Shown: positions 1 to 64,000 of the stretch, in pieces | Numbering within the stretch: position 1 is the first letter of the stretch | Layout: every line of letters begins with the position of its first letter | Assembly (NCBI GenBank): GCA_030949985.1 | Contig: JAUZRX010000017.1 | Location: forward strand, 1 to 64,000 | Direction: 5' to 3' | Source of the DNA: Acidobacteriota bacterium | GTDB taxonomy: Bacteria; Acidobacteriota; Polarisedimenticolia; J045 | Length of the DNA stretch: 64,000 nucleotides | Translations under genes and position numbers: made by a program | The notes under the pieces: model-generated | The model's input: the letters and a program-made list of their open reading frames with translations, nothing else | What the model was told of the DNA's origin: nothing | Databases searched by the model: none

Positions 1-341
1 CGTGGGAGAGCAAGAGCGGGGCCAGTTTGAACCCGCGCTCGGGCGCGGAGTTTGGGGACGAGGCGTCCGCATGCGGACAGGTGCCGCGGACAGGGTCCGG
101 ACACCCCCGGCGGCTTGCGCCCCCCCCCCGGCCCCCGGGGCGACGGGGTACATTCTCCGCTCCACGGTGGAAAGTTTGAGGGCGCCCCGTTGGGGCGCCC
201 TCAGGTCGGTCCACCGGGTCGCTCACCGGTCCCGGGGTCCGTTCCCCCTTCCAGCCCGTCTTCCCCGAGATCGTCTCCCACCCAGAAGGGTGCTCTCGCA
301 GATCTCTTCGGCCGCCAGGGGCCAGACTGTAGAATTCCCCC
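1..341. other. Gene-free left edge
   Basis: I see no convincing coding sequence here. Open frames exist on both strands but their translations are proline- and arginine-rich, as expected from chance frames in GC-rich DNA. The stretch contains a C-rich run near 120-137 and one strong hairpin (177-203). It probably holds the 3' end region of a gene left of the window and the promoter of the gene at 342, which has no obvious Shine-Dalgarno sequence. Confidence 0.5.
177..203. terminator. Perfect 12-bp hairpin, possible terminator
   Basis: The arms TGAGGGCGCCCC (177-188) and GGGGCGCCCTCA (192-203) are perfectly complementary around a 3-base loop. Read on the minus strand the stem is followed by AAACTTT, a weak T tract. 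On the plus strand no T tract follows. It could end a minus-strand transcript or be a symmetric terminator. Confidence 0.5.
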
Positions 342-1043
342 ATGTCCACCACGCGCCAGGCCTACGTGATCGCCTCCCTCGCCGTCAGTCTCGACGGGCG
401 CATCGCCTCGGCTTTCCGCGAGAAGGGGGCGCTGGGGTCCCGGGCGGACCGGGATCGCCTCGATGCCTTCCGCGCGGAGGCCGATGCGCTGGTGGTGGGA
501 GCGGGGACGATCCGTGACGAGGATCCTCCGCTCGCCGTGCGCAACCCTCTCCGGCGCCGGGCCCGGCGGCAGGCGGGAAGGCCCGAGACCCCGTTGGTGG
601 TGGTGGTCTCTCGCAGCGGTGCGCTGCCGGCCGACGCCCGTTTCCTCCAGGAAGACGCTCCCGAGCGCTGGCTTGCGGTTCCCGACGGGCTCGCGGAAGA
701 CGCCATCGAGGCCCTGGCCCCGGTGACGGCCGCGGGACGCCTGCGACTCCAGCGGCTGGGGCGCGAGTCGGTCGAACCGCCGCTGCTGATCGAGGCGCTC
801 GAGGCCCGGGGCCTGCGCCGGGTGCTGGTGGAAGGTGGCGGCACCCTGCTGGCCGCCTTCCTCGACGCGGGGTGCATCGACGAACTGCGCCTGACCGTCT
901 GCCCCACGCTCCTCGGCGGCGCGGCGGCCCCTTCCCTCTACCCGGGGCCCGCCCGCGCGCTGGCCGACAGACACCGCCTGCGCCTGTTGGGCATGGCTTG
1001 CCACGGCGACGAGGTCTACCTGCGGCTGGCTCCCCTGGCTTGA
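342..1043 (+). CDS. RibD C-terminal-type pyrimidine reductase
   Basis: A 233-residue protein of the RibD_C / dihydrofolate-reductase-like fold, the NADPH-dependent reductase half of riboflavin-synthesis enzymes such as 5-amino-6-(5-phosphoribosylamino)uracil reductase. Visible family marks are the N-terminal SLDGRIA segment, a GAGTIRDEDPPLAVR block near residue 55 that contacts nucleotide, and the C-terminal VEGGGTLLAAFL motif followed by DELRLTVCPTLLGG. There is no cytidine-deaminase domain, so this is a stand-alone reductase. No other rib gene lies nearby, so the substrate could be riboflavin-pathway or another pteridine-like compound. The ATG at 342 is the first good start, although no clear ribosome-binding site precedes it. 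Confidence 0.8.
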   Translation: MSTTRQAYVIASLAVSLDGRIASAFREKGALGSRADRDRLDAFRAEADALVVGAGTIRDEDPPLAVRNPLRRRARRQAGRPETPLVVVVSRSGALPADARFLQEDAPERWLAVPDGLAEDAIEALAPVTAAGRLRLQRLGRESVEPPLLIEALEARGLRRVLVEGGGTLLAAFLDAGCIDELRLTVCPTLLGGAAAPSLYPGPARALADRHRLRLLGMACHGDEVYLRLAPLA

Positions 1044-1115
1044 TGCGGGGCCGGGGACGGGGCAAGATGAGGCCTGCCCCGGGTGAAATCGGCACCGGGA
1101 AAGCGGAGGATTTTC

Positions 1116-1373
1116 ATGACCTACGTCATTTGCGAGCCGTGCAAGAACACCAAGGACACGGCCTGTGTGGCTGTCTGCCCGGTGGAGTGCATCCATCCCA
1201 CCGCGGACGAGCCCAAATTCGAGTCGGAGGACATGCTCTACATCGACCCCGAGACCTGCATCGATTGCGGGGCCTGCGAGCCGGAGTGCCCGGTGGAGGC
1301 GATCTTCGAGGAAGACTACGTCCCCGACCAGTGGAAGGCATACACGAAGATCAACGCCGACTGGTACGCCTGA
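1116..1373 (+). CDS. fdxA: 7Fe (3Fe-4S/4Fe-4S) ferredoxin
   Basis: An 85-residue bacterial ferredoxin. The N-terminal half carries Cys residues in a C-x2-C-x7-C-x3-C-P arrangement. The second half has the classical [12 protein letters not shown] motif for a 4Fe-4S cluster. The layout matches FdxA-type seven-iron ferredoxins, which act as small soluble electron carriers. The ATG at 1116 is preceded by GCGGAGGA six bases upstream; a GTG at 1083 in the same frame lacks such a site. It sits 73 bases after the reductase gene and 35 before the dGTPase-like gene, so all may share a transcript. The electron partner is not evident. Confidence 0.88.
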
Positions 1374-1407
1374 GCCCGGTGGCCCCCGGGGGAAGAGCGG
1401 GGGAGTG

Positions 1408-2565
1408 ATGCCCGACAGGATTCTTGCGGCCTGGGCCCAGCGCGAAGACCAGAGCCGGGGTCGGCGCTACCCGGAAGCCGAGCACCCCTACCGCCCGCTC
1501 TACGCGCGGGATCGCGACCGCATCATCCATTGTCGCGCTTTCCGGCGGCTGGAGTACAAGACCCAGGTCTTCGTCAACCACGAGGGTGATCACTACCGCA
1601 CCCGGTTGACCCACTCCATCGAGGTGGCCCAGATCGCGCGCACCGTGGCCCGGGCCCTGGGGCTCAACGCCGACCTGGTGGAATCCCTGGCCCTGTCCCA
1701 CGACCTGGGTCATACCCCCTTCGGCCACTTGGGGGAGGAAGTGCTCGGTCCGTTGATGACCGATCACGGGGGCTTCGATCACAACCGGCAGTCCTTGCGC
1801 ATCGTGGAAGTCCTCGAAAACCGCTACCCGGATTTTCCCGGCCTCAACCTGAGTTGGGAGGTCCGCGAAGGCATCGCCAAGCACTCGGGGCCCCAGGTGG
1901 CGCGGGGTGGCGCGGAGTTGGCCGAGTACGACCCCGCGCTGGCTCCGCCTCTCGAGGCCCAGATGATCGACCTGGTCGACGAGATCGCCTACAACCACCA
2001 CGACGTGGACGATGGCCTCGAATCCGGCCTGCTCGATCTGGACGTCCTTTGCCGCGAGGTGCCCCTGTTCGGTGACGCCTTCGAACGCGCTCGCAGGCAG
2101 AGCCCGGACCACGACCGGTGGATGTGGATCAAGATCGCCCTGCGCCGCATGATCGACGGCCTGGTCAGCGACCTGATTCAGCACACTCGCGGCCGGCTCG
2201 AGGCTCTCGCCCTCGTCTCTGTGGACCAGGTGCGCGAACGACGAGACTGGCTGGTCGCCCTGTCCCCGGCGGTGGCCGCCGAGAACCGCCGCCTGAAGAG
2301 GCACCTGGCGGAAAGACTCTATCGCCATCCGCGTATCGAGCAGACCCGGCTCTTCTTCGAGGGCGTGCTTCGGGATCTTTTCGAGGTCTACACCAGCGGG
2401 GGCGCCGAGGTGCCCGAGAGCTTCGCCGCCCGCCGGGAGGGAGACTCGACCTACCGGGTGGCCTGCGACTACATCGCCGGGATGACCGACCGCTTCGCCC
2501 TGCAGGAGCACCGCCGCCTGTGCGGGGGACCGGGGCCCGAGGTCACGCCTGCCGCGACCCGGTGA
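1408..2565 (+). CDS. dgt: dGTP triphosphohydrolase-like HD protein
   Basis: A 385-residue protein of the Dgt family, which splits dNTPs (typically dGTP) into nucleoside and triphosphate. The N-terminus contains the family block with CRAFRRLEYKTQVF followed by RLTHSIEVAQIAR. The HD metal-binding signature appears as SHDLGHTPFGHLGE, and the fourth ligand region as DLVDEIAYNHHDVDDG. Length fits the type-2 deoxyguanosinetriphosphate triphosphohydrolase-like subfamily of about 380-400 residues. I chose the ATG at 1408, preceded by GGGGGAG, because the open frame extends upstream only as a non-family sequence across the ferredoxin gene. The next gene begins 2 bases after the stop. Confidence 0.88.
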   Translation: MPDRILAAWAQREDQSRGRRYPEAEHPYRPLYARDRDRIIHCRAFRRLEYKTQVFVNHEGDHYRTRLTHSIEVAQIARTVARALGLNADLVESLALSHDLGHTPFGHLGEEVLGPLMTDHGGFDHNRQSLRIVEVLENRYPDFPGLNLSWEVREGIAKHSGPQVARGGAELAEYDPALAPPLEAQMIDLVDEIAYNHHDVDDGLESGLLDLDVLCREVPLFGDAFERARRQSPDHDRWMWIKIALRRMIDGLVSDLIQHTRGRLEALALVSVDQVRERRDWLVALSPAVAAENRRLKRHLAERLYRHPRIEQTRLFFEGVLRDLFEVYTSGGAEVPESFAARREGDSTYRVACDYIAGMTDRFALQEHRRLCGGPGPEVTPAATR

Positions 2566-2567
2566 CG

Positions 2568-3476
2568 ATGCTGCGCGGGAATATCCTGTCGGACCTGCTG
2601 CTGCTGCTCGCGGCCCTGATTTGGGGTACGGCTTTCGTCGCCCAGCGCGCGGGAATGGAGGTGATGGGGCCCCTGTTGTTCAACGGGGTGCGCTTCGGCC
2701 TCGGCGCCCTGGTGGTCCTGCCCCTGGTCCTGCGGCGGCGTTCCCGGTCGATTCCCCCCGGGGGGCGCCGGGGGCTGCTCGCCGCGGGCGTGGCGCTCGG
2801 CAGCGTGCTTTTCGCCGGGGCCACCCTGCAGCAGATCGGCCTGGTGGAGACCACCGCGGGCAAGGCGGGATTCATCACCGGCCTGTACGTGGTGATCGTC
2901 CCGCTGCTCGGCATGGTCTTCGGTCGCCGTCCCCGGGCGGGGGCGGCGGTGGGGGCGGCCCTGGCCGCCTGGGGCCTTTACCTGCTCTCGGTCACCGGTT
3001 CATGGCAGATCGAACCCGGTGACGGGGTGGTGCTGGTGGCCGCCTTCTTCTGGGCCGGCCACGTGCTGCTGGTGGGACGCTTCGCGGGGCGCTACCCCGG
3101 TATCCCCCTGGCCATGATTCAGTTTCTCGTTTGCTCCACGTTCAGTCTCGTCGGCGCCCTGCTCTTCGAGCAGCCCCGCTGGGGCCACCTGGCCGAGGGA
3201 TGGGTTTCCCTGGTCTGGGCGGGCGCCTTCTCGGTGGGTGTGGCCTACACCCTGCAGGTCGTCGCCCAGCGCAAGGCGAGGCCTTCCCACGCGGCGGTGA
3301 TCCTCAGCCTGGAGGCGGTGTTCGCCGCCCTCGCGGGATGGGTCTTCCTCGACGAGCGCCTGGGAACGCGGGGATGGATCGGTTGCTCCCTGATGCTGGG
3401 CGGCATGTTTGCCGCGCAGTACACGGCCTTTTCCGGAATGGTGGCTCAGTCGTGGCGCCGGCGCAGGAGCCGGTAG
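2568..3476 (+). CDS. EamA/DMT-family transporter
   Basis: A 302-residue integral membrane protein with about ten hydrophobic segments arranged as two tandem EamA repeats. The N-terminal repeat begins with the family pattern LLLLLAALIWGTAFVAQR. The second begins near residue 150 (VVLVAAFFWAGHVLLVGR), and the conserved glutamate region SLEAVFAALAGWVFLDERL near residue 245 marks its last part. The drug/metabolite transporter superfamily exports amino acids, metabolites or toxic compounds; substrate cannot be deduced. The ATG lies two bases after the dGTPase-like stop, so translation is probably coupled. Its last 31 bases overlap the convergent gene at 3446. Confidence 0.85.
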   Translation: MLRGNILSDLLLLLAALIWGTAFVAQRAGMEVMGPLLFNGVRFGLGALVVLPLVLRRRSRSIPPGGRRGLLAAGVALGSVLFAGATLQQIGLVETTAGKAGFITGLYVVIVPLLGMVFGRRPRAGAAVGAALAAWGLYLLSVTGSWQIEPGDGVVLVAAFFWAGHVLLVGRFAGRYPGIPLAMIQFLVCSTFSLVGALLFEQPRWGHLAEGWVSLVWAGAFSVGVAYTLQVVAQRKARPSHAAVILSLEAVFAALAGWVFLDERLGTRGWIGCSLMLGGMFAAQYTAFSGMVAQSWRRRRSR

Positions 3477-3709
3477 AGGGCGAGGCCCGCGGAGATCAGT
3501 GAGCCTCCGGCGACCAGGCCACCGAGCACGCCCTTCCGGCGGCCGGTGAGCAGCATCGTGGCCACCGATCCGGCCTGGCGTCCCACGTTGAAGATCCTGC
3601 CGGCTTGCCGGACCCGGTCGCCCAGGTCGTGCAGTTCCGCCTCGACGGCGACCCGGTTGGCTTCGATCTTTTCCCGCAGCAGCTCCCGGCGGTGGACGGT
3701 CTCACGCAT
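3446..3709 (-). CDS. Small YqjK-like membrane-associated protein
   Basis: An 87-residue protein with a charged, helical first half and one or two hydrophobic stretches near residues 50-80, ending in a basic RRRH tail. Together with the upstream holin-like gene it recalls the YqjDEK small envelope cluster of Proteobacteria, but similarity is too weak for a firm family call. Its ATG overlaps the end of the upstream gene by 8 bases, so the pair is translationally coupled. The 3' end overlaps the convergent EamA gene. Confidence 0.6.
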   Translation of the reverse strand: MRETVHRRELLREKIEANRVAVEAELHDLGDRVRQAGRIFNVGRQAGSVATMLLTGRRKGVLGGLVAGGSLISAGLALYRLLRRRHD

Positions 3710-4091
3710 CGTTCGCCCTCCGGTCCAGGCGCTGCCGGTCCCGGCGCAGCTCGGCGACGCTGGCGGAGAAGGGGGGCGCCGCGCCCTTCAGGCGGCGGCG
3801 CAGGGCCAGGGCCAGGCCGGCGGCCAGCAGCAGGTCGGCGCCCAGCATCGCCGCGCAGGCGATCACCCGCTGCTCCCAGAACACCAGGACCACCAGCAGG
3901 TGCACCGTCAGCCAGGCCGACACTCCGACCCCGGCGGCTCCCACCGCCAGCAGCAGCGTGGCCGCCAGCCGCTGCTTTTCCTCCTGCAGCTCCACCCCCA
4001 GCAGTTCCAGGCGCAACTGCAGCCCCTCGGCCACGCGGGCGAGCAGGGTGGAGAAACTCTCGTAGAGGCTCTTGCGGGAGTGGGCGTTCAC
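3702..4091 (-). CDS. Phage-holin-3_6/YqjE-like membrane protein
   Basis: A 129-residue protein with an amphipathic N-terminal region (residues 1-40, rich in Leu and Glu), two adjacent transmembrane helices at about 42-65 and 70-100, and a basic C-terminal tail. This is the layout of the putative Actinobacterial Holin-X / YqjE family, inner-membrane proteins of unknown role that are not proven holins. It is the first gene of a two-gene minus-strand unit. The intergenic DNA upstream contains only a decayed coding remnant. Confidence 0.65.
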   Translation of the reverse strand: MNAHSRKSLYESFSTLLARVAEGLQLRLELLGVELQEEKQRLAATLLLAVGAAGVGVSAWLTVHLLVVLVFWEQRVIACAAMLGADLLLAAGLALALRRRLKGAAPPFSASVAELRRDRQRLDRRANDA

Positions 4092-4144
4092 CCGACGTTT
4101 CTATCACAGGGGCTGCGGGGCGACAATCCAGCCCGCCCGATCCG

Positions 4145-4340
4145 TCACCGTTCGCCGTACGGGCGGGTGCACTCAGGGCGGGCAGACCGCCGGGCCTTCC
4201 CTGCCTGCCGTGAACGAAGCGTTCTGGGTGGGCGCGGAAAACATCGTCGGGCAGGGTGGCGAAGATCTCTGCGGGAGAGCCGTCGACAAGGCTCTCGGGG
4301 CCGATGATGCCGGAGATCCTGCCGTTCTCTGGTCGTCACC
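4145..4340 (-). pseudogene. Possible transposase C-terminal remnant
   Basis: The 590 bases between the holin-like gene and znuC contain no intact gene. One minus-strand frame here reads like protein: it includes a block ending IFATLPDDVF and then RAHPERFVHGR. The phrase AHPERFV plus glycine/arginine/proline resembles the C-terminal end of IS3-type integrase-core transposases. No start, catalytic DDE residues or terminal repeats are visible, and the frame decays on both sides. The rest of 4341-4683 shows nothing I can identify. Confidence 0.3.
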
Positions 4341-4683
4341 GCCGGGGAAGGGGTGGGACGCGGTTGCCGGTTTTCCGGCGCGGATGGACGGCGAGGGCAG
4401 AAGGGGGTGCGGGAAACACCGAGGGCACGGCAAGCCGGGAGGGCCCCGATTTCCCGCGTCGGATCGGTAGCCCGCTTCCAGTGCTCTTCCCTTTGACGAC
4501 TTCGCTCCCCGGCAGCCGCGAGACTTTTCCATGTCCGTCGATCCCGGGGTTGGCCTTGCGCAGGTTCTCTTTCGGGCGGCCGGTCTCCCGCCGGATCGGC
4601 ATGGCCACCGGGCCCGACCGGACGAGGTGCCCTCTGGCGGGCAGTGTGTGTACGATAGAACGGGGTGCGAGGAGTCGTTGAGC

Positions 4684-5445
4684 TTGAGCCTGGAGTCCAC
4701 ATCGCTGCGGCCGGCGTTGGAACTGGAGGGTGTGTCCTTCGGTTACGGTGCCGATGACGTGCTGGAAGACGTCGATCTGATCCTCGAGGCCGGCAGTTTT
4801 CTGGCGGTGGTGGGGCCCAATGGTGGCGGCAAGACCACCCTGCTCAAACTGGTGCTCGGGTTGCTGCGACCCCGGAAGGGGCGGATTCGGGTCTGGGGGC
4901 TGCCGCCGGAGCAGGCGCGACGCCTGGTGGGCTACGTGCCCCAGTCGCGCACTTTCCACCAGGGCTTCCCGATCACCGTCGAGGAAACCGTGCTCCTCGG
5001 TCGCCTGGGCACGGGCTCCGACCTGGGCGGTTTTTCCCGCGAGGACCGGGCCGTGGCCGGGCAGGCCATGGAGCGGGTGGAGGTGGCCGACCTAGCCCGC
5101 CGCCGGCTCGGCACCCTCTCCGGCGGCCAGCTTCAGCGGGTGCTGATCGCCCGGGCCCTGGCGGGCGACTCCCGCATTCTGCTGCTCGACGAGCCCACCG
5201 CCAACGTGGACGCCCGGGCCGAGGAAGATGTCTTCGAGCTGCTGCGCCGGCTGCAAGGGGAGACCACCATCGTGGTCGTCTCCCACGACGTGGGCTTCAT
5301 CACCAGCTATGCCCGCCAGGTGGCCTGCGTCAATCGCCGGCTGGTCTGCCATCCCACCGCCGAGCTGACCGGTGAGGTGATCCAGCAGATGTACGACACC
5401 CCGGTGCGCCTGATCCAGCACGGTCATCGACACGGTCACCACTAG
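4684..5445 (+). CDS. znuC: Zinc/manganese ABC transporter ATPase
   Basis: An ABC ATPase of about 253 residues. Walker A reads [10 protein letters not shown], the Q-loop follows at [16 protein letters not shown], the signature is LSGGQLQRV, Walker B is [12 protein letters not shown], and the switch His is in VVSHDVGF. The segment [13 protein letters not shown] and the histidine-rich tail (HGHRHGHH) match ZnuC/MntA-type metal importers. I prefer the TTG at 4684, nine bases after GCGAGGAG; a TTG at 4678 is only three bases from that site. The permease gene follows after 14 bases. No substrate-binding ZnuA gene is present here, so it must be encoded elsewhere. No Zur box could be recognised upstream. 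Confidence 0.87.
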
Positions 5446-5459
5446 GAGCCCCTCCCGCG

Positions 5460-6278
5460 ATGGAGTTCTTGAGCGCCCTGGCCCAGCACACCTTCCTCCA
5501 GTACGCCCTGCTCGGTGGCCTGCTGGCCTCCGTGGGCTGCGGGGTGATGGGCACCTACGTGGTGGTCAAGCGTATCGGCTACCTGGCCGGGGGCATCGCC
5601 CACGCGGTGCTCGGCGGCATGGGTGTGGCCTACTTCTTCGGCGCTGCGCCGACCCTGGGCGCCCTGGTGGCCGCCCTGGTGGCGGCCTTGCTGGTGGGCT
5701 GGGCCAGCCTCGGCCGAGAAGAGGAGCGGGACGCGATCATCGGCGCCCTGTGGGCCAGCGGCATGGCCCTGGGCATCCTCTTCATCTCCCGGACCCCCGG
5801 CTACAACGTGGACCTGATGAGCTACCTCTTCGGCAACATCCTGATGATCTCTTCGTCGGACCTGGTGCTGATGGCGGTGCTCGACGCGGTGATCCTCGTC
5901 GCCACCCTGCTCTTCGCGCGGCTGTTTCTCGCGGTCTGTTTCGACGAGCAGTTCGCCCTGGTGCGGGGGGTGCGAGTGCGGCTGGTCTACCTCTTCCTGC
6001 TTTGCCTGGTGGCGCTGACGGTGGTGCTGCTGGTGCGGGTGGTGGGTCTGATTCTGGTCATCGCCCTGCTCACCCTGCCCGCCGCCATCGCCGGGCAGCT
6101 CGTGGGGACCGTGCGCCGGATGATGGTCGTGGCCACCGCGCTGGGGGCGCTGTTCACCACCTCGGGCCTGGCCCTGTCCTACCGCCCCGACCTGCCCGCC
6201 GGCGCGGTGATCGTGCTGCTCGCCGGCCTGACCTACCTGGCCGTGTCCGTGCTGCGCCGGCGCCGACGCCCCGAATAG
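5460..6278 (+). CDS. znuB: Zinc/manganese ABC transporter permease
   Basis: A 272-residue polytopic membrane protein of the ABC-3 (ZnuB/TroC) family with eight or nine hydrophobic helices. The family signature GYLAGGIAHAVLGGMGVAYF lies at residues 40-60, and VVGLILVIALLTLPAAIA near residue 195 forms the conserved C-terminal block. It pairs with the ATPase 14 bases upstream to form a metal importer. The ATG at 5460 follows a weak purine run. The C-terminus is very basic (RRRRRPE), consistent with an inside location. Confidence 0.87.
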   Translation: MEFLSALAQHTFLQYALLGGLLASVGCGVMGTYVVVKRIGYLAGGIAHAVLGGMGVAYFFGAAPTLGALVAALVAALLVGWASLGREEERDAIIGALWASGMALGILFISRTPGYNVDLMSYLFGNILMISSSDLVLMAVLDAVILVATLLFARLFLAVCFDEQFALVRGVRVRLVYLFLLCLVALTVVLLVRVVGLILVIALLTLPAAIAGQLVGTVRRMMVVATALGALFTTSGLALSYRPDLPAGAVIVLLAGLTYLAVSVLRRRRRPE

Positions 6279-6315
6279 GCACAAGGCGTCGTACGGCAAG
6301 CACGGTACGACAGGC

Positions 6316-6347
6316 TTGACACTTGGGGGAGGGGGGGGGCGTATACT
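6316..6347 (+). promoter_or_regulatory. Candidate sigma-70-type promoter
   Basis: A perfect TTGACA (6316-6321) and TATACT (6342-6347) stand upstream of the secreted gene at 6407. The 20-base spacer is longer than the usual 17 and contains a run of nine G residues. The run could shorten the effective spacing or modulate strength by slippage. Confidence 0.5.
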
Positions 6348-6406
6348 GAGCGAGTGCTCATCTGGGGGTGAGTCGAGGCGTAGCATAACTGATGAAGGAG
6401 TTATTC

Positions 6407-6961
6407 ATGCGCAGACTCATGAATCGTCGAAAAGCTGCCCATGCGTTGTGCTGTACGCTTTTGTCGATGGCCGTGGCCGGTGTCGTCTCGCCTGTGACCG
6501 CGGACTGCGGCTCGTTCTACTTCGAGCTGGGGTACGACCCGGTGACCATGAGTTCTGCGGCGATCGTCCACGGTACGATCAGCGAGGCGGACATCGCGGT
6601 CGTCAACGGCTGGGAGGGGAGGCTGCCCGTGGGCTATGACACCACGGGGAGCATTTCCTACGTTCCGACGAGATTGCTGGGTGAACTCCGCGACCAGCTC
6701 GAGGTGAGTCAGGCCACCGAGGCGGGCGATGCGTTGGGGTGGATTCGGGAGAAGATGGGCGCATATTCGAGCACACCAACTCAGGATATCGCTACCCATC
6801 TCCTTTCCGCTATGACTGGATCCGAAAAGTCCTATTTTTGTGGGAAGAAGGCACTTCCTGACGGCCACTGCCCGAGCGACTGCACTCCCAGCGACAATCC
6901 CAAGACTTGCACCGGTTGCGGCTGTGCGGGGGAGAAGACCTTTCCCGATGCTTGTCCTTGA
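6407..6961 (+). CDS. Small secreted cysteine-rich protein, unknown family
   Basis: A 184-residue protein with a signal peptide: basic n-region (MRRLMNRRK), hydrophobic core, and likely cleavage after an alanine near residue 31. The middle is an ordinary soluble domain. The last 40 residues hold seven or more cysteines, with CPSDC, TCTGCGC and a terminal DACP, suggesting disulfides or metal binding outside the cytoplasm. AAGGAG lies six bases before the ATG at 6407, so the in-frame ATG at 6392 is less likely. It stands alone between convergent genes, with its own promoter-like sequence. I do not recognise the family. G+C is lower than in flanking genes, hinting at accessory origin. Confidence 0.72.
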   Translation: MRRLMNRRKAAHALCCTLLSMAVAGVVSPVTADCGSFYFELGYDPVTMSSAAIVHGTISEADIAVVNGWEGRLPVGYDTTGSISYVPTRLLGELRDQLEVSQATEAGDALGWIREKMGAYSSTPTQDIATHLLSAMTGSEKSYFCGKKALPDGHCPSDCTPSDNPKTCTGCGCAGEKTFPDACP

Positions 6962-6977
6962 AGAGACATGAATTCAA

Positions 6978-7012
6978 CGACGGTCCGCCGCTTCCCTCCA
7001 GGTGGACCGTCG
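6978..7012. terminator. Hairpin between convergent genes
   Basis: CGACGGTCC (6978-6986) and GGACCGTCG (7004-7012) are perfectly complementary around a 17-base loop. The hairpin lies between the secreted gene and the phoR stop, where a two-way terminator is expected. There is no clear T tract. Confidence 0.45.
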
Positions 7013-7060
7013 TGCTGCGCACGACCCCCCGGGTGGGGTTCGCTGTGCTCGCCGCCGCCC

Positions 7061-8821
7061 CTACAGGATTACAGTGAATTTCGAGCCCTGACCGAGTTCG
7101 GACTCGACTTCCACCGAGCCGCCGTGGAGCTTGATCAGGTGGCGGACGATGGCCAGGCCCAGGCCGGTGCTGCCCCGTTCTTGTGAGCGGGAGGGGTCGG
7201 CGCGGAAGAAGCGCTGGAAGACGCGTCCGAGATCCTCGGCGGCGATGCCCACCCCGGTGTCTTCGATGGTGATCGTTGCGCGTCCGTCCCGCCGCTGGCC
7301 GCTGATGCGCACGTGACCGCCTGGCCGGTTGAATTTCATGGCGTTGTCCAGCAGATTGACCAGCACCTGCTCGAGGCGCCTGCGGTCGGCCCGCACCTCG
7401 AGAGGACCGTCGAAGTCCACCTGCAAGACGAGCGCCTTGTCCCGGTAGCGGGGCAGCAGGCTGTGGGCGGCCTGCGTGGCCAGTTCGGCCGCATCGACGG
7501 TTTCCAGGTCGAGGGTGATCGCGCCCGTTTCGATGCGCGAGAGATCGCTCAGATCCGAGACCAGGTCGGTCATGCGCTCGACATGGCGCTCGATGGTCTC
7601 GAGAAAACGCCGGGCGGCCTGGGGGTCGTCCAGGGCTCCCTCGAGCAGGGTCGCGGCGGCGGCCCGGATCGAGGTCAGGGGCGTCTTCAGCTCGTGGGAA
7701 AGGTCGCCGATGAAACGCTGCCGAGTGGCTTCCAGGGCTTCGATGCGGGTCGTATCGAAGAGCAGCGCCACCACACCGATGGCTTTGCGCGAGCCGCTGC
7801 GCCGCAGGGGCAGAGTGGTGACCTCGTAGCAGGAGGCGGTGGCTCCCAGCGAGCGCAGGCTGCGGCGCGACTCTTCGCCCCGGTCCAGGGCCTGGTCGAT
7901 CATTTCCACCAGTTCCGGGTGGCGCACCACCTCGGTGACCAGGCGCCCGGTGGGCTCCTCGCCGACGGTGCAGATGGTCTGGGCGGTGGCGTTGACCAGG
8001 CGCACCCGGCGCCGGGCGTCGATCACCAGCACGCCCTCCCGCACTCCGCCGATCACCGAGTCGAAGAGATCCTGGCGGCGGCGCATCTCGCTGCGCCGTG
8101 CCGCCAGCGCGTCCCGCAGCCGCCGCAGGGCGGCGGTGAGGCGGCCCAACTCGTCCGGCGTGGCGGCGGGCAGGGGCGTGCCCTGTTCGCCCCGGGCGAT
8201 GCGGTCGGCGGCGTCGGCGAGTTTCTCGACCGGGCGCGAGATCCTGCGAATGCCCAGGTAGGCCAGCAGGGTGAAGAGCACCAGGGAAGCGAAAAACAGC
8301 CCCACCGCCGAGCCCAGGTATTCAAAGCGGGCGAGGGTCACTTCCCGTTCGGGCAGGGCGAGGCGCAGGATCACCGGCGGCGTGGGCTCGGTGACGAGGC
8401 GGGCCAGGTAGTAGTAGCTCTCCCCGGTGCTTGCCGACAGCCGGTGGGCCTCTCCCCAGCCGGTGGTCCGGGCCGCGATCACCTCGGGCCGGTCCGCGTG
8501 GTTTTCGAGCAGGGACAGGCCTTCGAGACCCATGCGGGAGTCGGCCAGCACCACGCCCCGCTCGTCGATCAGGGTCACCCGCGCCTCGAGCCGGGCTCCC
8601 CAGCCCTCGACGATCGGTTGCAGCTCCTCACTCGATACCAGGCCCTCGCGCCGTAATGCCTCCAGGCGGTCGGCAAGGAGGGCCGCCTCGTCGTGGAGCC
8701 GGGCGGTGTAGCGGGTCTTGACCGCGTTACCCACCACCCAGAAGGCGCCGGCCCCCGCCACCAGCGAGCCGATGGCGGCGACGCCCAGCAGGGAGAGCAG
8801 CAGCCGGTGCCTGAGCTTCAC
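7061..8821 (-). CDS. phoR: Phosphate-regulon sensor kinase PhoR
   Basis: A 586-residue membrane histidine kinase. Order: TM1 (about 8-30), extracytoplasmic sensor (30-165), TM2 (170-195), HAMP, a PAS domain (about 255-345), HisKA with FIGDLSHELKTPLTSI, and HATPase with N-box NLLDNAMKF, G1 EDTGVGIA and G2 GSTGLGLAIV. PAS followed by this HisKA sequence and the pst-phoU neighbourhood identify PhoR, which phosphorylates PhoB when phosphate is scarce. It begins four bases after the phoU stop and is the last gene of the unit, about 7.6 kb from phoB. In most genomes phoB and phoR are adjacent. The sensor is larger than in E. coli PhoR and resembles the Bacillus-type layout. Confidence 0.9.
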   Translation of the reverse strand: MKLRHRLLLSLLGVAAIGSLVAGAGAFWVVGNAVKTRYTARLHDEAALLADRLEALRREGLVSSEELQPIVEGWGARLEARVTLIDERGVVLADSRMGLEGLSLLENHADRPEVIAARTTGWGEAHRLSASTGESYYYLARLVTEPTPPVILRLALPEREVTLARFEYLGSAVGLFFASLVLFTLLAYLGIRRISRPVEKLADAADRIARGEQGTPLPAATPDELGRLTAALRRLRDALAARRSEMRRRQDLFDSVIGGVREGVLVIDARRRVRLVNATAQTICTVGEEPTGRLVTEVVRHPELVEMIDQALDRGEESRRSLRSLGATASCYEVTTLPLRRSGSRKAIGVVALLFDTTRIEALEATRQRFIGDLSHELKTPLTSIRAAAATLLEGALDDPQAARRFLETIERHVERMTDLVSDLSDLSRIETGAITLDLETVDAAELATQAAHSLLPRYRDKALVLQVDFDGPLEVRADRRRLEQVLVNLLDNAMKFNRPGGHVRISGQRRDGRATITIEDTGVGIAAEDLGRVFQRFFRADPSRSQERGSTGLGLAIVRHLIKLHGGSVEVESELGQGSKFTVIL

Positions 8822-8825
8822 GGAG

Positions 8826-9497
8826 CTACGAGCCTTCTTTGGACAGGCGGGGGTGGCGGACCACGGTGCCCTCCACCATGTAGATCACCTGCTCGGCCAC
8901 GTTGGTCGCCTGGTCGCCGATACGCTCGAAGTACTTGGCGACGAAGGTCAGCCGGATCGAGCGCGTGATGGTGGCGGGGTCTTCCATCATGTACGAGACC
9001 AGTTCGCGGAAGATGGCCTCCGTGCGGTGATCGAGTTCGTCATCGAGAGCGATGACTTCCCGCGCCTGCTCGGCGTCCCGCCGGACGAAGGCGTCCAGCG
9101 ACCCACGCACCATCTCCCGGGCCCGGTGGGCCATCTTCGGCAGGTCGATGAGGGGTTTGACGGGGGGCTCGGCTCCCAGCTCGATGGCCCGCTCGGCGGT
9201 GTTCACCGCCTGGTCGGCCATGCGCTCGAGTTCGGGGAGAATCTTCATCGCCGTGGTGACGAAGCGCAGGTCTCGGCCGGCGAGCTGGTAGCGGGCGAGG
9301 ATCTGCATCGCCAGCTTGTCGGCCTCCAGCTCCAGGGCGTCGATACGCAGGTCCTCGGTGATCACTTGGCGGGCGAGGTCGTCGTCGCGGCGGACGAGGG
9401 CTTCCACCGAGCGTTCGATGGCCTGCTCGACCAGCCCGCCCATGCGCTGAATCGTGGCGGCAAGTTCCTCGAGCTCCAGCTCGAATTTGCGTTCCAT
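8826..9497 (-). CDS. phoU: Phosphate signalling protein PhoU
   Basis: A 223-residue protein made of two homologous three-helix PhoU repeats (about 15-100 and 115-205). Metal-binding-type motifs are seen as ELERMADQAVNTAE in the first repeat and YFERIGDQATNVAE in the second. PhoU links Pst transport activity to PhoR kinase inhibition. It lies 16 bases after pstB and 4 before phoR, the expected place between transporter and sensor. Confidence 0.92.
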   Translation of the reverse strand: MERKFELELEELAATIQRMGGLVEQAIERSVEALVRRDDDLARQVITEDLRIDALELEADKLAMQILARYQLAGRDLRFVTTAMKILPELERMADQAVNTAERAIELGAEPPVKPLIDLPKMAHRAREMVRGSLDAFVRRDAEQAREVIALDDELDHRTEAIFRELVSYMMEDPATITRSIRLTFVAKYFERIGDQATNVAEQVIYMVEGTVVRHPRLSKEGS

Positions 9498-9513
9498 GGT
9501 GCCGTCTCCCCGA

Positions 9514-10290
9514 TCAGCCGAAACGGCCGGTGATGTAATCCTCGGTCTGCTTCTGCCGCGGATTGAGGAAGAGTTCGTCGGTTTTACCGAATTCGATCAG
9601 CTTGCCGAGGTAGAGAAAAGCCGTGTAGTCCGACGCACGGGAGGCTTGCTGCATGTTGTGGGTCACGATGACCAGGGTGTAGTCCTTCTTCAGTTCCTGC
9701 ATCAGCTCTTCGATGCGGGCGGTGGCGATGGGGTCGAGGGCCGAACAGGGCTCGTCGAGGAGGATCACTTCCGGTTCGATGGCGATGGCCCGGGCGATGC
9801 ACAGGCGCTGCTGCTGGCCTCCCGACAGGCCCAGGGCCGATTCCCGCAGGCGATCCTTGACCTCGTCCCACAAGGCTGCGCTTCTGAGCGAGCGTTCGAC
9901 GATCGCGTCGAGCTGGGCTGTTTCCCGTATGCCGTGGATCCTCGGCCCGTAGGCGATGTTCTCGTAGATCGATTTGGGGAAAGGATTCGACTTCTGAAAG
10001 ACCATGCCCACCCGCCGCCTGAGAGAGTTGACGTCGATTTCCGGATCGAAAACCGACTGTCCCTCGAAGCGAATGTCGCCCTCGATGCGCACCGAGTCAA
10101 TCAGGTCGTTGAGGCGGTTGATGCTGCGCAGCAGGGTCGACTTGCCGCATCCCGAGGGGCCGATGAAGGCCGTGATGCGATTCTTGGGCACCGTCAGGGA
10201 GATGTCGAACAGGGCCTGGGTCGACCCATACCACAGCGATAGCCGCTCGATCTCGAGCACGATGTCGCTGGGATTCGGCTGGACGCTCAT
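9514..10290 (-). CDS. pstB: Phosphate ABC transporter ATPase PstB
   Basis: A 258-residue ABC ATPase. Walker A is [16 protein letters not shown], the Q-loop region reads [12 protein letters not shown], the signature [14 protein letters not shown], and Walker [29 protein letters not shown] and the [16 protein letters not shown] tail are diagnostic of PstB. The ATG at 10290 follows an AAAGGCAG-like site. The frame continues upstream on the same strand into pstA in an unrelated frame. It supplies energy for high-affinity phosphate uptake through PstA and PstC. Confidence 0.93.
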
Positions 10291-10325
10291 CGACTGCCTT
10301 TCTGTCACGGGGTGAAACGAGGCGA

Positions 10326-11960
10326 TCATACCGCGGACCCCGCGTACTTGCGGCGCAGGTGGTTGCGGATCCAGATGGCGAGCAGGTTCATGGCCACCAC
10401 CACCCCCACCAACAACAGGGAAGTGGCGAAGACCAGGGGACGGGTGGCTTCCACGTTGGGGCTCTGAAAGCCCAGGTCGTAGATATGGAAGCCCAGGTGC
10501 ATGAACTTGCGTTCGAGGTGAACGTAGGGAAAGTGGCCGTCGAGGGGCAGCGCCGGGGCCAACTTGACCACGCCGACGATCATCAGCGGAGCGACCTCTC
10601 CCGCCGCTCGGGCCATGGCCAGGATCATCCCCGTCAGAATGCCGGGTGCGGCGGCGGGCACGACCACCTTCCAGATCGTCTCGAAACGGGTCGCGCCAAG
10701 GGCCAGCGAGCCCTCCCGCACGATTCGCGGTACGGCGGCCAGGCCTTCTTCCGCGGCCACGATCACCACCGGCACCGTGAGCAGGGCCAGGGTCAGACTG
10801 GCCCAGAGAATGCCGCCCGTGCCGAACGTGGGGGTGGGCAGGGCCTCGGCGAAAAACAGCTGGTCGATGGATCCCCCCAGGGTGTAGACGAAAAAGCCCA
10901 GGCCGAAGACGCCGAAGACGATCGAGGGTACGCCGGCCAGGTTGTTGACCGCGATGCGTACGATCTTGACCAGCAGGCCCTCCCGGGCGTATTCCCGCAG
11001 ATAGATCGCCGCCAGCACGCCCAGGGGAGAAACCGCGAAGGACATCAGGAAGACCATCATCACCGTGCCGAAGATGGCGGGGAAGACGCCCCCCTCGGTA
11101 TTGGATTCCCGCGGCTCGCCCAGCAGAAACTCGGCGCTGCGCGAGACGTAGAGCTTGAGCCGGCCCCATGCCGAAAGGGTGTTGGCCCGCACCATGCGCA
11201 CCACGTGGCCGGCGGGGATGGGCTTGAGCGTGCCGTCGGCGGCCTCCATCACCAGTTCTTCCCGCAGGAAATTCCGACGCAGTTCGGCCAGTCGGTCGGC
11301 CAGTTCCTCGTAGTGGCTGCGCCGGGCCAGCAGGTTGCGCTGGATGTCCGCCCGACGGGGATCGTCCGGTGCCGCGCCTTCCATGTCGAGCCGGCGCAAC
11401 TCGAGGCGGAAGTTTTCGATCTCCCGGTTGACCTCACCGATCTTCCGCTTTTCGAGCCGATGGATCTTCTCCAGTTCGACCTTCTTGCGGGCGTGCAGCC
11501 GCGGCCAGGCCGCGCGCGCCGCCTGGGGCGTGCCCGCGAGTGTCTGCTCGCCGGCGGAGATCGCCAGCAGTCGGCCGTAGAACTTGCCCCACTCCAACCG
11601 CTCGACCAGCAGCAGGTCGGCGGGGTACTCCATCCGGGCGATGCGGCTTTCGTCGATCCAGACGAAGTCGTGTCCCGTCAGGTCCCGGTTGCCCACCATC
11701 AGGCGGATGCGGTGCCGGAGAGCGGCGCTGTCGTCCTCGGCGGGAATCACCTCACGCTCGACGATTTCACCGGCCACCACGCTTTCGTCGGTGAGGGTCA
11801 ACTGCACCACCGGGCTCTGCCAGAAATAGCCCATGCCGTGGTAGAGCAACAGGCCCAGCAGGCCCGCCACCAACAGCAGGCACAACGCCAACGCACCGCC
11901 GCAGAGGGCGGTGGAGGTGATGCCGACCAGCTCGCTGAATGAACGCTTGCCGCGGGTCAT
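10326..11960 (-). CDS. pstA: Phosphate ABC permease PstA, long form
   Basis: A 544-residue permease, about 250 residues longer than E. coli PstA. One N-terminal helix (15-40) is followed by a 200-residue extracytoplasmic region. Part of it, about 130-230, is strongly charged with heptad-like spacing and is predicted coiled coil. The C-terminal half (from about 285) is the canonical permease with [19 protein letters not shown] and the EAA loop [20 protein letters not shown]. Long PstA proteins of this design occur in several Gram-negative groups next to long PstC. AGAGGAG precedes the ATG at 11960, and pstC ends 8 bases upstream. Confidence 0.9.
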
Positions 11961-11968
11961 GGACTCCT

Positions 11969-14185
11969 CTAGAGGTTGGCGTAACGACGCCGCAGGCGGC
12001 TCCGCACCACTTCCGCCGCGGTGTTGACGACGAAGGTCAGCAGAAACAGCAGCAGGGCCGAGAGAAAGAGCGTGCGGTAGAGGGTGCCCCCGAAGGGCGC
12101 CTCGGGAATCTCCACGGCGATGTTGGCCGACAGGGTGCGGAACCCGTTGAAGGGGTTCCAGTCCATGATCGGCGTGTTGCCGGTGGCCATCAGCACGATC
12201 ATCGTCTCCCCCACCGCCCGGCCGAAGCCGATCATGATGGCGGAGAAGATTCCTGGACTGGCGGTGGGCAGCACGATCCGGGTGACCGTCTGCCAGCGGT
12301 TGGCGCCCAGGGCCAGCGAGCCCGAGACCAGGTTGCGGGGAACATTCGAGAAGGCGTCTTCCGAGACGCTGAAGATGATCGGAATCACGGCGAAGCCCAT
12401 GGCCAGTCCGACGATGATCGCGTTGCGCTGGTCGAAGGGGATGCCCGAGGTGTTGACCAGCCACTGGGTGAAGGAACCGCCGAAGAGCAACCGTTCGGTG
12501 GGGCCGGCCAGCAGCGCCGCCGCGCCGGCGGCCAGCACGATCACCACCGCGAAGAACAGCACCTCCGTGCCGGGCCGCAGCCGGGCGCGCAGAGAGCGGG
12601 GCAGCCGCTCCCAGGCCAGCCCCGCGCCGGCCACCGCCAGCGGAAGGATCAGCAGGGCCAGCAGCAGCCCGGTGAACGAGCGCTCGATGCGGGGGGCCAG
12701 CCACAGGCCGGCGAGAAAGCCCAGCACCACGCTGGGCAGGGCGGCCATGATCTCCACCACGGGTTTGATGATGCGCTTCAGCGAGGGGTGGAGGAACTGG
12801 GATGTGTACATCGCCCCGAACACTCCCAGGGGAATGGCCAGGATCAGCGAGTAGAAGGTGCCCTTGAGGGTGCCGATCAGCAGGGGGACGAGGCTCAGCT
12901 TGGGCTCGAAGTCGTCGCTGCCGCCGCTGGACTGCCAGGTGTAGGAAGGCTCCGGGTAGCCTTCGTACCACACCTTGCCGAACAGGGCCCGCAGGCTGAC
13001 CTCCGGGTGGGGGTTGTCGATCGCCAGCGGGTGCAGCGCCGCTCCGTCCAGCAGCAGGGCTCCGTCCGCTTTCGGCGAGAAGAACGCGGCCCGCGGCGCG
13101 CCGTCGAGCACCTTCCCGGTCCACAGGGTTCGGCGCGAGGTGGCGTAGTAGAGCCCGGCTCCGCCATCGGCGTCGAGCGCGATGAAACCCTTGTTGCGGC
13201 GCGAGGCCAGGATCGAGCGAATGGCTCCCCGCCGGCCGCCGAACTTGTAGGCCCGCACCAGGCGCAGGCCGTCTTCGCCGCGCAGGGGAAACCATGTCTC
13301 CAGGGTGCCGTCGGCCCTGCCGGCCACCAGGGTGCCACCGCCGATCAGCACCTCGAGGGCGGTGATGGGGGCGCCCCCCGCCGGCCCGGTCGCCGGCGCC
13401 GAAGGGCCGTCGTCAAGATTCCAGGCGACCACGGCGCCGGTCGCGCATCCACCGAAGAGGCGTCGGTGATCGGGACCCAGGGCCAGCGTGTCGAGCCCCG
13501 CCGGGGCGGGCAGCAGGTAGCGACTTTCCTCCCATTCCAGCTCGCCGGTCAGGAAGTTCTCGGAGGCCTCCCGGCGCACCACGCTCACCCGGCCGTCGCG
13601 CAGGGCCGCGACGGTTTCGAGCCCTTCCGGGCTGCGCCCAGCGACGAAGGCGCGCACTGCTTCCGCGTCGGGCTCCGCGTCGGGCCAGGGGTCGACGGCC
13701 ACGGCCTGGCCGACGACGGGACGGATCGAGCGCCGGTCGCCCTCGAAATGCACGTCGAAAGCATAGGGAACGATCCAGACCCGGCCTCGCCGGTCGAGGG
13801 CGGCGAAGAGGGACGCGCCGGGCTCGGTGCGGGCCCGGTCGATGCCGACTCCTTCGGGCAGGGGCAGTTGCCAGCGGCCGAGTTCGGCGCCGTCGGCCAG
13901 GGAGAGACCCCGGACTCCCCCGTCCGCCTCGAGGAGCAGGGCGGTGGTGCGGTACTCGTCCTGCGCCAGGGCCAGCGTGGACTCTCCCGCCGCCGCCAGG
14001 GGCGGCAGCTGTTCGACCCGGGCGCCGGCGAACAGGGGCGCGACCTCCGCCAGGATGAAGAGCAGGATGCAGAGGATCGCGCCGATGATGGTCATCCCCC
14101 CCGCCATCACGGCCCAGCGGCCGAAACGATCGATCAGAGCGCGCCGGCGCGAGGTGGTGGAGGCGGGGGAGACGGGTCTGGACAT
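11969..14185 (-). CDS. pstC: Phosphate ABC permease PstC, long form with beta-propeller insert
   Basis: A 738-residue permease. After TM1 (about 25-50) comes a 350-residue extracytoplasmic region with repeating beta-strand and Gly-Asp turns, such as GGCATGAVVAWNLDDG and ALDADGGAGLYY. It reads like a WD40/PQQ-type propeller. The permease core starts near residue 415 (LIGTLKGTFYSLILAIPLG) and has the EAA loop VSGSLALGANRWQTVTRIVLP. The design matches long PstC proteins known in Pseudomonas-like bacteria. It sits 16 bases after pstS and 8 before pstA. The propeller might bind PstS or an extracytoplasmic ligand; that is inference. Confidence 0.88.
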   Translation of the reverse strand: MSRPVSPASTTSRRRALIDRFGRWAVMAGGMTIIGAILCILLFILAEVAPLFAGARVEQLPPLAAAGESTLALAQDEYRTTALLLEADGGVRGLSLADGAELGRWQLPLPEGVGIDRARTEPGASLFAALDRRGRVWIVPYAFDVHFEGDRRSIRPVVGQAVAVDPWPDAEPDAEAVRAFVAGRSPEGLETVAALRDGRVSVVRREASENFLTGELEWEESRYLLPAPAGLDTLALGPDHRRLFGGCATGAVVAWNLDDGPSAPATGPAGGAPITALEVLIGGGTLVAGRADGTLETWFPLRGEDGLRLVRAYKFGGRRGAIRSILASRRNKGFIALDADGGAGLYYATSRRTLWTGKVLDGAPRAAFFSPKADGALLLDGAALHPLAIDNPHPEVSLRALFGKVWYEGYPEPSYTWQSSGGSDDFEPKLSLVPLLIGTLKGTFYSLILAIPLGVFGAMYTSQFLHPSLKRIIKPVVEIMAALPSVVLGFLAGLWLAPRIERSFTGLLLALLILPLAVAGAGLAWERLPRSLRARLRPGTEVLFFAVVIVLAAGAAALLAGPTERLLFGGSFTQWLVNTSGIPFDQRNAIIVGLAMGFAVIPIIFSVSEDAFSNVPRNLVSGSLALGANRWQTVTRIVLPTASPGIFSAIMIGFGRAVGETMIVLMATGNTPIMDWNPFNGFRTLSANIAVEIPEAPFGGTLYRTLFLSALLLFLLTFVVNTAAEVVRSRLRRRYANL

Positions 14186-14201
14186 GGGTGGCGGGCGGGG
14201 G

Positions 14202-15161
14202 TCAGTCGACCAGCTTGCGTTCGGTGGTCACCAGCTTGTGGTTCAGGGGCAGGTAGCCGTCCTTGACCACGATCTGCTGGCCCTCCCGGGAGAGCACGAA
14301 GCGAATGAACTCCCGCACCAGGGGGTCCACCGGCCGGTTGGGAGCCTTGTTGATGTAGAGGTAGAGGAAGCGGGAGAGGGGGTACTTGCCGCTGAGCACG
14401 TCCTGGGTGCCCGTGCCGTAGAACTTCCCGCCCTTCTTCGACAGGGCGACGGTCTTGACCGCCGACGTCCGGTAGCCGATGCCGCTGTAGCCGATACCGT
14501 AGAGGTCTTCGGCGACGCCCTGCACCACCGAGGCCGACCCCGGCTGCTCCTTGACGGTGTCCTTGTAGTCACCCTTGCACAGGGCCTTCTTCTTGAAGTA
14601 GCCGTAGGTGCCCGAGGCGCTGTTGCGGCCGTAGATGCTGATCGGGCGGTCGGCGAAGCCGCCACCGAGACCCAGCTCGCCCCAGGTGCGGATTTCCGCG
14701 GGAGCGCCGCACTTACGGGTCTTGGAAAAAATCGCGTCCACCTGGGCCAGGGTCAGCTTCTCGATCGGGTTGTCCTTGTTGACGTAGACGGCCAGGGCGT
14801 CGATGGCGACCCGGACCGGCGTCGGCTTGTAGCCGAAGGCCTTTTCGAAGTCGTCGACCTCGGTGGGCTTCATCAGGCGGCTCATGGGGCCGATCTGCGC
14901 CGTGCCGCCGATCAGGGCCGGCGGGGCGGTGGACGAGCCCTTGCCCTCGATCTGGATCTTCACGTTGGGGTAGCGGGTCCGGAAAGCCTCGGCCCAGAGA
15001 GTCATCAGGTTGTTCAGCGTGTCCGAGCCGATGGAATTGAGGTTGCCGGAAACGCCGCTGGTCTTCTCGTACTTGCCGATGGCAGGGTCGACCTTGACGG
15101 CCTGGCCGAAGCTCGCCGCGGTGGTGAGAAAAATCATGCTGCCCACGATCCACGTCTTCAT
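14202..15161 (-). CDS. pstS: Phosphate-binding protein PstS
   Basis: A 319-residue periplasmic phosphate-binding protein of the PstS / PBP-like family. The signal peptide occupies about residues 1-20 and ends in AAS-FGQA. The N-lobe phosphate loop is seen in [12 protein letters not shown] and [11 protein letters not shown]. The second lobe has the conserved [14 protein letters not shown]. The ATG at 15161 has AGGAGAG seven bases upstream, better than the GTG two codons earlier. First pst gene of the unit, 31 bases after the mechanosensitive-channel gene. Confidence 0.9.
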
Positions 15162-15192
15162 GCTCACTCTCCTGATCTGTCGTTGTCTGGTG

Positions 15193-16317
15193 TCATTGCG
15201 GAGGCGAGCTTGGCCGTCCGGGGTGACGGGATGGGGAAGATGATGTGTCGATCGTGTGACAAGCCTCCTCGAGCTTGAAGTGGAGGTCCCGCTGGGGGAA
15301 GGGGATCACGATCCCCTCCGCGGCGAAGCGCTTGTAGACGTCGGTATGCAGCAGGTCACTGACCAGCCCCCGGGCCCCGGGTTCGTCGATCCAGCACAGC
15401 AACTCGAAGTCCAGGCTGCTGTCCCCGAAGGCCCGGAAGCGCACCCGTGGGGCGGGGTCGGTGCAGACTTCCCCGGTGGAGGCGGCGACCTCTTCGAGAA
15501 CCCTCCGGACATGGTCCACGTCCGAGCCGTAGGCCACCCCCACCCGGATGCGAATGCGGTACTTGGGCCACGGGCCGCCGCTTTCGTTGATGATCTTGGC
15601 TCCTCCGATCACCGAGTTGGGGATGATGATCTCCACGTCGTCGCGGGTCAGCAGGCGGGTCGAGCGCAGGCCGATGTGGGTCACCTGGCCCCGGTCCTCC
15701 CCGTCGAGCACCACGTAGTCGCCGACCTTGTAGGGCGCGTCGATGAGGATGAAGACGCCGGCGAAGAGGTTGCCCAGGGTGTCCTTGGCCGCGAAACCCA
15801 CGGCGATGCCGATGATCCCGGCCGAGGCCAGCCAGGCGGTCAGGTCGATGTGCCAGATCAGGAAGGCGAAGTAGGCCGCCCCGCCCACGAGCACCACCCG
15901 CACCGTGTTGTCCAGCAGGGGAACGGCGCTGGCGTGGACCCGGCGCGTGGCCAGGGGGCCCGAGGAAAGGGCGCGGAGGACGGCGCTGCTCAGTCTCATC
16001 CCCGTGCCCAGCCAGATCACGAGCAGCAGGGTCTCCAGCAGCCGGGTGGCGCCGCTCACCGGCCCGGGGGGGAGGGCCAGCGGGGGCAGGGCGAGGATCA
16101 GGCCCGTGATCAGCACGGAGGCGAACACCGGGCGCCGCAGGATCTGGACCGCCTGGTCGTCGACGCGGGTCCGGGTGCGGCGGGCCAGGCGCCCGACCAC
16201 CGAGCAGAGGATCCACTCCACCACCTTGGCCAGCAGCAGGGCGCCGAGCAGGATCGCCAGGGACTGGACCCAGCCCACCGAACCCCACTCCGAGATCAAC
16301 CAGCTCAGGGTTTCCAT
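15193..16317 (-). CDS. MscS-type small-conductance mechanosensitive channel
   Basis: A 374-residue MscS-family protein. Four or five helices come first, ending with the pore-lining TM3 pattern [28 protein letters not shown] around 165-195. The beta domain follows ([29 protein letters not shown]), then the alpha-beta C-terminal domain. Such channels release solutes on osmotic down-shock; some relatives transport specific ions. It lies between phoB (89 bases) and pstS (31 bases) in the same direction, so it probably belongs to the phosphate-starvation unit, perhaps adjusting turgor or ion flow. The last 20 residues are Ser/Pro-rich and unlike the family. Confidence 0.88.
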
Positions 16318-16406
16318 GGGGACGAGTCTACCCTGCTCGAGGAGTACGGGGCGGGCCGTTCAGCCAAGAGACGGTGCCGATCCGCTGCGGGGGGCTGTCG
16401 CCGGCT

Positions 16407-17099
16407 TCAGGTGTGGAAACGGTAGCCCACGCCGATGACCGTTTCGATGCGCCGGGACTCGGGGCCCAGCTTCTTGCGCAGGCGGCGGACGTGGGTGTCG
16501 ACGGTGCGGCTGTCCACACCGCTCGAGTAGCCCCACACCTCCCGCAGCAGGGTTTCGCGACCCTGAACCCTTCCCCCGCGCTGCATCAGGTGTTGCAGCA
16601 GTCGGAATTCGGTGGCGGTCAGGCTGATCTCGCGGCCCCCCACCTCGACCCGGTGGGCGTCGGGAAACAGCCGCAGGGAGCCCGCCGCCAGCGGTCCGCT
16701 GTCCGCCGGATCGCGCTTGCGGGCCCGGCGCAGCACCGCCTTGACCCTGAGCATCAGTTCCCGGGTGTTGAAGGGCTTGGCCACGTAGTCGTCGGCCCCC
16801 AGCTCGAGGCCCACGATGCGGTCGGTGTCCTCGCCGCGGGCGGTGAGCATCACCAGGGGGATGGGAGCGGTCTGGGGATTGCGCTTGAGGTGGCGACAGA
16901 TTTCCAGGCCGTCGAGGCCGGGCAGCATCAGGTCGAGGATCACGAGCTGGGGAGGGTCGGCCTCGATGGCCGCCAGGGCCGTGTCTCCCCGGTGGTAGAT
17001 TTCGGGCTGGAAACCCTCCCGCCGCAGGTTGTAATCCAGGATCTCGGCGATATCGGTCTCGTCTTCGACCACGGCGATGCGGATTGCGGGATCCATCAT
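16407..17099 (-). CDS. phoB: Response regulator PhoB
   Basis: A 230-residue OmpR/PhoB-class regulator. The receiver domain (1-120) has the acidic pair VVEDETD, phospho-acceptor Asp in LVILDLMLPGLDG, Thr in MLTARGED and Lys in YVAKPF. The winged-helix DNA-binding domain (140-230) contains LTATEFRLLQHLMQRGG and RTVDTHVRRLRKKLG. The pst context supports PhoB, activator of phosphate-starvation genes. The ATG overlaps the stop of the upstream oxidoreductase (ATGA), so both are co-translated. Its cognate phoR is at the far end of the same unit. Confidence 0.9.
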   Translation of the reverse strand: MMDPAIRIAVVEDETDIAEILDYNLRREGFQPEIYHRGDTALAAIEADPPQLVILDLMLPGLDGLEICRHLKRNPQTAPIPLVMLTARGEDTDRIVGLELGADDYVAKPFNTRELMLRVKAVLRRARKRDPADSGPLAAGSLRLFPDAHRVEVGGREISLTATEFRLLQHLMQRGGRVQGRETLLREVWGYSSGVDSRTVDTHVRRLRKKLGPESRRIETVIGVGYRFHT

Positions 17100-18148
17100 G
17101 CGGCCCGATCCGGCGCGTGGCCGATCTCCACCACGACCTTGCCCAGCGCCCGTCGCTGCTCGAGGAAGGCGTGGGCTTCGGCCATCCGCTCGAAGGGAAA
17201 GACCCGGGCCACGGTGGGCCGCAGGCGCCCCGCGGCCATCAGTTCCGCCACCGCCAGCAGGTCCGCCCGGCGGCCCATGGTAGAGCCGAGAATCTCCTGG
17301 TTTTTGAAGAAGACCGGGCGGAAGTCGGTTTCCAGGGCGAAGCCCGAGGTGGCGCCGCAGAAAACGTAGCGCCCACCCTTGCCCAGCAGGCGCATGGAGG
17401 CTTCGAAGGTCTGCTCGCCGACGTGATCGAAGACCACGTCCAGGCCGGAGGGGCCGGCCCACCGACGTGCCTCCCGGGGCCATTGTTCGTCCCGTGAGTC
17501 CAGCACCAGGTCCGCCCCCAGGCCGCGGGCGAAGTCCCGTTTTTCCGCGGAGCCCGCGGTGGCCGCGATCAGGGCCCCCTGGTACCGGGCGATCTGGATG
17601 CCCGCGGAGGAGACCCCAGACGCCCCGGCGTGGAACAGGATCCGCTCGCCGGGGGCCAGTCGCGCCTTGTGCACCAGCATGTGCCAGGCGGTCATGAAGG
17701 TCAGCGGGAAGGAGGCGGCCCGGGTGAAATCCAGGCCCGCCGGAATCGGCGCCACGTTGGTGTGAGGCAGAACGATGAACTCCGCCGCGGTGCCGTCACG
17801 GGACTCGCCGAGGATGCCGTACTCCGGGCAGAGATTGTCCCGGCCGGCCAGGCAGGCGCGGCAGGCGCCGCAGGAGACCCCCGGCAGTACGAAGACGGCC
17901 GTGCCCGGAGGCGGGCCGGCGACTCCCGGTCCCAGGGCCTCCACCACCCCGGCCCCGTCCGATCCTCCCACCAGGGGCAGGGGGAAGCGCACGCCCTCGA
18001 TGCCCCGCCGGACCCACAGGTCCAGGTGATTGAGAGCCATGGCCACCAGGCGCACCCGCAGCTCGCCGGGACCGGGTTCCGGCAACGGGTGCTCGCCGAG
18101 GGTCAGGGTCTCGGGACCACCGTGAGCTTCGATGCGGTAGGCTTTCAT
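17096..18148 (-). CDS. Zinc-type MDR alcohol dehydrogenase / quinone oxidoreductase
   Basis: A 350-residue medium-chain dehydrogenase/reductase. It has the structural-zinc loop CGACRACLAGRDNLC near residues 95-110, and a Rossmann fold with GASGVSSAGIQIARYQGA around 175. At the catalytic-zinc position the sequence reads VAMALNHLDLWVRRG, with Asn-His-Leu-Asp instead of a canonical Cys. The catalytic metal may therefore be missing, as in quinone-oxidoreductase-like members. It heads the minus-strand unit that continues into phoB by an ATGA overlap. The functional link to phosphate control is unclear. Substrate unknown. Confidence 0.85.
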   Translation of the reverse strand: MKAYRIEAHGGPETLTLGEHPLPEPGPGELRVRLVAMALNHLDLWVRRGIEGVRFPLPLVGGSDGAGVVEALGPGVAGPPPGTAVFVLPGVSCGACRACLAGRDNLCPEYGILGESRDGTAAEFIVLPHTNVAPIPAGLDFTRAASFPLTFMTAWHMLVHKARLAPGERILFHAGASGVSSAGIQIARYQGALIAATAGSAEKRDFARGLGADLVLDSRDEQWPREARRWAGPSGLDVVFDHVGEQTFEASMRLLGKGGRYVFCGATSGFALETDFRPVFFKNQEILGSTMGRRADLLAVAELMAAGRLRPTVARVFPFERMAEAHAFLEQRRALGKVVVEIGHAPDRAA

Positions 18149-18268
18149 CTCCGGCTCATTCTAGACGCCGCGCCCGGCGGGAGATGTGACGAAGCCTTGA
18201 AATCCTTCTCGGTTATCGCTTCGCTTTCGTCGATCGCCGCAAAGCCCGGGAACTTCGGCGCCGGCGCG

Positions 18269-18297
18269 GTGGACGGAGGGCCGCGCGGCCCTATATT
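18269..18297 (+). promoter_or_regulatory. Candidate promoter with palindromic operator
   Basis: TATATT (18292-18297) could be a -10 element, with GTGGAC 17 bases upstream as a poor -35. The perfect 16-base palindrome AGGGCCGCGCGGCCCT (18277-18292) fills the spacer, a usual place for a repressor operator. The ribosome-binding site of the gene at 18325 follows directly. No matching regulator is evident. Confidence 0.38.
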
Positions 18298-18324
18298 TTG
18301 ACCCGGAAGGAGAGGGCGTCCCCT

Positions 18325-19374
18325 ATGCCGTTCCCACGATCCGGTTTTCGGCGGTTCGCCACGCTCGCCGTGGCGGCCATGGTCATTTTCCTGCTGCTCC
18401 CCCCGGGTTTTGCAGGCCGCCGCTGGTCCGAGCGCGAGCGCCATGACGGCCCTCCGGGCAACCTGGCCGTCATCTCGTTCAAGCTCTACGAGGTGGGTGT
18501 CGCCGGCGTGCGGCACCAGATGCTGGCTCGGGTGCTGGTGGAAAACCAGTCCCCCCTCGACCTGGAGTCTCCCTTCCGGGTGCTGATCGGCCGGGCGGAA
18601 GCGACTCCCGCCGCCGGCGGGCGCGGGATCTTCAAGCGCAAGCCGCGCCCCGGGAGTGCCGCCGTCGGAAGCTGCCGGGGCGAGCTGCTCCCCCGGGGGC
18701 AGGTGGCGATCTGCGACATCTGGCTGCAGGCCGACCTGCTGGCCGAGGGCGAAGAGATCGCCGCGCGCCTCGACCGCTCGCTGCCGGGATACGCCGCCTG
18801 GGACGGCGACCCCTCCAACGATCAGCTCGTCACCCGGCTGCGCACCACCACCCCGGGTCGGAGCACCCTGCGCATCGCCAAGTGGGACGTGCGCCCGCGC
18901 ATTCTCCACGGCATGGGCGAGGTGCAGTTCCGCTTCACCGTGGAGGGCGCCCACCTGGCCTGGCTGCTCAGCGAGAACGAAAAGGAGCCGCGCCTGGTGG
19001 CCGGCCACCCCGCCGATGGCCTGCTCAGCGGCAACGGGACGATCAAGATTCGCGAGTCGGGACCGCTGACCCTGGTGGCCCGCAACTCCCTGGGCGCCTT
19101 CGTCTACGAGACGATTCCCGTGCTCAACAGCTACGAACCGCCGCAGAACGCCTGGCACCAGGCGCCCGCCGCGGCCGTGGACGCGGAAGCCACGGCTCGC
19201 ATCCTCGACCCCGGGGTCTACGACGAGGACGACAACCGCATCATTCTCGACAACCTCGCCTCCTACCTGGCGGCCAAGGACTGGGCCGTGGAGCTCGAGC
19301 GCCTGCGCCGCCTGGGCGAGGAAGACAAGCCGCTGCCCGCCAGCGTCCTCAATCCGAAGGCGCGGGATCGCTGA
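18325..19374 (+). CDS. Secreted protein of unknown function
   Basis: A 349-residue protein with an N-terminal signal peptide or anchor (hydrophobic residues about 13-33, AGRR after). The body is beta-rich, with a segment near 50-160 resembling a CARDB/FN3-like fold (VLVENQSPLDLESPFRVLIGR, then a Cys pair in SCRGELLPRGQVAICDIWL). The C-terminal 60 residues are acidic and helical. GGAAGGAGAGG lies about nine bases before the ATG at 18325. The gene is transcribed away from the Pho unit. I do not recognise a family or pathway. Confidence 0.75.
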   Translation: MPFPRSGFRRFATLAVAAMVIFLLLPPGFAGRRWSERERHDGPPGNLAVISFKLYEVGVAGVRHQMLARVLVENQSPLDLESPFRVLIGRAEATPAAGGRGIFKRKPRPGSAAVGSCRGELLPRGQVAICDIWLQADLLAEGEEIAARLDRSLPGYAAWDGDPSNDQLVTRLRTTTPGRSTLRIAKWDVRPRILHGMGEVQFRFTVEGAHLAWLLSENEKEPRLVAGHPADGLLSGNGTIKIRESGPLTLVARNSLGAFVYETIPVLNSYEPPQNAWHQAPAAAVDAEATARILDPGVYDEDDNRIILDNLASYLAAKDWAVELERLRRLGEEDKPLPASVLNPKARDR

Positions 19375-19467
19375 TCGGTTTCCGGTTCCGGGAAAAGGTG
19401 TCGGGGGAGCGGGCTTGAGGGCACGGTCCGAAACGCCGCGCGGGTCGTCACGGACCGATCGCCCGGA

Positions 19468-19869
19468 TCAGTCCTTGAACAGCGAGTCGAACAGCGACTT
19501 GGAATTCTTCGCGGTCCTGCCGGCGTGGCGCTTGCCGGTGGAGTCGAGGACCAGGCGCGGCTCGTAGCCGGGGCAGCGGTTGGCGGCCCACTTGTCGTCG
19601 ATGCCCGTTTTCAGCGGCTTGCGGCACTGGAAGCGGGCGCCCGAATCGAAGAAGCGGCAGTGGCGGCAGGAGTGCAGGGCCGTCCCGCAGCGGTCGCAGG
19701 CGGACTGGGGGCCGACGAAGGCGGCCTCGCCCATCTGCTGATGACCGCACTGCTGGCAGCGTAGCACCTCGGTGGCGGAGCGCTCCATCCCGCGCCGCAG
19801 CCTCCGCACTTGTTCGCGGTTGCCGAGGTCGGGTTTCGGGGGAGGAGGGGGTTGTCGCCGATCGTCCAT
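19468..19869 (-). CDS. Small zinc-ribbon protein
   Basis: A 133-residue soluble protein with at least seven cysteines in zinc-binding spacing: CQQCG, then CDRCGTALHSCRHCRFF, then FQCRKPL and NRCPGYEP. The N-terminus is proline-rich and charged. It looks like a double zinc ribbon, a fold used in nucleic-acid or protein contacts. The ATG at 19869 is preceded by AAGGAG nine bases upstream. It stands alone, 76 bases downstream of the kinase-like gene on the same strand. Function unknown. Confidence 0.72.
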   Translation of the reverse strand: MDDRRQPPPPPKPDLGNREQVRRLRRGMERSATEVLRCQQCGHQQMGEAAFVGPQSACDRCGTALHSCRHCRFFDSGARFQCRKPLKTGIDDKWAANRCPGYEPRLVLDSTGKRHAGRTAKNSKSLFDSLFKD

Positions 19870-19945
19870 CCGGGCGATCTCCTTACGTGTGGGGCGTGTG
19901 ACGCCATGAGCATACTGCGAAAGCCGGGCCGGGGCCGGATTCCCC

Positions 19946-21670
19946 TCACGCCGGGCCGGTGAGCATCGAGGCCGGGGGCGGGGCATCGAGGGCCTGGCGC
20001 ACGCTGCGGGCCAGGGCCTCGGAGGCCAGGGGCTTGAGGTAGATGCCCACGGCCCCCTCCCGGAGGGCTGTCTCCTCCTGGTCCGGTAGAGGATAGGGGC
20101 AGAGCATCAGCACCCGCTGTCCCGGCCAGTGGGCGAGGATCCGGCGCAGCACGTCGGGGCCGTTCCAGCCCGGCAGCACCATGTCCAGCAGCACCAGGTC
20201 CACCCGGGGGCGATGGCGCAGGCGGTTGAGGGCCTCCCGGGGAGTCGCCACGCCTTCGACCAGGTAGCCGAAAGGTTCGAGCAGGCGGCGGCATTCCTCC
20301 AGCGCGCTGGGATCGTCGTCCACCACCAGCAGCGTCTCGCGCCCGCGCCAGCGGGTGGCGTCGTCGGGGGCCTCCGCGCTCTCCGGCAGGGGGGCGTCGG
20401 ACAGGGGCAGCGCCAGCCGCGCGATGGTGCCCCGGCCGGGCTTGGAGTCGAGTTCCACGAAGCCCCCGTGGGCTCGGGCCGCCCCGTAGACCACGGTCAG
20501 CCCCAGCCCCGAGGCGCGCTTGCCCTTGGTGGTGAAGAAGGGCGAGAAGGCCCGGGCGCGGACCCGCTCGTTCATTCCGCAGCCGGTGTCCCGCACCTCG
20601 ATCAGCAGGTAGGGGCGGCCCTCGCTGCCCGGGCGGATGGCCGCCCCGGCGGAATCCAGGTCGAGGCGCCGCAGGCGCACGCGGATCTCGCCTTCTTGCT
20701 GGGCTTCCGCGGCGTTCTGCAGCAGGTGCCAGAAGGCCTGGCGCAGGTGACTGGCATCGCCCCGCACCACCACCGGCTCGTCGATCTGCACCTCCAGCTC
20801 GAGGGTCAGCTCCGGCGGCAGGGTACGCACGAAGTCGGCGCAGACCTCCCGCACCAGCCGGCCCGCGTCGAGGGGCGGCGGCGGCGGGCCCTCGAGGCCG
20901 GCGGGGGCGAGCTGGAGCACCCGCCGGGCCAGGGCGCTGCCCCGGGTGGCCAGGCGATCGATGCGTTCGAGGCGCTGGGTTTCGGGGATGTCCTCCCGGT
21001 CCTCCCGGGCAATCGAGCGGATCTCCCGGAAGACCTTCTCGAAGGCCCGGGCGAGGGACTCGGCCACATCGGCCAGGGCCTCGAGGCGGGCGACGTTGCG
21101 CAGCCTGAGTTCCAGGGTGCGGCGCTCGCCCAGGTCCCGCAGGAAGAGGGCGAGCTGCTTGCCGTGACGGGAGGGCACCAGGGCGCAGGAGGCCTCCAGT
21201 TCGACCCGCGCGCCGCTGCGCCGCAGGGCCGAGAAGGTGAGCTGACCCGGCTCCACGGCGCCCTCGCTGCGCCGCCGGAGCCACTGCTCGACGGCGGGGC
21301 GGTCCTCGTCGGCCACCAGCGAGAGGAAAGAGCGTCCGACGATCTCCTCGTCGGGGGGTAGGGCGAGCAGGGTGCGGAAGGCCGGGTTGGCCTGGTGGAT
21401 GCGGCCCTCCCGCACCAGCACCACGCCGTCGGGACTGGCGTCGATCACCGCCTGGGCCCGCAGCCGGGAACGGTCGAGAGCCCGTTCGATGTCGTGGATC
21501 CGCTCCCGCTGGCGTCCGGCGAGCCAGGCCAGGGCGCCGAAGGCCAGGCAGAGCAGCACGGCGGCGACCAGTCCGGGAATGCGAAAGGGGGAGGCGAGCA
21601 GGGCGTGGACCACGCCGGCGGCGGCCAGCAGCAGGGTCAGCAGGCTGACGGCCAGCGCCACCCGCCTCAC
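19946..21670 (-). CDS. Hybrid histidine-kinase-like protein without the phospho-acceptor His
   Basis: A 574-residue protein: two helices (about 5-50), a PAS domain (70-190), a dimerisation-like helical region (195-290), a HATPase domain (about 310-430) and a C-terminal receiver (450-565). HATPase marks are HLLQNAAEA, VRDTGCGM and SGLGLTVVYG. The receiver keeps VVDDD, LLLDMVLPG and YLKPL but has Cys in place of the usual Thr/Ser (LMLCPYP). Where related kinases read LAxxVAHDFNN, this one has VAESLARAFEKVF, with Arg instead of His. It may work as a non-canonical or pseudokinase partner. The GTG start overlaps the upstream methyltransferase-like stop (GTGA). Confidence 0.82.
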   Translation of the reverse strand: MRRVALAVSLLTLLLAAAGVVHALLASPFRIPGLVAAVLLCLAFGALAWLAGRQRERIHDIERALDRSRLRAQAVIDASPDGVVLVREGRIHQANPAFRTLLALPPDEEIVGRSFLSLVADEDRPAVEQWLRRRSEGAVEPGQLTFSALRRSGARVELEASCALVPSRHGKQLALFLRDLGERRTLELRLRNVARLEALADVAESLARAFEKVFREIRSIAREDREDIPETQRLERIDRLATRGSALARRVLQLAPAGLEGPPPPPLDAGRLVREVCADFVRTLPPELTLELEVQIDEPVVVRGDASHLRQAFWHLLQNAAEAQQEGEIRVRLRRLDLDSAGAAIRPGSEGRPYLLIEVRDTGCGMNERVRARAFSPFFTTKGKRASGLGLTVVYGAARAHGGFVELDSKPGRGTIARLALPLSDAPLPESAEAPDDATRWRGRETLLVVDDDPSALEECRRLLEPFGYLVEGVATPREALNRLRHRPRVDLVLLDMVLPGWNGPDVLRRILAHWPGQRVLMLCPYPLPDQEETALREGAVGIYLKPLASEALARSVRQALDAPPPASMLTGPA

Positions 21671-22461
21671 CGGGGGCCTCCCGGCGGGGCACTCAACACC
21701 CGGGCGCCGATCACCTGGTGATCTTCCCGGGCGGCCTTGTCCATGTCCCGCACCAGGTGCGGGCGGTCGATGGCCACCCGCACGGTTTCTTCCCGCACGT
21801 CCCAGGCTCCCAGTTCGGCGCTCCACTGGCGCCACCAGCCCTCGGGCTGGGACGTGCGGGGTTCGAGGATCAGCAGCCCGGCACCCCGGCGGCGGCGGGC
21901 CAGCAGGCTTCCCAGCAGGGTGCGGCGGGTGGCGTCGCCCACCAGGCCGGCGAGCCAGGCCAGGCAGTAGAGGTCGCCGGCGCCGCCGGCGGGCAGGCGT
22001 CCGGTGATGGACTCCCGGCGCACCTGGCCGTCGAGGCCCAGGGCGCGCCAGGCCAGGCGGGTTTCAGCGACGCACCAGGGCGAGGGCTCGAGGCCGATCA
22101 ACCGGGGCGGGTGGTCGAGGGCCAGGGCCAGCCCCGCCGAGGCCGCTCCGGTCAGGCAACCGACCTCGGTGATCCGCGCCACCGGCGTCGCCGTGTCGAA
22201 GAGCATCTGGGCGGCGTGGTAAGTGGTGAGAAAGCGGAGCGCGGCGCGATAGGTGGCCAGGGCGGCACGCTTGCCCCGCCCCTGGCTCAGGCGCGCCAGG
22301 TCGACGCCTTCCGGACCGGGTTCGGCCACCAGGCGCGCGACGGCCTGGGCCCCCTTGCGGATCTCGGCGAAGGTCAGTTCCTCGCGGAAGCGGGCCAGGG
22401 TCTCGGCCTGCCAGTCGTCGAAGCGCCGCCGGGGTTCTCCTTCCAGGTAAGGGAGCTGCAT
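21667..22461 (-). CDS. SAM-dependent methyltransferase-like protein
   Basis: A 264-residue cytosolic protein. A Rossmann-type methyltransferase core is suggested near residues 95-130 by ITEVGCLTGAASAGLALAL and LIGLEPSPWCV, equivalent to motif I and the acidic loop of motif II. The N-terminal 80 residues are helical. No specific family signature is seen. The ATG at 22461 begins MQLPYLEG; an ATG twelve codons upstream is possible. The stop overlaps the kinase-like gene start, so the two probably function together. Substrate unknown. Confidence 0.68.
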   Translation of the reverse strand: MQLPYLEGEPRRRFDDWQAETLARFREELTFAEIRKGAQAVARLVAEPGPEGVDLARLSQGRGKRAALATYRAALRFLTTYHAAQMLFDTATPVARITEVGCLTGAASAGLALALDHPPRLIGLEPSPWCVAETRLAWRALGLDGQVRRESITGRLPAGGAGDLYCLAWLAGLVGDATRRTLLGSLLARRRRGAGLLILEPRTSQPEGWWRQWSAELGAWDVREETVRVAIDRPHLVRDMDKAAREDHQVIGARVLSAPPGGPR

Positions 22462-22542
22462 GCGGCGAACGCTAACAGAAGCGTTGCGCTTCCGCATCAC
22501 GCCGCCGCGCCGCCGCTCGCGGGGATGGCCTTCGGCGCTACC

Positions 22543-25500
22543 ATGGCCCACGTGAAGCGCCTGCTCGAATCTCTCCTGGCCGATCCGCGCATCGGTGAGC
22601 ACGCCGTCTACCAGGGCCTCGAACCGGCCCGGCAGGCGGTCTACGCCATGCCCGGCGCAGGCTTGTCCTCCAGCGCCCAGGCGGGCATGACGGCGTTGGG
22701 GGTCGAACGGCTCTACTCCCACCAGGCCAAGGCCGTGGAACTGGCTGCCGCCGGTGAGAACTTGCTGCTCGCCACCCCCACCGCCTCGGGCAAGACCCTG
22801 GCGTTTCTGCTCGCCCTCGACTGCGCCCGCCGGGCGGACCCCGAGGCCCGGGGGCTGTTTCTCTATCCTCTCAAGGCGCTGGCGCGGGACCAGCTCGCCA
22901 CCATCCGGCGTTTTTTCGAGGCGGCCGAGGGGCTGGCGGCCGAGCCGGCGGCGGAGGTCTACGACGGTGACACCCCCCAGAGTCAGCGCCGGCGCATCCG
23001 CCGGACACCCCCGGCGGTGCTGGTGACCAACCCCGACATGCTGCACCTGGGGATCATCCCCTCCCACGACGCCTGGGCGGGTTTCCTCGCCAGGCTGGCC
23101 TGGATCGCCGTGGACGAGGCCCACGTCTACCGCGGGGTGTTCGGCGCCCACGTGCACCACGTGCTGCGGCGCCTGCTGCGGCTGGCGCGGGATTACGGCG
23201 CCGATCCGCGGATCGTGGCGGGGTCGGCCACCATCGGCGAGCCGGAGGCGTTCATCGAGACCCTGACCGGTGAGCCCTGCCGGGTGGTGCGCGAGTCGGG
23301 CGCCGCCGCGGCGGCACGGCACGTGTTGTTCCTGCGGCCCGACGCGGTCTCGCCCTACACCGTGGCCACCCGGGTGGTGGCCCGGGCGGTGGAGGCCGGG
23401 CATCGCACCATCGCCTTCACCAAGGCGCGGCGGATCACCGAGCTGATGCAGCGCTGGCTGGCGGAGGGCTTTCCCCGGGTGGCCCGGCGGGTGGCCAGCT
23501 ACCGCTCGGGCTACCTGCCCGAAGAGCGGCGGCGCATCGAGCAGCGGTTGTTTTCGGGTCAGCTCGGCGGCGTGATCTCCACCTCGGCCCTCGAGGCGGG
23601 GATCGACGTGGGGGGCCTCGACGTCTGCGTACTGGTGGGCTACCCGGGTTCGCTGGCCACCGCCTGGCAGCGCATCGGCCGGGCCGGCCGGGGAGCGCGC
23701 CGCTCGCTGGCGGTGTTGGTGGCCTTGCCCGATGCCCTCGACCAGTTCGTGGTGCGTCACCCGGAGCATTTCTTCTCGGGAGAGTTCGAGCGGGTGGTGC
23801 TCGATCCCCGGAACGACACGATCGCCGATGCCCACTTCCAGGCGGCGGCCTCCGAGCGCAGCCTGGACCTGGCGGCGGCGCGCACCCTGGGCGGCGAGGC
23901 CGGGCCGGGGCGGGTGCTGCGTCTCGAGCGGGAGGGCAAGCTGATCCGGGCCCACGAGGAGGAGCGCTGGTTCTCCCTGCGCCGCCGGCCCCAGCGGGAG
24001 ATTCACCTGCGCTCGGCGGGGCAGACCTACCGCCTGCTGCGGGCCGGCGACGGGCGCCTGCTGGGCACGCTGGAGCCGGGGCGGGCCTGGCACGAGGGGC
24101 ACCCCGGGGCGATCTACCTCCACGGCGGGCAGGCCTGGCGGGTGATCGACTTCGACGAAGAGAAACGGGAGATCCACCTGGAGTCTGCCAGCGTGGACTA
24201 CTTCACCCAGGTCTTTGCCCGCAAGGAAACCGAGATCCTCGAGCGGGGCGAGGAGCGTCCCCTGGGGCCGGGCAAGCTGGCCTGGGGCCGGCTGAAGGTG
24301 ACGACCCAGGTGGAGGGCTATTCCCGGCGGCGGATCTTCGGCCAGGAGGAGATCTCCCGCCACGCCCTGGAGGCGCCGCCCCAGGTGATGGAGACGGTGG
24401 GTTTCTGGTTCGAGGCGCCGGAAAACCTGGCCGGCCACCTGGTCGGGCGGGACTTCCACCCCGTCGGCGCCCTGCACGCCGTCGAGCACGCCGCCATCGG
24501 ACTGTTCCCCTTGCTGACCTTGTGTGATCGCTGGGATCTCGGCGGCATCTCCTACGCCCGGCATCCCCAGGTGGGCGCCCCGGCGGTGTTCGTCTACGAC
24601 GCCTGGCCGGGGGGGGTGGGACTGGCCCGGGCGGGTTTCCGCTGCGCCCAGGAATTGTTCGAGCGGACCCGCACGCTGGTCGCCGAGTGCGAGTGCGAGG
24701 GAGGTTGCCCGGCCTGCGTGTACTCCCCCAAGTGCGGCTCGGGCAATCACCCGCTGGACAAGCAGGGGGCGGTGGAGGTGCTCGACGTGATGCTGGGGCG
24801 CTCGGTGATCGACCCTTCGCGGGTGGCCGATCCCACTGCCGCGCTGGCCGCCCACCGGCGGGTGGTGCATGGGGGGGTGCGGGGTGGCGGAGCGCTGGAG
24901 GTGGAGAGTTGCGCGGCAGAGGCCGGCGAGCCGCCCGTGCCCCCCGCGGAGGCTGCGCCCGACGGTGGGGGCCGCCTCGAGGACTATCCCTGGCCGGACG
25001 GGGTGCCGGCCCTCGGCGAACTGCTCGACCCCAGCGAGGGTCGCTGGCTGTTCTTCGACATCGAGACCCTACGCTCGGCGAAGGACGTGGGGGGCTGGGG
25101 CAAGATCGACCGCATGGGCTGCGCCCTGGCGGTGTGCCTCGACGCCCGCAGTGGCGAGCTGCGGAGCTACTTCGAGAGCGACGTATCGCGCCTGGTGGAC
25201 GAGCTGCTCGCCGCCGACCGGGTGGTGGGCTTCAACAGCGAGCGTTTCGACCTGACGGTGCTCGAGGGTTACGAGGGCTCCCGGGTGCGCGGGGTGCGCA
25301 GCCTCGACCTGCTGGCGGAGATCAAGCAGCGGGTCGGTCGTCGCTTCAGCCTGGCCCACCTGGCCGAACAGACCCTCGGTGCGAGCAAGACCGCCGACGG
25401 CCTGCAATCTCTCGAATGGGTCAAGCAAGGCCGCTACGACCTGATCGAAAAATACTGCCGCGCCGACGTGGCCCTCACCGCCGCCCTCTGGGCCTACGGC

Positions 25501-25569
25501 CGCCACCACGGCTATCTCCTCTGCCGCAGCCGCGACGGTCACCTGGGCCGGGTGCCGGTGGGGTGGTAA
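22543..25569 (+). CDS. MrfA-like helicase fused to MrfB-like DEDD exonuclease
   Basis: About 1008 residues. The helicase part (40-480) has Q-like YSHQAKAVELAA, Walker A TPTASGKTL, DEAH in WIAVDEAHVYRGVFG, motif III AGSATIG and motif VI QRIGRAGRGAR. A DUF1998/MZB-type region follows (about 600-760) with four cysteines in ECECEGGCPACVYSPKCG. Residues 830-1005 form an RNase-H-fold 3'-5' exonuclease: DIET, GFNSERFDLTVL and YCRADVALT give D-E-D-D with Tyr, the DEDDy pattern. In Bacillus, YprA (MrfA) and YprB (MrfB) are separate proteins acting together in mitomycin-damage repair; here both halves are one chain. The start is uncertain: ATG 22525 or 22543, neither with a good ribosome-binding site. 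Confidence 0.85.
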   Translation: MAHVKRLLESLLADPRIGEHAVYQGLEPARQAVYAMPGAGLSSSAQAGMTALGVERLYSHQAKAVELAAAGENLLLATPTASGKTLAFLLALDCARRADPEARGLFLYPLKALARDQLATIRRFFEAAEGLAAEPAAEVYDGDTPQSQRRRIRRTPPAVLVTNPDMLHLGIIPSHDAWAGFLARLAWIAVDEAHVYRGVFGAHVHHVLRRLLRLARDYGADPRIVAGSATIGEPEAFIETLTGEPCRVVRESGAAAAARHVLFLRPDAVSPYTVATRVVARAVEAGHRTIAFTKARRITELMQRWLAEGFPRVARRVASYRSGYLPEERRRIEQRLFSGQLGGVISTSALEAGIDVGGLDVCVLVGYPGSLATAWQRIGRAGRGARRSLAVLVALPDALDQFVVRHPEHFFSGEFERVVLDPRNDTIADAHFQAAASERSLDLAAARTLGGEAGPGRVLRLEREGKLIRAHEEERWFSLRRRPQREIHLRSAGQTYRLLRAGDGRLLGTLEPGRAWHEGHPGAIYLHGGQAWRVIDFDEEKREIHLESASVDYFTQVFARKETEILERGEERPLGPGKLAWGRLKVTTQVEGYSRRRIFGQEEISRHALEAPPQVMETVGFWFEAPENLAGHLVGRDFHPVGALHAVEHAAIGLFPLLTLCDRWDLGGISYARHPQVGAPAVFVYDAWPGGVGLARAGFRCAQELFERTRTLVAECECEGGCPACVYSPKCGSGNHPLDKQGAVEVLDVMLGRSVIDPSRVADPTAALAAHRRVVHGGVRGGGALEVESCAAEAGEPPVPPAEAAPDGGGRLEDYPWPDGVPALGELLDPSEGRWLFFDIETLRSAKDVGGWGKIDRMGCALAVCLDARSGELRSYFESDVSRLVDELLAADRVVGFNSERFDLTVLEGYEGSRVRGVRSLDLLAEIKQRVGRRFSLAHLAEQTLGASKTADGLQSLEWVKQGRYDLIEKYCRADVALTAALWAYGRHHGYLLCRSRDGHLGRVPVGW

Positions 25570-25889
25570 GAGGACCCGGGGGCTCCGCCTCAGACTCCTG
25601 GCCCCTTGTAACTGACCGACCATTTTCCGGGAGAGGGGTGCGCACATTCCCCAAGTTCCTCTTGGGCTGAAAGCTGGCATGGTTATTGTGATGGAGTCGT
25701 TCTCGATGAACACTCGAACCGATGTTTCCGAAGCATGCCGAGCCCTGCGCCGCATCGCCCAGGAGTTGCCCCGGCCGAGGCGGAGGCCCTGAATAGGACC
25801 TTCTCCTGTTGACAGCCCCCCCCTGCTCTAGAGTTCTTGCCGTGCCCGGTGAATGGTCCCCGGGACGATCTTGAGAAAGGGGAGTCGTC
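25570..25889. other. Intergenic region before the cysteine-rich secreted gene
   Basis: No established gene is visible. The stretch contains a small hairpin CCCAAG/CTTGGG (25650-25666) that could end the helicase transcript. It also holds a possible micro-ORF (25679-25792) and a TTGACA at 25809-25814 followed by a C run and TAGAGT at 25829. That last pair is a poorly spaced candidate promoter for the gene at 25890. Confidence 0.4.
25679..25792 (+). CDS. Possible 37-residue peptide
   Basis: An ATG-to-TGA frame of 38 codons. The predicted peptide has an arginine-rich second half (RALRRIAQELPRPRRRP). No convincing ribosome-binding site is seen before the ATG; in-frame ATGs at 25691 and 25706 are alternatives. 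I recognise no family, and it may be chance. Confidence 0.2.
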   Translation: MVIVMESFSMNTRTDVSEACRALRRIAQELPRPRRRP

Positions 25890-26483
25890 ATGAAAAAGAC
25901 GATCAGTTCTCTGTTCGTGTCCATCGCTCTGTGTGCGGCCATGGTCTTTTCATGTTTGCCCGCTCATGCCGATGACAATCGCGACATTGGTGTTACCGAT
26001 CTCGTGTTTCTTCCTCAGGGCGACGGAACGGTGGCGGTACAGGTCGACATCACCATCAAACAGCTCGGAACCTACGGCTTTCACCTGACTGTGGAACATT
26101 ATCGAGACGGGCAAAAGATTGGAACCATCAAAGAAGGTCAGTACACTGACTCCGCCTCCGGTTGCGGTGGGATTGAATCATGTCCAGAGGGCCAGACGAT
26201 ATGCGCGGGGACTTGCATGATCGGATCGTCGATATGGGGTGGCTATCATGGATCCTGCGAAGCATCCGGATGTTGTTACCCAGGCGGACCGAATGATTGC
26301 CGCTACTTCCGCTATTGCATGGGAATGGTGTCCATCGTAGGCTCTGCAGACTTGCAGGTGGGCGATTCTGTGAAAGCGACTATCACTCCTGATGTCACTC
26401 CTGATGTCGGCACTACTATCACTCCTGATGTCGGCACTGTCGATGCAGACTTCATCAACAACACGCGTTCCGAAGTCTATTGA
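25890..26483 (+). CDS. Secreted cysteine-rich protein with TPDV repeats
   Basis: A 197-residue exported protein: basic MKK start, hydrophobic core to about residue 25, cleavage after AHA. Residues 35-85 look like a beta-sandwich strand set (TVAVQVDITIKQLGTYGFHLTVEHY). A central segment (90-150) holds ten cysteines, with ICAGTC, CEASGCCY and CRYFRYCMG. Near the C-terminus TPDV recurs three times from a DNA repeat. GAAAGGGGAG lies six bases before the ATG. Base composition is clearly lower in G+C than neighbours. Together with the gene at 6407 it forms a class of small exported cysteine-rich proteins in this window. Family not recognised. Confidence 0.72.
   Translation: MKKTISSLFVSIALCAAMVFSCLPAHADDNRDIGVTDLVFLPQGDGTVAVQVDITIKQLGTYGFHLTVEHYRDGQKIGTIKEGQYTDSASGCGGIESCPEGQTICAGTCMIGSSIWGGYHGSCEASGCCYPGGPNDCRYFRYCMGMVSIVGSADLQVGDSVKATITPDVTPDVGTTITPDVGTVDADFINNTRSEVY
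26384..26432 (+). repeat. Imperfect 12-bp coding repeats (TPDV units)
   Basis: CACTCCTGATGTC occurs at 26384-26396, 26396-26408 and 26420-26432. The spacing is in multiples of 12 bases, so copy-number change would add or remove four residues without a frameshift. The intervening 12-mers encode Gly-Thr-Thr-Ile. Confidence 0.75.
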
Positions 26484-26525
26484 CGCGTTTTCGTTTATGT
26501 GTGTGAGCTTCCTGAGGGTGTGTGC

Positions 26526-27062
26526 GTGGTCGGTCGTCTTTGGTCCAGTTTCGGCTTCGTGATTCTGTGCATGCCGCTTGGTTGCTCGGGCTCGTCTGCG
26601 GGGGCGGGAAATTCCGTCCCCGCTCCGCTGGTGCCGGACGAGAACGTGGTGGCTGGCGTGGCGGCTTTGGAGGAGCGCCTGGGGGCGATCCGTGGTGACG
26701 GTGAGGTCGTCATCGACTTGCCGGCGGGAGAGCCTTACCTGGGGGAGCTGATCTCTGGGCCCTGCACCGTTCGTGCGGTGATCGATTTCCGCGGTGGCGA
26801 GGACACGCAACTGGTCATTCCGTGTGTGGCGGAGTACCGCGGGAGCGAAGCCAAGATCGTCTGCGACACCACGGTGTTGCGCGGCAAGCTGTCCGGGGGC
26901 CGCGTGCGCTTGTCGGGACGGGAGTACAACAAGGAGATACTCCTCGAGGGTCAGGCCACCGGGGCGGGTCGGTTGGCGGGAAGGGTTCTGGAGGCTGGCG
27001 GCGAGGAGGAAGAGTGGGACGTGCTCGATGGCCGGTGGGAGATCGTCGCCGGTGAGCAGTAG
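26526..27062 (+). CDS. Predicted lipoprotein, unknown function
   Basis: A 178-residue protein. A short basic n-region and hydrophobic core end in the lipobox MPLGC, so it should be processed by signal peptidase II with the lipid on Cys about residue 20. The mature part is acidic and beta-rich; two internal cysteines (ISGPCTV and VIPCVAEY) may pair. I chose GTG 26526, seven bases after CTGAGGG; the frame is open from 26499. The end overlaps the start of the thioredoxin-like gene. Family unknown. Confidence 0.68.
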   Translation: MVGRLWSSFGFVILCMPLGCSGSSAGAGNSVPAPLVPDENVVAGVAALEERLGAIRGDGEVVIDLPAGEPYLGELISGPCTVRAVIDFRGGEDTQLVIPCVAEYRGSEAKIVCDTTVLRGKLSGGRVRLSGREYNKEILLEGQATGAGRLAGRVLEAGGEEEEWDVLDGRWEIVAGEQ

Positions 27063-27684
27063 ATGCTGGGGAGGTGGCCTGTGGCTCCCTCTGGCTGTCT
27101 GCCTGCTGGCTTGTGGCGGACCGGCCGAGCCGGGGAGGGTTCCGGTCGAGTACGGCCTGCCTGCGCAGCCCTTCGTCTTGCAGACGATCGAGGGAGAGAG
27201 GGTTTCGCTGGAAGATGCCTGCCGGGATTCTTCGGTGGTGGTGCTGTCGTTCTGGACGACCTGGTGTGGGCCGTGCATCCACGAATTGCCGATGGTGGAG
27301 GCCCTCTACAAGCGCTATCGGGACCAGGGGGTGAGTGTGCTTGCCGTGGAAGTCGGCAGCGATCCGGAGTTGGTAGCGCGTTTGGTGCAGACGACTCGTG
27401 TCACCTTTCCCGTGCTGCTCGACACGAACCAGTCCGTGGCGAGGGCCTTCGGCGTCAGAGGCTACCCCTGGGTCGTGACCATTGCAGGAGACTGTCAGAT
27501 CATCGGCTCGAGTCTCGGCCCCGTGGACAACCGGCTTTCGGAGACGGTGGCCCGGCTCCTCGCCGAGTCCACCGCCGTGGACTCGACACGGAACATCGGC
27601 AGAGCATCGGCGGCCGGGCGAGAGCTGCGGCGAAGGGCGCGATCGAGCCGGTCGGCCGGACGCCGCCACTCGACCTCGCCGTAG
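27052..27684 (+). CDS. TlpA/ResA-like thioredoxin-fold lipoprotein
   Basis: A 210-residue protein. A hydrophobic leader ends in the lipobox LLAC near residue 20. A thioredoxin fold follows (about 40-170) with the redox motif WCGPC in SFWTTWCGPCIHELP and a cis-Pro region RGYPWVV. TlpA-like proteins reduce or exchange disulfides outside the cytoplasm, for example in cytochrome maturation. The GTG start overlaps the preceding lipoprotein gene by 11 bases, with GGGAG ten bases upstream. The last 35-40 residues are Arg/Ser-rich and lie opposite a decayed HNH-nuclease frame. The natural stop was probably lost and replaced by foreign sequence. Confidence 0.75.
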   Translation: MSSRCWGGGLWLPLAVCLLACGGPAEPGRVPVEYGLPAQPFVLQTIEGERVSLEDACRDSSVVVLSFWTTWCGPCIHELPMVEALYKRYRDQGVSVLAVEVGSDPELVARLVQTTRVTFPVLLDTNQSVARAFGVRGYPWVVTIAGDCQIIGSSLGPVDNRLSETVARLLAESTAVDSTRNIGRASAAGRELRRRARSSRSAGRRHSTSP

Positions 27685-27740
27685 CGTCCGCGTACCTCGA
27701 GCAGGCCCGCATGGATCAGCCCGTGGCAGGTGCCCAAGCC
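27560..27740 (-). pseudogene. HNH-endonuclease C-terminal remnant
   Basis: Read on the minus strand, the segment gives LGTCHGLIHAGLLEVRG followed by EVEWRRPADRLD. This resembles the end of HNH endonucleases, where the final zinc/catalytic motif is CxxCHxxxHxGxL. The N-terminal half of such a gene cannot be read upstream in a single frame, and the 3' part is fused to the thioredoxin-like gene on the other strand. It is taken as a decayed fragment. Confidence 0.42.
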
Positions 27741-28175
27741 GCCACTACGATGCTGACGCCGGCGCACCACGACCACGCCGACGCACCCCAAAAACCACCA
27801 ATGGATGCCCAAAACGTGCAGGCCTGCCGCTGCTCTTCTTCCCTCCTGGAGTCCTGAGTTCCATCGAAGCCAACATACAAGAGGCGGTGAGCTTGCGAAC
27901 CCCTCCCACCGGTTCGCATAGCTCACGGTTCCCAGTAGCTGCCAACGGCTCCCACCCGCGCGTTCCAACGTCGGTTCGCGCTGGGCGGGGTTCGCTGCGC
28001 TCACCACCGACCCCTACACGCGTATCGCGCGGTGGGGTGTTGTTTCAGGTGGCGCGTTTCGTGCCCAACCGACGCCACGGCGTCCAAGCCGCCGTTTCGA
28101 CGGTGACGCCAACACACCAAAACCCGCCAGGGGAGAGTGCCTGGAGGAGTTCGACCGGCTCCCCTCGAGCCCCCT
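27741..28175. other. Gene-poor region with degenerate direct repeat
   Basis: No intact gene is visible. About 45 bases near 27729-27775 are repeated imperfectly near 28079-28123 (shared cores CAAGCCGCC and TGACGCC). The rest, including a GTTCGC-rich stretch at 27895-28000, looks like degraded coding or mobile DNA. Confidence 0.35.
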
Positions 28176-29357
28176 TCACTCCAGTAGCGTGTCCGCCTGG
28201 CGCGGCACGGTGGCCGCCCGGCGGCGCAGCAGCTCGAGGATGCGCCGCGCCTCCAGTCGGTCGGCGGCGCTGGGCCTGCTCTCCAGCGCCGCGAGCAGGT
28301 GCTGGTAGGCGGCGGTGGGCAGCTCCAGATCGCCGGCCAGAACCCTGGCGGCGCCGATGTGGGCGGTGGCCTGCGCCGCTGCTGCGGAGTGCTCGCCGAG
28401 AATGCGCTGGTAGACCGCCAGGGCGGCCCGGGGGTGGCCGGCGGTCTCGAGGGCCCGGGCCAGGCGCAGCTTGTCGCCCAGGGCCACCTCGCTTCGCGCC
28501 CGGGCCCGGGGCAGGGCGGCGAGCAGGCCGTAGGCCTCGGGGAGCCGGTCGTGGTCGAGGGCGTCGAGCAGGGCCGCGGCGGGGGCGGAGGCCGCCGGGC
28601 GGGGCGCCGCCCGCAGCGCGGGTTCCGGCCGGGCCAGGCGCAGCCGATCCCAGCCCCAGGCCACCGCCAGCCCCGCGGCGAAGCCGCCCAGGTGGGCTCC
28701 GTAGGCCACCCCGGTGCCGCCGCCGCCGGAAAAGAGCATCGGCAGCACGTTGTCGAGCACGATGAAGATGCCCAGCACCAGCCGGGCGGGGAACTCCATC
28801 ACCGTGGCGATCAGCGGGAAGAGAAAGACCCACACCCGCACCCGATTGCGGGGAAACCAGAGGAAGTACATCCCCAGCACCCCGGAGATCGCCCCGGAGG
28901 CCCCCACCGAGGGGATCCCCGACCCCGGCCGCAGCAGGCCATCGCCCAGCCCCGCCGCCAGGCCCGTGCCCAGGTAGGCCACCAGGTAGCCCAGCCGCCC
29001 GAGGCGGTCCTCCACGTTGTCGCCGTAGATCCAGAGAAAGAGCATGTTCCCGGCGATGTGCAGGAAACCGCCGTGGAGGAACATGGCCACGAAGAGGTCC
29101 AGGGTCCGGGGCGCGGCGGGCTTGAAGCCGTGCTTGAAGAGGAAGATGTCGTAGGCGCTCAGCGCCGCCCGGGCGTCGACGCCCCGCTCGACGGCCAGCA
29201 CCCGGGCGTAGGCCTGGGTGTAGGGATCCAGCGGGTCGGCCCCCATGAAAGAGAGGGGATAGACCGAGACGAACACCGCCACGTTGACCGCGATCAGGGT
29301 CCAGGTCACCCAGGGGGTGGATTTGGGGTTGGGGCTGTCCCCGATGGGAAGGAACAC
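28176..29357 (-). CDS. Rhomboid-family intramembrane serine protease with TPR-like tail
   Basis: A 393-residue protein. The rhomboid core (about 15-235) has six or seven helices: FLHGGFLHIAGNMLFLWIYGDNVED in L1-TM2, the catalytic Ser motif GASGAISGVLGMY, and the catalytic His in AYGAHLGGFAAG. Such enzymes cut membrane-protein segments inside the bilayer. Residues 245-393 are helical and Ala/Leu/Arg-rich (for example HPRAALAVYQRILGEH), like TPR repeats on the cytoplasmic side. The GTG at 29357 is preceded by GGAGAAAGG. It is divergent from the sulfhydrylase operon. Confidence 0.88.
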   Translation of the reverse strand: MFLPIGDSPNPKSTPWVTWTLIAVNVAVFVSVYPLSFMGADPLDPYTQAYARVLAVERGVDARAALSAYDIFLFKHGFKPAAPRTLDLFVAMFLHGGFLHIAGNMLFLWIYGDNVEDRLGRLGYLVAYLGTGLAAGLGDGLLRPGSGIPSVGASGAISGVLGMYFLWFPRNRVRVWVFLFPLIATVMEFPARLVLGIFIVLDNVLPMLFSGGGGTGVAYGAHLGGFAAGLAVAWGWDRLRLARPEPALRAAPRPAASAPAAALLDALDHDRLPEAYGLLAALPRARARSEVALGDKLRLARALETAGHPRAALAVYQRILGEHSAAAAQATAHIGAARVLAGDLELPTAAYQHLLAALESRPSAADRLEARRILELLRRRAATVPRQADTLLE

Positions 29358-29462
29358 GGCCTTTCTCCGGCGGCAGGTGCGGCTCGCATTATGACCGCTT
29401 CCGATGAGAATCGGGTATTCTGAGCGCCCCCACCTCACCCGGTGCCATTCGGAGTCGATCTC

Positions 29463-30794
29463 ATGACGGACCAGAAAGACCCCCAGCCCGCCTTTCGCCG
29501 CCGGGTACGGGAAGGGCTCTACAACGTGCGCTCGTTTCTCGTCCACGGTCGTCATCAGACCGGCCAGTGGGACTACAGCCACCACGTGATTCCCCCCCTG
29601 AGTTCCTCGGTGACCTACCGCCTCGACAGCGCCGAGCGGGGCGCCATGGGCTTCGAGGGCTTCGCCGCCCACGAGCACCGGGAGCCGGGTCAGCAACCGG
29701 TCTACATCTACGACCGCCTCGACGAGCCCACCCGGGCGATGCTCGAAGACCACCTGGCCATGGCCGAGGGAGGCGAGATCGCCATCTGCTTTTCCACCGG
29801 CATGGCCGCCATCGCCGCGGCCTTCGGCGTGCTCACCCGTGCGGGTCAGCACTTCGTCGCCCACCAGACCCTCTACGGTTGCACCTACAGCCTGCTGACC
29901 TCCTGGCTACCCCGCTTCGGCATCGAGGGCAGCTACGTCGACCTGACCGACCTCGAGGCCCTGGACCGCTCGATCCGTCCCGGGACCCGCATCGTCTACT
30001 TCGAGACCCCCACCAACCCGACCCTGGAGATCATCGACATCCAGGCGGTGTGCGCGGTGGTCAAGAAGCACAACGCCCGGCGGGAGGAGGCGGACAAGAT
30101 CCACGTGGTGGTGGACAACACCTTCGCCTCCCCGGCCCAGCAGCGCCCCCTCGAATATGGTGCCGACCTGGTGGTCGCCTCGCTGACCAAGAACATCGGC
30201 GGCTTCGGCACCGACATGGGCGGGGTGGTGATCGGCTCGCTCAAGTACGAGACCGACCTGATTCTCTACCGCAAGGACTTCGGCGGCGCCCTGGCTCCCA
30301 AGACCGCCTGGCCGATCCTGGTCTACGGCCTGCCGACCCTCGACCTGCGCCTCGGCCGCCAGGCCAAGACGGCGCGCAAGGTGGCTGCTTTCCTCGCCGA
30401 TCATCCCCTGGTGGACAAGGTGCACTACCCGGGACGGGAAGACTTTCCCTGGCGCGAGGTGGCCGAGCGCCAGATGCGCAACTTCGACGGCGAGTTCGCT
30501 CCCGGCATCATGATCTACTTCGAGCTGGCCGGTGATCCCGACCAGCGTTTCGAGCGGGGCCGGGCCCTGGTCGACGACATCGCGGCCAACGCCTACACCC
30601 TGACCTTGGCGGTGAGCCTCGGTCAGCTCCGCACCCTGATCGAAATGCCCTCGGCGATGACCCATTCGGTGCTTCCGTCCGAGGTGCAGTGCGGCGGCGG
30701 CATCGATCCGGGCGGCATTCGCCTGTCCATCGGCATCGAGGACGCCCAGGACATCATCCGTGACCTGGGCGAGGCGCTGGGGAAGCTCTCGTGA
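29463..30794 (+). CDS. Cys/Met-metabolism PLP enzyme (MetY/MetZ/MetB type)
   Basis: A 443-residue fold-type-I PLP enzyme. Phosphate-binding loop residues are in FSTGMAAIAAAF. The Asp contacting the pyridine is in VVVDNTFASPAQQRPLEYGAD, and the Schiff-base Lys in VVASLTKNIGGFGTD. The Tyr-Arg motif reads YDRLDEPTR. Homologues make homocysteine or cystathionine from activated homoserine, or split methionine. Because a homoserine acetyltransferase fusion follows in the same operon, O-acetylhomoserine sulfhydrylase or cystathionine gamma-synthase is the likeliest role. The first of six tightly spaced genes; the next starts in a GTGA overlap. Confidence 0.82.
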   Translation: MTDQKDPQPAFRRRVREGLYNVRSFLVHGRHQTGQWDYSHHVIPPLSSSVTYRLDSAERGAMGFEGFAAHEHREPGQQPVYIYDRLDEPTRAMLEDHLAMAEGGEIAICFSTGMAAIAAAFGVLTRAGQHFVAHQTLYGCTYSLLTSWLPRFGIEGSYVDLTDLEALDRSIRPGTRIVYFETPTNPTLEIIDIQAVCAVVKKHNARREEADKIHVVVDNTFASPAQQRPLEYGADLVVASLTKNIGGFGTDMGGVVIGSLKYETDLILYRKDFGGALAPKTAWPILVYGLPTLDLRLGRQAKTARKVAAFLADHPLVDKVHYPGREDFPWREVAERQMRNFDGEFAPGIMIYFELAGDPDQRFERGRALVDDIAANAYTLTLAVSLGQLRTLIEMPSAMTHSVLPSEVQCGGGIDPGGIRLSIGIEDAQDIIRDLGEALGKLS

Positions 30795-31453
30795 AGGGGA
30801 GCGGCTGGGTGCTGGTGGCGGCCCTGGTCACGGCGCTGGGCTGTTCGGGAGGCGGCGGCGGTGCCCTGCCTGCCGGCGCGCCCCCCCTGCCGCCCGCGCC
30901 CGGTCCTGAAGAAGTGGCCGCCATGCGCGCCGAGAAAGACCGCTCGTACAAGGAGGACGAGGAGTCGCCGATCCCTCCCGAGTTGCGGGAAAGTTTTGCC
31001 GGACTTTCGTACTACCCCTACGATCCCCAGTGGCGGATGCTGGTCCACCTCGACCGCTACCTCGACCCGATCCCCTTTGTCATCACCACTACGGGCGGGG
31101 TGGAGCGGCCCGCGGTGAAGGTCGGTCGCATCCGCTTCGAGCGAGACGGCGAGACCTATACCCTCAACGTCTACACCCTCCGCGACTTGCCGGCCGAGGC
31201 CTGGAATTCCCTCTTCCTGCCCTTCATGGACGCCACCACGGGACGGGAGACCTACCCCGCCGGGCGCTACGTGGAACTCGCCAAGGTCCGGGATGACTGG
31301 TATGTTCTCGACTTCAATCTGAGCTACAACCCCTTGTGTGCCTACGGTCGGACGATCTATCGCTGCCCGGCCACGCCCGCCGAAAATCGCTTGCCCATCG
31401 CGGTCAGAGCCGGAGAAAAGGGGTACGGGCTGCACGGAGGAGAGAGTCGATGA
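30791..31453 (+). CDS. DUF1684-like lipoprotein
   Basis: A 220-residue predicted lipoprotein: hydrophobic leader ending ALGC near residue 18, then a Gly/Pro/Ala-rich linker (20-40) and a beta-rich domain. The C-terminal blocks YPAGRYVEL, DFNLSYNPLCAYG and CPATPAENRLPIAVRAGEK are typical of DUF1684 proteins of unknown function. GTG start within a GTGA overlap; the stop overlaps the following ATG. A secreted protein inside a methionine operon is unexpected. Confidence 0.75.
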   Translation: MKGSGWVLVAALVTALGCSGGGGGALPAGAPPLPPAPGPEEVAAMRAEKDRSYKEDEESPIPPELRESFAGLSYYPYDPQWRMLVHLDRYLDPIPFVITTTGGVERPAVKVGRIRFERDGETYTLNVYTLRDLPAEAWNSLFLPFMDATTGRETYPAGRYVELAKVRDDWYVLDFNLSYNPLCAYGRTIYRCPATPAENRLPIAVRAGEKGYGLHGGESR

Positions 31454-31977
31454 TTCCGGATCGCGTTTTCGTTTTCGGCTACGTGGGCTCCAGGGCCGAC
31501 CAGGTGGCGCGGGTGCTCGCCGAGCGCCTCGAGCGGCCGGTGTTCAGCACCGAGAAGGTCATCGAAGCGTCGGCCCGCATGCCCGTGGCGGAGGTCTACC
31601 GCAAGGAAGGGGAGAACGGTTTCCGCCAGCGGGAGCGCCGCGCCCTGGTTTCGGTCGCCACGGGACCTCCGGGAGTGATCCTCCTCGGCGCCGGCACCTT
31701 CCTCGACCGGGGCAACCGCAAGACGATCCACCAGGCGGGCGTCTCGGTGTTCATCGACGCCAGCCTCGAGGAGTGCCTGGCGGGGGCCATCGAAAACGGA
31801 GTCCTGCGCGCCGACGACGAGGCCAACGAGCGTTTCACCAGCCAGTTCGAGCTGCGGCGGGAAGAGTACGAAAAGGCCGACGTGCTGGTCGAGCAGCTCG
31901 ACCGTGACGCCGAGGCCATCGCCGACGAGGTGTTGCAGCGGCTCGAAGACCGGGTCTGGGAGGAAAAGTTCGCATGA
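31450..31977 (+). CDS. Shikimate-kinase-like protein lacking Walker A
   Basis: A 175-residue soluble protein that follows shikimate kinase in length and layout: beta-1 VFVFGYVGSRADQVARVLAERL, helix and RPVFSTEKVIE, YRKEGENGFRQRERRAL (compare the FRxxE region), LLGAGTFLD and the LID-like segment. The Walker A motif GxxGxGKS is replaced by GYVGSRAD, losing the Lys and Ser that bind ATP and Mg. It therefore probably cannot work as a usual kinase and may have a regulatory or binding role. ATGA overlaps on both sides tie it to the lipoprotein and membrane-protein genes. Confidence 0.7.
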   Translation: MIPDRVFVFGYVGSRADQVARVLAERLERPVFSTEKVIEASARMPVAEVYRKEGENGFRQRERRALVSVATGPPGVILLGAGTFLDRGNRKTIHQAGVSVFIDASLEECLAGAIENGVLRADDEANERFTSQFELRREEYEKADVLVEQLDRDAEAIADEVLQRLEDRVWEEKFA

Positions 31978-32510
31978 GCCGGGGCGCCGCGCCCGCCCCG
32001 GGTCTGTTCGTGGGTCGCGTGGTGGGCATCGCCTCCCTGGTCAGCGGCAGCCTGCTTGCCTTGCTCTGGATCGGGATGCGCTTTTCCACGCGCCTGGTCC
32101 GCACCTTCGCCTTCATCCCTTTCTTCGATCACAAGCGTCGCTTCGACGATTTCGGCCTGCTGGTCACCCACCTGGTGGTGGCCCTGCTGCTGGTAGGTGT
32201 GGGCTTGCTGATCCTCCGGCGCCGTCGCTGGGCCGTACCGGCTTTTCTGGTTTGTGGCTGGGGCGGCCTGCTGTTCAGCGTGGCGGCCCTCTGGCCCGGC
32301 GACCAGCTGCGCCGGGAGATGGAACTCGGGCTCAAGATGGCCCGGCGCATGGGACGCGCCGCTCCCGACGCCACTTTCTATGACCTGATCGTGCAGGAGG
32401 TCCCCCCCGCGGCCTGGGTCGGTCTCGGAGTCTTCCTCCTGGTCTGGCTCGCCCTGCTGACCGCGGGTACCGTCCACCTGCTGCGCCAGCGCCGGCATTA
32501 CGCCCACTGA
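31974..32510 (+). CDS. Four-helix membrane protein, unknown family
   Basis: A 178-residue integral membrane protein with helices at about 15-35, 60-80, 85-105 and 140-165 and basic loops. The region between helices 3 and 4 (QLRREMELGLKMARRMGR) is amphipathic. I do not recognise the family. Its ATG overlaps the preceding stop, and the MetX-Hom fusion starts 9 bases after it. Confidence 0.7.
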   Translation: MSRGAAPAPGLFVGRVVGIASLVSGSLLALLWIGMRFSTRLVRTFAFIPFFDHKRRFDDFGLLVTHLVVALLLVGVGLLILRRRRWAVPAFLVCGWGGLLFSVAALWPGDQLRREMELGLKMARRMGRAAPDATFYDLIVQEVPPAAWVGLGVFLLVWLALLTAGTVHLLRQRRHYAH

Positions 32511-32519
32511 TCGACGCCG

Positions 32520-34808
32520 ATGGACGAACGGCGGGAGATCTGGTGGCCTTCGCCGACGACCGAGTTGGCCGAGGTGGTCGCCATCGAAAGCCACCTGCCC
32601 TTCGTGGCCCGCCACGGCGGCTGCCTCGCTGAATTGCAGTTCAGCTTCGAGAGCTGGGGCAGGCTCAGCGCTGCCGGCGACAACGCCGTGTTGATCGTCC
32701 ATCCGATGACCGCCGACTGCCATGCGCGCAGCGCCGGCGAGGGACAGATGCCCGGCTGGTGGGAGCCCCTGATCGGTCCGGGGCGGGTGCTCGACACCGA
32801 CCGCTATTTCGTGGTCTGTCCCAACCTGCTCGGCGGCTGTTACGGCACTACCGGTCCCCGCTTCCCCCGGCCCGACGATCCCGAGGGCCGTCCCTGGCTC
32901 GATCACTTCCCCCTGCTGACCCCTCTCGACATGGTGCGCTCGAGCCGACTGTTTCTCGAGGCCATCGGCGTCCGGCGCCTGGAGATGGTCATCGGCCCGA
33001 GCATGGGCGGCATGGTGGCCTGGGAGTGGGCCGTCGAGGCGGGTGAGGAGGTGGGGCAGGTGGTGGTGGTCGCCGCCCCCCTGCGCACCACCCCCTACCA
33101 GATCGGGCTGAACTGGCTCCAGCGTCGGGGCATCGAGCTGGACATCTCCGGCGACGAGGTGATCGCCCGCTGGGGGCAGATGGTCGCCCGGGGCATCGGC
33201 ATGCTCAGCTACCGCTCCCCGGTGGGCATGGAGGAGAAGTTCGGCCGGGACTGGTTCAAGAAGCCGGGCCGCACCCTGGCCGAGCGCGGCATGTTCAACG
33301 TCGAGTCGTGGCTGCGGCATCACGGCAAGAAGATCACCCGGCGCTTCGACCCCTACACCTGGCTGCTCTATTCCCGGGCGATGGACCTGCATGACGTGGC
33401 GGAGGGCCGTGAAGGCCTGCTCGGCGCTCTCGACAGGGTGGCGGCCCGCTGCCTGGTGGTGGGGATCAGCAGCGACAACCTCTACTCGGCCGCCGAGGTG
33501 CGCCTGGGGGCCGACATCCTCCGGCACCTGGGCAAGAGGGTGGAGTACGCCGAGATTCGCTCGCCCCACGGGCACGACGCCTTCCTGCTGGAAACGGCCC
33601 AACTCGAGGGGATCCTGGCCGGTGCCCGCCCCCCCCAGCCGGTGGTCGTGCCCGCGACTCCGGGCCGGGAGGTGCGCCACGTGCGGCTGGCCCTGCTCGG
33701 TGGCGGCCGGGTGGCCCAGAGCCTGCTGGGGGTGCTCGAAGAGCGGGCCCGGTGGCTGGCCGACGAGCACGGTTTGCATTTCGAGATCGTCGAGATCTGC
33801 GACCTGGATGCCGACAAGGATTTCGCTCCGGCGGTACGGCGCCATCGCCTGAGCCACGATCCCGAGGCGCTGGTGCGGCGCGCGGATTTCGACGTGCTGG
33901 TGGAGCTGACCCGGGGCGGCGACGTGGCCCAGGTGGTGGCCGAGGCCCTGGCCGCCGGCCGCCCGGTGGTGACCCCCAACAAGATGTTGATTCACGATCA
34001 TGGTGCTCGACTCGAGGCCCTGGCCGTCGAGCACGGGGTGCCGCTGGCCTACCACAGCTCCATCGCCGCCGGCTGGCCGCTGCTCTACGCGGTGGAACGG
34101 CCGCTCCGCCAGGCGGACGTGCACACCCTCAAGGCCATCGTCTCGAGCACCTGCAACCTGGTGCTCGGGCGGATCGAGGAGGGCGACGACCTGGAGGGCG
34201 CGCTGGTCGAGGCCCAGCGCCTGGGACTGCCCGAGGAAGATCCCCACCTCGATCTCAGCGGCTGGGACACGGCCCAGAAGATGGCCCTGTTGATCACCCG
34301 GGCCCTGGGCCGGCGTTACGGGGCCGACGATCTGCCGACGATGGGCATCGAAGACCTCGATCCGCAACTGGTGCGTGCCGCTCCCGCCGCGGGCTTCCGC
34401 ATCAAGGCGGTGGGCCTCTGCCACTGGGGCGGCGGGCGGCCGGTGGCCTGTGTGCGTCCCATGGCGGTGACGACCGACGGCCACCTGGGCTCGGTGCGGG
34501 GTGAGGGCAACGCCGTGGTGCTGGTAGGCGATGAACTGGGCGAGATGGTGCACATCGGCAAGGGCTCGGGGGTGCTTCCCGTGGCTACCGCGTTGATCAA
34601 CGACCTGGTGGGGCTGTTCGATACCCGTGTGAGCTGGACGGGTCGCTTCGATCCTGCCGGGCAGCCGCCCCGGGCTCCTGACTTCGCCCACTGGCTGATG
34701 CTGCGGGACGGGAAGGCGGTTGTCGGCGAGGCCGGCGGGGAAGGGGCCATACCGGTGTTGCGCTCGCTGCTCCATCCTCGTCCCGAGCCGACTTCCCTGG
34801 AGGCATGA
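32520..34808 (+). CDS. Homoserine O-acetyltransferase fused to homoserine dehydrogenase
   Basis: A 762-residue two-enzyme protein. Residues 1-375 are an alpha/beta-hydrolase of the MetX type: nucleophile elbow GPSMGGMVAWEWA, Asp in GISSDNLYSA and His in SPHGHDAFLLE. Residues 385-755 form homoserine dehydrogenase: Rossmann LALLGGGRVAQSLLGVL, TPNKMLI, SSTCNLVLGRIEEG and DLSGWDTAQKMALL with the catalytic Lys. No ACT domain is seen. Dehydrogenase makes homoserine from aspartate semialdehyde and acetyltransferase activates it for methionine synthesis, so consecutive steps are joined. Placed between the membrane protein and the GH13 gene; its stop overlaps the next ATG. Confidence 0.88.
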   Translation: MDERREIWWPSPTTELAEVVAIESHLPFVARHGGCLAELQFSFESWGRLSAAGDNAVLIVHPMTADCHARSAGEGQMPGWWEPLIGPGRVLDTDRYFVVCPNLLGGCYGTTGPRFPRPDDPEGRPWLDHFPLLTPLDMVRSSRLFLEAIGVRRLEMVIGPSMGGMVAWEWAVEAGEEVGQVVVVAAPLRTTPYQIGLNWLQRRGIELDISGDEVIARWGQMVARGIGMLSYRSPVGMEEKFGRDWFKKPGRTLAERGMFNVESWLRHHGKKITRRFDPYTWLLYSRAMDLHDVAEGREGLLGALDRVAARCLVVGISSDNLYSAAEVRLGADILRHLGKRVEYAEIRSPHGHDAFLLETAQLEGILAGARPPQPVVVPATPGREVRHVRLALLGGGRVAQSLLGVLEERARWLADEHGLHFEIVEICDLDADKDFAPAVRRHRLSHDPEALVRRADFDVLVELTRGGDVAQVVAEALAAGRPVVTPNKMLIHDHGARLEALAVEHGVPLAYHSSIAAGWPLLYAVERPLRQADVHTLKAIVSSTCNLVLGRIEEGDDLEGALVEAQRLGLPEEDPHLDLSGWDTAQKMALLITRALGRRYGADDLPTMGIEDLDPQLVRAAPAAGFRIKAVGLCHWGGGRPVACVRPMAVTTDGHLGSVRGEGNAVVLVGDELGEMVHIGKGSGVLPVATALINDLVGLFDTRVSWTGRFDPAGQPPRAPDFAHWLMLRDGKAVVGEAGGEGAIPVLRSLLHPRPEPTSLEA

Positions 34809-36658
34809 TGGGTGGTTCTTCTGCTGGCCGCGCCGGGACGCCGCCGCCTCTCTACCTGCTGACTCCCGACTACACCAAGCTGTTGCCCGGCCTGCCGCCA
34901 CGGCTCGAGCAGCGGATCCAGGAGCGGGTGATCCGCCTCTACGGCGAGATCGAGGCCGACGCGATCACCAACGAGATCGACCGCCTGGTGCGGGTGCACA
35001 ACGCCCACAAGAGTGCCGAGCTGGAGGCCTGGGAGCAGGACTTCGACCCGCGGGAGAGGTTCAGCGAGAAGGACGTGATCCTGATCACCTACGGCGACCT
35101 GATCCTCTCCGAGTCGCGTCCGCCCCTGCGTACCCTGGCCGATTTCGCCGAGGTCTTCTTCCGCGGACTGATCACCACCCTGCACGTGTTGCCGTTTTAT
35201 CCCTACTCCTCCGACCGTGGCTTTTCGGTGATCGACTACCGGGCGGTGGACCCCCGGCTGGGAAGCTGGGACGACGTGGCGACGCTGAAGAAGTCGTTCA
35301 AGCTGATGTTCGACGGGGTGTTCAACCACGTCTCGTCCCAGAGTCGCTGGTTCGAGGAATTCCTCGCGGGCAATCCCGAAGAGCGGGACACTTTCATCGC
35401 CTTCTCCCGCGGGCTGGCCATCGACGACGACCGCCTCAAGCTGGTGCTCCGGCCCCGCACCTCCAGCTTGCTGACCCGGTTCGAAACCCTGCGCGGCCCG
35501 CGTTTCGTCTGGACGACATTTTCACCCGACCAGATCGACCTGAACTTCCACAACCCCAAGGTGTTGCTGCGCATCCTGGATATCTTGCTCTACTACGTTC
35601 GCCACGGAGCCGACCTGGTGCGCCTCGATGCGATCACCTACATCTGGGCCGAGCTGGGAACGAGCTGCGCCCACCTCGAGCAGACCCACGAAGTGGTGCG
35701 CCTGTTCCGCGACGTGCTCGATGCGGCGGCGAGAGACGTGGCCCTGGTCACCGAGACCAACGTCCCCCACAAGGAGAACATCACCTATTTCGGGACGGGC
35801 GACGACGAGGCCCAGATGGTCTACAACTTCGCCTTGCCGCCGCTGGTGCTGCACACCTTTCTGACCGGTAACGCCGAGGTGCTCAGCCGATGGGCGGCGG
35901 GACTCGAACCGCCTTCCGAGACGACGGCCTTCTTCAACTTCCTCGACTCCCACGACGGCATCGGTTTGTTGGGCGCACGAGGGATTCTCAGCAGCGAAGA
36001 GATCGACGCGATCTGCGCGATCACCCGCGGGCGGGGCGGCTTCGTTTCCATGCGCACCGACTCCGACGGTTCGAGTTCACCCTACGAGCTGAACATCACC
36101 TGGTTCAGCGCGCTCAATCCGGAGGATGCCGGCGAGCCCCGGGATCTGCAAATCGACCGCTTCATCGCCTCCCGGGCGGTGGCCCTGGCCCTGCGCGGAG
36201 TGCCTGGCATCTACCTGCCGAGCCTGATCGGTTCGAAGAACGACCTGGACGCGGTGATGGAGACCGGCTCCAAGCGCAGCATCAACCGCACCCGGATTCA
36301 TGAAGACCGCCTCTTCGCCGCCTTCCTCAGCAATCCGGAGAGTACCGGATACCGTATCGCCCGCCGGTACCTGGACATGATCGAAAGACGAGTGGCCGAA
36401 CCTTGTTTCCACCCGGCGGCGCCCCAGCGGGTGGTGCCCATCGACGATCGCGTCTTCTCCCTGCTGCGCATCAGCCGGGACGGCTCCCGCTGGGTATGGT
36501 GCCTGGTCAACGTCACTCCCGAGCCGCTGGAACTCGACCTGCCCCTCGCGGAGCAGGGCCTGGGGCGGCCCCTGGACGACATGCTCACCTCTCGCCCCGC
36601 AGACGGCCGGATCCACCTCGATCCCTACCAGGTCGCGTGGTTGCGCTCAGCCGGCTAG
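34805..36658 (+). CDS. GH13_18 phosphorylase, probably glucosylglycerate phosphorylase
   Basis: A 617-residue (alpha/beta)8-barrel enzyme of the sucrose-phosphorylase group. Visible motifs are FDGVFNHVS (region I), nucleophile Asp in LVRLDAITYIW, acid/base Glu in VTETNVPHKEN and the transition-state Asp in NFLDSHDGIG. The N-terminal helical extension plus LITYGDLI, DQIDLN and GTGDDEAQMVYNF follows glucosylglycerate phosphorylases (YcjM-like) more closely than the shorter sucrose phosphorylases. The likely reaction is reversible phosphorolysis of glucosylglycerate, a compatible solute. Translationally coupled to MetX-Hom by a 4-base overlap; the logic of that pairing is unclear. Confidence 0.82.
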   Translation: MMGGSSAGRAGTPPPLYLLTPDYTKLLPGLPPRLEQRIQERVIRLYGEIEADAITNEIDRLVRVHNAHKSAELEAWEQDFDPRERFSEKDVILITYGDLILSESRPPLRTLADFAEVFFRGLITTLHVLPFYPYSSDRGFSVIDYRAVDPRLGSWDDVATLKKSFKLMFDGVFNHVSSQSRWFEEFLAGNPEERDTFIAFSRGLAIDDDRLKLVLRPRTSSLLTRFETLRGPRFVWTTFSPDQIDLNFHNPKVLLRILDILLYYVRHGADLVRLDAITYIWAELGTSCAHLEQTHEVVRLFRDVLDAAARDVALVTETNVPHKENITYFGTGDDEAQMVYNFALPPLVLHTFLTGNAEVLSRWAAGLEPPSETTAFFNFLDSHDGIGLLGARGILSSEEIDAICAITRGRGGFVSMRTDSDGSSSPYELNITWFSALNPEDAGEPRDLQIDRFIASRAVALALRGVPGIYLPSLIGSKNDLDAVMETGSKRSINRTRIHEDRLFAAFLSNPESTGYRIARRYLDMIERRVAEPCFHPAAPQRVVPIDDRVFSLLRISRDGSRWVWCLVNVTPEPLELDLPLAEQGLGRPLDDMLTSRPADGRIHLDPYQVAWLRSAG

Positions 36659-36682
36659 CCGTCCGTCGGGCCCGCGCGCACG

Positions 36683-38059
36683 CTATTCCAGCGGCTCGAG
36701 GCGCGCGGTGAAGTGGCGCAGGAAGGGAGCCTCGTAGACCAGGCGCAGGCCGCGGATCGCTTCCCGGCGCTGGTAGACCTCGATGATCGCCTCGGCCACG
36801 TAGTCGATGTGGCTCTGGGTGTAGACCCGCCGGGGGATCGCCAGGCGCACCAGTTCCAGCGGACCGGGCAGCGCCTCGCCGGTGTGTGGGTCCTTCCGAC
36901 CGAACATCAGCGTACCGATCTCCACCGAGCGAATACCGGCCTCGTTGTACAGCTCGACGGCCAGGGCCTGGGCGGGGAACTCGAGCGGCGGGATGTGGGG
37001 CAGCATCGCCGCCGCGTCGATGTAGATCGCATGCCCTCCCGGGGGTTCGATGATCGGCACGCCCGCGTCGGAAATCGCCTGGCCCAGGTAGCTGGTGGAG
37101 GCGATACGATATTGCAGGTAGTCCTCCCGCAGTACCTCCTCGAGGCCGATGGCGATCGCTTCGAGGTCGCGGCCCGCCAGCCCGCCGTAGGTGGGAAAGC
37201 CCTCGGTGAGGATCAGCAGGTCCCGCTCCCGCTCGGCCAGGCGGTCGTCGTTGGTGCACAGGAAGCCGCCGATGTTGACCAGGGCGTCCTTCTTGGCCGA
37301 CATGGTGCAGCCGTCGGCGTAAGCGAACATCTCGCGGCAGATCTCGCGGATCGAGCGCTCGGCCTGGCCCTCCTCCCGCTGCTTGATGAACCAGGCGTTT
37401 TCGGCGAAGCGGCAGGCGTCGATGTAGAGCGGGATGCCGTGGGGCTCGAGGATCGCCTTGACCTCTCGGATATTGGCCAGCGAGACCGGCTGGCCGCCGC
37501 CCGAGTTGTTGGTCACGGTGATCATGCACAGGGGGATCCGCTCGGGTCCCACCTTTTCGATCAGCGCCGCCAGGGCCCGGGTGTCCATGTTGCCCTTGAA
37601 GGGGTGGAGGGCCGCGGGTCGCCGGGCTTCGGCGATGGGCAGGTCGACCGCCTCGGCGCCGGTGTACTCGCAGTTGGCCCGGGTGGTATCGAAGTGAGTG
37701 TTGTTGGGCACCACGTCGCCCTGCTTGCACATCACCGAGAAGAGGATCCGTTCCGCCGCCCGTCCCTGGTGGGTGGGGATCACGTGGCGGAAGCCGAAGA
37801 TGCCCCGCACCGCGTCCTGGAAGCGGTAGAAGCTCTTCGAGCAGGCGTAGGCTTCGTCGCCCCGCATGATCCCTGCCCACTGTTCGGCGCTCATCGCCGC
37901 GGTGCCCGAGTCGGTGAGCAGGTCGATCAGCACGTCGTCGGCGTTGACCTGGAAGAGGTTGTAGCCCGCCTCGGCGATGATGCGCTCCCGCTCGGCGCGG
38001 GAGGTCATGCGGATCGGCTCGACGACCTTGATCTTGAACGGCTCGATGATGGTTTTCAT
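36683..38059 (-). CDS. tnaA: Tryptophanase (tryptophan indole-lyase)
   Basis: A 458-residue beta-eliminating PLP lyase. The Schiff-base Lys is in CTMSAKKDALVNIGG, and the family signature appears in RFAENAWFIKQRE and IPTHQGRAAE. Tryptophanase and tyrosine phenol-lyase are close; two positions favour tryptophanase. Where phenol-lyase has Thr (FTTTR) this has Asp (HFDTTR), and where it has the substrate Arg in MERG this has SVEIG, as in TnaA. It would form indole, pyruvate and ammonia. Last of four genes, 28 bases after the oxoamine-synthase gene. No TnaC-like leader is directly upstream. Confidence 0.82.
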   Translation of the reverse strand: MKTIIEPFKIKVVEPIRMTSRAERERIIAEAGYNLFQVNADDVLIDLLTDSGTAAMSAEQWAGIMRGDEAYACSKSFYRFQDAVRGIFGFRHVIPTHQGRAAERILFSVMCKQGDVVPNNTHFDTTRANCEYTGAEAVDLPIAEARRPAALHPFKGNMDTRALAALIEKVGPERIPLCMITVTNNSGGGQPVSLANIREVKAILEPHGIPLYIDACRFAENAWFIKQREEGQAERSIREICREMFAYADGCTMSAKKDALVNIGGFLCTNDDRLAERERDLLILTEGFPTYGGLAGRDLEAIAIGLEEVLREDYLQYRIASTSYLGQAISDAGVPIIEPPGGHAIYIDAAAMLPHIPPLEFPAQALAVELYNEAGIRSVEIGTLMFGRKDPHTGEALPGPLELVRLAIPRRVYTQSHIDYVAEAIIEVYQRREAIRGLRLVYEAPFLRHFTARLEPLE

Positions 38060-38087
38060 CAGGGCTGCGCTCCGTGGTGCCGCCGGG

Positions 38088-39335
38088 CTACAGCCCGAAC
38101 TTGGCGATGATGGCCTTCTTGTCCAGGCCGAGGACCCCGTGTTTCTCGCCGATCGCCTTGAACTTGACCAGGGCCGACTCGAGCATCGGAATGTCGTGGT
38201 CGGCCGAGAGCTGGGTGCGAATCCGCGCCTGGCCGGCGGGCACCACGGGGAAGAAGAAACCGGTGACGTAGATCCCCTGCTCGTAGAGGTCCCGGGCGAA
38301 GTCCTGGGCCAGCTTGGCGTTGAAGAGCATGATCGGCACGATCGGGCTGTCGCCCGCCTTGATCACGAAGCCGGCCTCGCGCAGCGCCTGGCGCCAGAAG
38401 CGGGCGTTTTCTTCAAGTCGATCGCGTCGCTCGGTGGTGGCGGAGAGAATCTCCAGCACCTTGAGCGAGGCGGAGATGATCGGCGGGGCCACCGAGTTGC
38501 TGAACAGGTAGGGTCGGGCCCGCTGGCGGCAGAGGTCGACGATTTCCTGGCGCCCTGAGACGCAGCCGCCGCTGGCGCCACCCAGGCCCTTGCCCAGGGT
38601 GGTGGTGATGATGTCGATCTTGCCCATCACGCCGAAGTACTCCGGCGTGCCCCGCCCGGTCTTGCCGATGAAGCCCGAGGCGTGGGAGTCGTCGACGAAG
38701 ACCATCGCGTCGTACTTCTCCGCCAGGGCGACGATCTCGTCGAGGGGAGCCAGGTCGCCGTCCATGCTGAACACGCCGTCGGTGATGATCACCCGCAGGC
38801 GCTTGTCCTGGTGCTCTTCCAGCTTCTGCTCGAGGTGCTTCATGTTGGCGTGCTTGTAGGTGTCGTGCATCGCCTTGCACAGCCGGATGCCGTCGATGAT
38901 CGAGGCGTGGACCAGGCGGTCGGAGATCATCACGTCCTCGGGGCCCAGGATCGCTTCGAAGACCCCTGCGTTGGCATCCATGCAGCTCGGGAAGAGGATC
39001 GTGTCTTCGGTGCCCAGGAAATCGCTCAGCGCGTGCTCGAGCTTGCGGTGGATGTCCTGGGTGCCGCAGATGAAGCGCACGCTCGACATGCCGTAGCCCC
39101 GGGCGTCGAGGCCCTCGTGGGCGGCCTTGACCACCTCCGGGTGGGAGGACAGCCCCAGGTAGTTGTTCGAGCAGAGGTTGATCACCTCTCGCACGGCGGC
39201 GCCTTCCGGGTACTCCACCCGGATGTCCGCCGCCTGGGGCGAGTGGATCAGGCGCTCTTCCTTGTACAGCCCCTTGTCGCGGATTTCGCTCAGCTCGGCC
39301 TGGTAGGCCTCGCGCACCTTTTCCGAGTAGGCCAT
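38088..39335 (-). CDS. kbl: Kbl-like glycine C-acetyltransferase / alpha-oxoamine synthase
   Basis: A 415-residue fold-type-I PLP enzyme of the alpha-oxoamine synthase family, very close along its length to 2-amino-3-ketobutyrate CoA ligase: GLYKEERLI, INLCSNNYLGLSSHPEV, SVRFICGTQDIH, DGVFSMDGDLAPL, FVDDSHASGF and Schiff-base Lys in TTLGKGLGGASGG. Kbl joins glycine and acetyl-CoA or splits 2-amino-3-oxobutyrate. No threonine dehydrogenase gene is adjacent. Instead the gene follows an acyl carrier protein by 10 bases and an adenylate-forming ligase, so an acyl-ACP donor is conceivable. Serine palmitoyltransferase and BioF are related alternatives but fit less well. Confidence 0.85.
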   Translation of the reverse strand: MAYSEKVREAYQAELSEIRDKGLYKEERLIHSPQAADIRVEYPEGAAVREVINLCSNNYLGLSSHPEVVKAAHEGLDARGYGMSSVRFICGTQDIHRKLEHALSDFLGTEDTILFPSCMDANAGVFEAILGPEDVMISDRLVHASIIDGIRLCKAMHDTYKHANMKHLEQKLEEHQDKRLRVIITDGVFSMDGDLAPLDEIVALAEKYDAMVFVDDSHASGFIGKTGRGTPEYFGVMGKIDIITTTLGKGLGGASGGCVSGRQEIVDLCRQRARPYLFSNSVAPPIISASLKVLEILSATTERRDRLEENARFWRQALREAGFVIKAGDSPIVPIMLFNAKLAQDFARDLYEQGIYVTGFFFPVVPAGQARIRTQLSADHDIPMLESALVKFKAIGEKHGVLGLDKKAIIAKFGL

Positions 39336-39345
39336 GATGCCCTCC

Positions 39346-39600
39346 TCAGCCCAGGTGGCGCTGCACCAGCGCCATGATGCTGGCCACTGAATTGAACGCG
39401 TCGGGGGTGGCCTCCTCGTCGGGAATCGAGATGGCGTACTTCTTCTCCAGGAATCGCTTGAGGCTGACCATGGAGAAGCTATCGACGATGCCGCTGGTGA
39501 TCAGGGGCGTCGACTCGTCGAGTTCCATGTCGTCGTCGTCTTCGTCGAGGTACTCGTTGCGGATGTAGTCGATGATCAGGTCTTTCATGTCCTCGGCCAT
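39346..39600 (-). CDS. Acyl carrier protein
   Basis: An 84-residue acidic four-helix carrier. The phosphopantetheine-attachment Ser is in SGIVDSFSMVSL near residue 46, within the DS(L/F) motif. The DDDD run near residue 20 and EEKYAISIPDEEA are typical of dedicated ACPs rather than the fatty-acid-synthase AcpP (which reads DSLDTVEL). ATG 39600 has a GGAG-type site upstream. Between ligase (37 bases) and oxoamine synthase (10 bases), it may carry the ligase product to the synthase. Confidence 0.87.
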   Translation of the reverse strand: MAEDMKDLIIDYIRNEYLDEDDDDMELDESTPLITSGIVDSFSMVSLKRFLEKKYAISIPDEEATPDAFNSVASIMALVQRHLG

Positions 39601-39637
39601 CGCTCGGGCTCCTTCCTTTATGTTGGCTACCGATGGT

Positions 39638-41338
39638 TCAATCATCCTCGAGGGTGCTGGTGTCGCCGATCTGCTCGCCCGTTTCCCGGGCCTTGAGCAG
39701 GCGGCGCATGATCTTTCCGCTGCGGGTCTTGGGCAACTTGTCGACGAACTCGATCTCCTGGGGCATGGCCAGGGGCGAGAGCTTCTTGCGGATGAAGTTC
39801 ATGATCGAAAGCTCCACGTCGTCGCTCGGCTCCCAGCCGGGCCTGAGGGCCACGAAGGCCTTGACCACCTCCATGTTCACCGGGTCCGGCTTACCGATGG
39901 CCGCCGATTCGGCGACGGCCTCGTGCTCGAGCAGGGCGCTTTCGATCTCGAAGGGCCCCACCAGGTGGCCCCCCGTGTTGATCACGTCGTCGTCCCGCCC
40001 GCAGAACCAGAAGTAGCCGTCCTCGTCGACGCTCGCCCGGTCGCCGCAAATGTACCATCCCCCCAGGAACTTGCTGTAGTACGTGGCGGTGTTGTTCCAG
40101 TATGTGCGCATCATGCTCGGCCAGGGGGGCTTGATGGCGATCATCCCCACCTGGCCCGGCTCGCGCACTTCCTCGCCGGTCTCGGGGTCGACCACCGCGG
40201 CGGTGACGGCGGGGAAGGGTCGGCCCATGGAGCCGGGCTTGACCGGCAGCCCCGGGCGGTTGGTGATCATCATCGCACCGGTCTCGGTCTGCCAGAAGGT
40301 GTCGTGGAAGTCCAGGCCGAAGGCCTGACGGCCCCAGAGCACCCCCTCGGCGTTGAGGGGCTCGCCCACCGAGCACATGTGCCGCAGGGCCGACAGGTCG
40401 TGGTCCCGCGCGGCCTCCGCGCCGTCCTTCATCAGCATCCGGATCGCCGTGGGGGCGGTGTACCACACGCTGACCCGGTGGCGGGCCATGGCGGCGTACC
40501 AGCGCTCGCTGGAGAAGCCCGCGTCGAGGACGAACTGGGTCACTCCCAGCGACCAGGGGCCGATGATCCCGTAGCTGGTGCCGGTGACCCAGCCCGGGTC
40601 GGCGGTACACCAGTAGACGTCGTCTTCCCGCAGGTCCAGCACCACCTTGGAGGTCAAGTACTGGGCGACCACCGAGCCGTGGACGTGGAGTGCCCCTTTC
40701 GGCTTGCCCGTGGTGCCCGAGGTGTAGTGCAGCACCGAGGGGGACTCGCCGAAGGTGCGGGCGACGGGGAAGTCCTTGCGGCGGCCGCGCTCCATCGAGA
40801 AGGCCACCTCGCCCGATCGCAGGGGCTTGCCGGCGGGGTCGTGGTCGATCACCACCACCGTGTGCAGGGAAGGCACCCGCTCGCGGATCCGCCGCAGCTT
40901 GCCCAGGTGCCGCCGCTGGGTGATCACGCAGGACGCCTGGCTGTCGTCGATGCGCTGGAAGAGGGCCTCCTCGCCGAAGGCCGAGAACAGGGGCTGGACC
41001 ACGGCTCCCAGGCGCAGGATGCCGAGGAAACCGATGTAGAGTTCCGGGACCCGGTCGAGGAACAGGCAGACCCGATCCAGCGGCCGGATGCCCGCCTCCG
41101 CCAGGAAGGCCGCCCAGCCGCAGGACAGCTCCTTGAGGTCCTCGAAGGTGTAGGTGCGGGGCTCGCCGGCGTGCCCCTGGTGGATCAGCGCGGGCCGCCC
41201 GCCCCGGCCGAGGCGGAGATTGCGGTCGGTGCAGATCTCCGCGATGTTCACCGGGCCCGAGTCGCTCAGGCCCAGTTCTTCTGCCCCCCGGCTCCAGGTG
41301 ATGGAGTCGCCCTGCACGATTTTGCTCTCGCCGCTCAC
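39638..41338 (-). CDS. AMP-forming acetyl/acyl-CoA (or acyl-ACP) synthetase
   Basis: A 566-residue adenylate-forming enzyme with an AcsA-like length. P-loop YTSGTTGKPKGALH, FWQTETGAMMITNRPG (A5), YICGDRASVDEDGYFWFCGRDDDVI (A7-A8) and C-terminal lysine in LPKTRSGKIMRRLL (A10) are all present. The tryptophan in VYWCTADPGWVTGTSYG and the overall similarity point to small carboxylates such as acetate or propionate. First gene of the operon that includes ACP, Kbl-like synthase and tryptophanase. A terminator-like hairpin lies in the leader. It may load a CoA or the ACP encoded next. Confidence 0.87.
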   Translation of the reverse strand: MSGESKIVQGDSITWSRGAEELGLSDSGPVNIAEICTDRNLRLGRGGRPALIHQGHAGEPRTYTFEDLKELSCGWAAFLAEAGIRPLDRVCLFLDRVPELYIGFLGILRLGAVVQPLFSAFGEEALFQRIDDSQASCVITQRRHLGKLRRIRERVPSLHTVVVIDHDPAGKPLRSGEVAFSMERGRRKDFPVARTFGESPSVLHYTSGTTGKPKGALHVHGSVVAQYLTSKVVLDLREDDVYWCTADPGWVTGTSYGIIGPWSLGVTQFVLDAGFSSERWYAAMARHRVSVWYTAPTAIRMLMKDGAEAARDHDLSALRHMCSVGEPLNAEGVLWGRQAFGLDFHDTFWQTETGAMMITNRPGLPVKPGSMGRPFPAVTAAVVDPETGEEVREPGQVGMIAIKPPWPSMMRTYWNNTATYYSKFLGGWYICGDRASVDEDGYFWFCGRDDDVINTGGHLVGPFEIESALLEHEAVAESAAIGKPDPVNMEVVKAFVALRPGWEPSDDVELSIMNFIRKKLSPLAMPQEIEFVDKLPKTRSGKIMRRLLKARETGEQIGDTSTLEDD

Positions 41339-41404
41339 CTTGCTGTCTCCTCGGCGGGGGTGCCGACCCCCCTGCTCCAGGCTCGAAAACGGGTGGGAAA
41401 AGGT

Positions 41405-41430
41405 AAAAACCCGCCGGGTGACCCGGCGGC
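41405..41430 (-). terminator. Intrinsic-terminator-like hairpin in the ligase leader
   Basis: CCGCCGGG (41411-41418) pairs with CCCGGCGG (41422-41429) around a 3-base loop. Read on the minus strand the stem is followed by GTTTTTACC, a good U tract. It lies about 70-90 bases upstream of the ligase start, so it could be an attenuator in the leader, or it could stop antisense transcription from the RapA-like gene side. Confidence 0.55.
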
Positions 41431-41669
41431 GGCTGTCGATTATTCAGGCTGGCTTACAGTTTAGCATGCCCCTCCGGCGGGGCCACTGCCGCGAATCTCG
41501 CACTTCTCTCGCCGGATTTCATGAAACTACGCAGCTCCTCCGGTACAGCCGGACTCTCCTCCCGCCCCGCCCCGCACGACTCGGCTCTGCAGCCTCGGCC
41601 TCGAGATCGGCCGCCGTCTCCGTGTTGTATGCTGCCGCCGGGCGGGGATGGCCCGCCGCCGAGGGTGAG

Positions 41670-44234
41670 TTGAACACTGCCGACAAGCGCAGCGCGCCGC
41701 AGGGACCCTGGGCCCCGGGGGACCGGGTGGCCCATCGCTTCAATCCCGACCTGGGGCCCGGCCGCATCACGGCGGTGGAGGGGCGCTACCTGCGCGTCCA
41801 GTTTCCCCTGGTCGGCGAGCAACTCACCATCGCCGCCGACACCGGCAGCCTCGAGCCCCTGGTGCTGAGGGCCGGCTGCCGGGCCATGCTCGAGAGCAGC
41901 GGCGAGGAGGTACAGGTGGTCGAGGTGGGCCCCGGCTCCCGCTGCCGCCTGGGCGACGGGCGGGAGGTCGACGAGGCCGAGCTGTGGCCTCTGCCCCACG
42001 CCGCCTCCCTCTTCGACCGCCTGGCCGCCGGTGAGATCGACCGCCTGGAGGATTTCGCCAACCGCCTCGATGCCCTCCACCTGGCGAGCCTGAGGGAAGG
42101 GGACCGGCTGGCGTCCTTCCTCGGCGGCCGCATCCAGCTCTTTCCCCACCAGCTCTACGTGGCCGAGCGGGCGACCCGGACCGACCCGGTACGCTGGCTG
42201 CTGGCCGACGAGGTGGGGCTGGGCAAGACCGTCGAGGCCTGCCTGATCCAGAGCCACCTGCTGCGCACCGGAAGGGTGGAGCGGGTGCTGGTGGTGGCTC
42301 CCGCGACCCTCACCGTGCAGTGGCTCGGCGAGCTGTGGCGCAAGTACCACGAGGTCTACGTGCTGCTCGACGACAAGCGCCTCGGCGACGTGGCCAGGGA
42401 CTACGGCGAGTCCTTCAACCCCTTCGACGTCCATCGCCGGGTTGTGGCGAGCCTGGAAATGCTGGTCGAGCGGCCGCGGCTGGTGGAGCAGGCCCAGGCC
42501 GCCGGCGTGGAGATGGTGATCGTCGACGAGGCCCATCACCTGCGGCGGCGGGAGGGGCATCCGGGCAATCCCGCCTACCGCACCCTGGCGCCGCTGATCC
42601 GCCAGGTGCCCCACGCCCTGCTGCTGACCGCCACGCCCCTGGAAGACGATGCCGAGGGCTTCCTGCGCCTGCTGCAGCTCCTCCACCCCGAGCGCTTCCC
42701 CGACGATCGTCCGCTGCTCGAGGTGCTGGACTCCGGCGCGGCGCTGCCGGCCTGCACCTCCGTCACCCGCCGCCAGGATCTCGGCGGCTTGCCTCCCCGA
42801 CGACCCCTGCCCGTGGACATCGACGAGCAGGCCTGGGCGCCCATCGCCCACCTCGAGCAACAGGTCGCGGCCCTGCCCGCCGAGACGCCGCCGGCCCGGG
42901 CCCGCAAGGCGGACCTGCTGCGCCGGGCCCTTTCGTCGGGGGCCGCCGTGCTGGCCTTGCCCGAAAGCCGCCGCCCCGGCCTCGAGGCCGCCGCCCGCCG
43001 GGCGGTGGAGAGCGACCCTCGGCTGGACTTCCTGGCCCAGGCCGCACCGGAGTGGGAGCGGCGCCGGGAGAAGACCCTGGTCTTCGTCTCCTGCCGGGAG
43101 ACCCTCGAGATGTTGCGCGCCGAACTCAGTCGCCGCTGCCAGCTCGCCACCGCGGTGTTCCACGAGGATCTGTCTCCCTCCCGTCGCGACATCGAGGTGG
43201 CGGGCTTCCGTACCCGCTCAGGGCCCTCGCTGATGATCTCCACCGAGTGCGGCGGCGAGGGTCGCAACTTCGAGTTCTGCCACCGGCTGGTGATGTACGA
43301 CCTGCCCTGGTCTCCCGGAAGGGTCGAGCAGCGCATCGGCCGCCTCGACCGTATCGGCCGCCGGATGAACGTGGGCATCGTCTACTTCCGGCCCCCGGCG
43401 GGCATCGGCGCCGCCGTCGTGCGGCTCTACGAGCGCATCGGGCTGATGGAGCGGCCTCTCGAGGGGCTCCAGCGGGAACTGCGCCGGGTCGAGCAGCTCC
43501 TCGACGAGGCCGCCGCTGCCGGTCGCCTGGCGGAAGACGAGCACCTCGAGGCGCTGGTGCAGGAGGTCGAGGGAGCCTGGTCCCGGGTCCAGCAGGCCGC
43601 CTATCGCCACTTGCTCACCGGTCTGTACGACCCGGCCTGCGCCGAGGAGATCCTCGCCCGCCTGCCTGACGACCTGGAGGCGCTGACCGAAGACGTGGTG
43701 CTGGGGGCCGCGGATGGCCTGGGTCTCGAGGTGGAGAGCCAGCGCCAGGAGGGGGTCTACTCCGTGGCCCTGGGCCAACGGGCCCTGGTCGAGAGCCTGC
43801 CCGGGCTGGGAGACGAGTTCAGCTTCGTCGGCACCTTCGACCGGGAGACGGCGGTGGACGACGAGATGATCGACTTCTTCGCCTCCGGCCACCCCCTGGT
43901 GGAGGCGATCCTGGCCGAGGTGCAGGACTCCTCCCGGGGCCGGACGGCCCTGCTGGCCTGCGAGATCGGTGACGACTCGGGCCTGGCGGTGGTGGGCTTC
44001 TACCGGGAGGAGGGCCGGCTGGTGGTGCGGGCGGTGGACCACAGGGGGCGTCGGCGGACGAAGTGGGAGCAGCGGCTGGCCGCCCGTCCCCTGCGGGTCC
44101 ATCGCGTCGACCCCGAGGCCTGGACCTCCCGGCCCGGCTGGGCCGCCACCGTGCGGGCCATCGCCGCCGAATTGCCCGGTGACCCGCTGGCGGCGGCGGC
44201 GCTGGTGGTCGGGCCGGTCCGGCCGACCGGCTGA
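41670..44234 (+). CDS. RapA/SNF2-family helicase
   Basis: An 854-residue SNF2-type ATPase. An N-terminal beta domain (1-100; RVAHRFNPDLGPGRITAVEGRYLRVQF) resembles the RapA Tudor-like fold. The motor shows Walker A LADEVGLGKTVEACL, DEAH in VIVDEAHHLRRR, motif III LLTATPLED and motif VI QRIGRLDRIGR. The last 300 residues look like the RapA_C region. RapA remodels stalled or recycled RNA polymerase; other members act on DNA. Start is a TTG with GAGGGTGAG just upstream; no ATG fits the frame nearby. It stands alone on the plus strand. Confidence 0.82.
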   Translation: MNTADKRSAPQGPWAPGDRVAHRFNPDLGPGRITAVEGRYLRVQFPLVGEQLTIAADTGSLEPLVLRAGCRAMLESSGEEVQVVEVGPGSRCRLGDGREVDEAELWPLPHAASLFDRLAAGEIDRLEDFANRLDALHLASLREGDRLASFLGGRIQLFPHQLYVAERATRTDPVRWLLADEVGLGKTVEACLIQSHLLRTGRVERVLVVAPATLTVQWLGELWRKYHEVYVLLDDKRLGDVARDYGESFNPFDVHRRVVASLEMLVERPRLVEQAQAAGVEMVIVDEAHHLRRREGHPGNPAYRTLAPLIRQVPHALLLTATPLEDDAEGFLRLLQLLHPERFPDDRPLLEVLDSGAALPACTSVTRRQDLGGLPPRRPLPVDIDEQAWAPIAHLEQQVAALPAETPPARARKADLLRRALSSGAAVLALPESRRPGLEAAARRAVESDPRLDFLAQAAPEWERRREKTLVFVSCRETLEMLRAELSRRCQLATAVFHEDLSPSRRDIEVAGFRTRSGPSLMISTECGGEGRNFEFCHRLVMYDLPWSPGRVEQRIGRLDRIGRRMNVGIVYFRPPAGIGAAVVRLYERIGLMERPLEGLQRELRRVEQLLDEAAAAGRLAEDEHLEALVQEVEGAWSRVQQAAYRHLLTGLYDPACAEEILARLPDDLEALTEDVVLGAADGLGLEVESQRQEGVYSVALGQRALVESLPGLGDEFSFVGTFDRETAVDDEMIDFFASGHPLVEAILAEVQDSSRGRTALLACEIGDDSGLAVVGFYREEGRLVVRAVDHRGRRRTKWEQRLAARPLRVHRVDPEAWTSRPGWAATVRAIAAELPGDPLAAAALVVGPVRPTG

Positions 44235-44267
44235 TCCGGGGGTAGAATGCCAGCTTCTCTCTCCCCG

Positions 44268-44284
44268 CGGCTTGTTCCAAGCCG
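44268..44284 (+). promoter_or_regulatory. Small hairpin upstream of the ammonia-lyase gene
   Basis: CGGCTTG (44268-44274) and CAAGCCG (44278-44284) are perfect complements with a 3-base loop. It lies between the RapA-like stop and the AGGAG site of the lyase. It may be a terminator stub or leader structure; there is no T tract. Confidence 0.35.
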
Positions 44285-44305
44285 AGCCTCAGGAGCTACC
44301 GGACG

Positions 44306-45850
44306 ATGTCTCTCGTCATGAGTGGAAGTGGACTGACCCTCGAGGATGTGGATCGCGTCGCCCGCGGGGGCGAAAAGGTGAGCCTGAGCGACGACGCCCT
44401 GGCCCGCATCGACGCCTGCCGGCGGATGATCGAGCGCAAGATCGAGGCCGGCGAGACGATGTATGGCATCAACACCGGCATCGGCGAACTGGCCGAGGTG
44501 CGGCTCGACGACGGCCAGGTGCGGGAGTTCCAGAAGTACCTGATCTACAACCACGCTGCGGGGATCGGCGAGCCGGCGCCCATCGAGCACGTGCGGGCGG
44601 CGATGCTCAGCCGGATCAACGTGCACGCCAAGGGCTACTCCGGCTGTCGTCGGGAGATCCCCCTGACCTACGTGGCCCTGCTCAACGCGGGGATCACCCC
44701 GGTGGTCTGCGAGAAGGGCAGCGTCGGGGCCTGCGGCGACCTGGCGCCCATGAGCCAGATCGCCCTGAGCCTGATGGGCGAGGGGGAGTGCTTCTACCAG
44801 GGTCGGCGGATGCCTACAGGCAAGGCGATGGAGCAGGCGGGGATTCCCGTGCCGGGGCTCCAGGCCCGCGACGGCCTGTCGGCCATCAACGGCTCGAACC
44901 TGATCACGGGCATCGCCTGCCTGTTGCTGCTCGATGCCGAGCAGTGGATCGCCCAGGCGGAGATCGCCGCGGCGATGAGCCTCGAGGCCCTGATGGCCAA
45001 CATGAAGCCCTATCATTCCCGTCTGCACGAGCTGCGGGGCTTTCCCGGCGCGGTGACCTCCGCGGCCAACCTGCGACAGGTGATCGAAGGCTCGGACCTG
45101 CTCAGTGGCAAGATCGATGTCAAGGTGCAGGATGCCTACTCCATGCGTTCGACCCCCCAGGTGATCGGCGCCCTGCGGGACATGATGGCCTACGCCCGCC
45201 GCCAGGTGGAGATCGAACTCAACGGCTGTGCCGACAATCCCCTCTTCGTCACCGAGGACGACCTGGTGCTCACCGGGGCCAACTTCCAGGGCACACCCGT
45301 CAGTATGCCCCTCGACACCATCGGCTCGGGTCTGACCATGGTGGCCGTGCTCTCCGAGCGGCGCCTCAACCGCCTGCTCAACCCGGCCCTCTCGGTGGGC
45401 CTGCCGGCTTTTCTGACCCGGGGCGCCGGCATCTTCTCGGGGATGATGCTCAGCCAGTACACTGCCGATACGCTGATCGTCGAGCAGCGGATTCTCAGCG
45501 CGCCTTCCCACGTGCAGTCGATTCCCGCCGCCGCCGACCAGGAAGACTTCGTCTCGATGGGCATGAACGGCGCTCTCAAGACCCGGCAGATTCTGCACAA
45601 CGCCCAGGGCGTGCTGGGCATCGAGTTGATGGCCGCCGCCCAGGCCCTGGACCTGCGGGACTTCAACCCCGGGCGCGGCACCCAGGCCGCCCGTCAGGCC
45701 GTGCGCCGGGCAGTGGACTTTCTCGACGTGGACCGCCCCCTCTACAAGGACCACAACGCCATGGCCGAGCTGACCCGCCGGGGCGAGGTGCTCACTGCCG
45801 TGGTGGCCGAGACCGGCCCCCTGCGAGCGTCGTGGAGCCGATGCGACTGA
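44306..45850 (+). CDS. hutH: Histidine/aromatic ammonia-lyase family with ACG instead of ASG
   Basis: A 514-residue lyase of the MIO family. YGINTGIGEL (residues about 52-61), the histidine-type YNHAAGIGEP, QDAYSMRSTPQV and QEDFVSMG follow histidine ammonia-lyase. The MIO precursor in GSVGACGDLAP reads Ala142-Cys143-Gly144, not Ala-Ser-Gly. The Tyr-loop has Ile where most have Phe (NTGFG). It would convert histidine to urocanate, but no other hut genes are near. AGGAG lies upstream of ATG 44306. Substrate assignment is moderate because of the changes. Confidence 0.82.
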   Translation: MSLVMSGSGLTLEDVDRVARGGEKVSLSDDALARIDACRRMIERKIEAGETMYGINTGIGELAEVRLDDGQVREFQKYLIYNHAAGIGEPAPIEHVRAAMLSRINVHAKGYSGCRREIPLTYVALLNAGITPVVCEKGSVGACGDLAPMSQIALSLMGEGECFYQGRRMPTGKAMEQAGIPVPGLQARDGLSAINGSNLITGIACLLLLDAEQWIAQAEIAAAMSLEALMANMKPYHSRLHELRGFPGAVTSAANLRQVIEGSDLLSGKIDVKVQDAYSMRSTPQVIGALRDMMAYARRQVEIELNGCADNPLFVTEDDLVLTGANFQGTPVSMPLDTIGSGLTMVAVLSERRLNRLLNPALSVGLPAFLTRGAGIFSGMMLSQYTADTLIVEQRILSAPSHVQSIPAAADQEDFVSMGMNGALKTRQILHNAQGVLGIELMAAAQALDLRDFNPGRGTQAARQAVRRAVDFLDVDRPLYKDHNAMAELTRRGEVLTAVVAETGPLRASWSRCD

Positions 45851-45859
45851 GGCCGGGGC

Positions 45860-46700
45860 GCCACGCCGGCGGGGCGGCACCTCGGCTGAACAGCTCGCTG
45901 GATCGTGCGGCTACGGGCAGGCGGGGGGATACGGCGATGGAGGCGTCCCGGGAGGCGGATTGACTCGCGCCGCCCCCGGCCCAACTCGGCGACGGCTCGG
46001 TGGAAGCCTGCCGGTCCCGGAGCGAGACGACCTGTGGCGTACCGACCGGCGTACCGCCGGCCGACAGCTCGACGAGGACGACCTCCGCCACGCCGTCGCT
46101 CTACTGGTTCCACGTGGCCCCCTGGCGATCTTCGATCCAGGCCGGATCCACGTCCGAGACCGGTTCCGTCGCGCTCTGCACCAGCCGCGGCAGGCGTGTC
46201 GGTGTCCCCGCTTCATCGACTTCCGCGTGATAGACGTTCCACTGCCCGCCTCGCGCCTCGACCCACAGCGCCGCGAAGAGGACACCCGACCAGGACACCG
46301 AGGGCGTGCGGCAAGGAAGGTCTGTCGCGGAGGCTGCAGCCGCCGGGTGCCCCAAAGTCCGCTGCTTCGTCATCCGGATCGACAGCACACACGTCGGTAG
46401 AATCGAAGACCAGCATTCGCCGCGTCATTCGCCCGAACAGCTTGCCGTCCAGCGGTTCCCGTCCTGGTAGTCGAGGAGAGTCGTGTACTGCACGGCGTGA
46501 TGACCGAATCCCTGCGGCTGCCGGGAGCCAGAAGAGAAGCGCCTCGCTGTCGCGAGACACGCGGGTCCAGCCGTTCCACGTCGCGGTGCCCGGTGGAATC
46601 GCACACCCGTTGGCCGGAGTGAGGGAATCGGAGGTGATGTCGAATGGCTATTGACGCTCGTCGATCTGAAAGGGGACGATTTCCCACGCGGAGTTCTTCC
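45860..46700 (-). pseudogene. Decayed TolB-like beta-propeller gene
   Basis: The 1.1 kb after the ammonia-lyase has no intact gene, but the minus strand contains protein-like blocks in different frames: ATWNGWTRVSRDSEALLFWL, then HHAVQYTTLLDYQDGNRW, then GGQWNVYHAEVDEAGTPTR, and VAEVVLVELSAGGTPVGTP. They are of the kind seen in secreted beta-propeller repeats. At least two frame changes and a stop break the gene. Boundaries are approximate. Nothing further is visible in 46700-46897. Confidence 0.42.
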
Positions 46701-46897
46701 ACCTGTAGGCTGCCACCGGGTCGATCGATTGAACCATGCTCCCGCCAACTGCCCCGGGGCCGGACTCCCTGCCGGCAGGAGAACCGTTCACCTCTCGGCG
46801 CAGCCAGGCGGCCTGCCAGGACTGTTGCCGCTCCCGGCCCCTTCGCGGGGTGGGCGGCCACGGGGGCGGCGTGTTTCAGCTTTTCGGCGGTACGGGG

Positions 46898-46926
46898 TTG
46901 ACGGTCCCCGGATCGGGCCATAAGTC
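46898..46926 (+). promoter_or_regulatory. Candidate promoter for the CheX gene
   Basis: TTGACG (46898-46903) and TAAGTC (46921-46926) are separated by 17 bases, with CATAAG at 46919 as an alternative -10. It is 31 bases upstream of the CheX start. Confidence 0.42.
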
Positions 46927-46956
46927 TAGGGAGAGACTTGGTTAAAGGAGAGCGTG

Positions 46957-47457
46957 ATGCCACGACTGGAACTCGACGAGGTCCTGCTCAACGCCGCCAT
47001 TACCGGCACCCTCGGGGGGCTGGAGATGACGGGGATCACTCCCACCCCCGTCGGGGCCACGCGTTTTTTCTCTGCCACACGACCGATCGCCGTGATCGTG
47101 GGACTGGTGGGCAAGGCCAACGGCAGTGTCACCATCAACCTCTCCGAGCGGGGCATGCTTTACCTGGCGGGAGGGCTGCTCGGGGAAGTGCCCGATGCCC
47201 CCGACGAGATGGTTTTCGACGGGGTGATGGAAATCGGCAATATCATCGCCGGCGGCATCAAGGCGGCCCTGGCCGGGACTGACTACCAGATCGAAAACAT
47301 CTCGGTACCTTCCCTGGTGCTCGGAGCCAGCTACGACGTCTACTACACCCGCGGGATCAGCATGGTCTCCGTGCAGTTCGAATTGGAGCAGATCCCCATC
47401 GAGCACCACAAGGATCGCTTCTTCTCCACTACGATCTCCCTGCTGCAGCTCACCTGA
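46957..47457 (+). CDS. CheX-like CheY-P phosphatase domain protein
   Basis: A 166-residue single-domain protein of the CheC/CheX/FliY type. The phosphatase signature is conserved in FDGVMEIGNIIAGGIK, giving Asp, Glu, Asn in D-x3-E-x2-N spacing. The remaining alternation of strands and helices fits CheX. AAAGGAG lies six bases before ATG 46957. No chemotaxis or flagellar gene is nearby, so its target response regulator is elsewhere. It lies upstream of clpB in the same orientation but with 110 bases between. Confidence 0.78.
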   Translation: MPRLELDEVLLNAAITGTLGGLEMTGITPTPVGATRFFSATRPIAVIVGLVGKANGSVTINLSERGMLYLAGGLLGEVPDAPDEMVFDGVMEIGNIIAGGIKAALAGTDYQIENISVPSLVLGASYDVYYTRGISMVSVQFELEQIPIEHHKDRFFSTTISLLQLT

Positions 47458-47466
47458 TTACCGTGG

Positions 47467-47567
47467 CGAGTCTCCCGGTTGCCAGCGGCGTCGCGCGGTC
47501 TTAAAAGATCGCGACCCCGGCAGGCCGCCCTCGCGGCGAAACCAGGCCCGCCGGGAGGGAGACTCGA
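47467..47567 (+). promoter_or_regulatory. Structured clpB leader, possible RNA thermometer
   Basis: CGAGTCTCCC (47467-47476) can pair perfectly with GGGAGACTCG (47557-47566), which includes the clpB ribosome-binding site and ends one base before ATG 47568. Inside this closing stem lie two hairpins: CGCGGTCTT/AAGATCGCG (47494-47513, one mismatch) and GCCGC/GCGGC (47524-47537). Such an arrangement could hide the start at low temperature. No CIRCE operator is seen. Confidence 0.5.
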
Positions 47568-50168
47568 ATGAACGCGGACAAGCTGACCACCAAGTCGCGG
47601 GATGCTCTGGTCTCCGCCCAGCAGATCGCGGCGGAGCATACACACCAGGAGATCACCGGTCTGCACCTGCTCGCGGCTCTGCTCGGCCAGGACGACGGCC
47701 TGGTGCGTCCGATCCTCGAACGAGCGGGCGTGCCCCTCGACGCTTTGCTGGGAGACCTGGAGCGGGAACTCCAGGGCCGGCCCCGGGTGGAGGGTGGCGA
47801 GCCCTACATGGGACGCGAGCTGAGCCAGGCCCTGCGCCTGGCGGAGAAGGACTCGGCGGCCAGGGGGGACGCATACGTCTCCACCGAGCACCTGCTGCTG
47901 GGCCTGGTGGCCGCCGGCGGCGCGGCGGGGGAACTGCTCGGACGTCACGGCGCCGAGACTGGGCGCCTGGCCGCCGCGGTGGAAGCGGTGCGCGGCACCC
48001 AGCGGGTCACCGGCCCTGACCCGGAAAACAAGTATCGGGCCCTCGAGAAGTACTGCTCGGACATGACCGCCCTGGCCCGGGAGGGCAAGCTCGACCCTGT
48101 CATCGGTCGCGACGAGGAGATCCGCCGCACCATGCAGGTGCTCTCCCGCCGCACGAAGAACAACCCGGTGCTGATCGGTCCTCCCGGCGTGGGCAAGACG
48201 GCCATCGTCGAGGGCATCGCCCAGCGCATCGCCGCGGGCGACGTGCCCGATTCCCTGCGCCACAAGAGCGTGCTGGCCCTCGACCTGGGGGCCCTGGTGG
48301 CCGGAGCCAAGTACCGCGGCGAGTTCGAGGATCGGCTCAAGGCCGTCCTCGAAGAGGTCACCGCCGCCGAGGGGCGGATCATCCTTTTCATCGACGAGAT
48401 GCACACCCTGGTCGGCGCCGGCGCCGCCGAGGGGGGCCAGGATGCGGCCAACATGCTCAAGCCGGCCCTGGCCCGCGGCCAGCTTCGCTGCATCGGCGCG
48501 ACGACCCTCGACGAATACCGCAAGCACGTGGAGAAGGACAAGGCCCTCGAGCGGCGCTTCCAGCCCGTGTTCATCGGTGAGCCCAGCGTCGAGGACGCCC
48601 TGGCGATTCTCCGCGGCCTGAAGGAGAAGTACGAGGTCCACCACGGCATTCGCATTTCCGATGCGGCCCTGGTGGCCGCCGCCCGCCTGTCGCACCGCTA
48701 TATCGCCGACCGCTTCCTGCCCGACAAGGCCATCGACCTGGTGGACGAGGCGGCCAGCCGCTTGAAAATGGAAATCGAGTCGGTGCCCGCCGCGATCGAC
48801 GACGTGGAGCGCGAGCTGACCCGCCTGCAGGTGGAGCTGCAGGCGATGAAGATGGAGGATTCCCCCGAGGCGCGGGCGCGGGTCGGACAGCTCGAAGGAG
48901 AAGTCGCCGCCAAGGAAGAGCATGTACGCGCCCTGCGCAGCCGCTGGCAGATCCAGCGGGACCTGGTGCGGCAGATCAAGGAACTCAAGCAGCAGGCCGA
49001 CGACCTGCGGGGCGAGGTGGAACGTGCCCAGCGGGACGGCGACCTGCAGCGGGCGGCGGAGCTGTCCTACGGCAAGATCCCCGAGATCGACCGGCGCATC
49101 GCGCAGCTCCAGGAAGAACTCGCCCGGGCCCAGGCCGCGGGCTCCTTCCTGCGCGAGGAGGTCACCGCCGAGGACATCGCCGCGGTGGTGGCGCGCTGGA
49201 CCGGCATTCCCGTCTCGCGGATGCTCGAAGGCGAGAGCGAGCGGCTGCTGAAGATGGAAGAGCGCCTGCACCGGAGGGTGGTGGGCCAGGACCACGCCAT
49301 CGAGCGGGTAGCCAGGGCGATTCGCCTCTCCCGCGCCGGCCTGCAGAACCCCGACCGACCCCTGGGCTCGTTCCTCTTCCTCGGGCCCACCGGTGTGGGC
49401 AAGACGGAGCTGGCCAAGGCGCTGGCGGAGTTCCTCTTCGACGACGAGCGCTCGATGGTGCGCATCGACATGAGCGAGTACATGGAGCGTCACGCGGTCA
49501 GCCGCCTGATCGGCGCCCCTCCGGGCTACGTGGGCTACGACGAGGGCGGCCAGCTCACCGAGGCGGTACGCCGCCGGCCCTACAGCGTGGTGCTCCTCGA
49601 CGAGGTGGAAAAGGCGCACCCGGAGGTCTTCAACGTGTTGCTCCAGGTGCTCGACGACGGGCGCCTGACCGATGGCCACGGCCGCACGGTGGACTTCCGC
49701 AACACGATCCTGATCATGACCTCCAACGTGGGCAGCCAGTACATCCTCGACATGGAGGACAAGGCCGAGATCGAGCGCCTGTGCCAGCAGGAACTCAAGG
49801 CCACCTTCCGCCCCGAGTTCCTCAATCGCATCGACGCGGTGCTGATCTTCGACCGCCTGGACCGGGAGGCGATTCGCCAGATCGTCAGCGTGCAGCTCGA
49901 GCGGATGCGCCCGCTGCTGGCCCAGCGGGAGCTGGAGCTGGAGCTGAGCGAGAAGGCCGTCGACTTCCTCGCCGACCAGGGCTACGACCCGGCCTACGGC
50001 GCCCGTCCCCTGGGGCGCGTGCTCCGCGAGCAGGTGCTCGAGCCCTTGTCCGAGAAGCTGATCGCCGGCGAGGTGTTGTCCGGCGATCGGATTCGCGTCG
50101 ACCTGGGCCCGGAGGGCGGGCTCGAGATCGAGCGCATTCCCGGCGCCGCTGCCGAGGTGGCGGGCTGA
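47568..50168 (+). CDS. clpB: ATP-dependent disaggregase ClpB
   Basis: An 866-residue Hsp100. The Clp-N domain (1-145) is followed by NBD1 with Walker [14 protein letters not shown] and Walker [15 protein letters not shown] coiled-coil M domain spans about 405-530, which separates ClpB from ClpA and ClpC. NBD2 has [41 protein letters not shown] and [15 protein letters not shown]. It rescues aggregated proteins with DnaK. Length and domains are normal. The start ATG carries the site GGAGG nine and GGGAG six bases upstream, inside a predicted stem. Downstream is a truncated gene on the other strand. Confidence 0.95.
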
Positions 50169-50206
50169 AGGGGCTCAAGCCGCAGGCGCGCTGACGATCT
50201 CCGGGG

Positions 50207-50599
50207 CGATCGGATCCGTGCCACCAGGTGGCGGTCGCAATCCCACACCGCCAGGTCGAACCCGCGCAAGCAGTCGGCGGGGAACGAGCGCGCGTGAGGA
50301 CCGCCGATCACCGTCACCGTGCCTCGCCGCTGATAGCAGCGTGAGATGGCATAGGCCAGGGGGCTGGCGTGGGTGTGGCAACCCATGAAGAGAAAATCGA
50401 GGTCTTCGGGCAACCTGCAGGAAGGATCACCCACGCCGTAGTAGGTGGCATAGAAAGCCGTATGTCCCGCCTGACGGCACCAGACGGAGATCGCCTGGGG
50501 CGTGACGGAGGCGTACTGCCGGGTCATCACTTCACAGTAGGCGCGCTGCCCCCGCGTTTGCGCAGGCAAAGCGAGAATATCGAGCACACCGACCCGCAT
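50207..50599 (-). pseudogene. Truncated B12-binding radical SAM gene
   Basis: The minus-strand frame starts well: GGAGGAGGGG before ATG 50599, then a B12-binding-like region including FLFMGCHTHASPLAYAISR and VTVIGGPHARSFPADCLRGFDLAVW. These follow the N-terminal cobalamin-binding part of radical SAM proteins. After about 130 codons the similarity ends near 50207 and the frame runs antisense through clpB. The radical SAM core with CxxxCxxC is missing, so this is an amputated gene. Confidence 0.5.
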
Positions 50600-50780
50600 C
50601 GCCCCTCCTCCTGGCTGCTGCGTGACCGAACCTTGCCAGAGGGGTACGCCGAGGGGCTTTGCGGCGCCATTTTTTAAATCGGGAGCGGTTTTCTCGCCGC
50701 AAGGTCTGGCTGGAATCTGAATCGAAGGACTTGAATGGCAAGGAGATTCTGTGGTACCTGTTGGCCCTCGCTGTACATTC

Positions 50781-50808
50781 CATGTGTGACGGGCCATGTG
50801 TGACGGGC
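50781..50808 (+). repeat. Tandem duplication of a 14-base unit
   Basis: CATGTGTGACGGGC occurs twice in direct succession (50781-50794 and 50795-50808). It is upstream of the metalloprotease start and creates duplicate ATGs without a good ribosome-binding site. Confidence 0.85.
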
Positions 50809-50822
50809 CGGCTCCGGCCCGT
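50803..50822 (+). promoter_or_regulatory. Perfect hairpin next to the metalloprotease ribosome-binding site
   Basis: ACGGGCCGG (50803-50811) and CCGGCCCGT (50814-50822) are perfect complements. The hairpin ends one base before GGGGAGG, the likely site for ATG 50836. It might be a leader stem or a terminator without T tract. Confidence 0.5.
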
Positions 50823-50835
50823 GGGGAGGCGTTCG

Positions 50836-52130
50836 ATGCAGACGAAGGCGAAGCGAAGGTCTCTCTCTCTCTCGTAGCTCTTCTTGTCTCGGTTCTTAGT
50901 CCTCCGGTCATGGCGATCACAGGCCCAGATCCCTGTGTCGAGGTGGATGACGACTACCTGACGCCGACCTGGCCGGCGATCAGCGGCAATGATGGGACGC
51001 TGCTTACCGAGGTGGCACCGCTCACCGGGAACGTCTGGATCTGGGCTGCTCCCGACGACGCACCGCCCTCGGCCTCCACGGCGATTCTCGCTCTTGGCCA
51101 GAACGTGCTGGTTTCCGCCTACCGGTCGGACAGCGATCCTCCGATTGACAAGACCACGAACCCTCTTGGGCAATACTCGGTCAACGTACCGACCAAGACA
51201 GGGACTCTCGTTGCAGATCTTGTTTCCCCCGACTTTTCAGTCTTCTCCGCCGCACTCGATTCGGGAACCCTCAATGCGGATTGCGACGGCGATGGAGTGG
51301 CAGATGGCTCCTTGTACCGGGTCACTCAGACATGGGATACCGACGTTTCCCTGGAGTACGACTTCACGCTCGCTGGTAACGGCATGGACGCCAAGACTGC
51401 TTCTGGAAACGCTTACCTGCATGTCAATGGTGCCATCGATTGGGTACGGAGCGTCTTGCCGTCCTGGAATCCGGAGATACCCAACGGCAACCAGCCGAAT
51501 CTGACCGCGATCACCAATGTGCCGAAGCACTGCTACCCGCCCCCCATCGGCGGTTGCGTCTATCTCAACTGCAACGCCAAGTACAGTCCCGGCACCAACC
51601 GAATTCTCACCGGCGCCGGTGGCGACTGCGGCAACGGTCAGACCGCGACGAATACAGCCAGTTCGACAATCCTGCGCCACGAGTTCGGGCATCTTTTCGT
51701 GCGAACCCACTCGATCTTGACGAATCCCGCTGCCTGCAATGAGAATGACTACTATGGCTTCGATGAGGGGGTGTCTGACGCTTTCGCTGCCCTCTCCCTG
51801 GGCACAAGCTGCATTGGTGAGGGTTTCCTGTCTGCGGGATGTCTCCGAGACCTGGATAACGAAACTCAGTACCCTGTCAACGGGACCGATTCTCACGCGA
51901 AGGGCAAGCCTATCGCAGCCGCTTTCTGGCATCTTCGAGAGGACATCATTGCTGCAAATCCGACGAATGGAGCGCGAGATACGAAGGCTCTGTTTCTCTT
52001 GGCACTGCAAAACAACACAGCGTGTTGGGATTCCATTCGATCTGATCTGGTAGAAGTAGACAGTAGCTTCTTTTCAGGCCAGTATTCAGCGCTCATCAAT
52101 GCTGCGTTGAACCGTCACAATATTCCATGA
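50836..52130 (+). CDS. Secreted zinc metalloprotease, start out of frame at a (TC)7 tract
   Basis: Gluzincin-type protease: HEFGH zinc motif followed about 27 residues later by FDEGVSDAF, the equivalent of the thermolysin NEAISD third ligand. The protein is exported and has many cysteines. The open frame runs from ATG 50796, which has no ribosome-binding site. The best site, GGGGAGG six bases before ATG 50836, begins a perfect signal peptide n-region (MQTKAKRRSLSL) in another frame. It hits a stop at 50875. Removing one TC unit from the (TC)7 run (50860-50873) would join it to VALLVSVLSPPVMA. The gene is either frameshifted, phase-variable or mis-sequenced. The next gene overlaps its stop (ATGA). 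Confidence 0.78.
50860..50873 (+). repeat. (TC)7 dinucleotide tract in the signal-peptide region
   Basis: Seven TC units run without interruption. With seven units the frame from ATG 50836 stops after 13 codons. With six units it continues through the metalloprotease. Copy-number slippage would switch the gene on or off. Confidence 0.85.
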
Positions 52131-53881
52131 TGCTCTGGTTGCGTTCTGTCAGAGGTTGCCGGGGTTCTCTTCATGGACGAGAGGTGGGGCTCCTCTGGAG
52201 ACAGGTGCTGCTACTCGCATGGCTGTCGCTCTACCTGGTCATTGACGCAACACCTTGTGTCCTGGCCCAAACGTGGGCATCGGCGCTGAGTTCCTCGGCG
52301 CAGGACGATAGCGCTGACGCGGTCATGGCCACCAGTGGTGGCCGGTGGATTCTCGCTGGAGCTGCCAATCAGGACGGCAATCGGGACGATGCCCTTCTAG
52401 TGGCGGTCGATGCTCAGGGCGACGTGATCTGGTCTGCTGCCTATGGTGGTTCTTCACGAGAAGTCCTGCGGGATCTGATCGCGTTGGATGGTGGACAAGT
52501 GATGGCGATTGGGTCGACGAGATCTTTCGGCATGGGATACGCGGACGCTCTGATCATGGTTGTAAATGCGCGGGGGAAAGTCGTCTGGGCACGGGCCTAC
52601 GGCATGGATCAAGAGGAGGCGTTGGTGGCCATGGGGATGGCCGGCAAGGACGCGATCGTGGTTGGCGGAAACTCGAACGACTTTTCCCGAACCGATTTTC
52701 TCGTCCTCAAGATAGATCGACTGGGAAGACTTCTCTGGCATCGAACTTACGGTATTGCCGAGGAATTCGAGTCCCTCGAGGACTTGGCCGTCATGCCGGA
52801 CGGAGGCTTTCTGCTGGTGGGTTCCACCAGCTTTGGCGAGGATTCTCGCGATCACGGGTTGGCTGTCCGAGTTGACGCGTCGGGGGCCATTGTTTGGCAG
52901 CGGACTTTTCGCATGCAAGGTGCGGACGTTTTTCGTGCCGTCGTGGTTCTGGACGACGGAGGCTGCCTCATTGCCGGACAGGCTCACACGATTCACAGCA
53001 TCCTACCGCGGGGCTGGCTGCTTCGCCTGGATTCACACGGCGAGATCGTATGGCACCAGGAGTTGCCGTTCGACAGCCTCGAGGGAGGGAGTTTCTACGA
53101 TCTGATCCTGACTCCCGAAGGAACGGCTTTGGCTTCTGGAGACTACACTCCCTACGGAGAGCAGGCTTCGGAGGGATGGCTACTCGCCTTCGATCCCTCC
53201 GACGGGTCGGTGTTCTGGCAGCGGTCATACGGGGATTTCGAGCTTGAGCGTTTGTATGGATCCGTGTGCCTGGCGGACCGAGGTTGCCTCTTTGCTGGAT
53301 TGACGCGCTCCTACAGCCGTGGCCAGCTTTACAGCCTGAACGACACCCTTATTCTTCGTACCGACGACAACGCAAGCGTTTCCCCCGCCTGCACGATCGG
53401 TGGAGTTCCCAATGCCATAGCGGAGCAACAACCTGTGACCGTCGAGTCCTACGCAGGAGTAGAAGGGGAACTGCTGGACCTGACCGTCACGATGATCGGA
53501 ATGCAAGCTGTGCAGGTGGAAACGTCTCGGGATGAGATCTGCACCGGTGCGACGCTGTTTCCTCCGACAGAGGTTTCGCCGGCGGAATCTCTGACACCTC
53601 TGCTGTTCACCGATGCGACCCACCTGGAGTGGGAGGCGGCGGCGCCGAGTGCTTCGGATTCATTCGACCTGTACCGCGGTGACGTGGCCGACCTGGGGCT
53701 GGGGGGCGCAGGAGTATGTCTGGCCACGGGCCTGACAGCGCCGGCGGCCACGGATGAGGAGCAGCCCGCTCCGGCGCAGGCGTGGTTCTACCTGGTCGGC
53801 GGCGTCAATGCCGCGGGGTGGGGGCCGCTGGGCGTGGCGAGTGACGGCTCCGAGCGACAGGCGGCGACGTACTGCCCGTAG
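52127..53881 (+). CDS. Secreted beta-propeller-like protein
   Basis: A 584-residue exported protein. After a long basic n-region and hydrophobic helix (about 25-45), repeated blades follow of the kind (D)ALLVAVDAQGDVIW, ...VLKIDRLGRLLWHRTYG, ...VRVDASGAIVWQRTF and ...LRLDSHGEIVWHQEL. At least six repeats end in (V/L)W plus a Tyr-Gly, as in PQQ/kelch-like propellers. The last 90 residues form a separate FN3-like domain (LEWEAAAPSASDSFDLYRG) ending TYCP. Overlaps the metalloprotease stop by ATGA, so the pair is an operon. Ligand unknown. Confidence 0.78.
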   Translation: MMLWLRSVRGCRGSLHGREVGLLWRQVLLLAWLSLYLVIDATPCVLAQTWASALSSSAQDDSADAVMATSGGRWILAGAANQDGNRDDALLVAVDAQGDVIWSAAYGGSSREVLRDLIALDGGQVMAIGSTRSFGMGYADALIMVVNARGKVVWARAYGMDQEEALVAMGMAGKDAIVVGGNSNDFSRTDFLVLKIDRLGRLLWHRTYGIAEEFESLEDLAVMPDGGFLLVGSTSFGEDSRDHGLAVRVDASGAIVWQRTFRMQGADVFRAVVVLDDGGCLIAGQAHTIHSILPRGWLLRLDSHGEIVWHQELPFDSLEGGSFYDLILTPEGTALASGDYTPYGEQASEGWLLAFDPSDGSVFWQRSYGDFELERLYGSVCLADRGCLFAGLTRSYSRGQLYSLNDTLILRTDDNASVSPACTIGGVPNAIAEQQPVTVESYAGVEGELLDLTVTMIGMQAVQVETSRDEICTGATLFPPTEVSPAESLTPLLFTDATHLEWEAAAPSASDSFDLYRGDVADLGLGGAGVCLATGLTAPAATDEEQPAPAQAWFYLVGGVNAAGWGPLGVASDGSERQAATYCP

Positions 53882-53913
53882 GGTTTCGGCGTAGATTCCA
53901 GGGGAGGCCCCCG

Positions 53914-56772
53914 ATGAAGGCGACGACTCTCAGAAGACTCTCAGCGTTCGTGGCTGCCGGCCTGCTGCTCGGGCCGTTCTGGATGTCGGCCTGGGCGGCC
54001 TCGCCGCCGGAGCTTTGCGACGGTCGCGACAACGACGCCGACGGCTCGCTGGACGAGGGGTGCCTGCGCACCTGCGGGGATCGGCGGATGACCGTGCTGG
54101 CCGCGGTGGCGACCCAGAACAGCAATGCGCTGACCGGCTTCGGGCGTGACCGCGCGGTGGCCTGGGATGGGGCGCGTCTGGCGGTGGTCTGGATGGAACA
54201 CGACACCGACGGCGGTGCCCAGGATCCGGCGGTTTACCTGCGGCGCTACGACAGCGCGGCCCAGCCGCTGGAAGCGCCGATCGAGGTCGCACCGCTGGTG
54301 GATGCCTCCGGCCTGAGTGGCCCCACAGTGACCTCGTCCCCAGGCGGCTATGGCGTGGCCTGGGACGCGGGCACGCCGGGCAACGAGCAGGTGCACTTCG
54401 CCTTCGTCGATGGGGCGGGGAACCTCGACGCGGGCCCCGTCGTGGTCAGCGGTGCCGGCTTCCGGGACGACGATCCGGCCATCGCCTGGGACGGCAGCGC
54501 CTTCGTCGTGGCCTGGGTTCGGGGACGCGATCACGTCTACATGGCCCGGGTGGCGCCGGATGGCAGTGTGCTGGTACCGGAGACCTGCGTTTCTTGCTCG
54601 GTCAGCGCGGGGGCCGCCGAGGTGAGCCTGGCGTTGCGCGGTGAGGAGATCGGCTATGCCTGGGCCGCGGGCGATGGGACGGGCACGATCCGCTTTGCGC
54701 GCTCGGCACTCGACGGCAGCCTGCTCGGTTCGGTGGTCGACCTGTCGTCGGGCAACGGAGGAGACGATCCGAGCCTGGTGGCCACTGCTGCCGGCTGGGC
54801 CGTGGCCTGGTCGGAGAGGCCTGGCATCCTGGGTTCCACCGAGATCCGTTTTCAGCGTCTGAATGCCGCGGGAACTCCCCTCGACACGGCCAGCCGCCTC
54901 GACGACGGGGTGACGACCTATGCCATCGATCCGGCGGTGGTCTGGACCGGCGAGGAGTACCTGGTCACGTGGGTGGCCTACTGGCCCGGCGGTGGTTTCG
55001 GCGACCAGTGGCAGCTCGCCGCGCGGCAGGCGGACGATCAGGGGGTGGCCCAGGGCGCCGTCTCCCTGCACCAGGAAGACGTGATCTACGACTTCGCCCG
55101 CGTCTCCACCGTCTGGACGGGCTCGTACCTGGGCGTCGTCTGGCGCTTCCAGGTGGGCGACATCGGCCCGCTGCAGAGCTTCGTGCGCATCGGCGGCCTG
55201 CGCTGCTGCGCCGATGGCGATGGCGACGGCGTGAGCTGGTGTGACGGCGACGCCGACGATGGCGACGCGACGGTCTTTCCCGATGCCACCGAGGCCTGCG
55301 ACGGCCGCGACAACGACCTCGACGGCTCCCTCGACGAGGGCTGCGAGCGCTCCTGCGAGGCGGCGCCGGTGGCGGCGATGGAAGACTTCGGCACCCAGCA
55401 GGATTCCGGCGTGGCCCTGGCCACCGGCGGCGACGAAGTCTTCTTGGTGCATGCCGACCCGGCTGCCCCCGGCGTGCAGCTCGTCGTCGAGCGGGGCGAC
55501 GCGCCCTGGAGTACCGAGCGCGTGGAAGAAGACGAGGCCATCAGCACCCAGCCCGCCGCCACCTGGACCGGCACGCGCATCGCCGCGGTCTTCCGCGACG
55601 CGCGCGAGGCCGACCCGCGCCTGCGGGTGACCCTGCGCGACGGGTTGGGCGCCGCGCCGGTCTATGACGAGCCGGTGGCCCCGGCCGCGTTTGGCACCGA
55701 GGCGCCCGTTCTGGCGTGGGACGGCCTGGGCCTGGCCCTCGGCTGGCGGGAAGGTGCGGACGCCTCCCTGGCCTTCACGCGCCTGCTCGACAGCGGCAAC
55801 CGGCTGCTCGACGGGCTGATCCTGGCTTCCGGCGTGGGCAGCGAAGTGCCCGAACTGGCCCTCGCCCCGGAAGGTGACGGTGGCGTGGCCCTGGCGCTGC
55901 TCGAGCCCGCAGCCGGTGGCCTCGGGGTGAGCTTCGAGCGGCGGGACCGCTTCGGCGCGGCCCGTCATCCCGGCGGCGACCCTGCCGTCGATCCCCGGAC
56001 CCCCGTCGCCGCGCCGGCCCCCGGTCGCCGCGACCCTGCCGTGGTCGCCACCTCCTCGGGCTACCTGGTGACCTGGTCCGGCCCCGAAGGCCCCGGTGGC
56101 CGGCGGGAGATCATCCTGGCTCACCTGGACGGGGAAGGGCAGGTGGTCTCCGGTCCGGCTGCCGTCACCGAAGCCGGTGGTCGGTCGGACCAGCCCGCGC
56201 TGGTCTGGACCGGCGACGAGGCCCTGCTGCTGTTCCGCGATTTCCGCGATGGAGGCCGCAGTCGACCCTTCCGGGTGCGCCTGTCGGCCAGCGGCCAGCG
56301 CCTGGGGCCCGACGTGCCCGTGGGCGATGACCGGGACGTGGACTCCCTCGCCGCCTCCTGGGACGGGCAGCGGGTGCGCCTGGCCTGGAGTCGGCAGGAG
56401 CCGAGTGCCTGGGCCGTTCGGGCGGGCGCCCTGGACTGCGCTGCCGCCGGCGTACCCTCCCTGGTGCGCCGCCTGCGCTTCGTCGACGAGACCACCCTCG
56501 CCTGGGAGACGGTGGAGGCCGCGGTCTACGACGTGGTCAGCGGCGACCTGGGGGCTCTGGCCCGGGGCGAGGGCTTCGCCGCCGCCACCGACACCTGCGA
56601 GGCCAACGACCTGGCTGCCACGGAGTTGGCTGTCGGCGATCGGGCGCTGCCCGCCTTCTACCTGGCGCGGGCGTCGGTGGGGGCCAGCGCGGGCTCCTAC
56701 GCTCCCGATGACGGCGCTCGCACGCCGGATCGCGATGCCGGGATCGCGGCGGCGGCCGCCACCTGCCCCTGA
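53914..56772 (+). CDS. Large secreted protein with MopE-like metal-binding motifs
   Basis: A 952-residue exported protein with a signal peptide (1-28). Two copies of the MopE-type pattern CDGRDNDxDGSLDEGC occur (about residues 35-50 and 460-475), named for putative metal binding, each followed by a propeller-like repeat domain (AWDGSAFVVAWVRG, VWTGEEYLVTWVAY, SPG/SSGYLVTWSG). The C-terminal 100 residues again form an FN3-like domain ending AATCP, similar in layout to the preceding gene. GGGGAGG precedes the ATG. It may bind calcium or other metals outside the cell. Highly repetitive in codon usage, GC-rich, so not from the same source as the metalloprotease. Confidence 0.78.
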   Translation: MKATTLRRLSAFVAAGLLLGPFWMSAWAASPPELCDGRDNDADGSLDEGCLRTCGDRRMTVLAAVATQNSNALTGFGRDRAVAWDGARLAVVWMEHDTDGGAQDPAVYLRRYDSAAQPLEAPIEVAPLVDASGLSGPTVTSSPGGYGVAWDAGTPGNEQVHFAFVDGAGNLDAGPVVVSGAGFRDDDPAIAWDGSAFVVAWVRGRDHVYMARVAPDGSVLVPETCVSCSVSAGAAEVSLALRGEEIGYAWAAGDGTGTIRFARSALDGSLLGSVVDLSSGNGGDDPSLVATAAGWAVAWSERPGILGSTEIRFQRLNAAGTPLDTASRLDDGVTTYAIDPAVVWTGEEYLVTWVAYWPGGGFGDQWQLAARQADDQGVAQGAVSLHQEDVIYDFARVSTVWTGSYLGVVWRFQVGDIGPLQSFVRIGGLRCCADGDGDGVSWCDGDADDGDATVFPDATEACDGRDNDLDGSLDEGCERSCEAAPVAAMEDFGTQQDSGVALATGGDEVFLVHADPAAPGVQLVVERGDAPWSTERVEEDEAISTQPAATWTGTRIAAVFRDAREADPRLRVTLRDGLGAAPVYDEPVAPAAFGTEAPVLAWDGLGLALGWREGADASLAFTRLLDSGNRLLDGLILASGVGSEVPELALAPEGDGGVALALLEPAAGGLGVSFERRDRFGAARHPGGDPAVDPRTPVAAPAPGRRDPAVVATSSGYLVTWSGPEGPGGRREIILAHLDGEGQVVSGPAAVTEAGGRSDQPALVWTGDEALLLFRDFRDGGRSRPFRVRLSASGQRLGPDVPVGDDRDVDSLAASWDGQRVRLAWSRQEPSAWAVRAGALDCAAAGVPSLVRRLRFVDETTLAWETVEAAVYDVVSGDLGALARGEGFAAATDTCEANDLAATELAVGDRALPAFYLARASVGASAGSYAPDDGARTPDRDAGIAAAAATCP

Positions 56773-56895
56773 GCTTGCGTTCCTGTCCGCATCGCCTCTG
56801 CTGCCTTCCAGGCGTTTGCGGACCCTTTCGGACTTATTGGAACCACTTGCTCCGCTGAAGCATCGGCATTCGTTCGCCAAAAACACGCAAGAAAA

Positions 56896-56962
56896 CCCCG
56901 AAAAGGGGAGGGTTTACACCCATTGGGTTATCAGGTAAGTAAAAGCGCGCCGGCCGGCGCGC
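56896..56962 (+). repeat. Hairpin and perfect 18-base GC palindrome
   Basis: CCCC(56896)/GGGG(56905) form a small stem with GAAAA loop, a possible terminator for the large secreted gene. Further on, GCGCGCCGGCCGGCGCGC (56945-56962) is a perfect palindrome. The latter could be a stable hairpin or protein-binding site. No gene is seen in 56773-57042. Confidence 0.5.
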
Positions 56963-57042
56963 GCAGGTGCTGGAAGAGAGGCCACCGGGGAGCGCTGGGC
57001 GTAAGCGGCCAGGTCAGCGCCAAAGACATGGCGTTGTCTGGG

Positions 57043-57366
57043 ATGAGGAAGGAAAGAGGAGGAGCCCCCTGCGTTTCGGCCTGCTCGCAACGCTCGGTGC
57101 GATCGGGTGGATCGGGGCGGGCGTGGTGATGGACACGCGCGCCGCCGCGGGAGGCCCCGGAGAGACCACCTGCTTTGCGTGTCACGGCGACCACGAGGAC
57201 AGCTTCGCGCAGACCGTCCACGGGCGGGCCAACCTGGGCGCCATCGGTACGGCCCGCTGCGAGCTGTGCCACGGCTCGGGTACGGCCCACGCCAAGTCCG
57301 GTGGAGAGGCGCCGATCCTCAACCCGGCGACCGGTCCCGCGGAAAAAATTTACAGCAGAATTGGGA
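57043..57366 (+). pseudogene. Truncated multiheme cytochrome c
   Basis: Two CxxCH heme motifs are visible: CFACHGDHEDSFAQTVHG and CELCHGSGTAHAKSGG. The pattern and spacing fit DmsE-like decaheme or doubled-CxxCH cytochromes. The reading stops after PAEK at about 57345, where it meets an IstB-like remnant. The frame has no normal start: a good ribosome-binding site lies before ATG 57043, which is in another frame, while the cytochrome frame offers only CTG near 57070. So the fragment looks both frameshifted and truncated. Confidence 0.6.
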
Positions 57367-57367
57367 C

Positions 57368-57470
57368 TTGACCCTGCTCGATCGTCTGACCCCTCGGGTC
57401 CAGATCCTGGAAATGAACGGCCAAAGCTACCGGCCGGGGGAGGCCCGCCGGAGGAAGAAGCCGACGAAAA
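57368..57470 (+). pseudogene. IS21 IstB C-terminal remnant
   Basis: The frame starting near 57371 reads LLDRLTPRVQILEMNGQSYRP and then a basic RRRKK tail. This matches the C-terminus of IstB, the ATPase helper of IS21-family transposition (LLDRLxHRCxILEMNGESYRxR). No upstream ATPase motifs are present and no terminal repeats were found. It lies right after the truncated cytochrome, suggesting an insertion followed by deletion. Nothing else is recognisable in 57471-57606. Confidence 0.55.
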
Positions 57471-57606
57471 GCCCCGATCGCGCCACCCCGCCCCCGGTGG
57501 GTCAGGTTTCGATTGCCGGGCGGGTCCGATTGAGCTTGCCGCGCTCACGCGTCGAGCGGTCCGTCACTGGCGCTGTCGGCCAGTGCTGCAAGCAGGCAAA
57601 CCGATC

Positions 57607-57640
57607 TCCGTCTACATCACTGTTCCGTCTACATCACTGT
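57607..57640. repeat. 17-base tandem repeat at a gene end
   Basis: TCCGTCTACATCACTGT is present twice in succession (57607-57623 and 57624-57640). The stop codon of the minus-strand sulfotransferase lies within the repeat, so the C-terminus may have been altered by the duplication. Confidence 0.85.
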
Positions 57641-58393
57641 CGTGATTCGATTCGAAAGGGACGACGCTGAATCGGCTTCTTTCCATAGCGCGTCCCACCA
57701 GCGGCGGTCGGACTCGTAGCCGTACTGTTCGAGCAGGTCGAAGAGGGCGGGGCAGGCGGAGAACTGCTCGAGCACGCGCTCGCGGTGTTCGGGCCGGCGC
57801 CAGCGGGTCAGGGCGGTGGGGTCCACCGGGCGCAGGCCGTTGAGGGCGCGGCGCAGGTCTTCGGGTACGTCGGCACGGTGGAAATCCGAGAAGCGGCCCC
57901 GGTACTCGAGACCCAGCTCCCGGCCCAGCTCTGCCTGAACCCCTTCGGGGTCGGCCACCAGGTCCTCGAAGCGCAAGATGCGCACCGAGTCCAGGTCGCC
58001 CCGGGCCTGGGTCTTGGCGATGGCATTGTGGATCTGGACGATGCCGGGGTTGCTGCGCTCGATGCGGTCGCCGTCGACGAAGTACTGTCGGTCCCAGCCG
58101 ATGAAGTAGTCGTCGGGAACGCTCTGGTGGCGGGAGACCACCAGCGAGCGGGGGTCGCGGACCATGATGATCACGTGCAGGCGCTTGCCGTAGGTGTTGG
58201 CGGCGCGGATCGCGTCGATCTCGAAGATGTCCAGGGGGCGCTTGGTGATCCAGGCGCTCGGGTGCCGGCCGATGATCCAGGCCGCGTGGGATTCCCGGCT
58301 GAGCATGTGGTGGTTGCTCACCGTGGTGTGAAGCATGTTGTAGAAGAGGGTCGTTCCCGCTCTCGGATAGCCGCAAATCACGATATGCTGCAC
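57629..58393 (-). CDS. Sulfotransferase-family protein
   Basis: A 254-residue soluble enzyme of the P-loop sulfotransferase type. The 5'-phosphosulfate loop is in ICGYPRAGTTLFYNML (residues 5-20), and the 3'-phosphate-binding region in IIMVRDPRSLVVSRHQ near residue 80. RFEDLVADPEG is the usual substrate-side helix. The donor would be PAPS; the acceptor could be a glycan, lipid or small molecule. GTG 58393 follows GGGAGACA. The last residues (SNRITTVM) come from a repeated DNA region. Divergent from a second sulfotransferase, which starts 99 bases away. Confidence 0.82.
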   Translation of the reverse strand: MQHIVICGYPRAGTTLFYNMLHTTVSNHHMLSRESHAAWIIGRHPSAWITKRPLDIFEIDAIRAANTYGKRLHVIIMVRDPRSLVVSRHQSVPDDYFIGWDRQYFVDGDRIERSNPGIVQIHNAIAKTQARGDLDSVRILRFEDLVADPEGVQAELGRELGLEYRGRFSDFHRADVPEDLRRALNGLRPVDPTALTRWRRPEHRERVLEQFSACPALFDLLEQYGYESDRRWWDALWKEADSASSLSNRITTVM

Positions 58394-58492
58394 GATCTGT
58401 CTCCCGGGGTTTCCAACCTGGCTCCCGGGGGAATCTAGGGCTCGCGGCAGGCTGCGTGCAAATCCGGAGCCGTGCGGAAGGAGGGGGGGCCG

Positions 58493-59182
58493 GTGAGGAA
58501 AGGACCGTTTCCGATTCTCGGGCGTGGGCACTCGGGAGGGCGCCTGCTCTGCGAGGCCTATATCCGTGCCGGCGTGCGGATGGGGAAGGTGCACCCCCAG
58601 CGCAAGGACACGGCCTTTTTCGCCGCTCGCAATTCGGTGATCCACGAGATCTGCATGGCCGCCTTCCGCTATCCGACGATGGGGGAGGAGGCGCGCGGCA
58701 GCTTGCAGGAGAAGCTGCGCTCGGAGGTGGAGCGCTTTCACCGCGAGGAGATCGGCGAGCCCGGTCCCTTCGGCTGGAAGATCGGCGTGACGCTCTTTGC
58801 CTTGCCGGTGCTGCTCGATGCCTTTCCCCAGGCCCGGGTCGTGCACCTGATCCGTGACGGTCGGGACGTGATGCTCTCCCGCCTCGACGCCCGCATCGCC
58901 CGCTTGCACCAGCGGCCGGTGGACCGGCTGACGGTGTTCGCCGATGCCGGCGTGACCCACTTTCGCGGCGAGCCCCTCGGACCCGAAATGATCGCGCGTT
59001 ACCGCACCGAGCTGGAGTTGCAGCACTGGATCACGGCCGTGCGCTTCGGCATGCAGGGACGCTGCCGGCCGGAACAGTACCTGGAGGTGCGTTACGAGGA
59101 TCTCTGCCGGGAGCCGGTACCAACCCTCGAGCGGGTCTTCGCCTTTCTCCGCCTGCCCCTGGGCGACGCGGCGCGGGAGTAG
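58493..59182 (+). CDS. Sulfotransferase-like protein interrupted by in-frame TAG
   Basis: A 229-residue product up to a TAG at 59180. Features: modified 5' loop ILGRGHSGGRLL, 3'-phosphate region VVHLIRDGRDVMLSRL near residue 120, and YEDLCREPVPTLERVFAFL near the end. GTG 58493 is close behind GGAAGGAGGGGGG. After the TAG the same frame stays open and reads ISGVARTDRIGKWRALPPE, which is the normal C-terminal region of this family. So the gene has a nonsense mutation or the TAG is read through. No other changes are seen. Confidence 0.75.
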   Translation: MRKGPFPILGRGHSGGRLLCEAYIRAGVRMGKVHPQRKDTAFFAARNSVIHEICMAAFRYPTMGEEARGSLQEKLRSEVERFHREEIGEPGPFGWKIGVTLFALPVLLDAFPQARVVHLIRDGRDVMLSRLDARIARLHQRPVDRLTVFADAGVTHFRGEPLGPEMIARYRTELELQHWITAVRFGMQGRCRPEQYLEVRYEDLCREPVPTLERVFAFLRLPLGDAARE

Positions 59183-59314
59183 ATCTCCGGGGTCGCCCGC
59201 ACCGACCGCATCGGCAAGTGGCGGGCCCTGCCGCCGGAGACCCTCGAGGCGCTGATCGCTCCCGGCATGGAGCTGCTGGTCGAACTGGGTTACACCGACA
59301 CTCGGAGCCCGTGA
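59183..59314 (+). other. C-terminal remainder of the interrupted sulfotransferase
   Basis: Forty-three in-frame codons after TAG, ending TGA at 59312-59314. The peptide includes TDRIGKWRALPPETLEAL and LVELGY, as in intact sulfotransferase C-termini. It has no start of its own. Confidence 0.6.
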
Positions 59315-59368
59315 GCCGGGCGGGGCGTGGGTGGCCGGGGGACGCCGAAGCCACCCACACCGAATCGT

Positions 59369-61621
59369 TCAGGAGCGCAAGGTGTTGAGAGCGGAGCCGG
59401 CGCGGAACCACTCGATTTCGCCCTCGGTGAAGCTGTGCCGCACCTGGATCCGCTCTTCGCCGCCGTCGGGGTGGCGGATGACCACCGTCAGCGTCTTGCC
59501 GGGAGCCATCTCGGCCAGGCCGACGATGCTCAGCCGGTCGCGGGGTCCGATCTTCTCGTAGTCGGCCGGATCGGCGAAGGTCAGCGCCAGGATGCCCTGC
59601 TTTTTGAGGTTGGTCTCGTGGATCCGGGCGAAGGAACGCGCGATCACCGCCCGGGCGCCGAGGTGGCGCGGGCACATGGCCGCGTGCTCCCGCGACGAGC
59701 CCTCGCCGTAGTTTTCGTCTCCCACCGCGACCCAGCCCAGTCCCTCGGCCTTGTAATGCCGCGCGATGGCCGGTAGCGGGCCCACCTCGCCGGTGAGCAC
59801 GTCGATGCCCGTTCCCGGTTCGTCGGTGAAGGCGTTGTTGGCGCCGGTGAACATGTTGTCGGAGATGCGATCGAGGTGGCCGCGGAAGCGCAGCCACGGG
59901 CCGGCGGGGGAGATGTGGTCGGTGGTGCACTTGCCTCGGGCCTTGAGCAGCACCGCCAGGCCCTCGAGGTCCCGGCCGTCCCACGGGGCGAAGGGCTCGA
60001 GAAGCTGCAGGCGCTCGCTGTCCGGGGCCACCGCCACCTGCACCTGGCTGCCGTCGGCGGCCGGAGGCTGGTAGCCGTCCCGGCGCTGCTCGAAGCCCGC
60101 CGCGGGCAATTCGTCGGCCACGGGCGGATCGAGACGCACGCCATCGGCCACCGGCTCGCGGGTGAAGTCCACGTCGAGCCGGCCCGCCAGGGCGAAGGCG
60201 ATCACCGTCTCGGGCGAGCCGATGAAAGCGTGGGTTTCGGGGTTGCCGTCGTTGCGGCGGCGGAAGTTGCGGTTGAAGGAAGTGATGATGGAGTTGGTCG
60301 CACCATCTTTCATGTCGTCCCGTTTCCACTGGCCGATGCAGGGGCCGCAGGCGTTGGCCAGAACCGTTGCGCCCAGGGCCTCGAGAGGCTCCAGCAGGCC
60401 GTCGCGCTCGACGGTGGCGAAGACCTGGTCGGAGCCGGGGCTGATCAGCAGCGGCACCCTGGCTTTCAGGCCCTTGTCGAGGGCCTGGCGGGCTACGCTC
60501 GCCGCCCGGCCGATATCTTCGTAGGAGGAGTTGGTGCACGATCCGATCAGGGCGGCCGACAGCTCGATCGGCCAGCCTTCCTTTTTCGCCTCCGCGCCAA
60601 GCTGTTCGACGGGACGTCCGAGGTCGGGAGTGTGGGGGCCGACCACGCGGGGCGTGAGGGCGTCGAGGTCGATTTCGATGATCTCGTCGTAGAACTTTTC
60701 GGGGGCGTCGAGCACCTCCGGGTCGGGGCGCAGATCGGAGGCGACCTTCTCGGCCATGGCGGCGATCTCGCCGCGGCCGGTCAGTTCGAGATAACGCTGC
60801 TGGCGCTCATCGTAGGGAAAAAGCGAGCAGGTGGCGCCGATCTCGGCTCCCATGTTGGTGATCGTGGCCTTGCCCGTGGCGGAGATCGACGCCGTGCCGG
60901 GGCCGAAGTACTCGACGATCTTACCTGTCCCGCCCTTGACGGTGAGGATCTCCGCGACCCTCAGGATGATGTCCTTGGGGGCCGCCCAGCCGCTGAGCGA
61001 ACCGGTCAGCTTGACGCCCACCAGGCGAGGCCAGCGCAGCGACCAGATCAGTCCGGCCATCACGTCCGCGGCGTCGGCTCCACCCACGCCGATGGCCACC
61101 ATGCCCAGGCCGCCGGCGTTGGGGGTGTGGGAGTCGGTGCCGATCATCATGCCGCCCGGGAAGGCGTAGTTTTCGAGTACGACCTGGTGGATGATGCCCG
61201 AGCCCGGTTTCCAGAAGCCGATGCCGTACTTGGCCGATGCCGAGGCGAGAAAGTCGTAGACCTCGCCGTTCATGTCGTTGGCCGCGGAGAGGTCCTCGGC
61301 GACGCCCCGGCGCGCCAGGATCAGGTGGTCGCAATGGGTCGTACTGGGCACCGCCACTTTCTCGCGTCCCGAGAGCATGAACTGCAGCAAGGCCATCTGG
61401 GCCGTGGCGTCCTGCATCGCCACCCGGTCGGGGCGGAAGGCGGCGTAGGTCACGCCTCGCTCGGGAGCCGCGTCGAGGGTGTCGATGTGGTTGACGAGAA
61501 TCTTCTCGGCATAGGTCAGGGGGCGGCCGAGGAGCCGGCGGGCGGTGGCCACGCGCTCCGGCAGCCGCCGGTAGACCTCACGGATCATGGGAATCTGCTC
61601 TCGGATGATCGAATCGGACAT
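59369..61621 (-). CDS. acn: Aconitate hydratase, mitochondrial-type
   Basis: A 750-residue aconitase that interconverts citrate and isocitrate in the TCA cycle. Iron-sulfur cysteines are in [15 protein letters not shown] and [14 protein letters not shown]. The N-terminal blocks [28 protein letters not shown] and [24 protein letters not shown] are conserved, and the swivel domain has [15 protein letters not shown] and [15 protein letters not shown]. Length (750 rather than about 890) and sequence fit the mitochondrial/AcnA-mito type found in several bacterial phyla. It follows the small transporter-associated genes after 92 bases on the same strand. Confidence 0.93.
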
Positions 61622-61713
61622 CGGGCCTCCCGGGGTCCACGCTGGAAGTCGAAGGGTGGGTGGTGGGGCCGGCCGGAGACGTGGTGGGCAGCCGCCGGGC
61701 CGACGGCGCCATC

Positions 61714-62013
61714 CTACTCCTTGGTCCCGGTGGAGGCCAGAGCGTCGCCGGCTTTCCGCGCGGCCTTCTCGGCCCGGCGGGTCCAGGCCGCCACGTAGAG
61801 CTGCAGCACCAGGTAGAAGGCGCCGGCGCCGGCGAGGAAGAGCGTGATGCCGTGGGTCGGATCGATCTCGGACTGGAAGAGGAAGAACAGGGTACCGGCC
61901 AGGCCCGTGGCCAGCAACGGGCGCATCAGTCGCCAGCCCAGGCGGGAGAGCACCGCACTCTCGACCCGGGCCGCCAGGGCGCGCTGCTCGGCCTCGCTCA
62001 GCCCGGGTTTCAC
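61714..62013 (-). CDS. Small two-helix membrane protein
   Basis: A 99-residue protein: acidic helix (5-25), then two hydrophobic helices (about 33-50 and 58-78) and a basic tail. GTG 62013 overlaps the stop of the preceding small gene (GTGA). Being encoded in one transcript with the NSS symporter suggests a transport-related role. Family not recognised. Confidence 0.65.
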
Positions 62014-62123
62014 CTGTTCCGGTCCTGCTGGAAGACCTTCCAGAAACAAAACACCGTCAGGGCCACCACGGCGGTCCAGGTCAGGCCCATGAACAGGGCC
62101 GCCAGCCAGTCTCCGCCGTTCAT
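62010..62123 (-). CDS. MetS-like NSS transporter small subunit
   Basis: A 37-residue single-helix membrane peptide ([19 protein letters not shown]) with a polar C-terminus. It starts in an ATGA overlap with the NSS symporter stop, behind GGAGGAGAG. MetS-type small subunits are encoded just like this next to NSS-family amino-acid transporters. Position and size support that, sequence alone cannot prove it. Confidence 0.62.
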
Positions 62124-64000
62124 CGGCTCTCCTCCCGGGGCGGGTGTCCGTCCGGATAGCGCTGCTTCCAGATCGCCCAGACCATCAACAGGAAGCCCGC
62201 GTTGAAGACGACGATGACCAGCCGCGTGATCCAGATCGCCGTTTCCCGGTAGCGGGCCTGGAAGGCGATGTTGATGGCGATGGAACTCTGGGGCGCTCCC
62301 TGGGGCGCCTGGTAGCGCAGTCCCTGGAGAGACAGCCAGCGCTGAAAATCCTTCGGCCGGAGCACATCGAGCAGGGCGGGGTCGCCGCTCCACTGGGCCA
62401 CCACCAGTGGCGCGCTGGGGTGCAGGACCACCGTGGCCCAACCGTCGAGGTCCCGCCGCAGCAGGCTGACCCGATCGGCGACCTTGGCCTCGAGGGCGGC
62501 CAGGTCGCGCGCGTCGTTCCCTTCCGTGGCAGCCCTGGTGCGGAATTCACCGTCGTACGTTTCCCGGTCGATGATGCCCCAGTGCAGCTTGGGGGCGGGG
62601 GCCAGCAGATCGCCGCTCACCACGGCTCCCTGGAACCAGAAGGCGAAGATCAGCAGCAGCAGCACCGGCGTGACGTACTTGAGCACGAAACGGAAGACGC
62701 GGGGGACCTGGATCACCGCGCCGCGGTGCATCTCTTCCCAGCCCTTGTCGATGCCATAGACCCACGAGAAGAGAATGATCTCGACGATGGTGAACACCAC
62801 CAGGCCGATGGTGCCGGCCCAGAAATCCAGCTCGTTCAACGCGCCATAGCGATAGAGCAGCACGATCGGCAGGCTGCCGAGCGTCCAGAAGATCAGCAGC
62901 AGGCCCGCGGCGCTGGCGCGGGAGAGCCGCGCCTCGTCTTCGAGGAAACTCATCACCGGCTGGGCCACCGCCACCGAGGAGGTGAAGGCGGCGAAGAAGA
63001 GCAGCAGGAACCAGATCGTGCCGAAGATCTGCAAGGCCGGCAGGCCGCGCAGAATCTCCGCCATCGAAACCATGCCGATGGCGAAGGTGCCCTGGCCGGC
63101 GATCTCGGGGACCTTGTCGGCGCCGAAGTAGACCGCCGCCGCCGGGATGGCGATCATGCTGCCGAAGATCACCTCGACGAACTCGTTGAGGGAGGCTGTG
63201 GTCAGCCCTGTCAGGGTCAGGTCGTCGTTCTGCTTCAGGTACGAGCCGAAGCACTCGAGGCAGCCGTAGCCGATGGAGAGGGTGAAGAAGATCTGCCCCG
63301 CCGCGGCCATCCACACCTTGGGGCTGGTCAGAGCGGTCAGGTCCGGTGACCAGAGAAAGCGCAGCCCGTCCCACACGCTGCCCTCGATCCGTCCGAGGGT
63401 CAGCACCCTTACCGAGAGGATCAGGCAGAAGAGCAGCAACAGGGGAATGGCGATCTTGGCCAGGGTTTCGATGCCGCGATTGATGCCGCGGAACAAGACC
63501 CAGACGTTGAGCGCCAGGGTGATGGCGAGAAAGGTGACCGCGGTGCCGATGCCGGGAAAGTAGCTGTGGGTCGTGCCGTTGCCGAGGAATTCGTCGTAGA
63601 ACATGCGCAGGTCGACGTAACGCCCGGCATGAGAGACGAAGCTCTCCCGCATGGAGAACCAGGCATAGCCCAGGCACCAGGCCTCGATGTAGGTGTAGTA
63701 GAGGATGAAGATCATCGGCAGGGCCACGCCGATCACGCCCAGGTACTTGCCCCAACTCTTGCCGCTCAGCCGCCAGAACATCCCCGGCGTGGTGCCGTGA
63801 CCCCAGCGGCCTCCCATCCGTCCCACGGTCCAGGCGACCCACATCATCGGCAGGCCGAAGAGCAACAGCGAGAGGATGTAGGGGATCATGAAGGCGCCGC
63901 CGCCGTGCTGGGCGGCCTGGCCCGGAAAGCGCAGCAGGTTACCGATGCCCACGGCACTGCCGGCGGCGGCCAGGATCACGCCGATCCTCGAGCCCCAGGA
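62120..64000 (-). CDS. Sodium:neurotransmitter symporter (NSS) family, 5' end cut by window
   Basis: At least 626 residues; the N-terminus is beyond the window edge. TM1 has the sodium/substrate signature AAAGSAVGIGNLLRFPG (Leu where most have Trp). About twelve helices follow, with the TM6-like FFTLSIGYGCLECFGSYLK and TM8 SSVAVAQPVMSFLEDE. A 130-residue hydrophilic segment lies between the last two helices (about 450-585 of the visible part), which ordinary bacterial NSS proteins do not have. Likely a Na+-driven amino-acid importer. Followed by two small membrane genes in overlap. Confidence 0.85.
   Translation of the reverse strand, partial: SWGSRIGVILAAAGSAVGIGNLLRFPGQAAQHGGGAFMIPYILSLLLFGLPMMWVAWTVGRMGGRWGHGTTPGMFWRLSGKSWGKYLGVIGVALPMIFILYYTYIEAWCLGYAWFSMRESFVSHAGRYVDLRMFYDEFLGNGTTHSYFPGIGTAVTFLAITLALNVWVLFRGINRGIETLAKIAIPLLLLFCLILSVRVLTLGRIEGSVWDGLRFLWSPDLTALTSPKVWMAAAGQIFFTLSIGYGCLECFGSYLKQNDDLTLTGLTTASLNEFVEVIFGSMIAIPAAAVYFGADKVPEIAGQGTFAIGMVSMAEILRGLPALQIFGTIWFLLLFFAAFTSSVAVAQPVMSFLEDEARLSRASAAGLLLIFWTLGSLPIVLLYRYGALNELDFWAGTIGLVVFTIVEIILFSWVYGIDKGWEEMHRGAVIQVPRVFRFVLKYVTPVLLLLIFAFWFQGAVVSGDLLAPAPKLHWGIIDRETYDGEFRTRAATEGNDARDLAALEAKVADRVSLLRRDLDGWATVVLHPSAPLVVAQWSGDPALLDVLRPKDFQRWLSLQGLRYQAPQGAPQSSIAINIAFQARYRETAIWITRLVIVVFNAGFLLMVWAIWKQRYPDGHPPREESR

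Follow-up and report, generated by a model that had tools for sequence, protein, structure and literature searches.

Loss of the phospho-acceptor histidine across a family-wide set of Acidobacteriota hybrid kinase-like proteins with conserved ATP-site and receiver residues

Judged by its sequence, the hybrid kinase-like protein P0001, encoded in a 64,000-nucleotide stretch of an Acidobacteriota genome (contig JAUZRX010000017.1; hereafter the window), is a pseudo-histidine kinase, i.e. a protein with histidine-kinase architecture but without the acceptor histidine (the criterion is taken from PMC12632262), which is a kind already described in print. Comparison of the available genomes firmly supports that the loss of the acceptor is maintained throughout the family under purifying selection. 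With the loss fixed in nine orthologs and both the ATP site and the receiver under selection, these proteins constitute a natural test of an ATP module that has no acceptor. According to excerpts of PMC12632262, 0.9% of HisKA domains (722 of 76,471) lack the histidine, but a census based on HisKA would probably miss P0001, because Pfam does not list HisKA for its DHp region (at a maximum E-value of 1). None of the literature matches listed dealt with this kinase family, and a phylum-directed search gave a single paper, likewise unrelated.

P0001 consists of two N-terminal helices, a PAS domain, a DHp-like helical hairpin, an HATPase_c (CA) domain and a receiver (REC), in that order, for which Pfam returned HATPase_c (E-value 3.5e-20; 72.9 bits versus a cut-off of 26.4), Response_reg (2.7e-17) and PAS (6e-09). 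The AlphaFold2 model (mean pLDDT 87.6, pTM 0.52; alignment of 37 sequences) places the N-terminal helices at residues 2-26 and 30-78, followed by the PAS fold, the hairpin, CA and the receiver, although the placement of the domains relative to each other is uncertain given the pTM of 0.52. The N-terminal helices, which are hydrophobic by eye, are probably membrane helices, and P0001 is probably membrane-anchored. A promoter and terminator scan of positions 19400-22700 found none. The coordinates of the features are collected in Table 1.

Table 1. Position of P0001, its domains and the adjoining genes in the window
Feature	Position	Strand	Details
Small Cys-rich, zinc-ribbon-like protein P0003	19468..19869	minus	76 bp downstream of the kinase
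Hybrid pseudo-histidine kinase P0001	19946..21670	minus	574 aa + stop, GTG start; from translation
Receiver	20000..20329	minus	residues 448-557; Asp496, Lys546, Cys524 for Ser/Thr, Pro525 for Gly; Pfam and alignment
HATPase_c (CA), residues of the N, G1, F and G2 boxes kept	20399..20761	minus	residues 304-424 (Pfam); motif columns
DHp-like helical hairpin	20903..21130	minus	residues 181-256; helices 181-222 and 230-254 (AlphaFold2)
Arg208 codon, position of the phospho-acceptor His	21047..21049	minus	profile alignment; computed from the GTG at 21670
Methyltransferase-like gene P0002	21667..22497	minus	stop overlaps the kinase GTG (GTGA, 4 bp)

In a profile alignment, P0001 reads SLARAF where its relatives carry AHDFNN, and the histidine column is occupied by R208, as had been claimed in a preliminary description of this DNA (LARAF in place of VAHDF). 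The DHp phospho-acceptor histidine of an active hybrid histidine kinase is absent from P0001. The same description had named an alternative histidine in the helical domain as the finding that would overturn its reading; by sequence there is none, as inspection of residues 181-256 of P0001 revealed zero His and zero Tyr, and no His column extends through the orthologs. An alternative acceptor in the DHp domain was therefore rejected, the orthologs showing only scattered His and Tyr residues: His occurs in four of them (G008 at 192 and 233, G006 at 240, G003 at 192, G010 at 192 and 222), His192 being common to three of the nine, and the one Tyr is found in G008 at 235. These counts cover the P0001 columns 181-256 without inserted columns (where G006 has one extra His), and for G002 they cover the region without its first 20 residues.

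One ortholog each is present in nine of the twelve family genomes compared (match E-value 1e-100 or better), while in G004, G005 and G009 (84, 84 and 99% complete) no match was stronger than 7.1e-46, 4.2e-55 and 2.2e-64, respectively. The G002 ortholog is divided between two contigs; that of G001 runs off its contig and is without most of the receiver. At the acceptor site, where the invariant Phe210 sets the alignment register, the nine orthologs have R, R, E, S, R, R, G, A and R, i.e. histidine is absent from all nine, and a mutation confined to a single genome was rejected for that reason. The acceptor site varies freely among the orthologs, and therefore no single substitute acceptor has been retained at that position. 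Four residues further on (+4), where 98 of 100 homolog rows have Asn, the orthologs carry K, K, K, K, R, T, S, S and G; the +1 residue is acidic in seven of the nine and Ala in the window protein.

The wider comparison comprised 101 loci besides the query, namely 21 of the 30 loci from the homolog search (L018-L038, the remaining nine being the query together with its orthologs) and the best 80 of 416 from a contig scan. The profile alignment showed His in all 99 non-orthologous homologous loci, which are best hits and not a random sample; only L061 and L062 are without it, and these are not independent of the G007 and G010 orthologs. A quick tree groups all nine orthologs in a single clade (SH-aLRT 100), whose stem is long (1.26), and a single loss event is likely, the placement of the clade being poorly resolved in this tree.

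The HATPase_c domain of P0001 has its N, G1, F and G2 boxes, with N319, D361/G363/G365, F378 and G388/G390 kept, and all of these residues are identical in the nine orthologs. The earlier statement that the ATPase domain is retained, along with the receiver Asp and Lys (see below), consequently holds for the orthologs too, among which the key residues are unchanged. Variation is found around them: Lys382 is Arg in one ortholog and the two residues that precede it are variable, the F-box reads FFSSK, FYSTK or FFTTR besides FFTTK, and ahead of the G2 box one residue fewer is present than in CckA.

Between the window genome (G000) and G001, of the same genus, dN/dS (NG86) is 0.13 overall (DHp 0.16, CA 0.10; 459 codons, no receiver), between G011 and G007 it is 0.23 (DHp 0.25, CA 0.14, REC 0.09), and between G000 and G008 it is 0.31 with dS above 1. 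Mean pairwise identity among the P0001 orthologs amounts to 0.49 for DHp, 0.56 for CA and 0.65 for REC (46 of 118 receiver positions being invariant). The order of DHp and CA is reversed in three groups of other kinases from the family that served for comparison, with DHp/CA identities of 0.65/0.43, 0.56/0.45 and 0.53/0.45. This can be read as a relaxed constraint on DHp and an unrelaxed constraint on the ATP module, albeit from few groups, two of which are best-hit sets (L156 and L165, one-to-one orthology unproven), while the third (L149) includes the window genome's own Tyr copy. No receiver could be located for the L156 group, and the L165 group has a low REC value (0.39) and a DHp (0.53) only slightly above that of the P0001 orthologs. 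In the closest pair, G000 and G001, DHp and CA are equally conserved (0.91 each).

The C-terminal receiver has the acidic pair, the acceptor Asp and the Lys: D451 and D452 are identical in all nine orthologs, and D496 and K546 in the eight that reach them. Residue 524, which is Ser or Thr in 34 of 34 His-bearing relatives (alignment A3), is Cys in the window protein, as had been pointed out before; it is, however, Ser in all seven other orthologs reaching it, so that the Cys is correct for this protein and not a trait of the family. The next residue is Pro in seven of eight orthologs and Gln in one, versus Gly in 33 of 34 relatives. The receivers of the relatives have an S-G-Y consensus, of which the Tyr is kept in the orthologs (Ser-x-Tyr in seven, Cys-x-Tyr in the window), and three residues before the Lys, where 24 of 34 relatives carry F or Y, the orthologs have I, L, I, V, I, T, T and I. 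Excerpts of PMC9981736 describe an FxSGY motif for CckA-type phospho-intermediary receivers; at the end of beta4 the window protein reads LMLCPY and the orthologs xxSPY or xxSQY, instead of this FxSGY (FATGUY) motif. These features suggest a receiver that may still be phosphorylatable, yet would not act as a classical allosteric switch, and the Pro or Gln after residue 524, together with Cys524, could weaken receiver chemistry.

Among known systems, P0001 shares its PAS-DHp-CA-REC order with CckA of Caulobacter and other HDFNN-type hybrids. Alignment with NtrB-type hybrids had been suggested earlier, but P0001 is of the HDFNN type: its top phmmer match in the PDB is the DHp-CA structure of CckA (5idj_A), and no NtrB model is found among the best 25 of its 111 NCBIfam matches. 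The CA structure 5idm_B of CckA has the highest target-normalised TM-score (0.81, at 35% identity) among the 50 Foldseek rows listed, which are mostly histidine kinases and phytochromes, although other kinases rank above CckA by E-value. P0001 nonetheless differs from CckA in having no His, no +4 Asn, and CPY/SPY instead of SGY in the receiver; it scores 142.4 and 133.8 bits with the NCBIfam CckA models versus a cut-off of 1000 and is not a CckA equivalog by that measure, and its best NCBIfam match among those listed (PRK13557) reaches 159.9 bits versus a cut-off of 631.

Three proteins with comparable lesions have been described. As given in excerpts of PMC11481889, CCNA_03265 (CC3162) of Caulobacter has a His-less kinase domain, keeps the receiver Asp and has been suggested to be phosphorylated by an HPt or a heterodimer; it resembles P0001, by description, in the missing His and the kept Asp, but has a nearby candidate histidine (H151), whereas the DHp hairpin of P0001 has none. 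RetS of Pseudomonas, as portrayed in excerpts of PMC5992135, is a non-autophosphorylating hybrid whose own receiver takes a phosphoryl group from GacS, and thereby is a precedent for receiver loading by a partner kinase. Its lesion is the opposite one, the ATPase G-boxes being missing and the His site retained, while the G-box residues are present in all nine P0001 orthologs and the His is missing. In DivL the acceptor His is replaced, as in P0001, and excerpts of PMC4211667 report that DivL signals without kinase or phosphatase activity and binds an ATP analogue weakly, as opposed to the unchanged key ATP-site residues of the P0001 orthologs. The DivL site is Tyr; that of P0001 is Arg, and none of the residues in the orthologs (R/E/S/G/A) is Tyr. 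DivL is not known to have a receiver.

Taking these observations together, the reading that fits best, about as likely as not, is a pseudo-histidine kinase that binds ATP and whose receiver would gain or lose phosphoryl groups in trans, through another kinase or an HPt. The earlier proposal that P0001 may bind ATP and signal without autophosphorylation, or be phosphorylated by another kinase, is compatible with the sequence. Mechanistically, P0001 would bind ATP without autophosphorylating, its conformation would be set by input through the N-terminus and PAS and by CA with ATP bound, and its receiver, presumably derived from the SGY phospho-intermediary receivers of the CckA type, would exchange phosphoryl groups in trans with a kinase or HPt. 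P0001 could thus be a gated sink or relay station for phosphoryl groups in a partner pathway. The genome encodes 41 His-bearing kinases of the HisKA type and has six HPt matches, one of which lies within a 124-aa open frame; a small HPt is encoded at G000:C10:193940-194188. Counting against this mechanism are the variable F-box and the shortened stretch ahead of the G2 box, the altered residues at and after position 524, the equal conservation of DHp and CA in G000 and G001, and the weak binding of an ATP analogue by DivL, which is likewise devoid of the acceptor His. A more far-reaching reading, rather unlikely, is a lineage-specific class of ATP-competent, acceptor-less hybrids with a lesion opposite to that of RetS, in which the ATP-bound core would act in trans upon partner kinases, either as a catalyst or as a gate, and the modified SPY receiver would be a one-way phosphoryl sink.

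Two alternatives seem rather unlikely. P0001 could be the trans-acting half of a heterodimer, in which its CA domain phosphorylates the DHp histidine of a partner, i.e. it would supply catalysis and not the acceptor. Acceptor-less and ATPase-less subunits reportedly complement each other in this manner, in work on EnvZ and NtrB, and the CA domain is better conserved than in the three comparison groups despite the absence of an acceptor of its own; a heterodimer has also been proposed for CCNA_03265 (PMC11481889, from excerpts). However, among DHp, CA and REC it is the dimer-forming DHp that is conserved least, and some other function would have to be found for the conserved receiver. Alternatively, the DHp/CA core could function as an allosteric pseudokinase that binds a phosphorylated response regulator or another kinase and modulates it without phosphotransfer, the receiver being used for docking; the loss of the acceptor His together with the +4 Asn fits such a role, for which DivL provides a published precedent (PMC4211667). 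What speaks against it is the receiver, since the unchanged Asp and Lys in the eight orthologs that reach them and its position as the most conserved domain go beyond what docking requires.

It is highly improbable that P0001 is a transmitter phosphatase devoid of kinase activity. The +1 residue is acidic in most orthologs, Thr occurs at +4 in one, and HisKA domains can act as phosphatases without the conserved His according to excerpts of PMC12632262, but the otherwise near-universal +4 Asn is replaced throughout the orthologs and the +1 residue of the window protein itself is Ala. Gene decay or a sequencing artefact is scarcely credible: Cys524 and the Tyr of another kinase (C10:96095, see below) do show isolated active-site changes in this assembly, whereas the frame is open, dN/dS is as low as 0.13, and the identical loss is present in all nine orthologs, which come from separate genomes.

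The coupling to a methyltransferase-like gene, which had been called unusual, was only borne out within the family. There, P0002 lies upstream of the kinase on the same strand in eight of the nine genomes, at distances from overlapping to about 430 bp (2.5 kb in G010), but among 20 class-level P0002 homologs outside the family a related kinase lies close to just one, and this kinase has kept its His (G025; a profile A1 match at 3.4 kb on the opposite strand, with HDFNN kept). The other 19 are without a related kinase in the fetched stretch, by which an obligate kinase-methyltransferase pair is weakened. P0002 homologs were found in 32 of the 41 genomes searched; at class level 20 of 21 such genomes were covered (G028 left out), with G014, G018 and G031 among the stretches that reach contig ends. 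G004 and G005 have P0002 without a kinase ortholog at an E-value of 1e-100, P0002 being followed by other genes or the contig end, and in G034 a response-regulator-like frame adjoins the P0002 homolog. The adjacency suggests co-transcription within the family and not an obligate functional pair, and the link may be a matter of local operon history.

P0002 itself matches no Pfam family, while five of its family homologs match Methyltransf_25 (E-values of 3.5e-09 to 9.8e-05, four over the cut-off and the last below it), and one has a weak Rsm22 match (0.0012, below the cut-off). At the putative SAM-binding motif P0002 and its G001 counterpart read GCLTG, as against G-C/A-G-T/S-G, with Gly in third place, in eight other copies from the family; from these residues, methyltransferase activity in the genus of the window is doubtful. 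On the other side of the kinase, P0003 matches Zn_ribbon_RPAB4 at an E-value of 0.11, below the curated cut-off. A gene at 18298-19371 on the plus strand (358 aa) has no Pfam match at an E-value of 0.001, and homologs of it are found near the kinase in five other family genomes (G008, G010, G011, G007 and G002).

The genome has 52 HATPase_c matches, of which 43 belong to kinases of the HisKA type, 41 with the His (by regular expression and by eye on the sequences), leaving P0001 and C10:96095 as the ones without. Nine matches were set aside from this count: two that we take to be GyrB/ParE-like, one MutL-like, one RsbW-like and three CheA-like, as well as one without recognisable DHp and one truncated. 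C10:96095 (G000:C10:96095-96433, L149, outside the window) is a hybrid kinase with Tyr for the acceptor His (THVSYEVRTPL); its Tyr looks either recent (a DivL-like substitution) or an error, because its relative in G001, of the same genus, has the His. A further match outside the window (G000:C17:73143-73361, L180) covers only profile positions 35-109 of HATPase; it sits after stop codons, is followed by receiver-like sequence and looks truncated.

Follow-up and report, generated by a model that had tools for sequence, protein, structure and literature searches.

Most known cases of phase variation driven by repeats come from host-adapted bacteria with small genomes. In oipA (hopH) of Helicobacter pylori, a CT/TC dinucleotide repeat lies in the signal-peptide coding region, the number of units determines the reading frame and OFF alleles run into an early stop codon; the gene encodes an outer-membrane protein of this pathogen, and unit variation has been documented in hundreds of isolates (PMC10564699). 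The PhasomeIt cut-off for such tracts is at least six dinucleotide units, and the authors of the Campylobacter phasome study noted that tracts at this cut-off may mutate below 1e-5 (PMC6321876). A review cautions that, unless spontaneous switching is demonstrated, tracts near the lower limit of length are not separable from chance occurrences (PMC11868660). A literature search combining Acidobacteriota and phase variation returned no paper on the subject, judged by title or abstract.

The window analysed here, a 64,000 nt stretch of an uncultured Acidobacteriota genome (GenBank assembly GCA_030949985.1, contig JAUZRX010000017.1), carries a (TC)7 tract in the predicted signal-peptide coding region of a putative protease gene. 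As in oipA, the unit number sets the frame and the OFF allele is predicted to run into an early stop. Whereas oipA has been followed in many isolates, the protease locus is known from one allele, and its target would be a secreted protease-like protein in a bacterium possessing MutS1 and MutL rather than an outer-membrane protein of a pathogen. On paper, the locus works like a contingency locus and may be considered a candidate member of that class.

Reading frames at the start of the protease gene

The features described here lie on the forward strand, except where stated. A sequence-only reading had placed the strongest ribosome-binding site of the locus six bases before ATG 50836, and the Shine–Dalgarno sequence GGGGAGG was present exactly there (50823–50829, 6 nt spacer). 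The (TC)7 microsatellite (50860–50873) starts eight codons downstream of this ATG. With seven units, the frame was closed by TAG (50875–50877) after 13 codons (50836–50877, MQTKAKRRSLSLS), whereas the six-unit reading, MQTKAKRRSLSLVALLVSVLSPPVMA|ITGPDPCVE, was open into the mature protein of 404 aa. The remainder of the signal peptide, VALLVSVLSPPVMA, is encoded at 50874–50915, in frame with the protease body. Translation thus upheld the earlier statements that the signal peptide lies one TC unit out of the protease frame, that six units give a clean signal peptide and that seven give a stop at 13 codons. When all unit numbers from four to 10 were translated, only six and nine opened into the protease, the other five (4, 5, 7, 8 and 10) leading to an early stop, so that a change in unit number shifts the frame ON or OFF.

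A second start codon, ATG 50796 (50796–50798), opened a frame of 444 aa running through to 52130 and, as also noted in that reading, was not preceded by a Shine–Dalgarno sequence. It is created by a 14 bp tandem duplication, CCATGTGTGACGGG ×2 (50780–50807), which was not found in the alignment with a sister species (G001). A palindrome, ACGGGCCGGCTCCGGCCCGT (50803–50822), adjoins the Shine–Dalgarno sequence, is kept in a weaker version in G001 and may form a 5′ mRNA hairpin. No promoter was found in a scan of the locus.

The putative protease and its operon

The mature part of the protein (50916–52130) is intact and contains HEFGH (residues 255–259) and DEGVSD (residues 283–288); HEFGH and E284 were invariant in a three-sequence alignment. 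The protein thereby shares with the thermolysin/aureolysin-like gluzincins (M4 and relatives) the HExxH motif and a downstream glutamate within (D)EGxxD. Unlike those enzymes, it gave no match above the family cut-off in Pfam or NCBIfam and no meaningful match among PDB sequences. The structural model was of low confidence (mean pLDDT 49.7, with higher values over the catalytic half), and its best fold match was aureolysin (7skl; probability 0.99, E 0.21, TM 0.30/0.39). Taken from sequence motifs and the model, 'secreted metalloprotease' is a reasonable, if putative, name.

The protease gene is followed by a gene for a secreted delta-60/PQQ_2-type β-propeller (gene 2, 52127–53881) and by the last gene of the operon (gene 3, 53914–56772), which encodes a secreted protein with MopE (CDGRDND) metal-binding motifs and is preceded by an identical GGGGAGG with a 6 nt spacer before its ATG. 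Gene 2 is probably translationally coupled to the protease gene, because its start codon overlaps the stop codon of the protease gene (ATGA) and it lacks a Shine–Dalgarno sequence; its translation should therefore also fall in the seven-unit allele. GC3 was 0.66–0.68 in the protease and propeller genes (50916–53881), 0.87 in gene 3 and 0.91 in clpB, and the copies in a homologous operon (G003, described below) were similarly low. The low GC3 of the protease and propeller genes suggests foreign origin or weak codon selection.

Homologues and the state of the locus in related genomes

The only close homologue found was in G003 (CP070706.1, Acidobacteriota bin529), a member of another genus, with 46% identity; a scan of approximately 400 genomes of the phylum revealed no further close protease homologue. 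Searching genome contigs with an alignment query gave two loci, a single-sequence search of the same contigs gave nothing, and viral contigs yielded neither protease homologues in an alignment search nor other TC unit numbers in a DNA pattern scan. The protease appears from these comparisons to belong to a small unnamed family, the members found being the G003 protein and a more distantly related deltaproteobacterial one. In the latter (L032 9911–9938), the gene is split by a frame-breaking 13 bp tandem duplication, ctggattagtaga ×2.

The order protease, delta-60/PQQ_2 propeller, MopE-motif protein is the same in G003, where the protease has an in-frame signal peptide of 20 aa directly after a good Shine–Dalgarno sequence. 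At the position corresponding to the window tract, this peptide holds (TC)5, and the S-L-S register is shared as well. The 4.1 Mb G003 genome has only seven (TC)≥5 loci, this one included; the sampled genome has five. Of the evidence for a tract retained under selection, the recurrence of (TC)5 in G003 is, as far as two sequences can indicate, the strongest.

Of the related genomes, with which the sequence-only reading had proposed a comparison, G003 thus carries a shorter tract, and in the sister species the operon has been deleted. G001 belongs to the same genus (ClpB 96% identical) and lacks any stretch matching 50846–56703, that is, the whole protease–propeller–MopE operon; in the remnant (L108 2203–2260), the gene-1 leader is joined to the gene-3 start, followed by the last codons of gene 3. 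Upstream of the protease in the window, a divergent radical-SAM-like gene (50175–50600, reverse strand) consists of an N-terminal part and an out-of-frame tail. The gene is full length in G001 (510 aa), relative to which approximately 1.1 kb is missing in the window, the gap adjoining the end of clpB. With a truncated neighbour here and loss of the operon in G001, the locus is eroding in the genus.

Rarity of the tract

Repeats were surveyed in 1.99 Mb of genome stretches and by pattern searches of the whole genome. In the genome as a whole (3,709,993 bp in 133 contigs), searched on both strands, the tract at 50860–50873 was the sole (TC)≥7. Runs of the AG/CT class in the 1.99 Mb (GC approximately 68% in the first 1.04 Mb) numbered 42 of 8 nt, 18 of 9 nt, two of 10 nt, none of 11–13 nt and one of 14 nt. 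Between 0.053 and 0.004 (TC)≥7 tracts were expected per genome under Markov models of orders 1–5. The tract thus exceeds what composition gives, and its seven units lie above the cut-off of six dinucleotide units for tracts of hypermutable length. The Ser-Leu repeats of the signal peptide ease TC runs; in simulations based on the codon usage of the operon itself, a 12 nt TC run in the protease signal peptide had P = 0.003, and in a codon simulation of the G003 signal peptide a 10 nt run had P = 0.02.

Apart from (TC)7, the longest arrays of short units detected in the sampled genome were a 28 bp pentanucleotide array, (GAGGT)5.6 (G000:C10, L026 635–662), (ACAAG)4 (L171 1226) and a 31 bp (CCGGTCG) array (L147 17551).

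A proposed frameshift at an eroding locus, or a possible evolved switch

Our preferred reading, which we hold to be about evenly balanced between right and wrong, is that slippage has caused a frameshift at a locus in decay. ATG 50836 would be the start codon of the protease, with a (TC)n tract prone to slippage inside the export signal. Through slipped-strand mispairing, the tract would have been left at seven units, ending translation after 13 codons; the secreted metalloprotease would then be OFF and the coupled β-propeller gene probably OFF too. Because ATG 50796 is an unlikely start (see below) and G003 has an in-frame signal peptide with (TC)5, repeat slippage that shifted the frame to OFF is the most likely origin of the sampled allele. 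A switch to six or nine units would realign the frames, and the change would therefore be reversible in principle. MutS1 and MutL are both present and complete in the genome, so two-base slippage should be rare and, with only seven units, the rate of switching low.

Since neighbouring genes are also decaying, an evolved switch is no more likely than a gene that has simply been broken, and the slippage event would more likely be part of the decay of the locus. Three observations count against the preferred reading. With all 404 codons of the protease body uninterrupted and the genes behind it still open, function can only have been lost recently, if at all; upstream of the tract, codon statistics give the 50836 frame no advantage over the open frame; and even the (TC)6 of the ON allele is improbable from codon choice (the P = 0.003 given above), which, together with (TC)5 in G003, fits selection on the tract.

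This last point leads to the explanation that survives best beside the preferred one: the tract may be kept as a switch, the protease and the coupled propeller being secreted when the unit number is a multiple of three (3n, ON) and not at other numbers (OFF), which would give a mixed population. We regard this as possible, though doubtful. The longest dinucleotide tract found in the genome lies inside a signal peptide, downstream of the start codon, in a gene with a surface or secreted target; its seven units exceed the published cut-off of at least six (PMC6321876); and G003 has a tract in the same peptide and register, both runs being improbable in the codon simulations. Against this, seven units is short, and tracts near the limit are those that the review considers indistinguishable from chance (PMC11868660). 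The five units of G003 would be slow, mismatch repair appears functional, no other repeat-driven switch was established within the 1.99 Mb sampled, and the neighbouring gene and the sister-species operon have been lost in part or whole. The sequence-only reading had credited the locus with the design of a contingency locus; its geometry, which resembles that of oipA and passes the cut-off, bears this out. The remainder of the claim is not supported: MutS1 and MutL are intact, the surroundings are eroding and a fixed frameshift fits the data equally well.

Alternative start, sequence error and programmed slippage

If translation began at ATG 50796, the product of the 14 bp duplication, the 444 aa frame would be open from 50796 to 52130 and there would in practice be no frameshift. 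Codon log-odds before the tract slightly favoured this open frame over the 50836 frame, in what is a short leader. The remaining evidence points the other way. ATG 50796 has no Shine–Dalgarno sequence, and neither it nor the duplication was found in G001, where the Shine–Dalgarno region is kept; the G003 homologue has no such N-terminal extension. The net charge of the N-region was −4 from ATG 50796, which lies beyond the range of −2 to +7 among 173 signal-peptide-like N-termini of the same genome, picked by a rough home-made filter and not by SignalP. From ATG 50836, the six-unit peptide had a charge of +4 and a normal H-region. The doubt already cast on ATG 50796 in the sequence-only reading is borne out by the charge and the lack of conservation, and we consider initiation there distinctly unlikely. 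The start position is also conserved in G001, but there the leader of gene 1 has been joined to the start of gene 3, and this conservation was therefore not taken to prove ATG 50836. On balance, comparison of the sequences favours ATG 50836 as the ancestral start, with the seven-unit allele out of frame.

A sequence or assembly error, the true genome having six units, is very unlikely. The genome is a draft in 133 contigs, represented by its consensus only, and assemblies do show two-base indels in repeats; two-base errors in a 14 bp repeat are, however, rare in short-read consensus, and at six units the tract would remain a 12 nt outlier.

Programmed slippage, in which RNA polymerase or the ribosome would slip on the TC tract and bring part of the product into frame with the DNA unchanged, is extremely unlikely: the repetitive tract does lie directly upstream of the frame change, but seven units would require a net two-base RNA deletion or a forward two-base ribosomal hop, we know of no established programmed event of either kind on dinucleotide repeats, RNA folding over the tract was ordinary (z-score 0.12, no stimulatory structure) and an Rfam search of the tract region gave no match.

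Implications

The preferred reading would make the gene a routine example of automated annotation hiding a frameshift, as a gene caller would probably choose ATG 50796 and report an intact gene. It is rather unlikely that a TC switch has been conserved in at least two genera of Acidobacteriota, giving stochastic on/off expression of a gluzincin-like protease–propeller operon in mismatch-repair-proficient bacteria outside the usual host-adapted pathogens. If such a switch were real, a phase-variable case in Acidobacteriota would extend the mechanism to this phylum.
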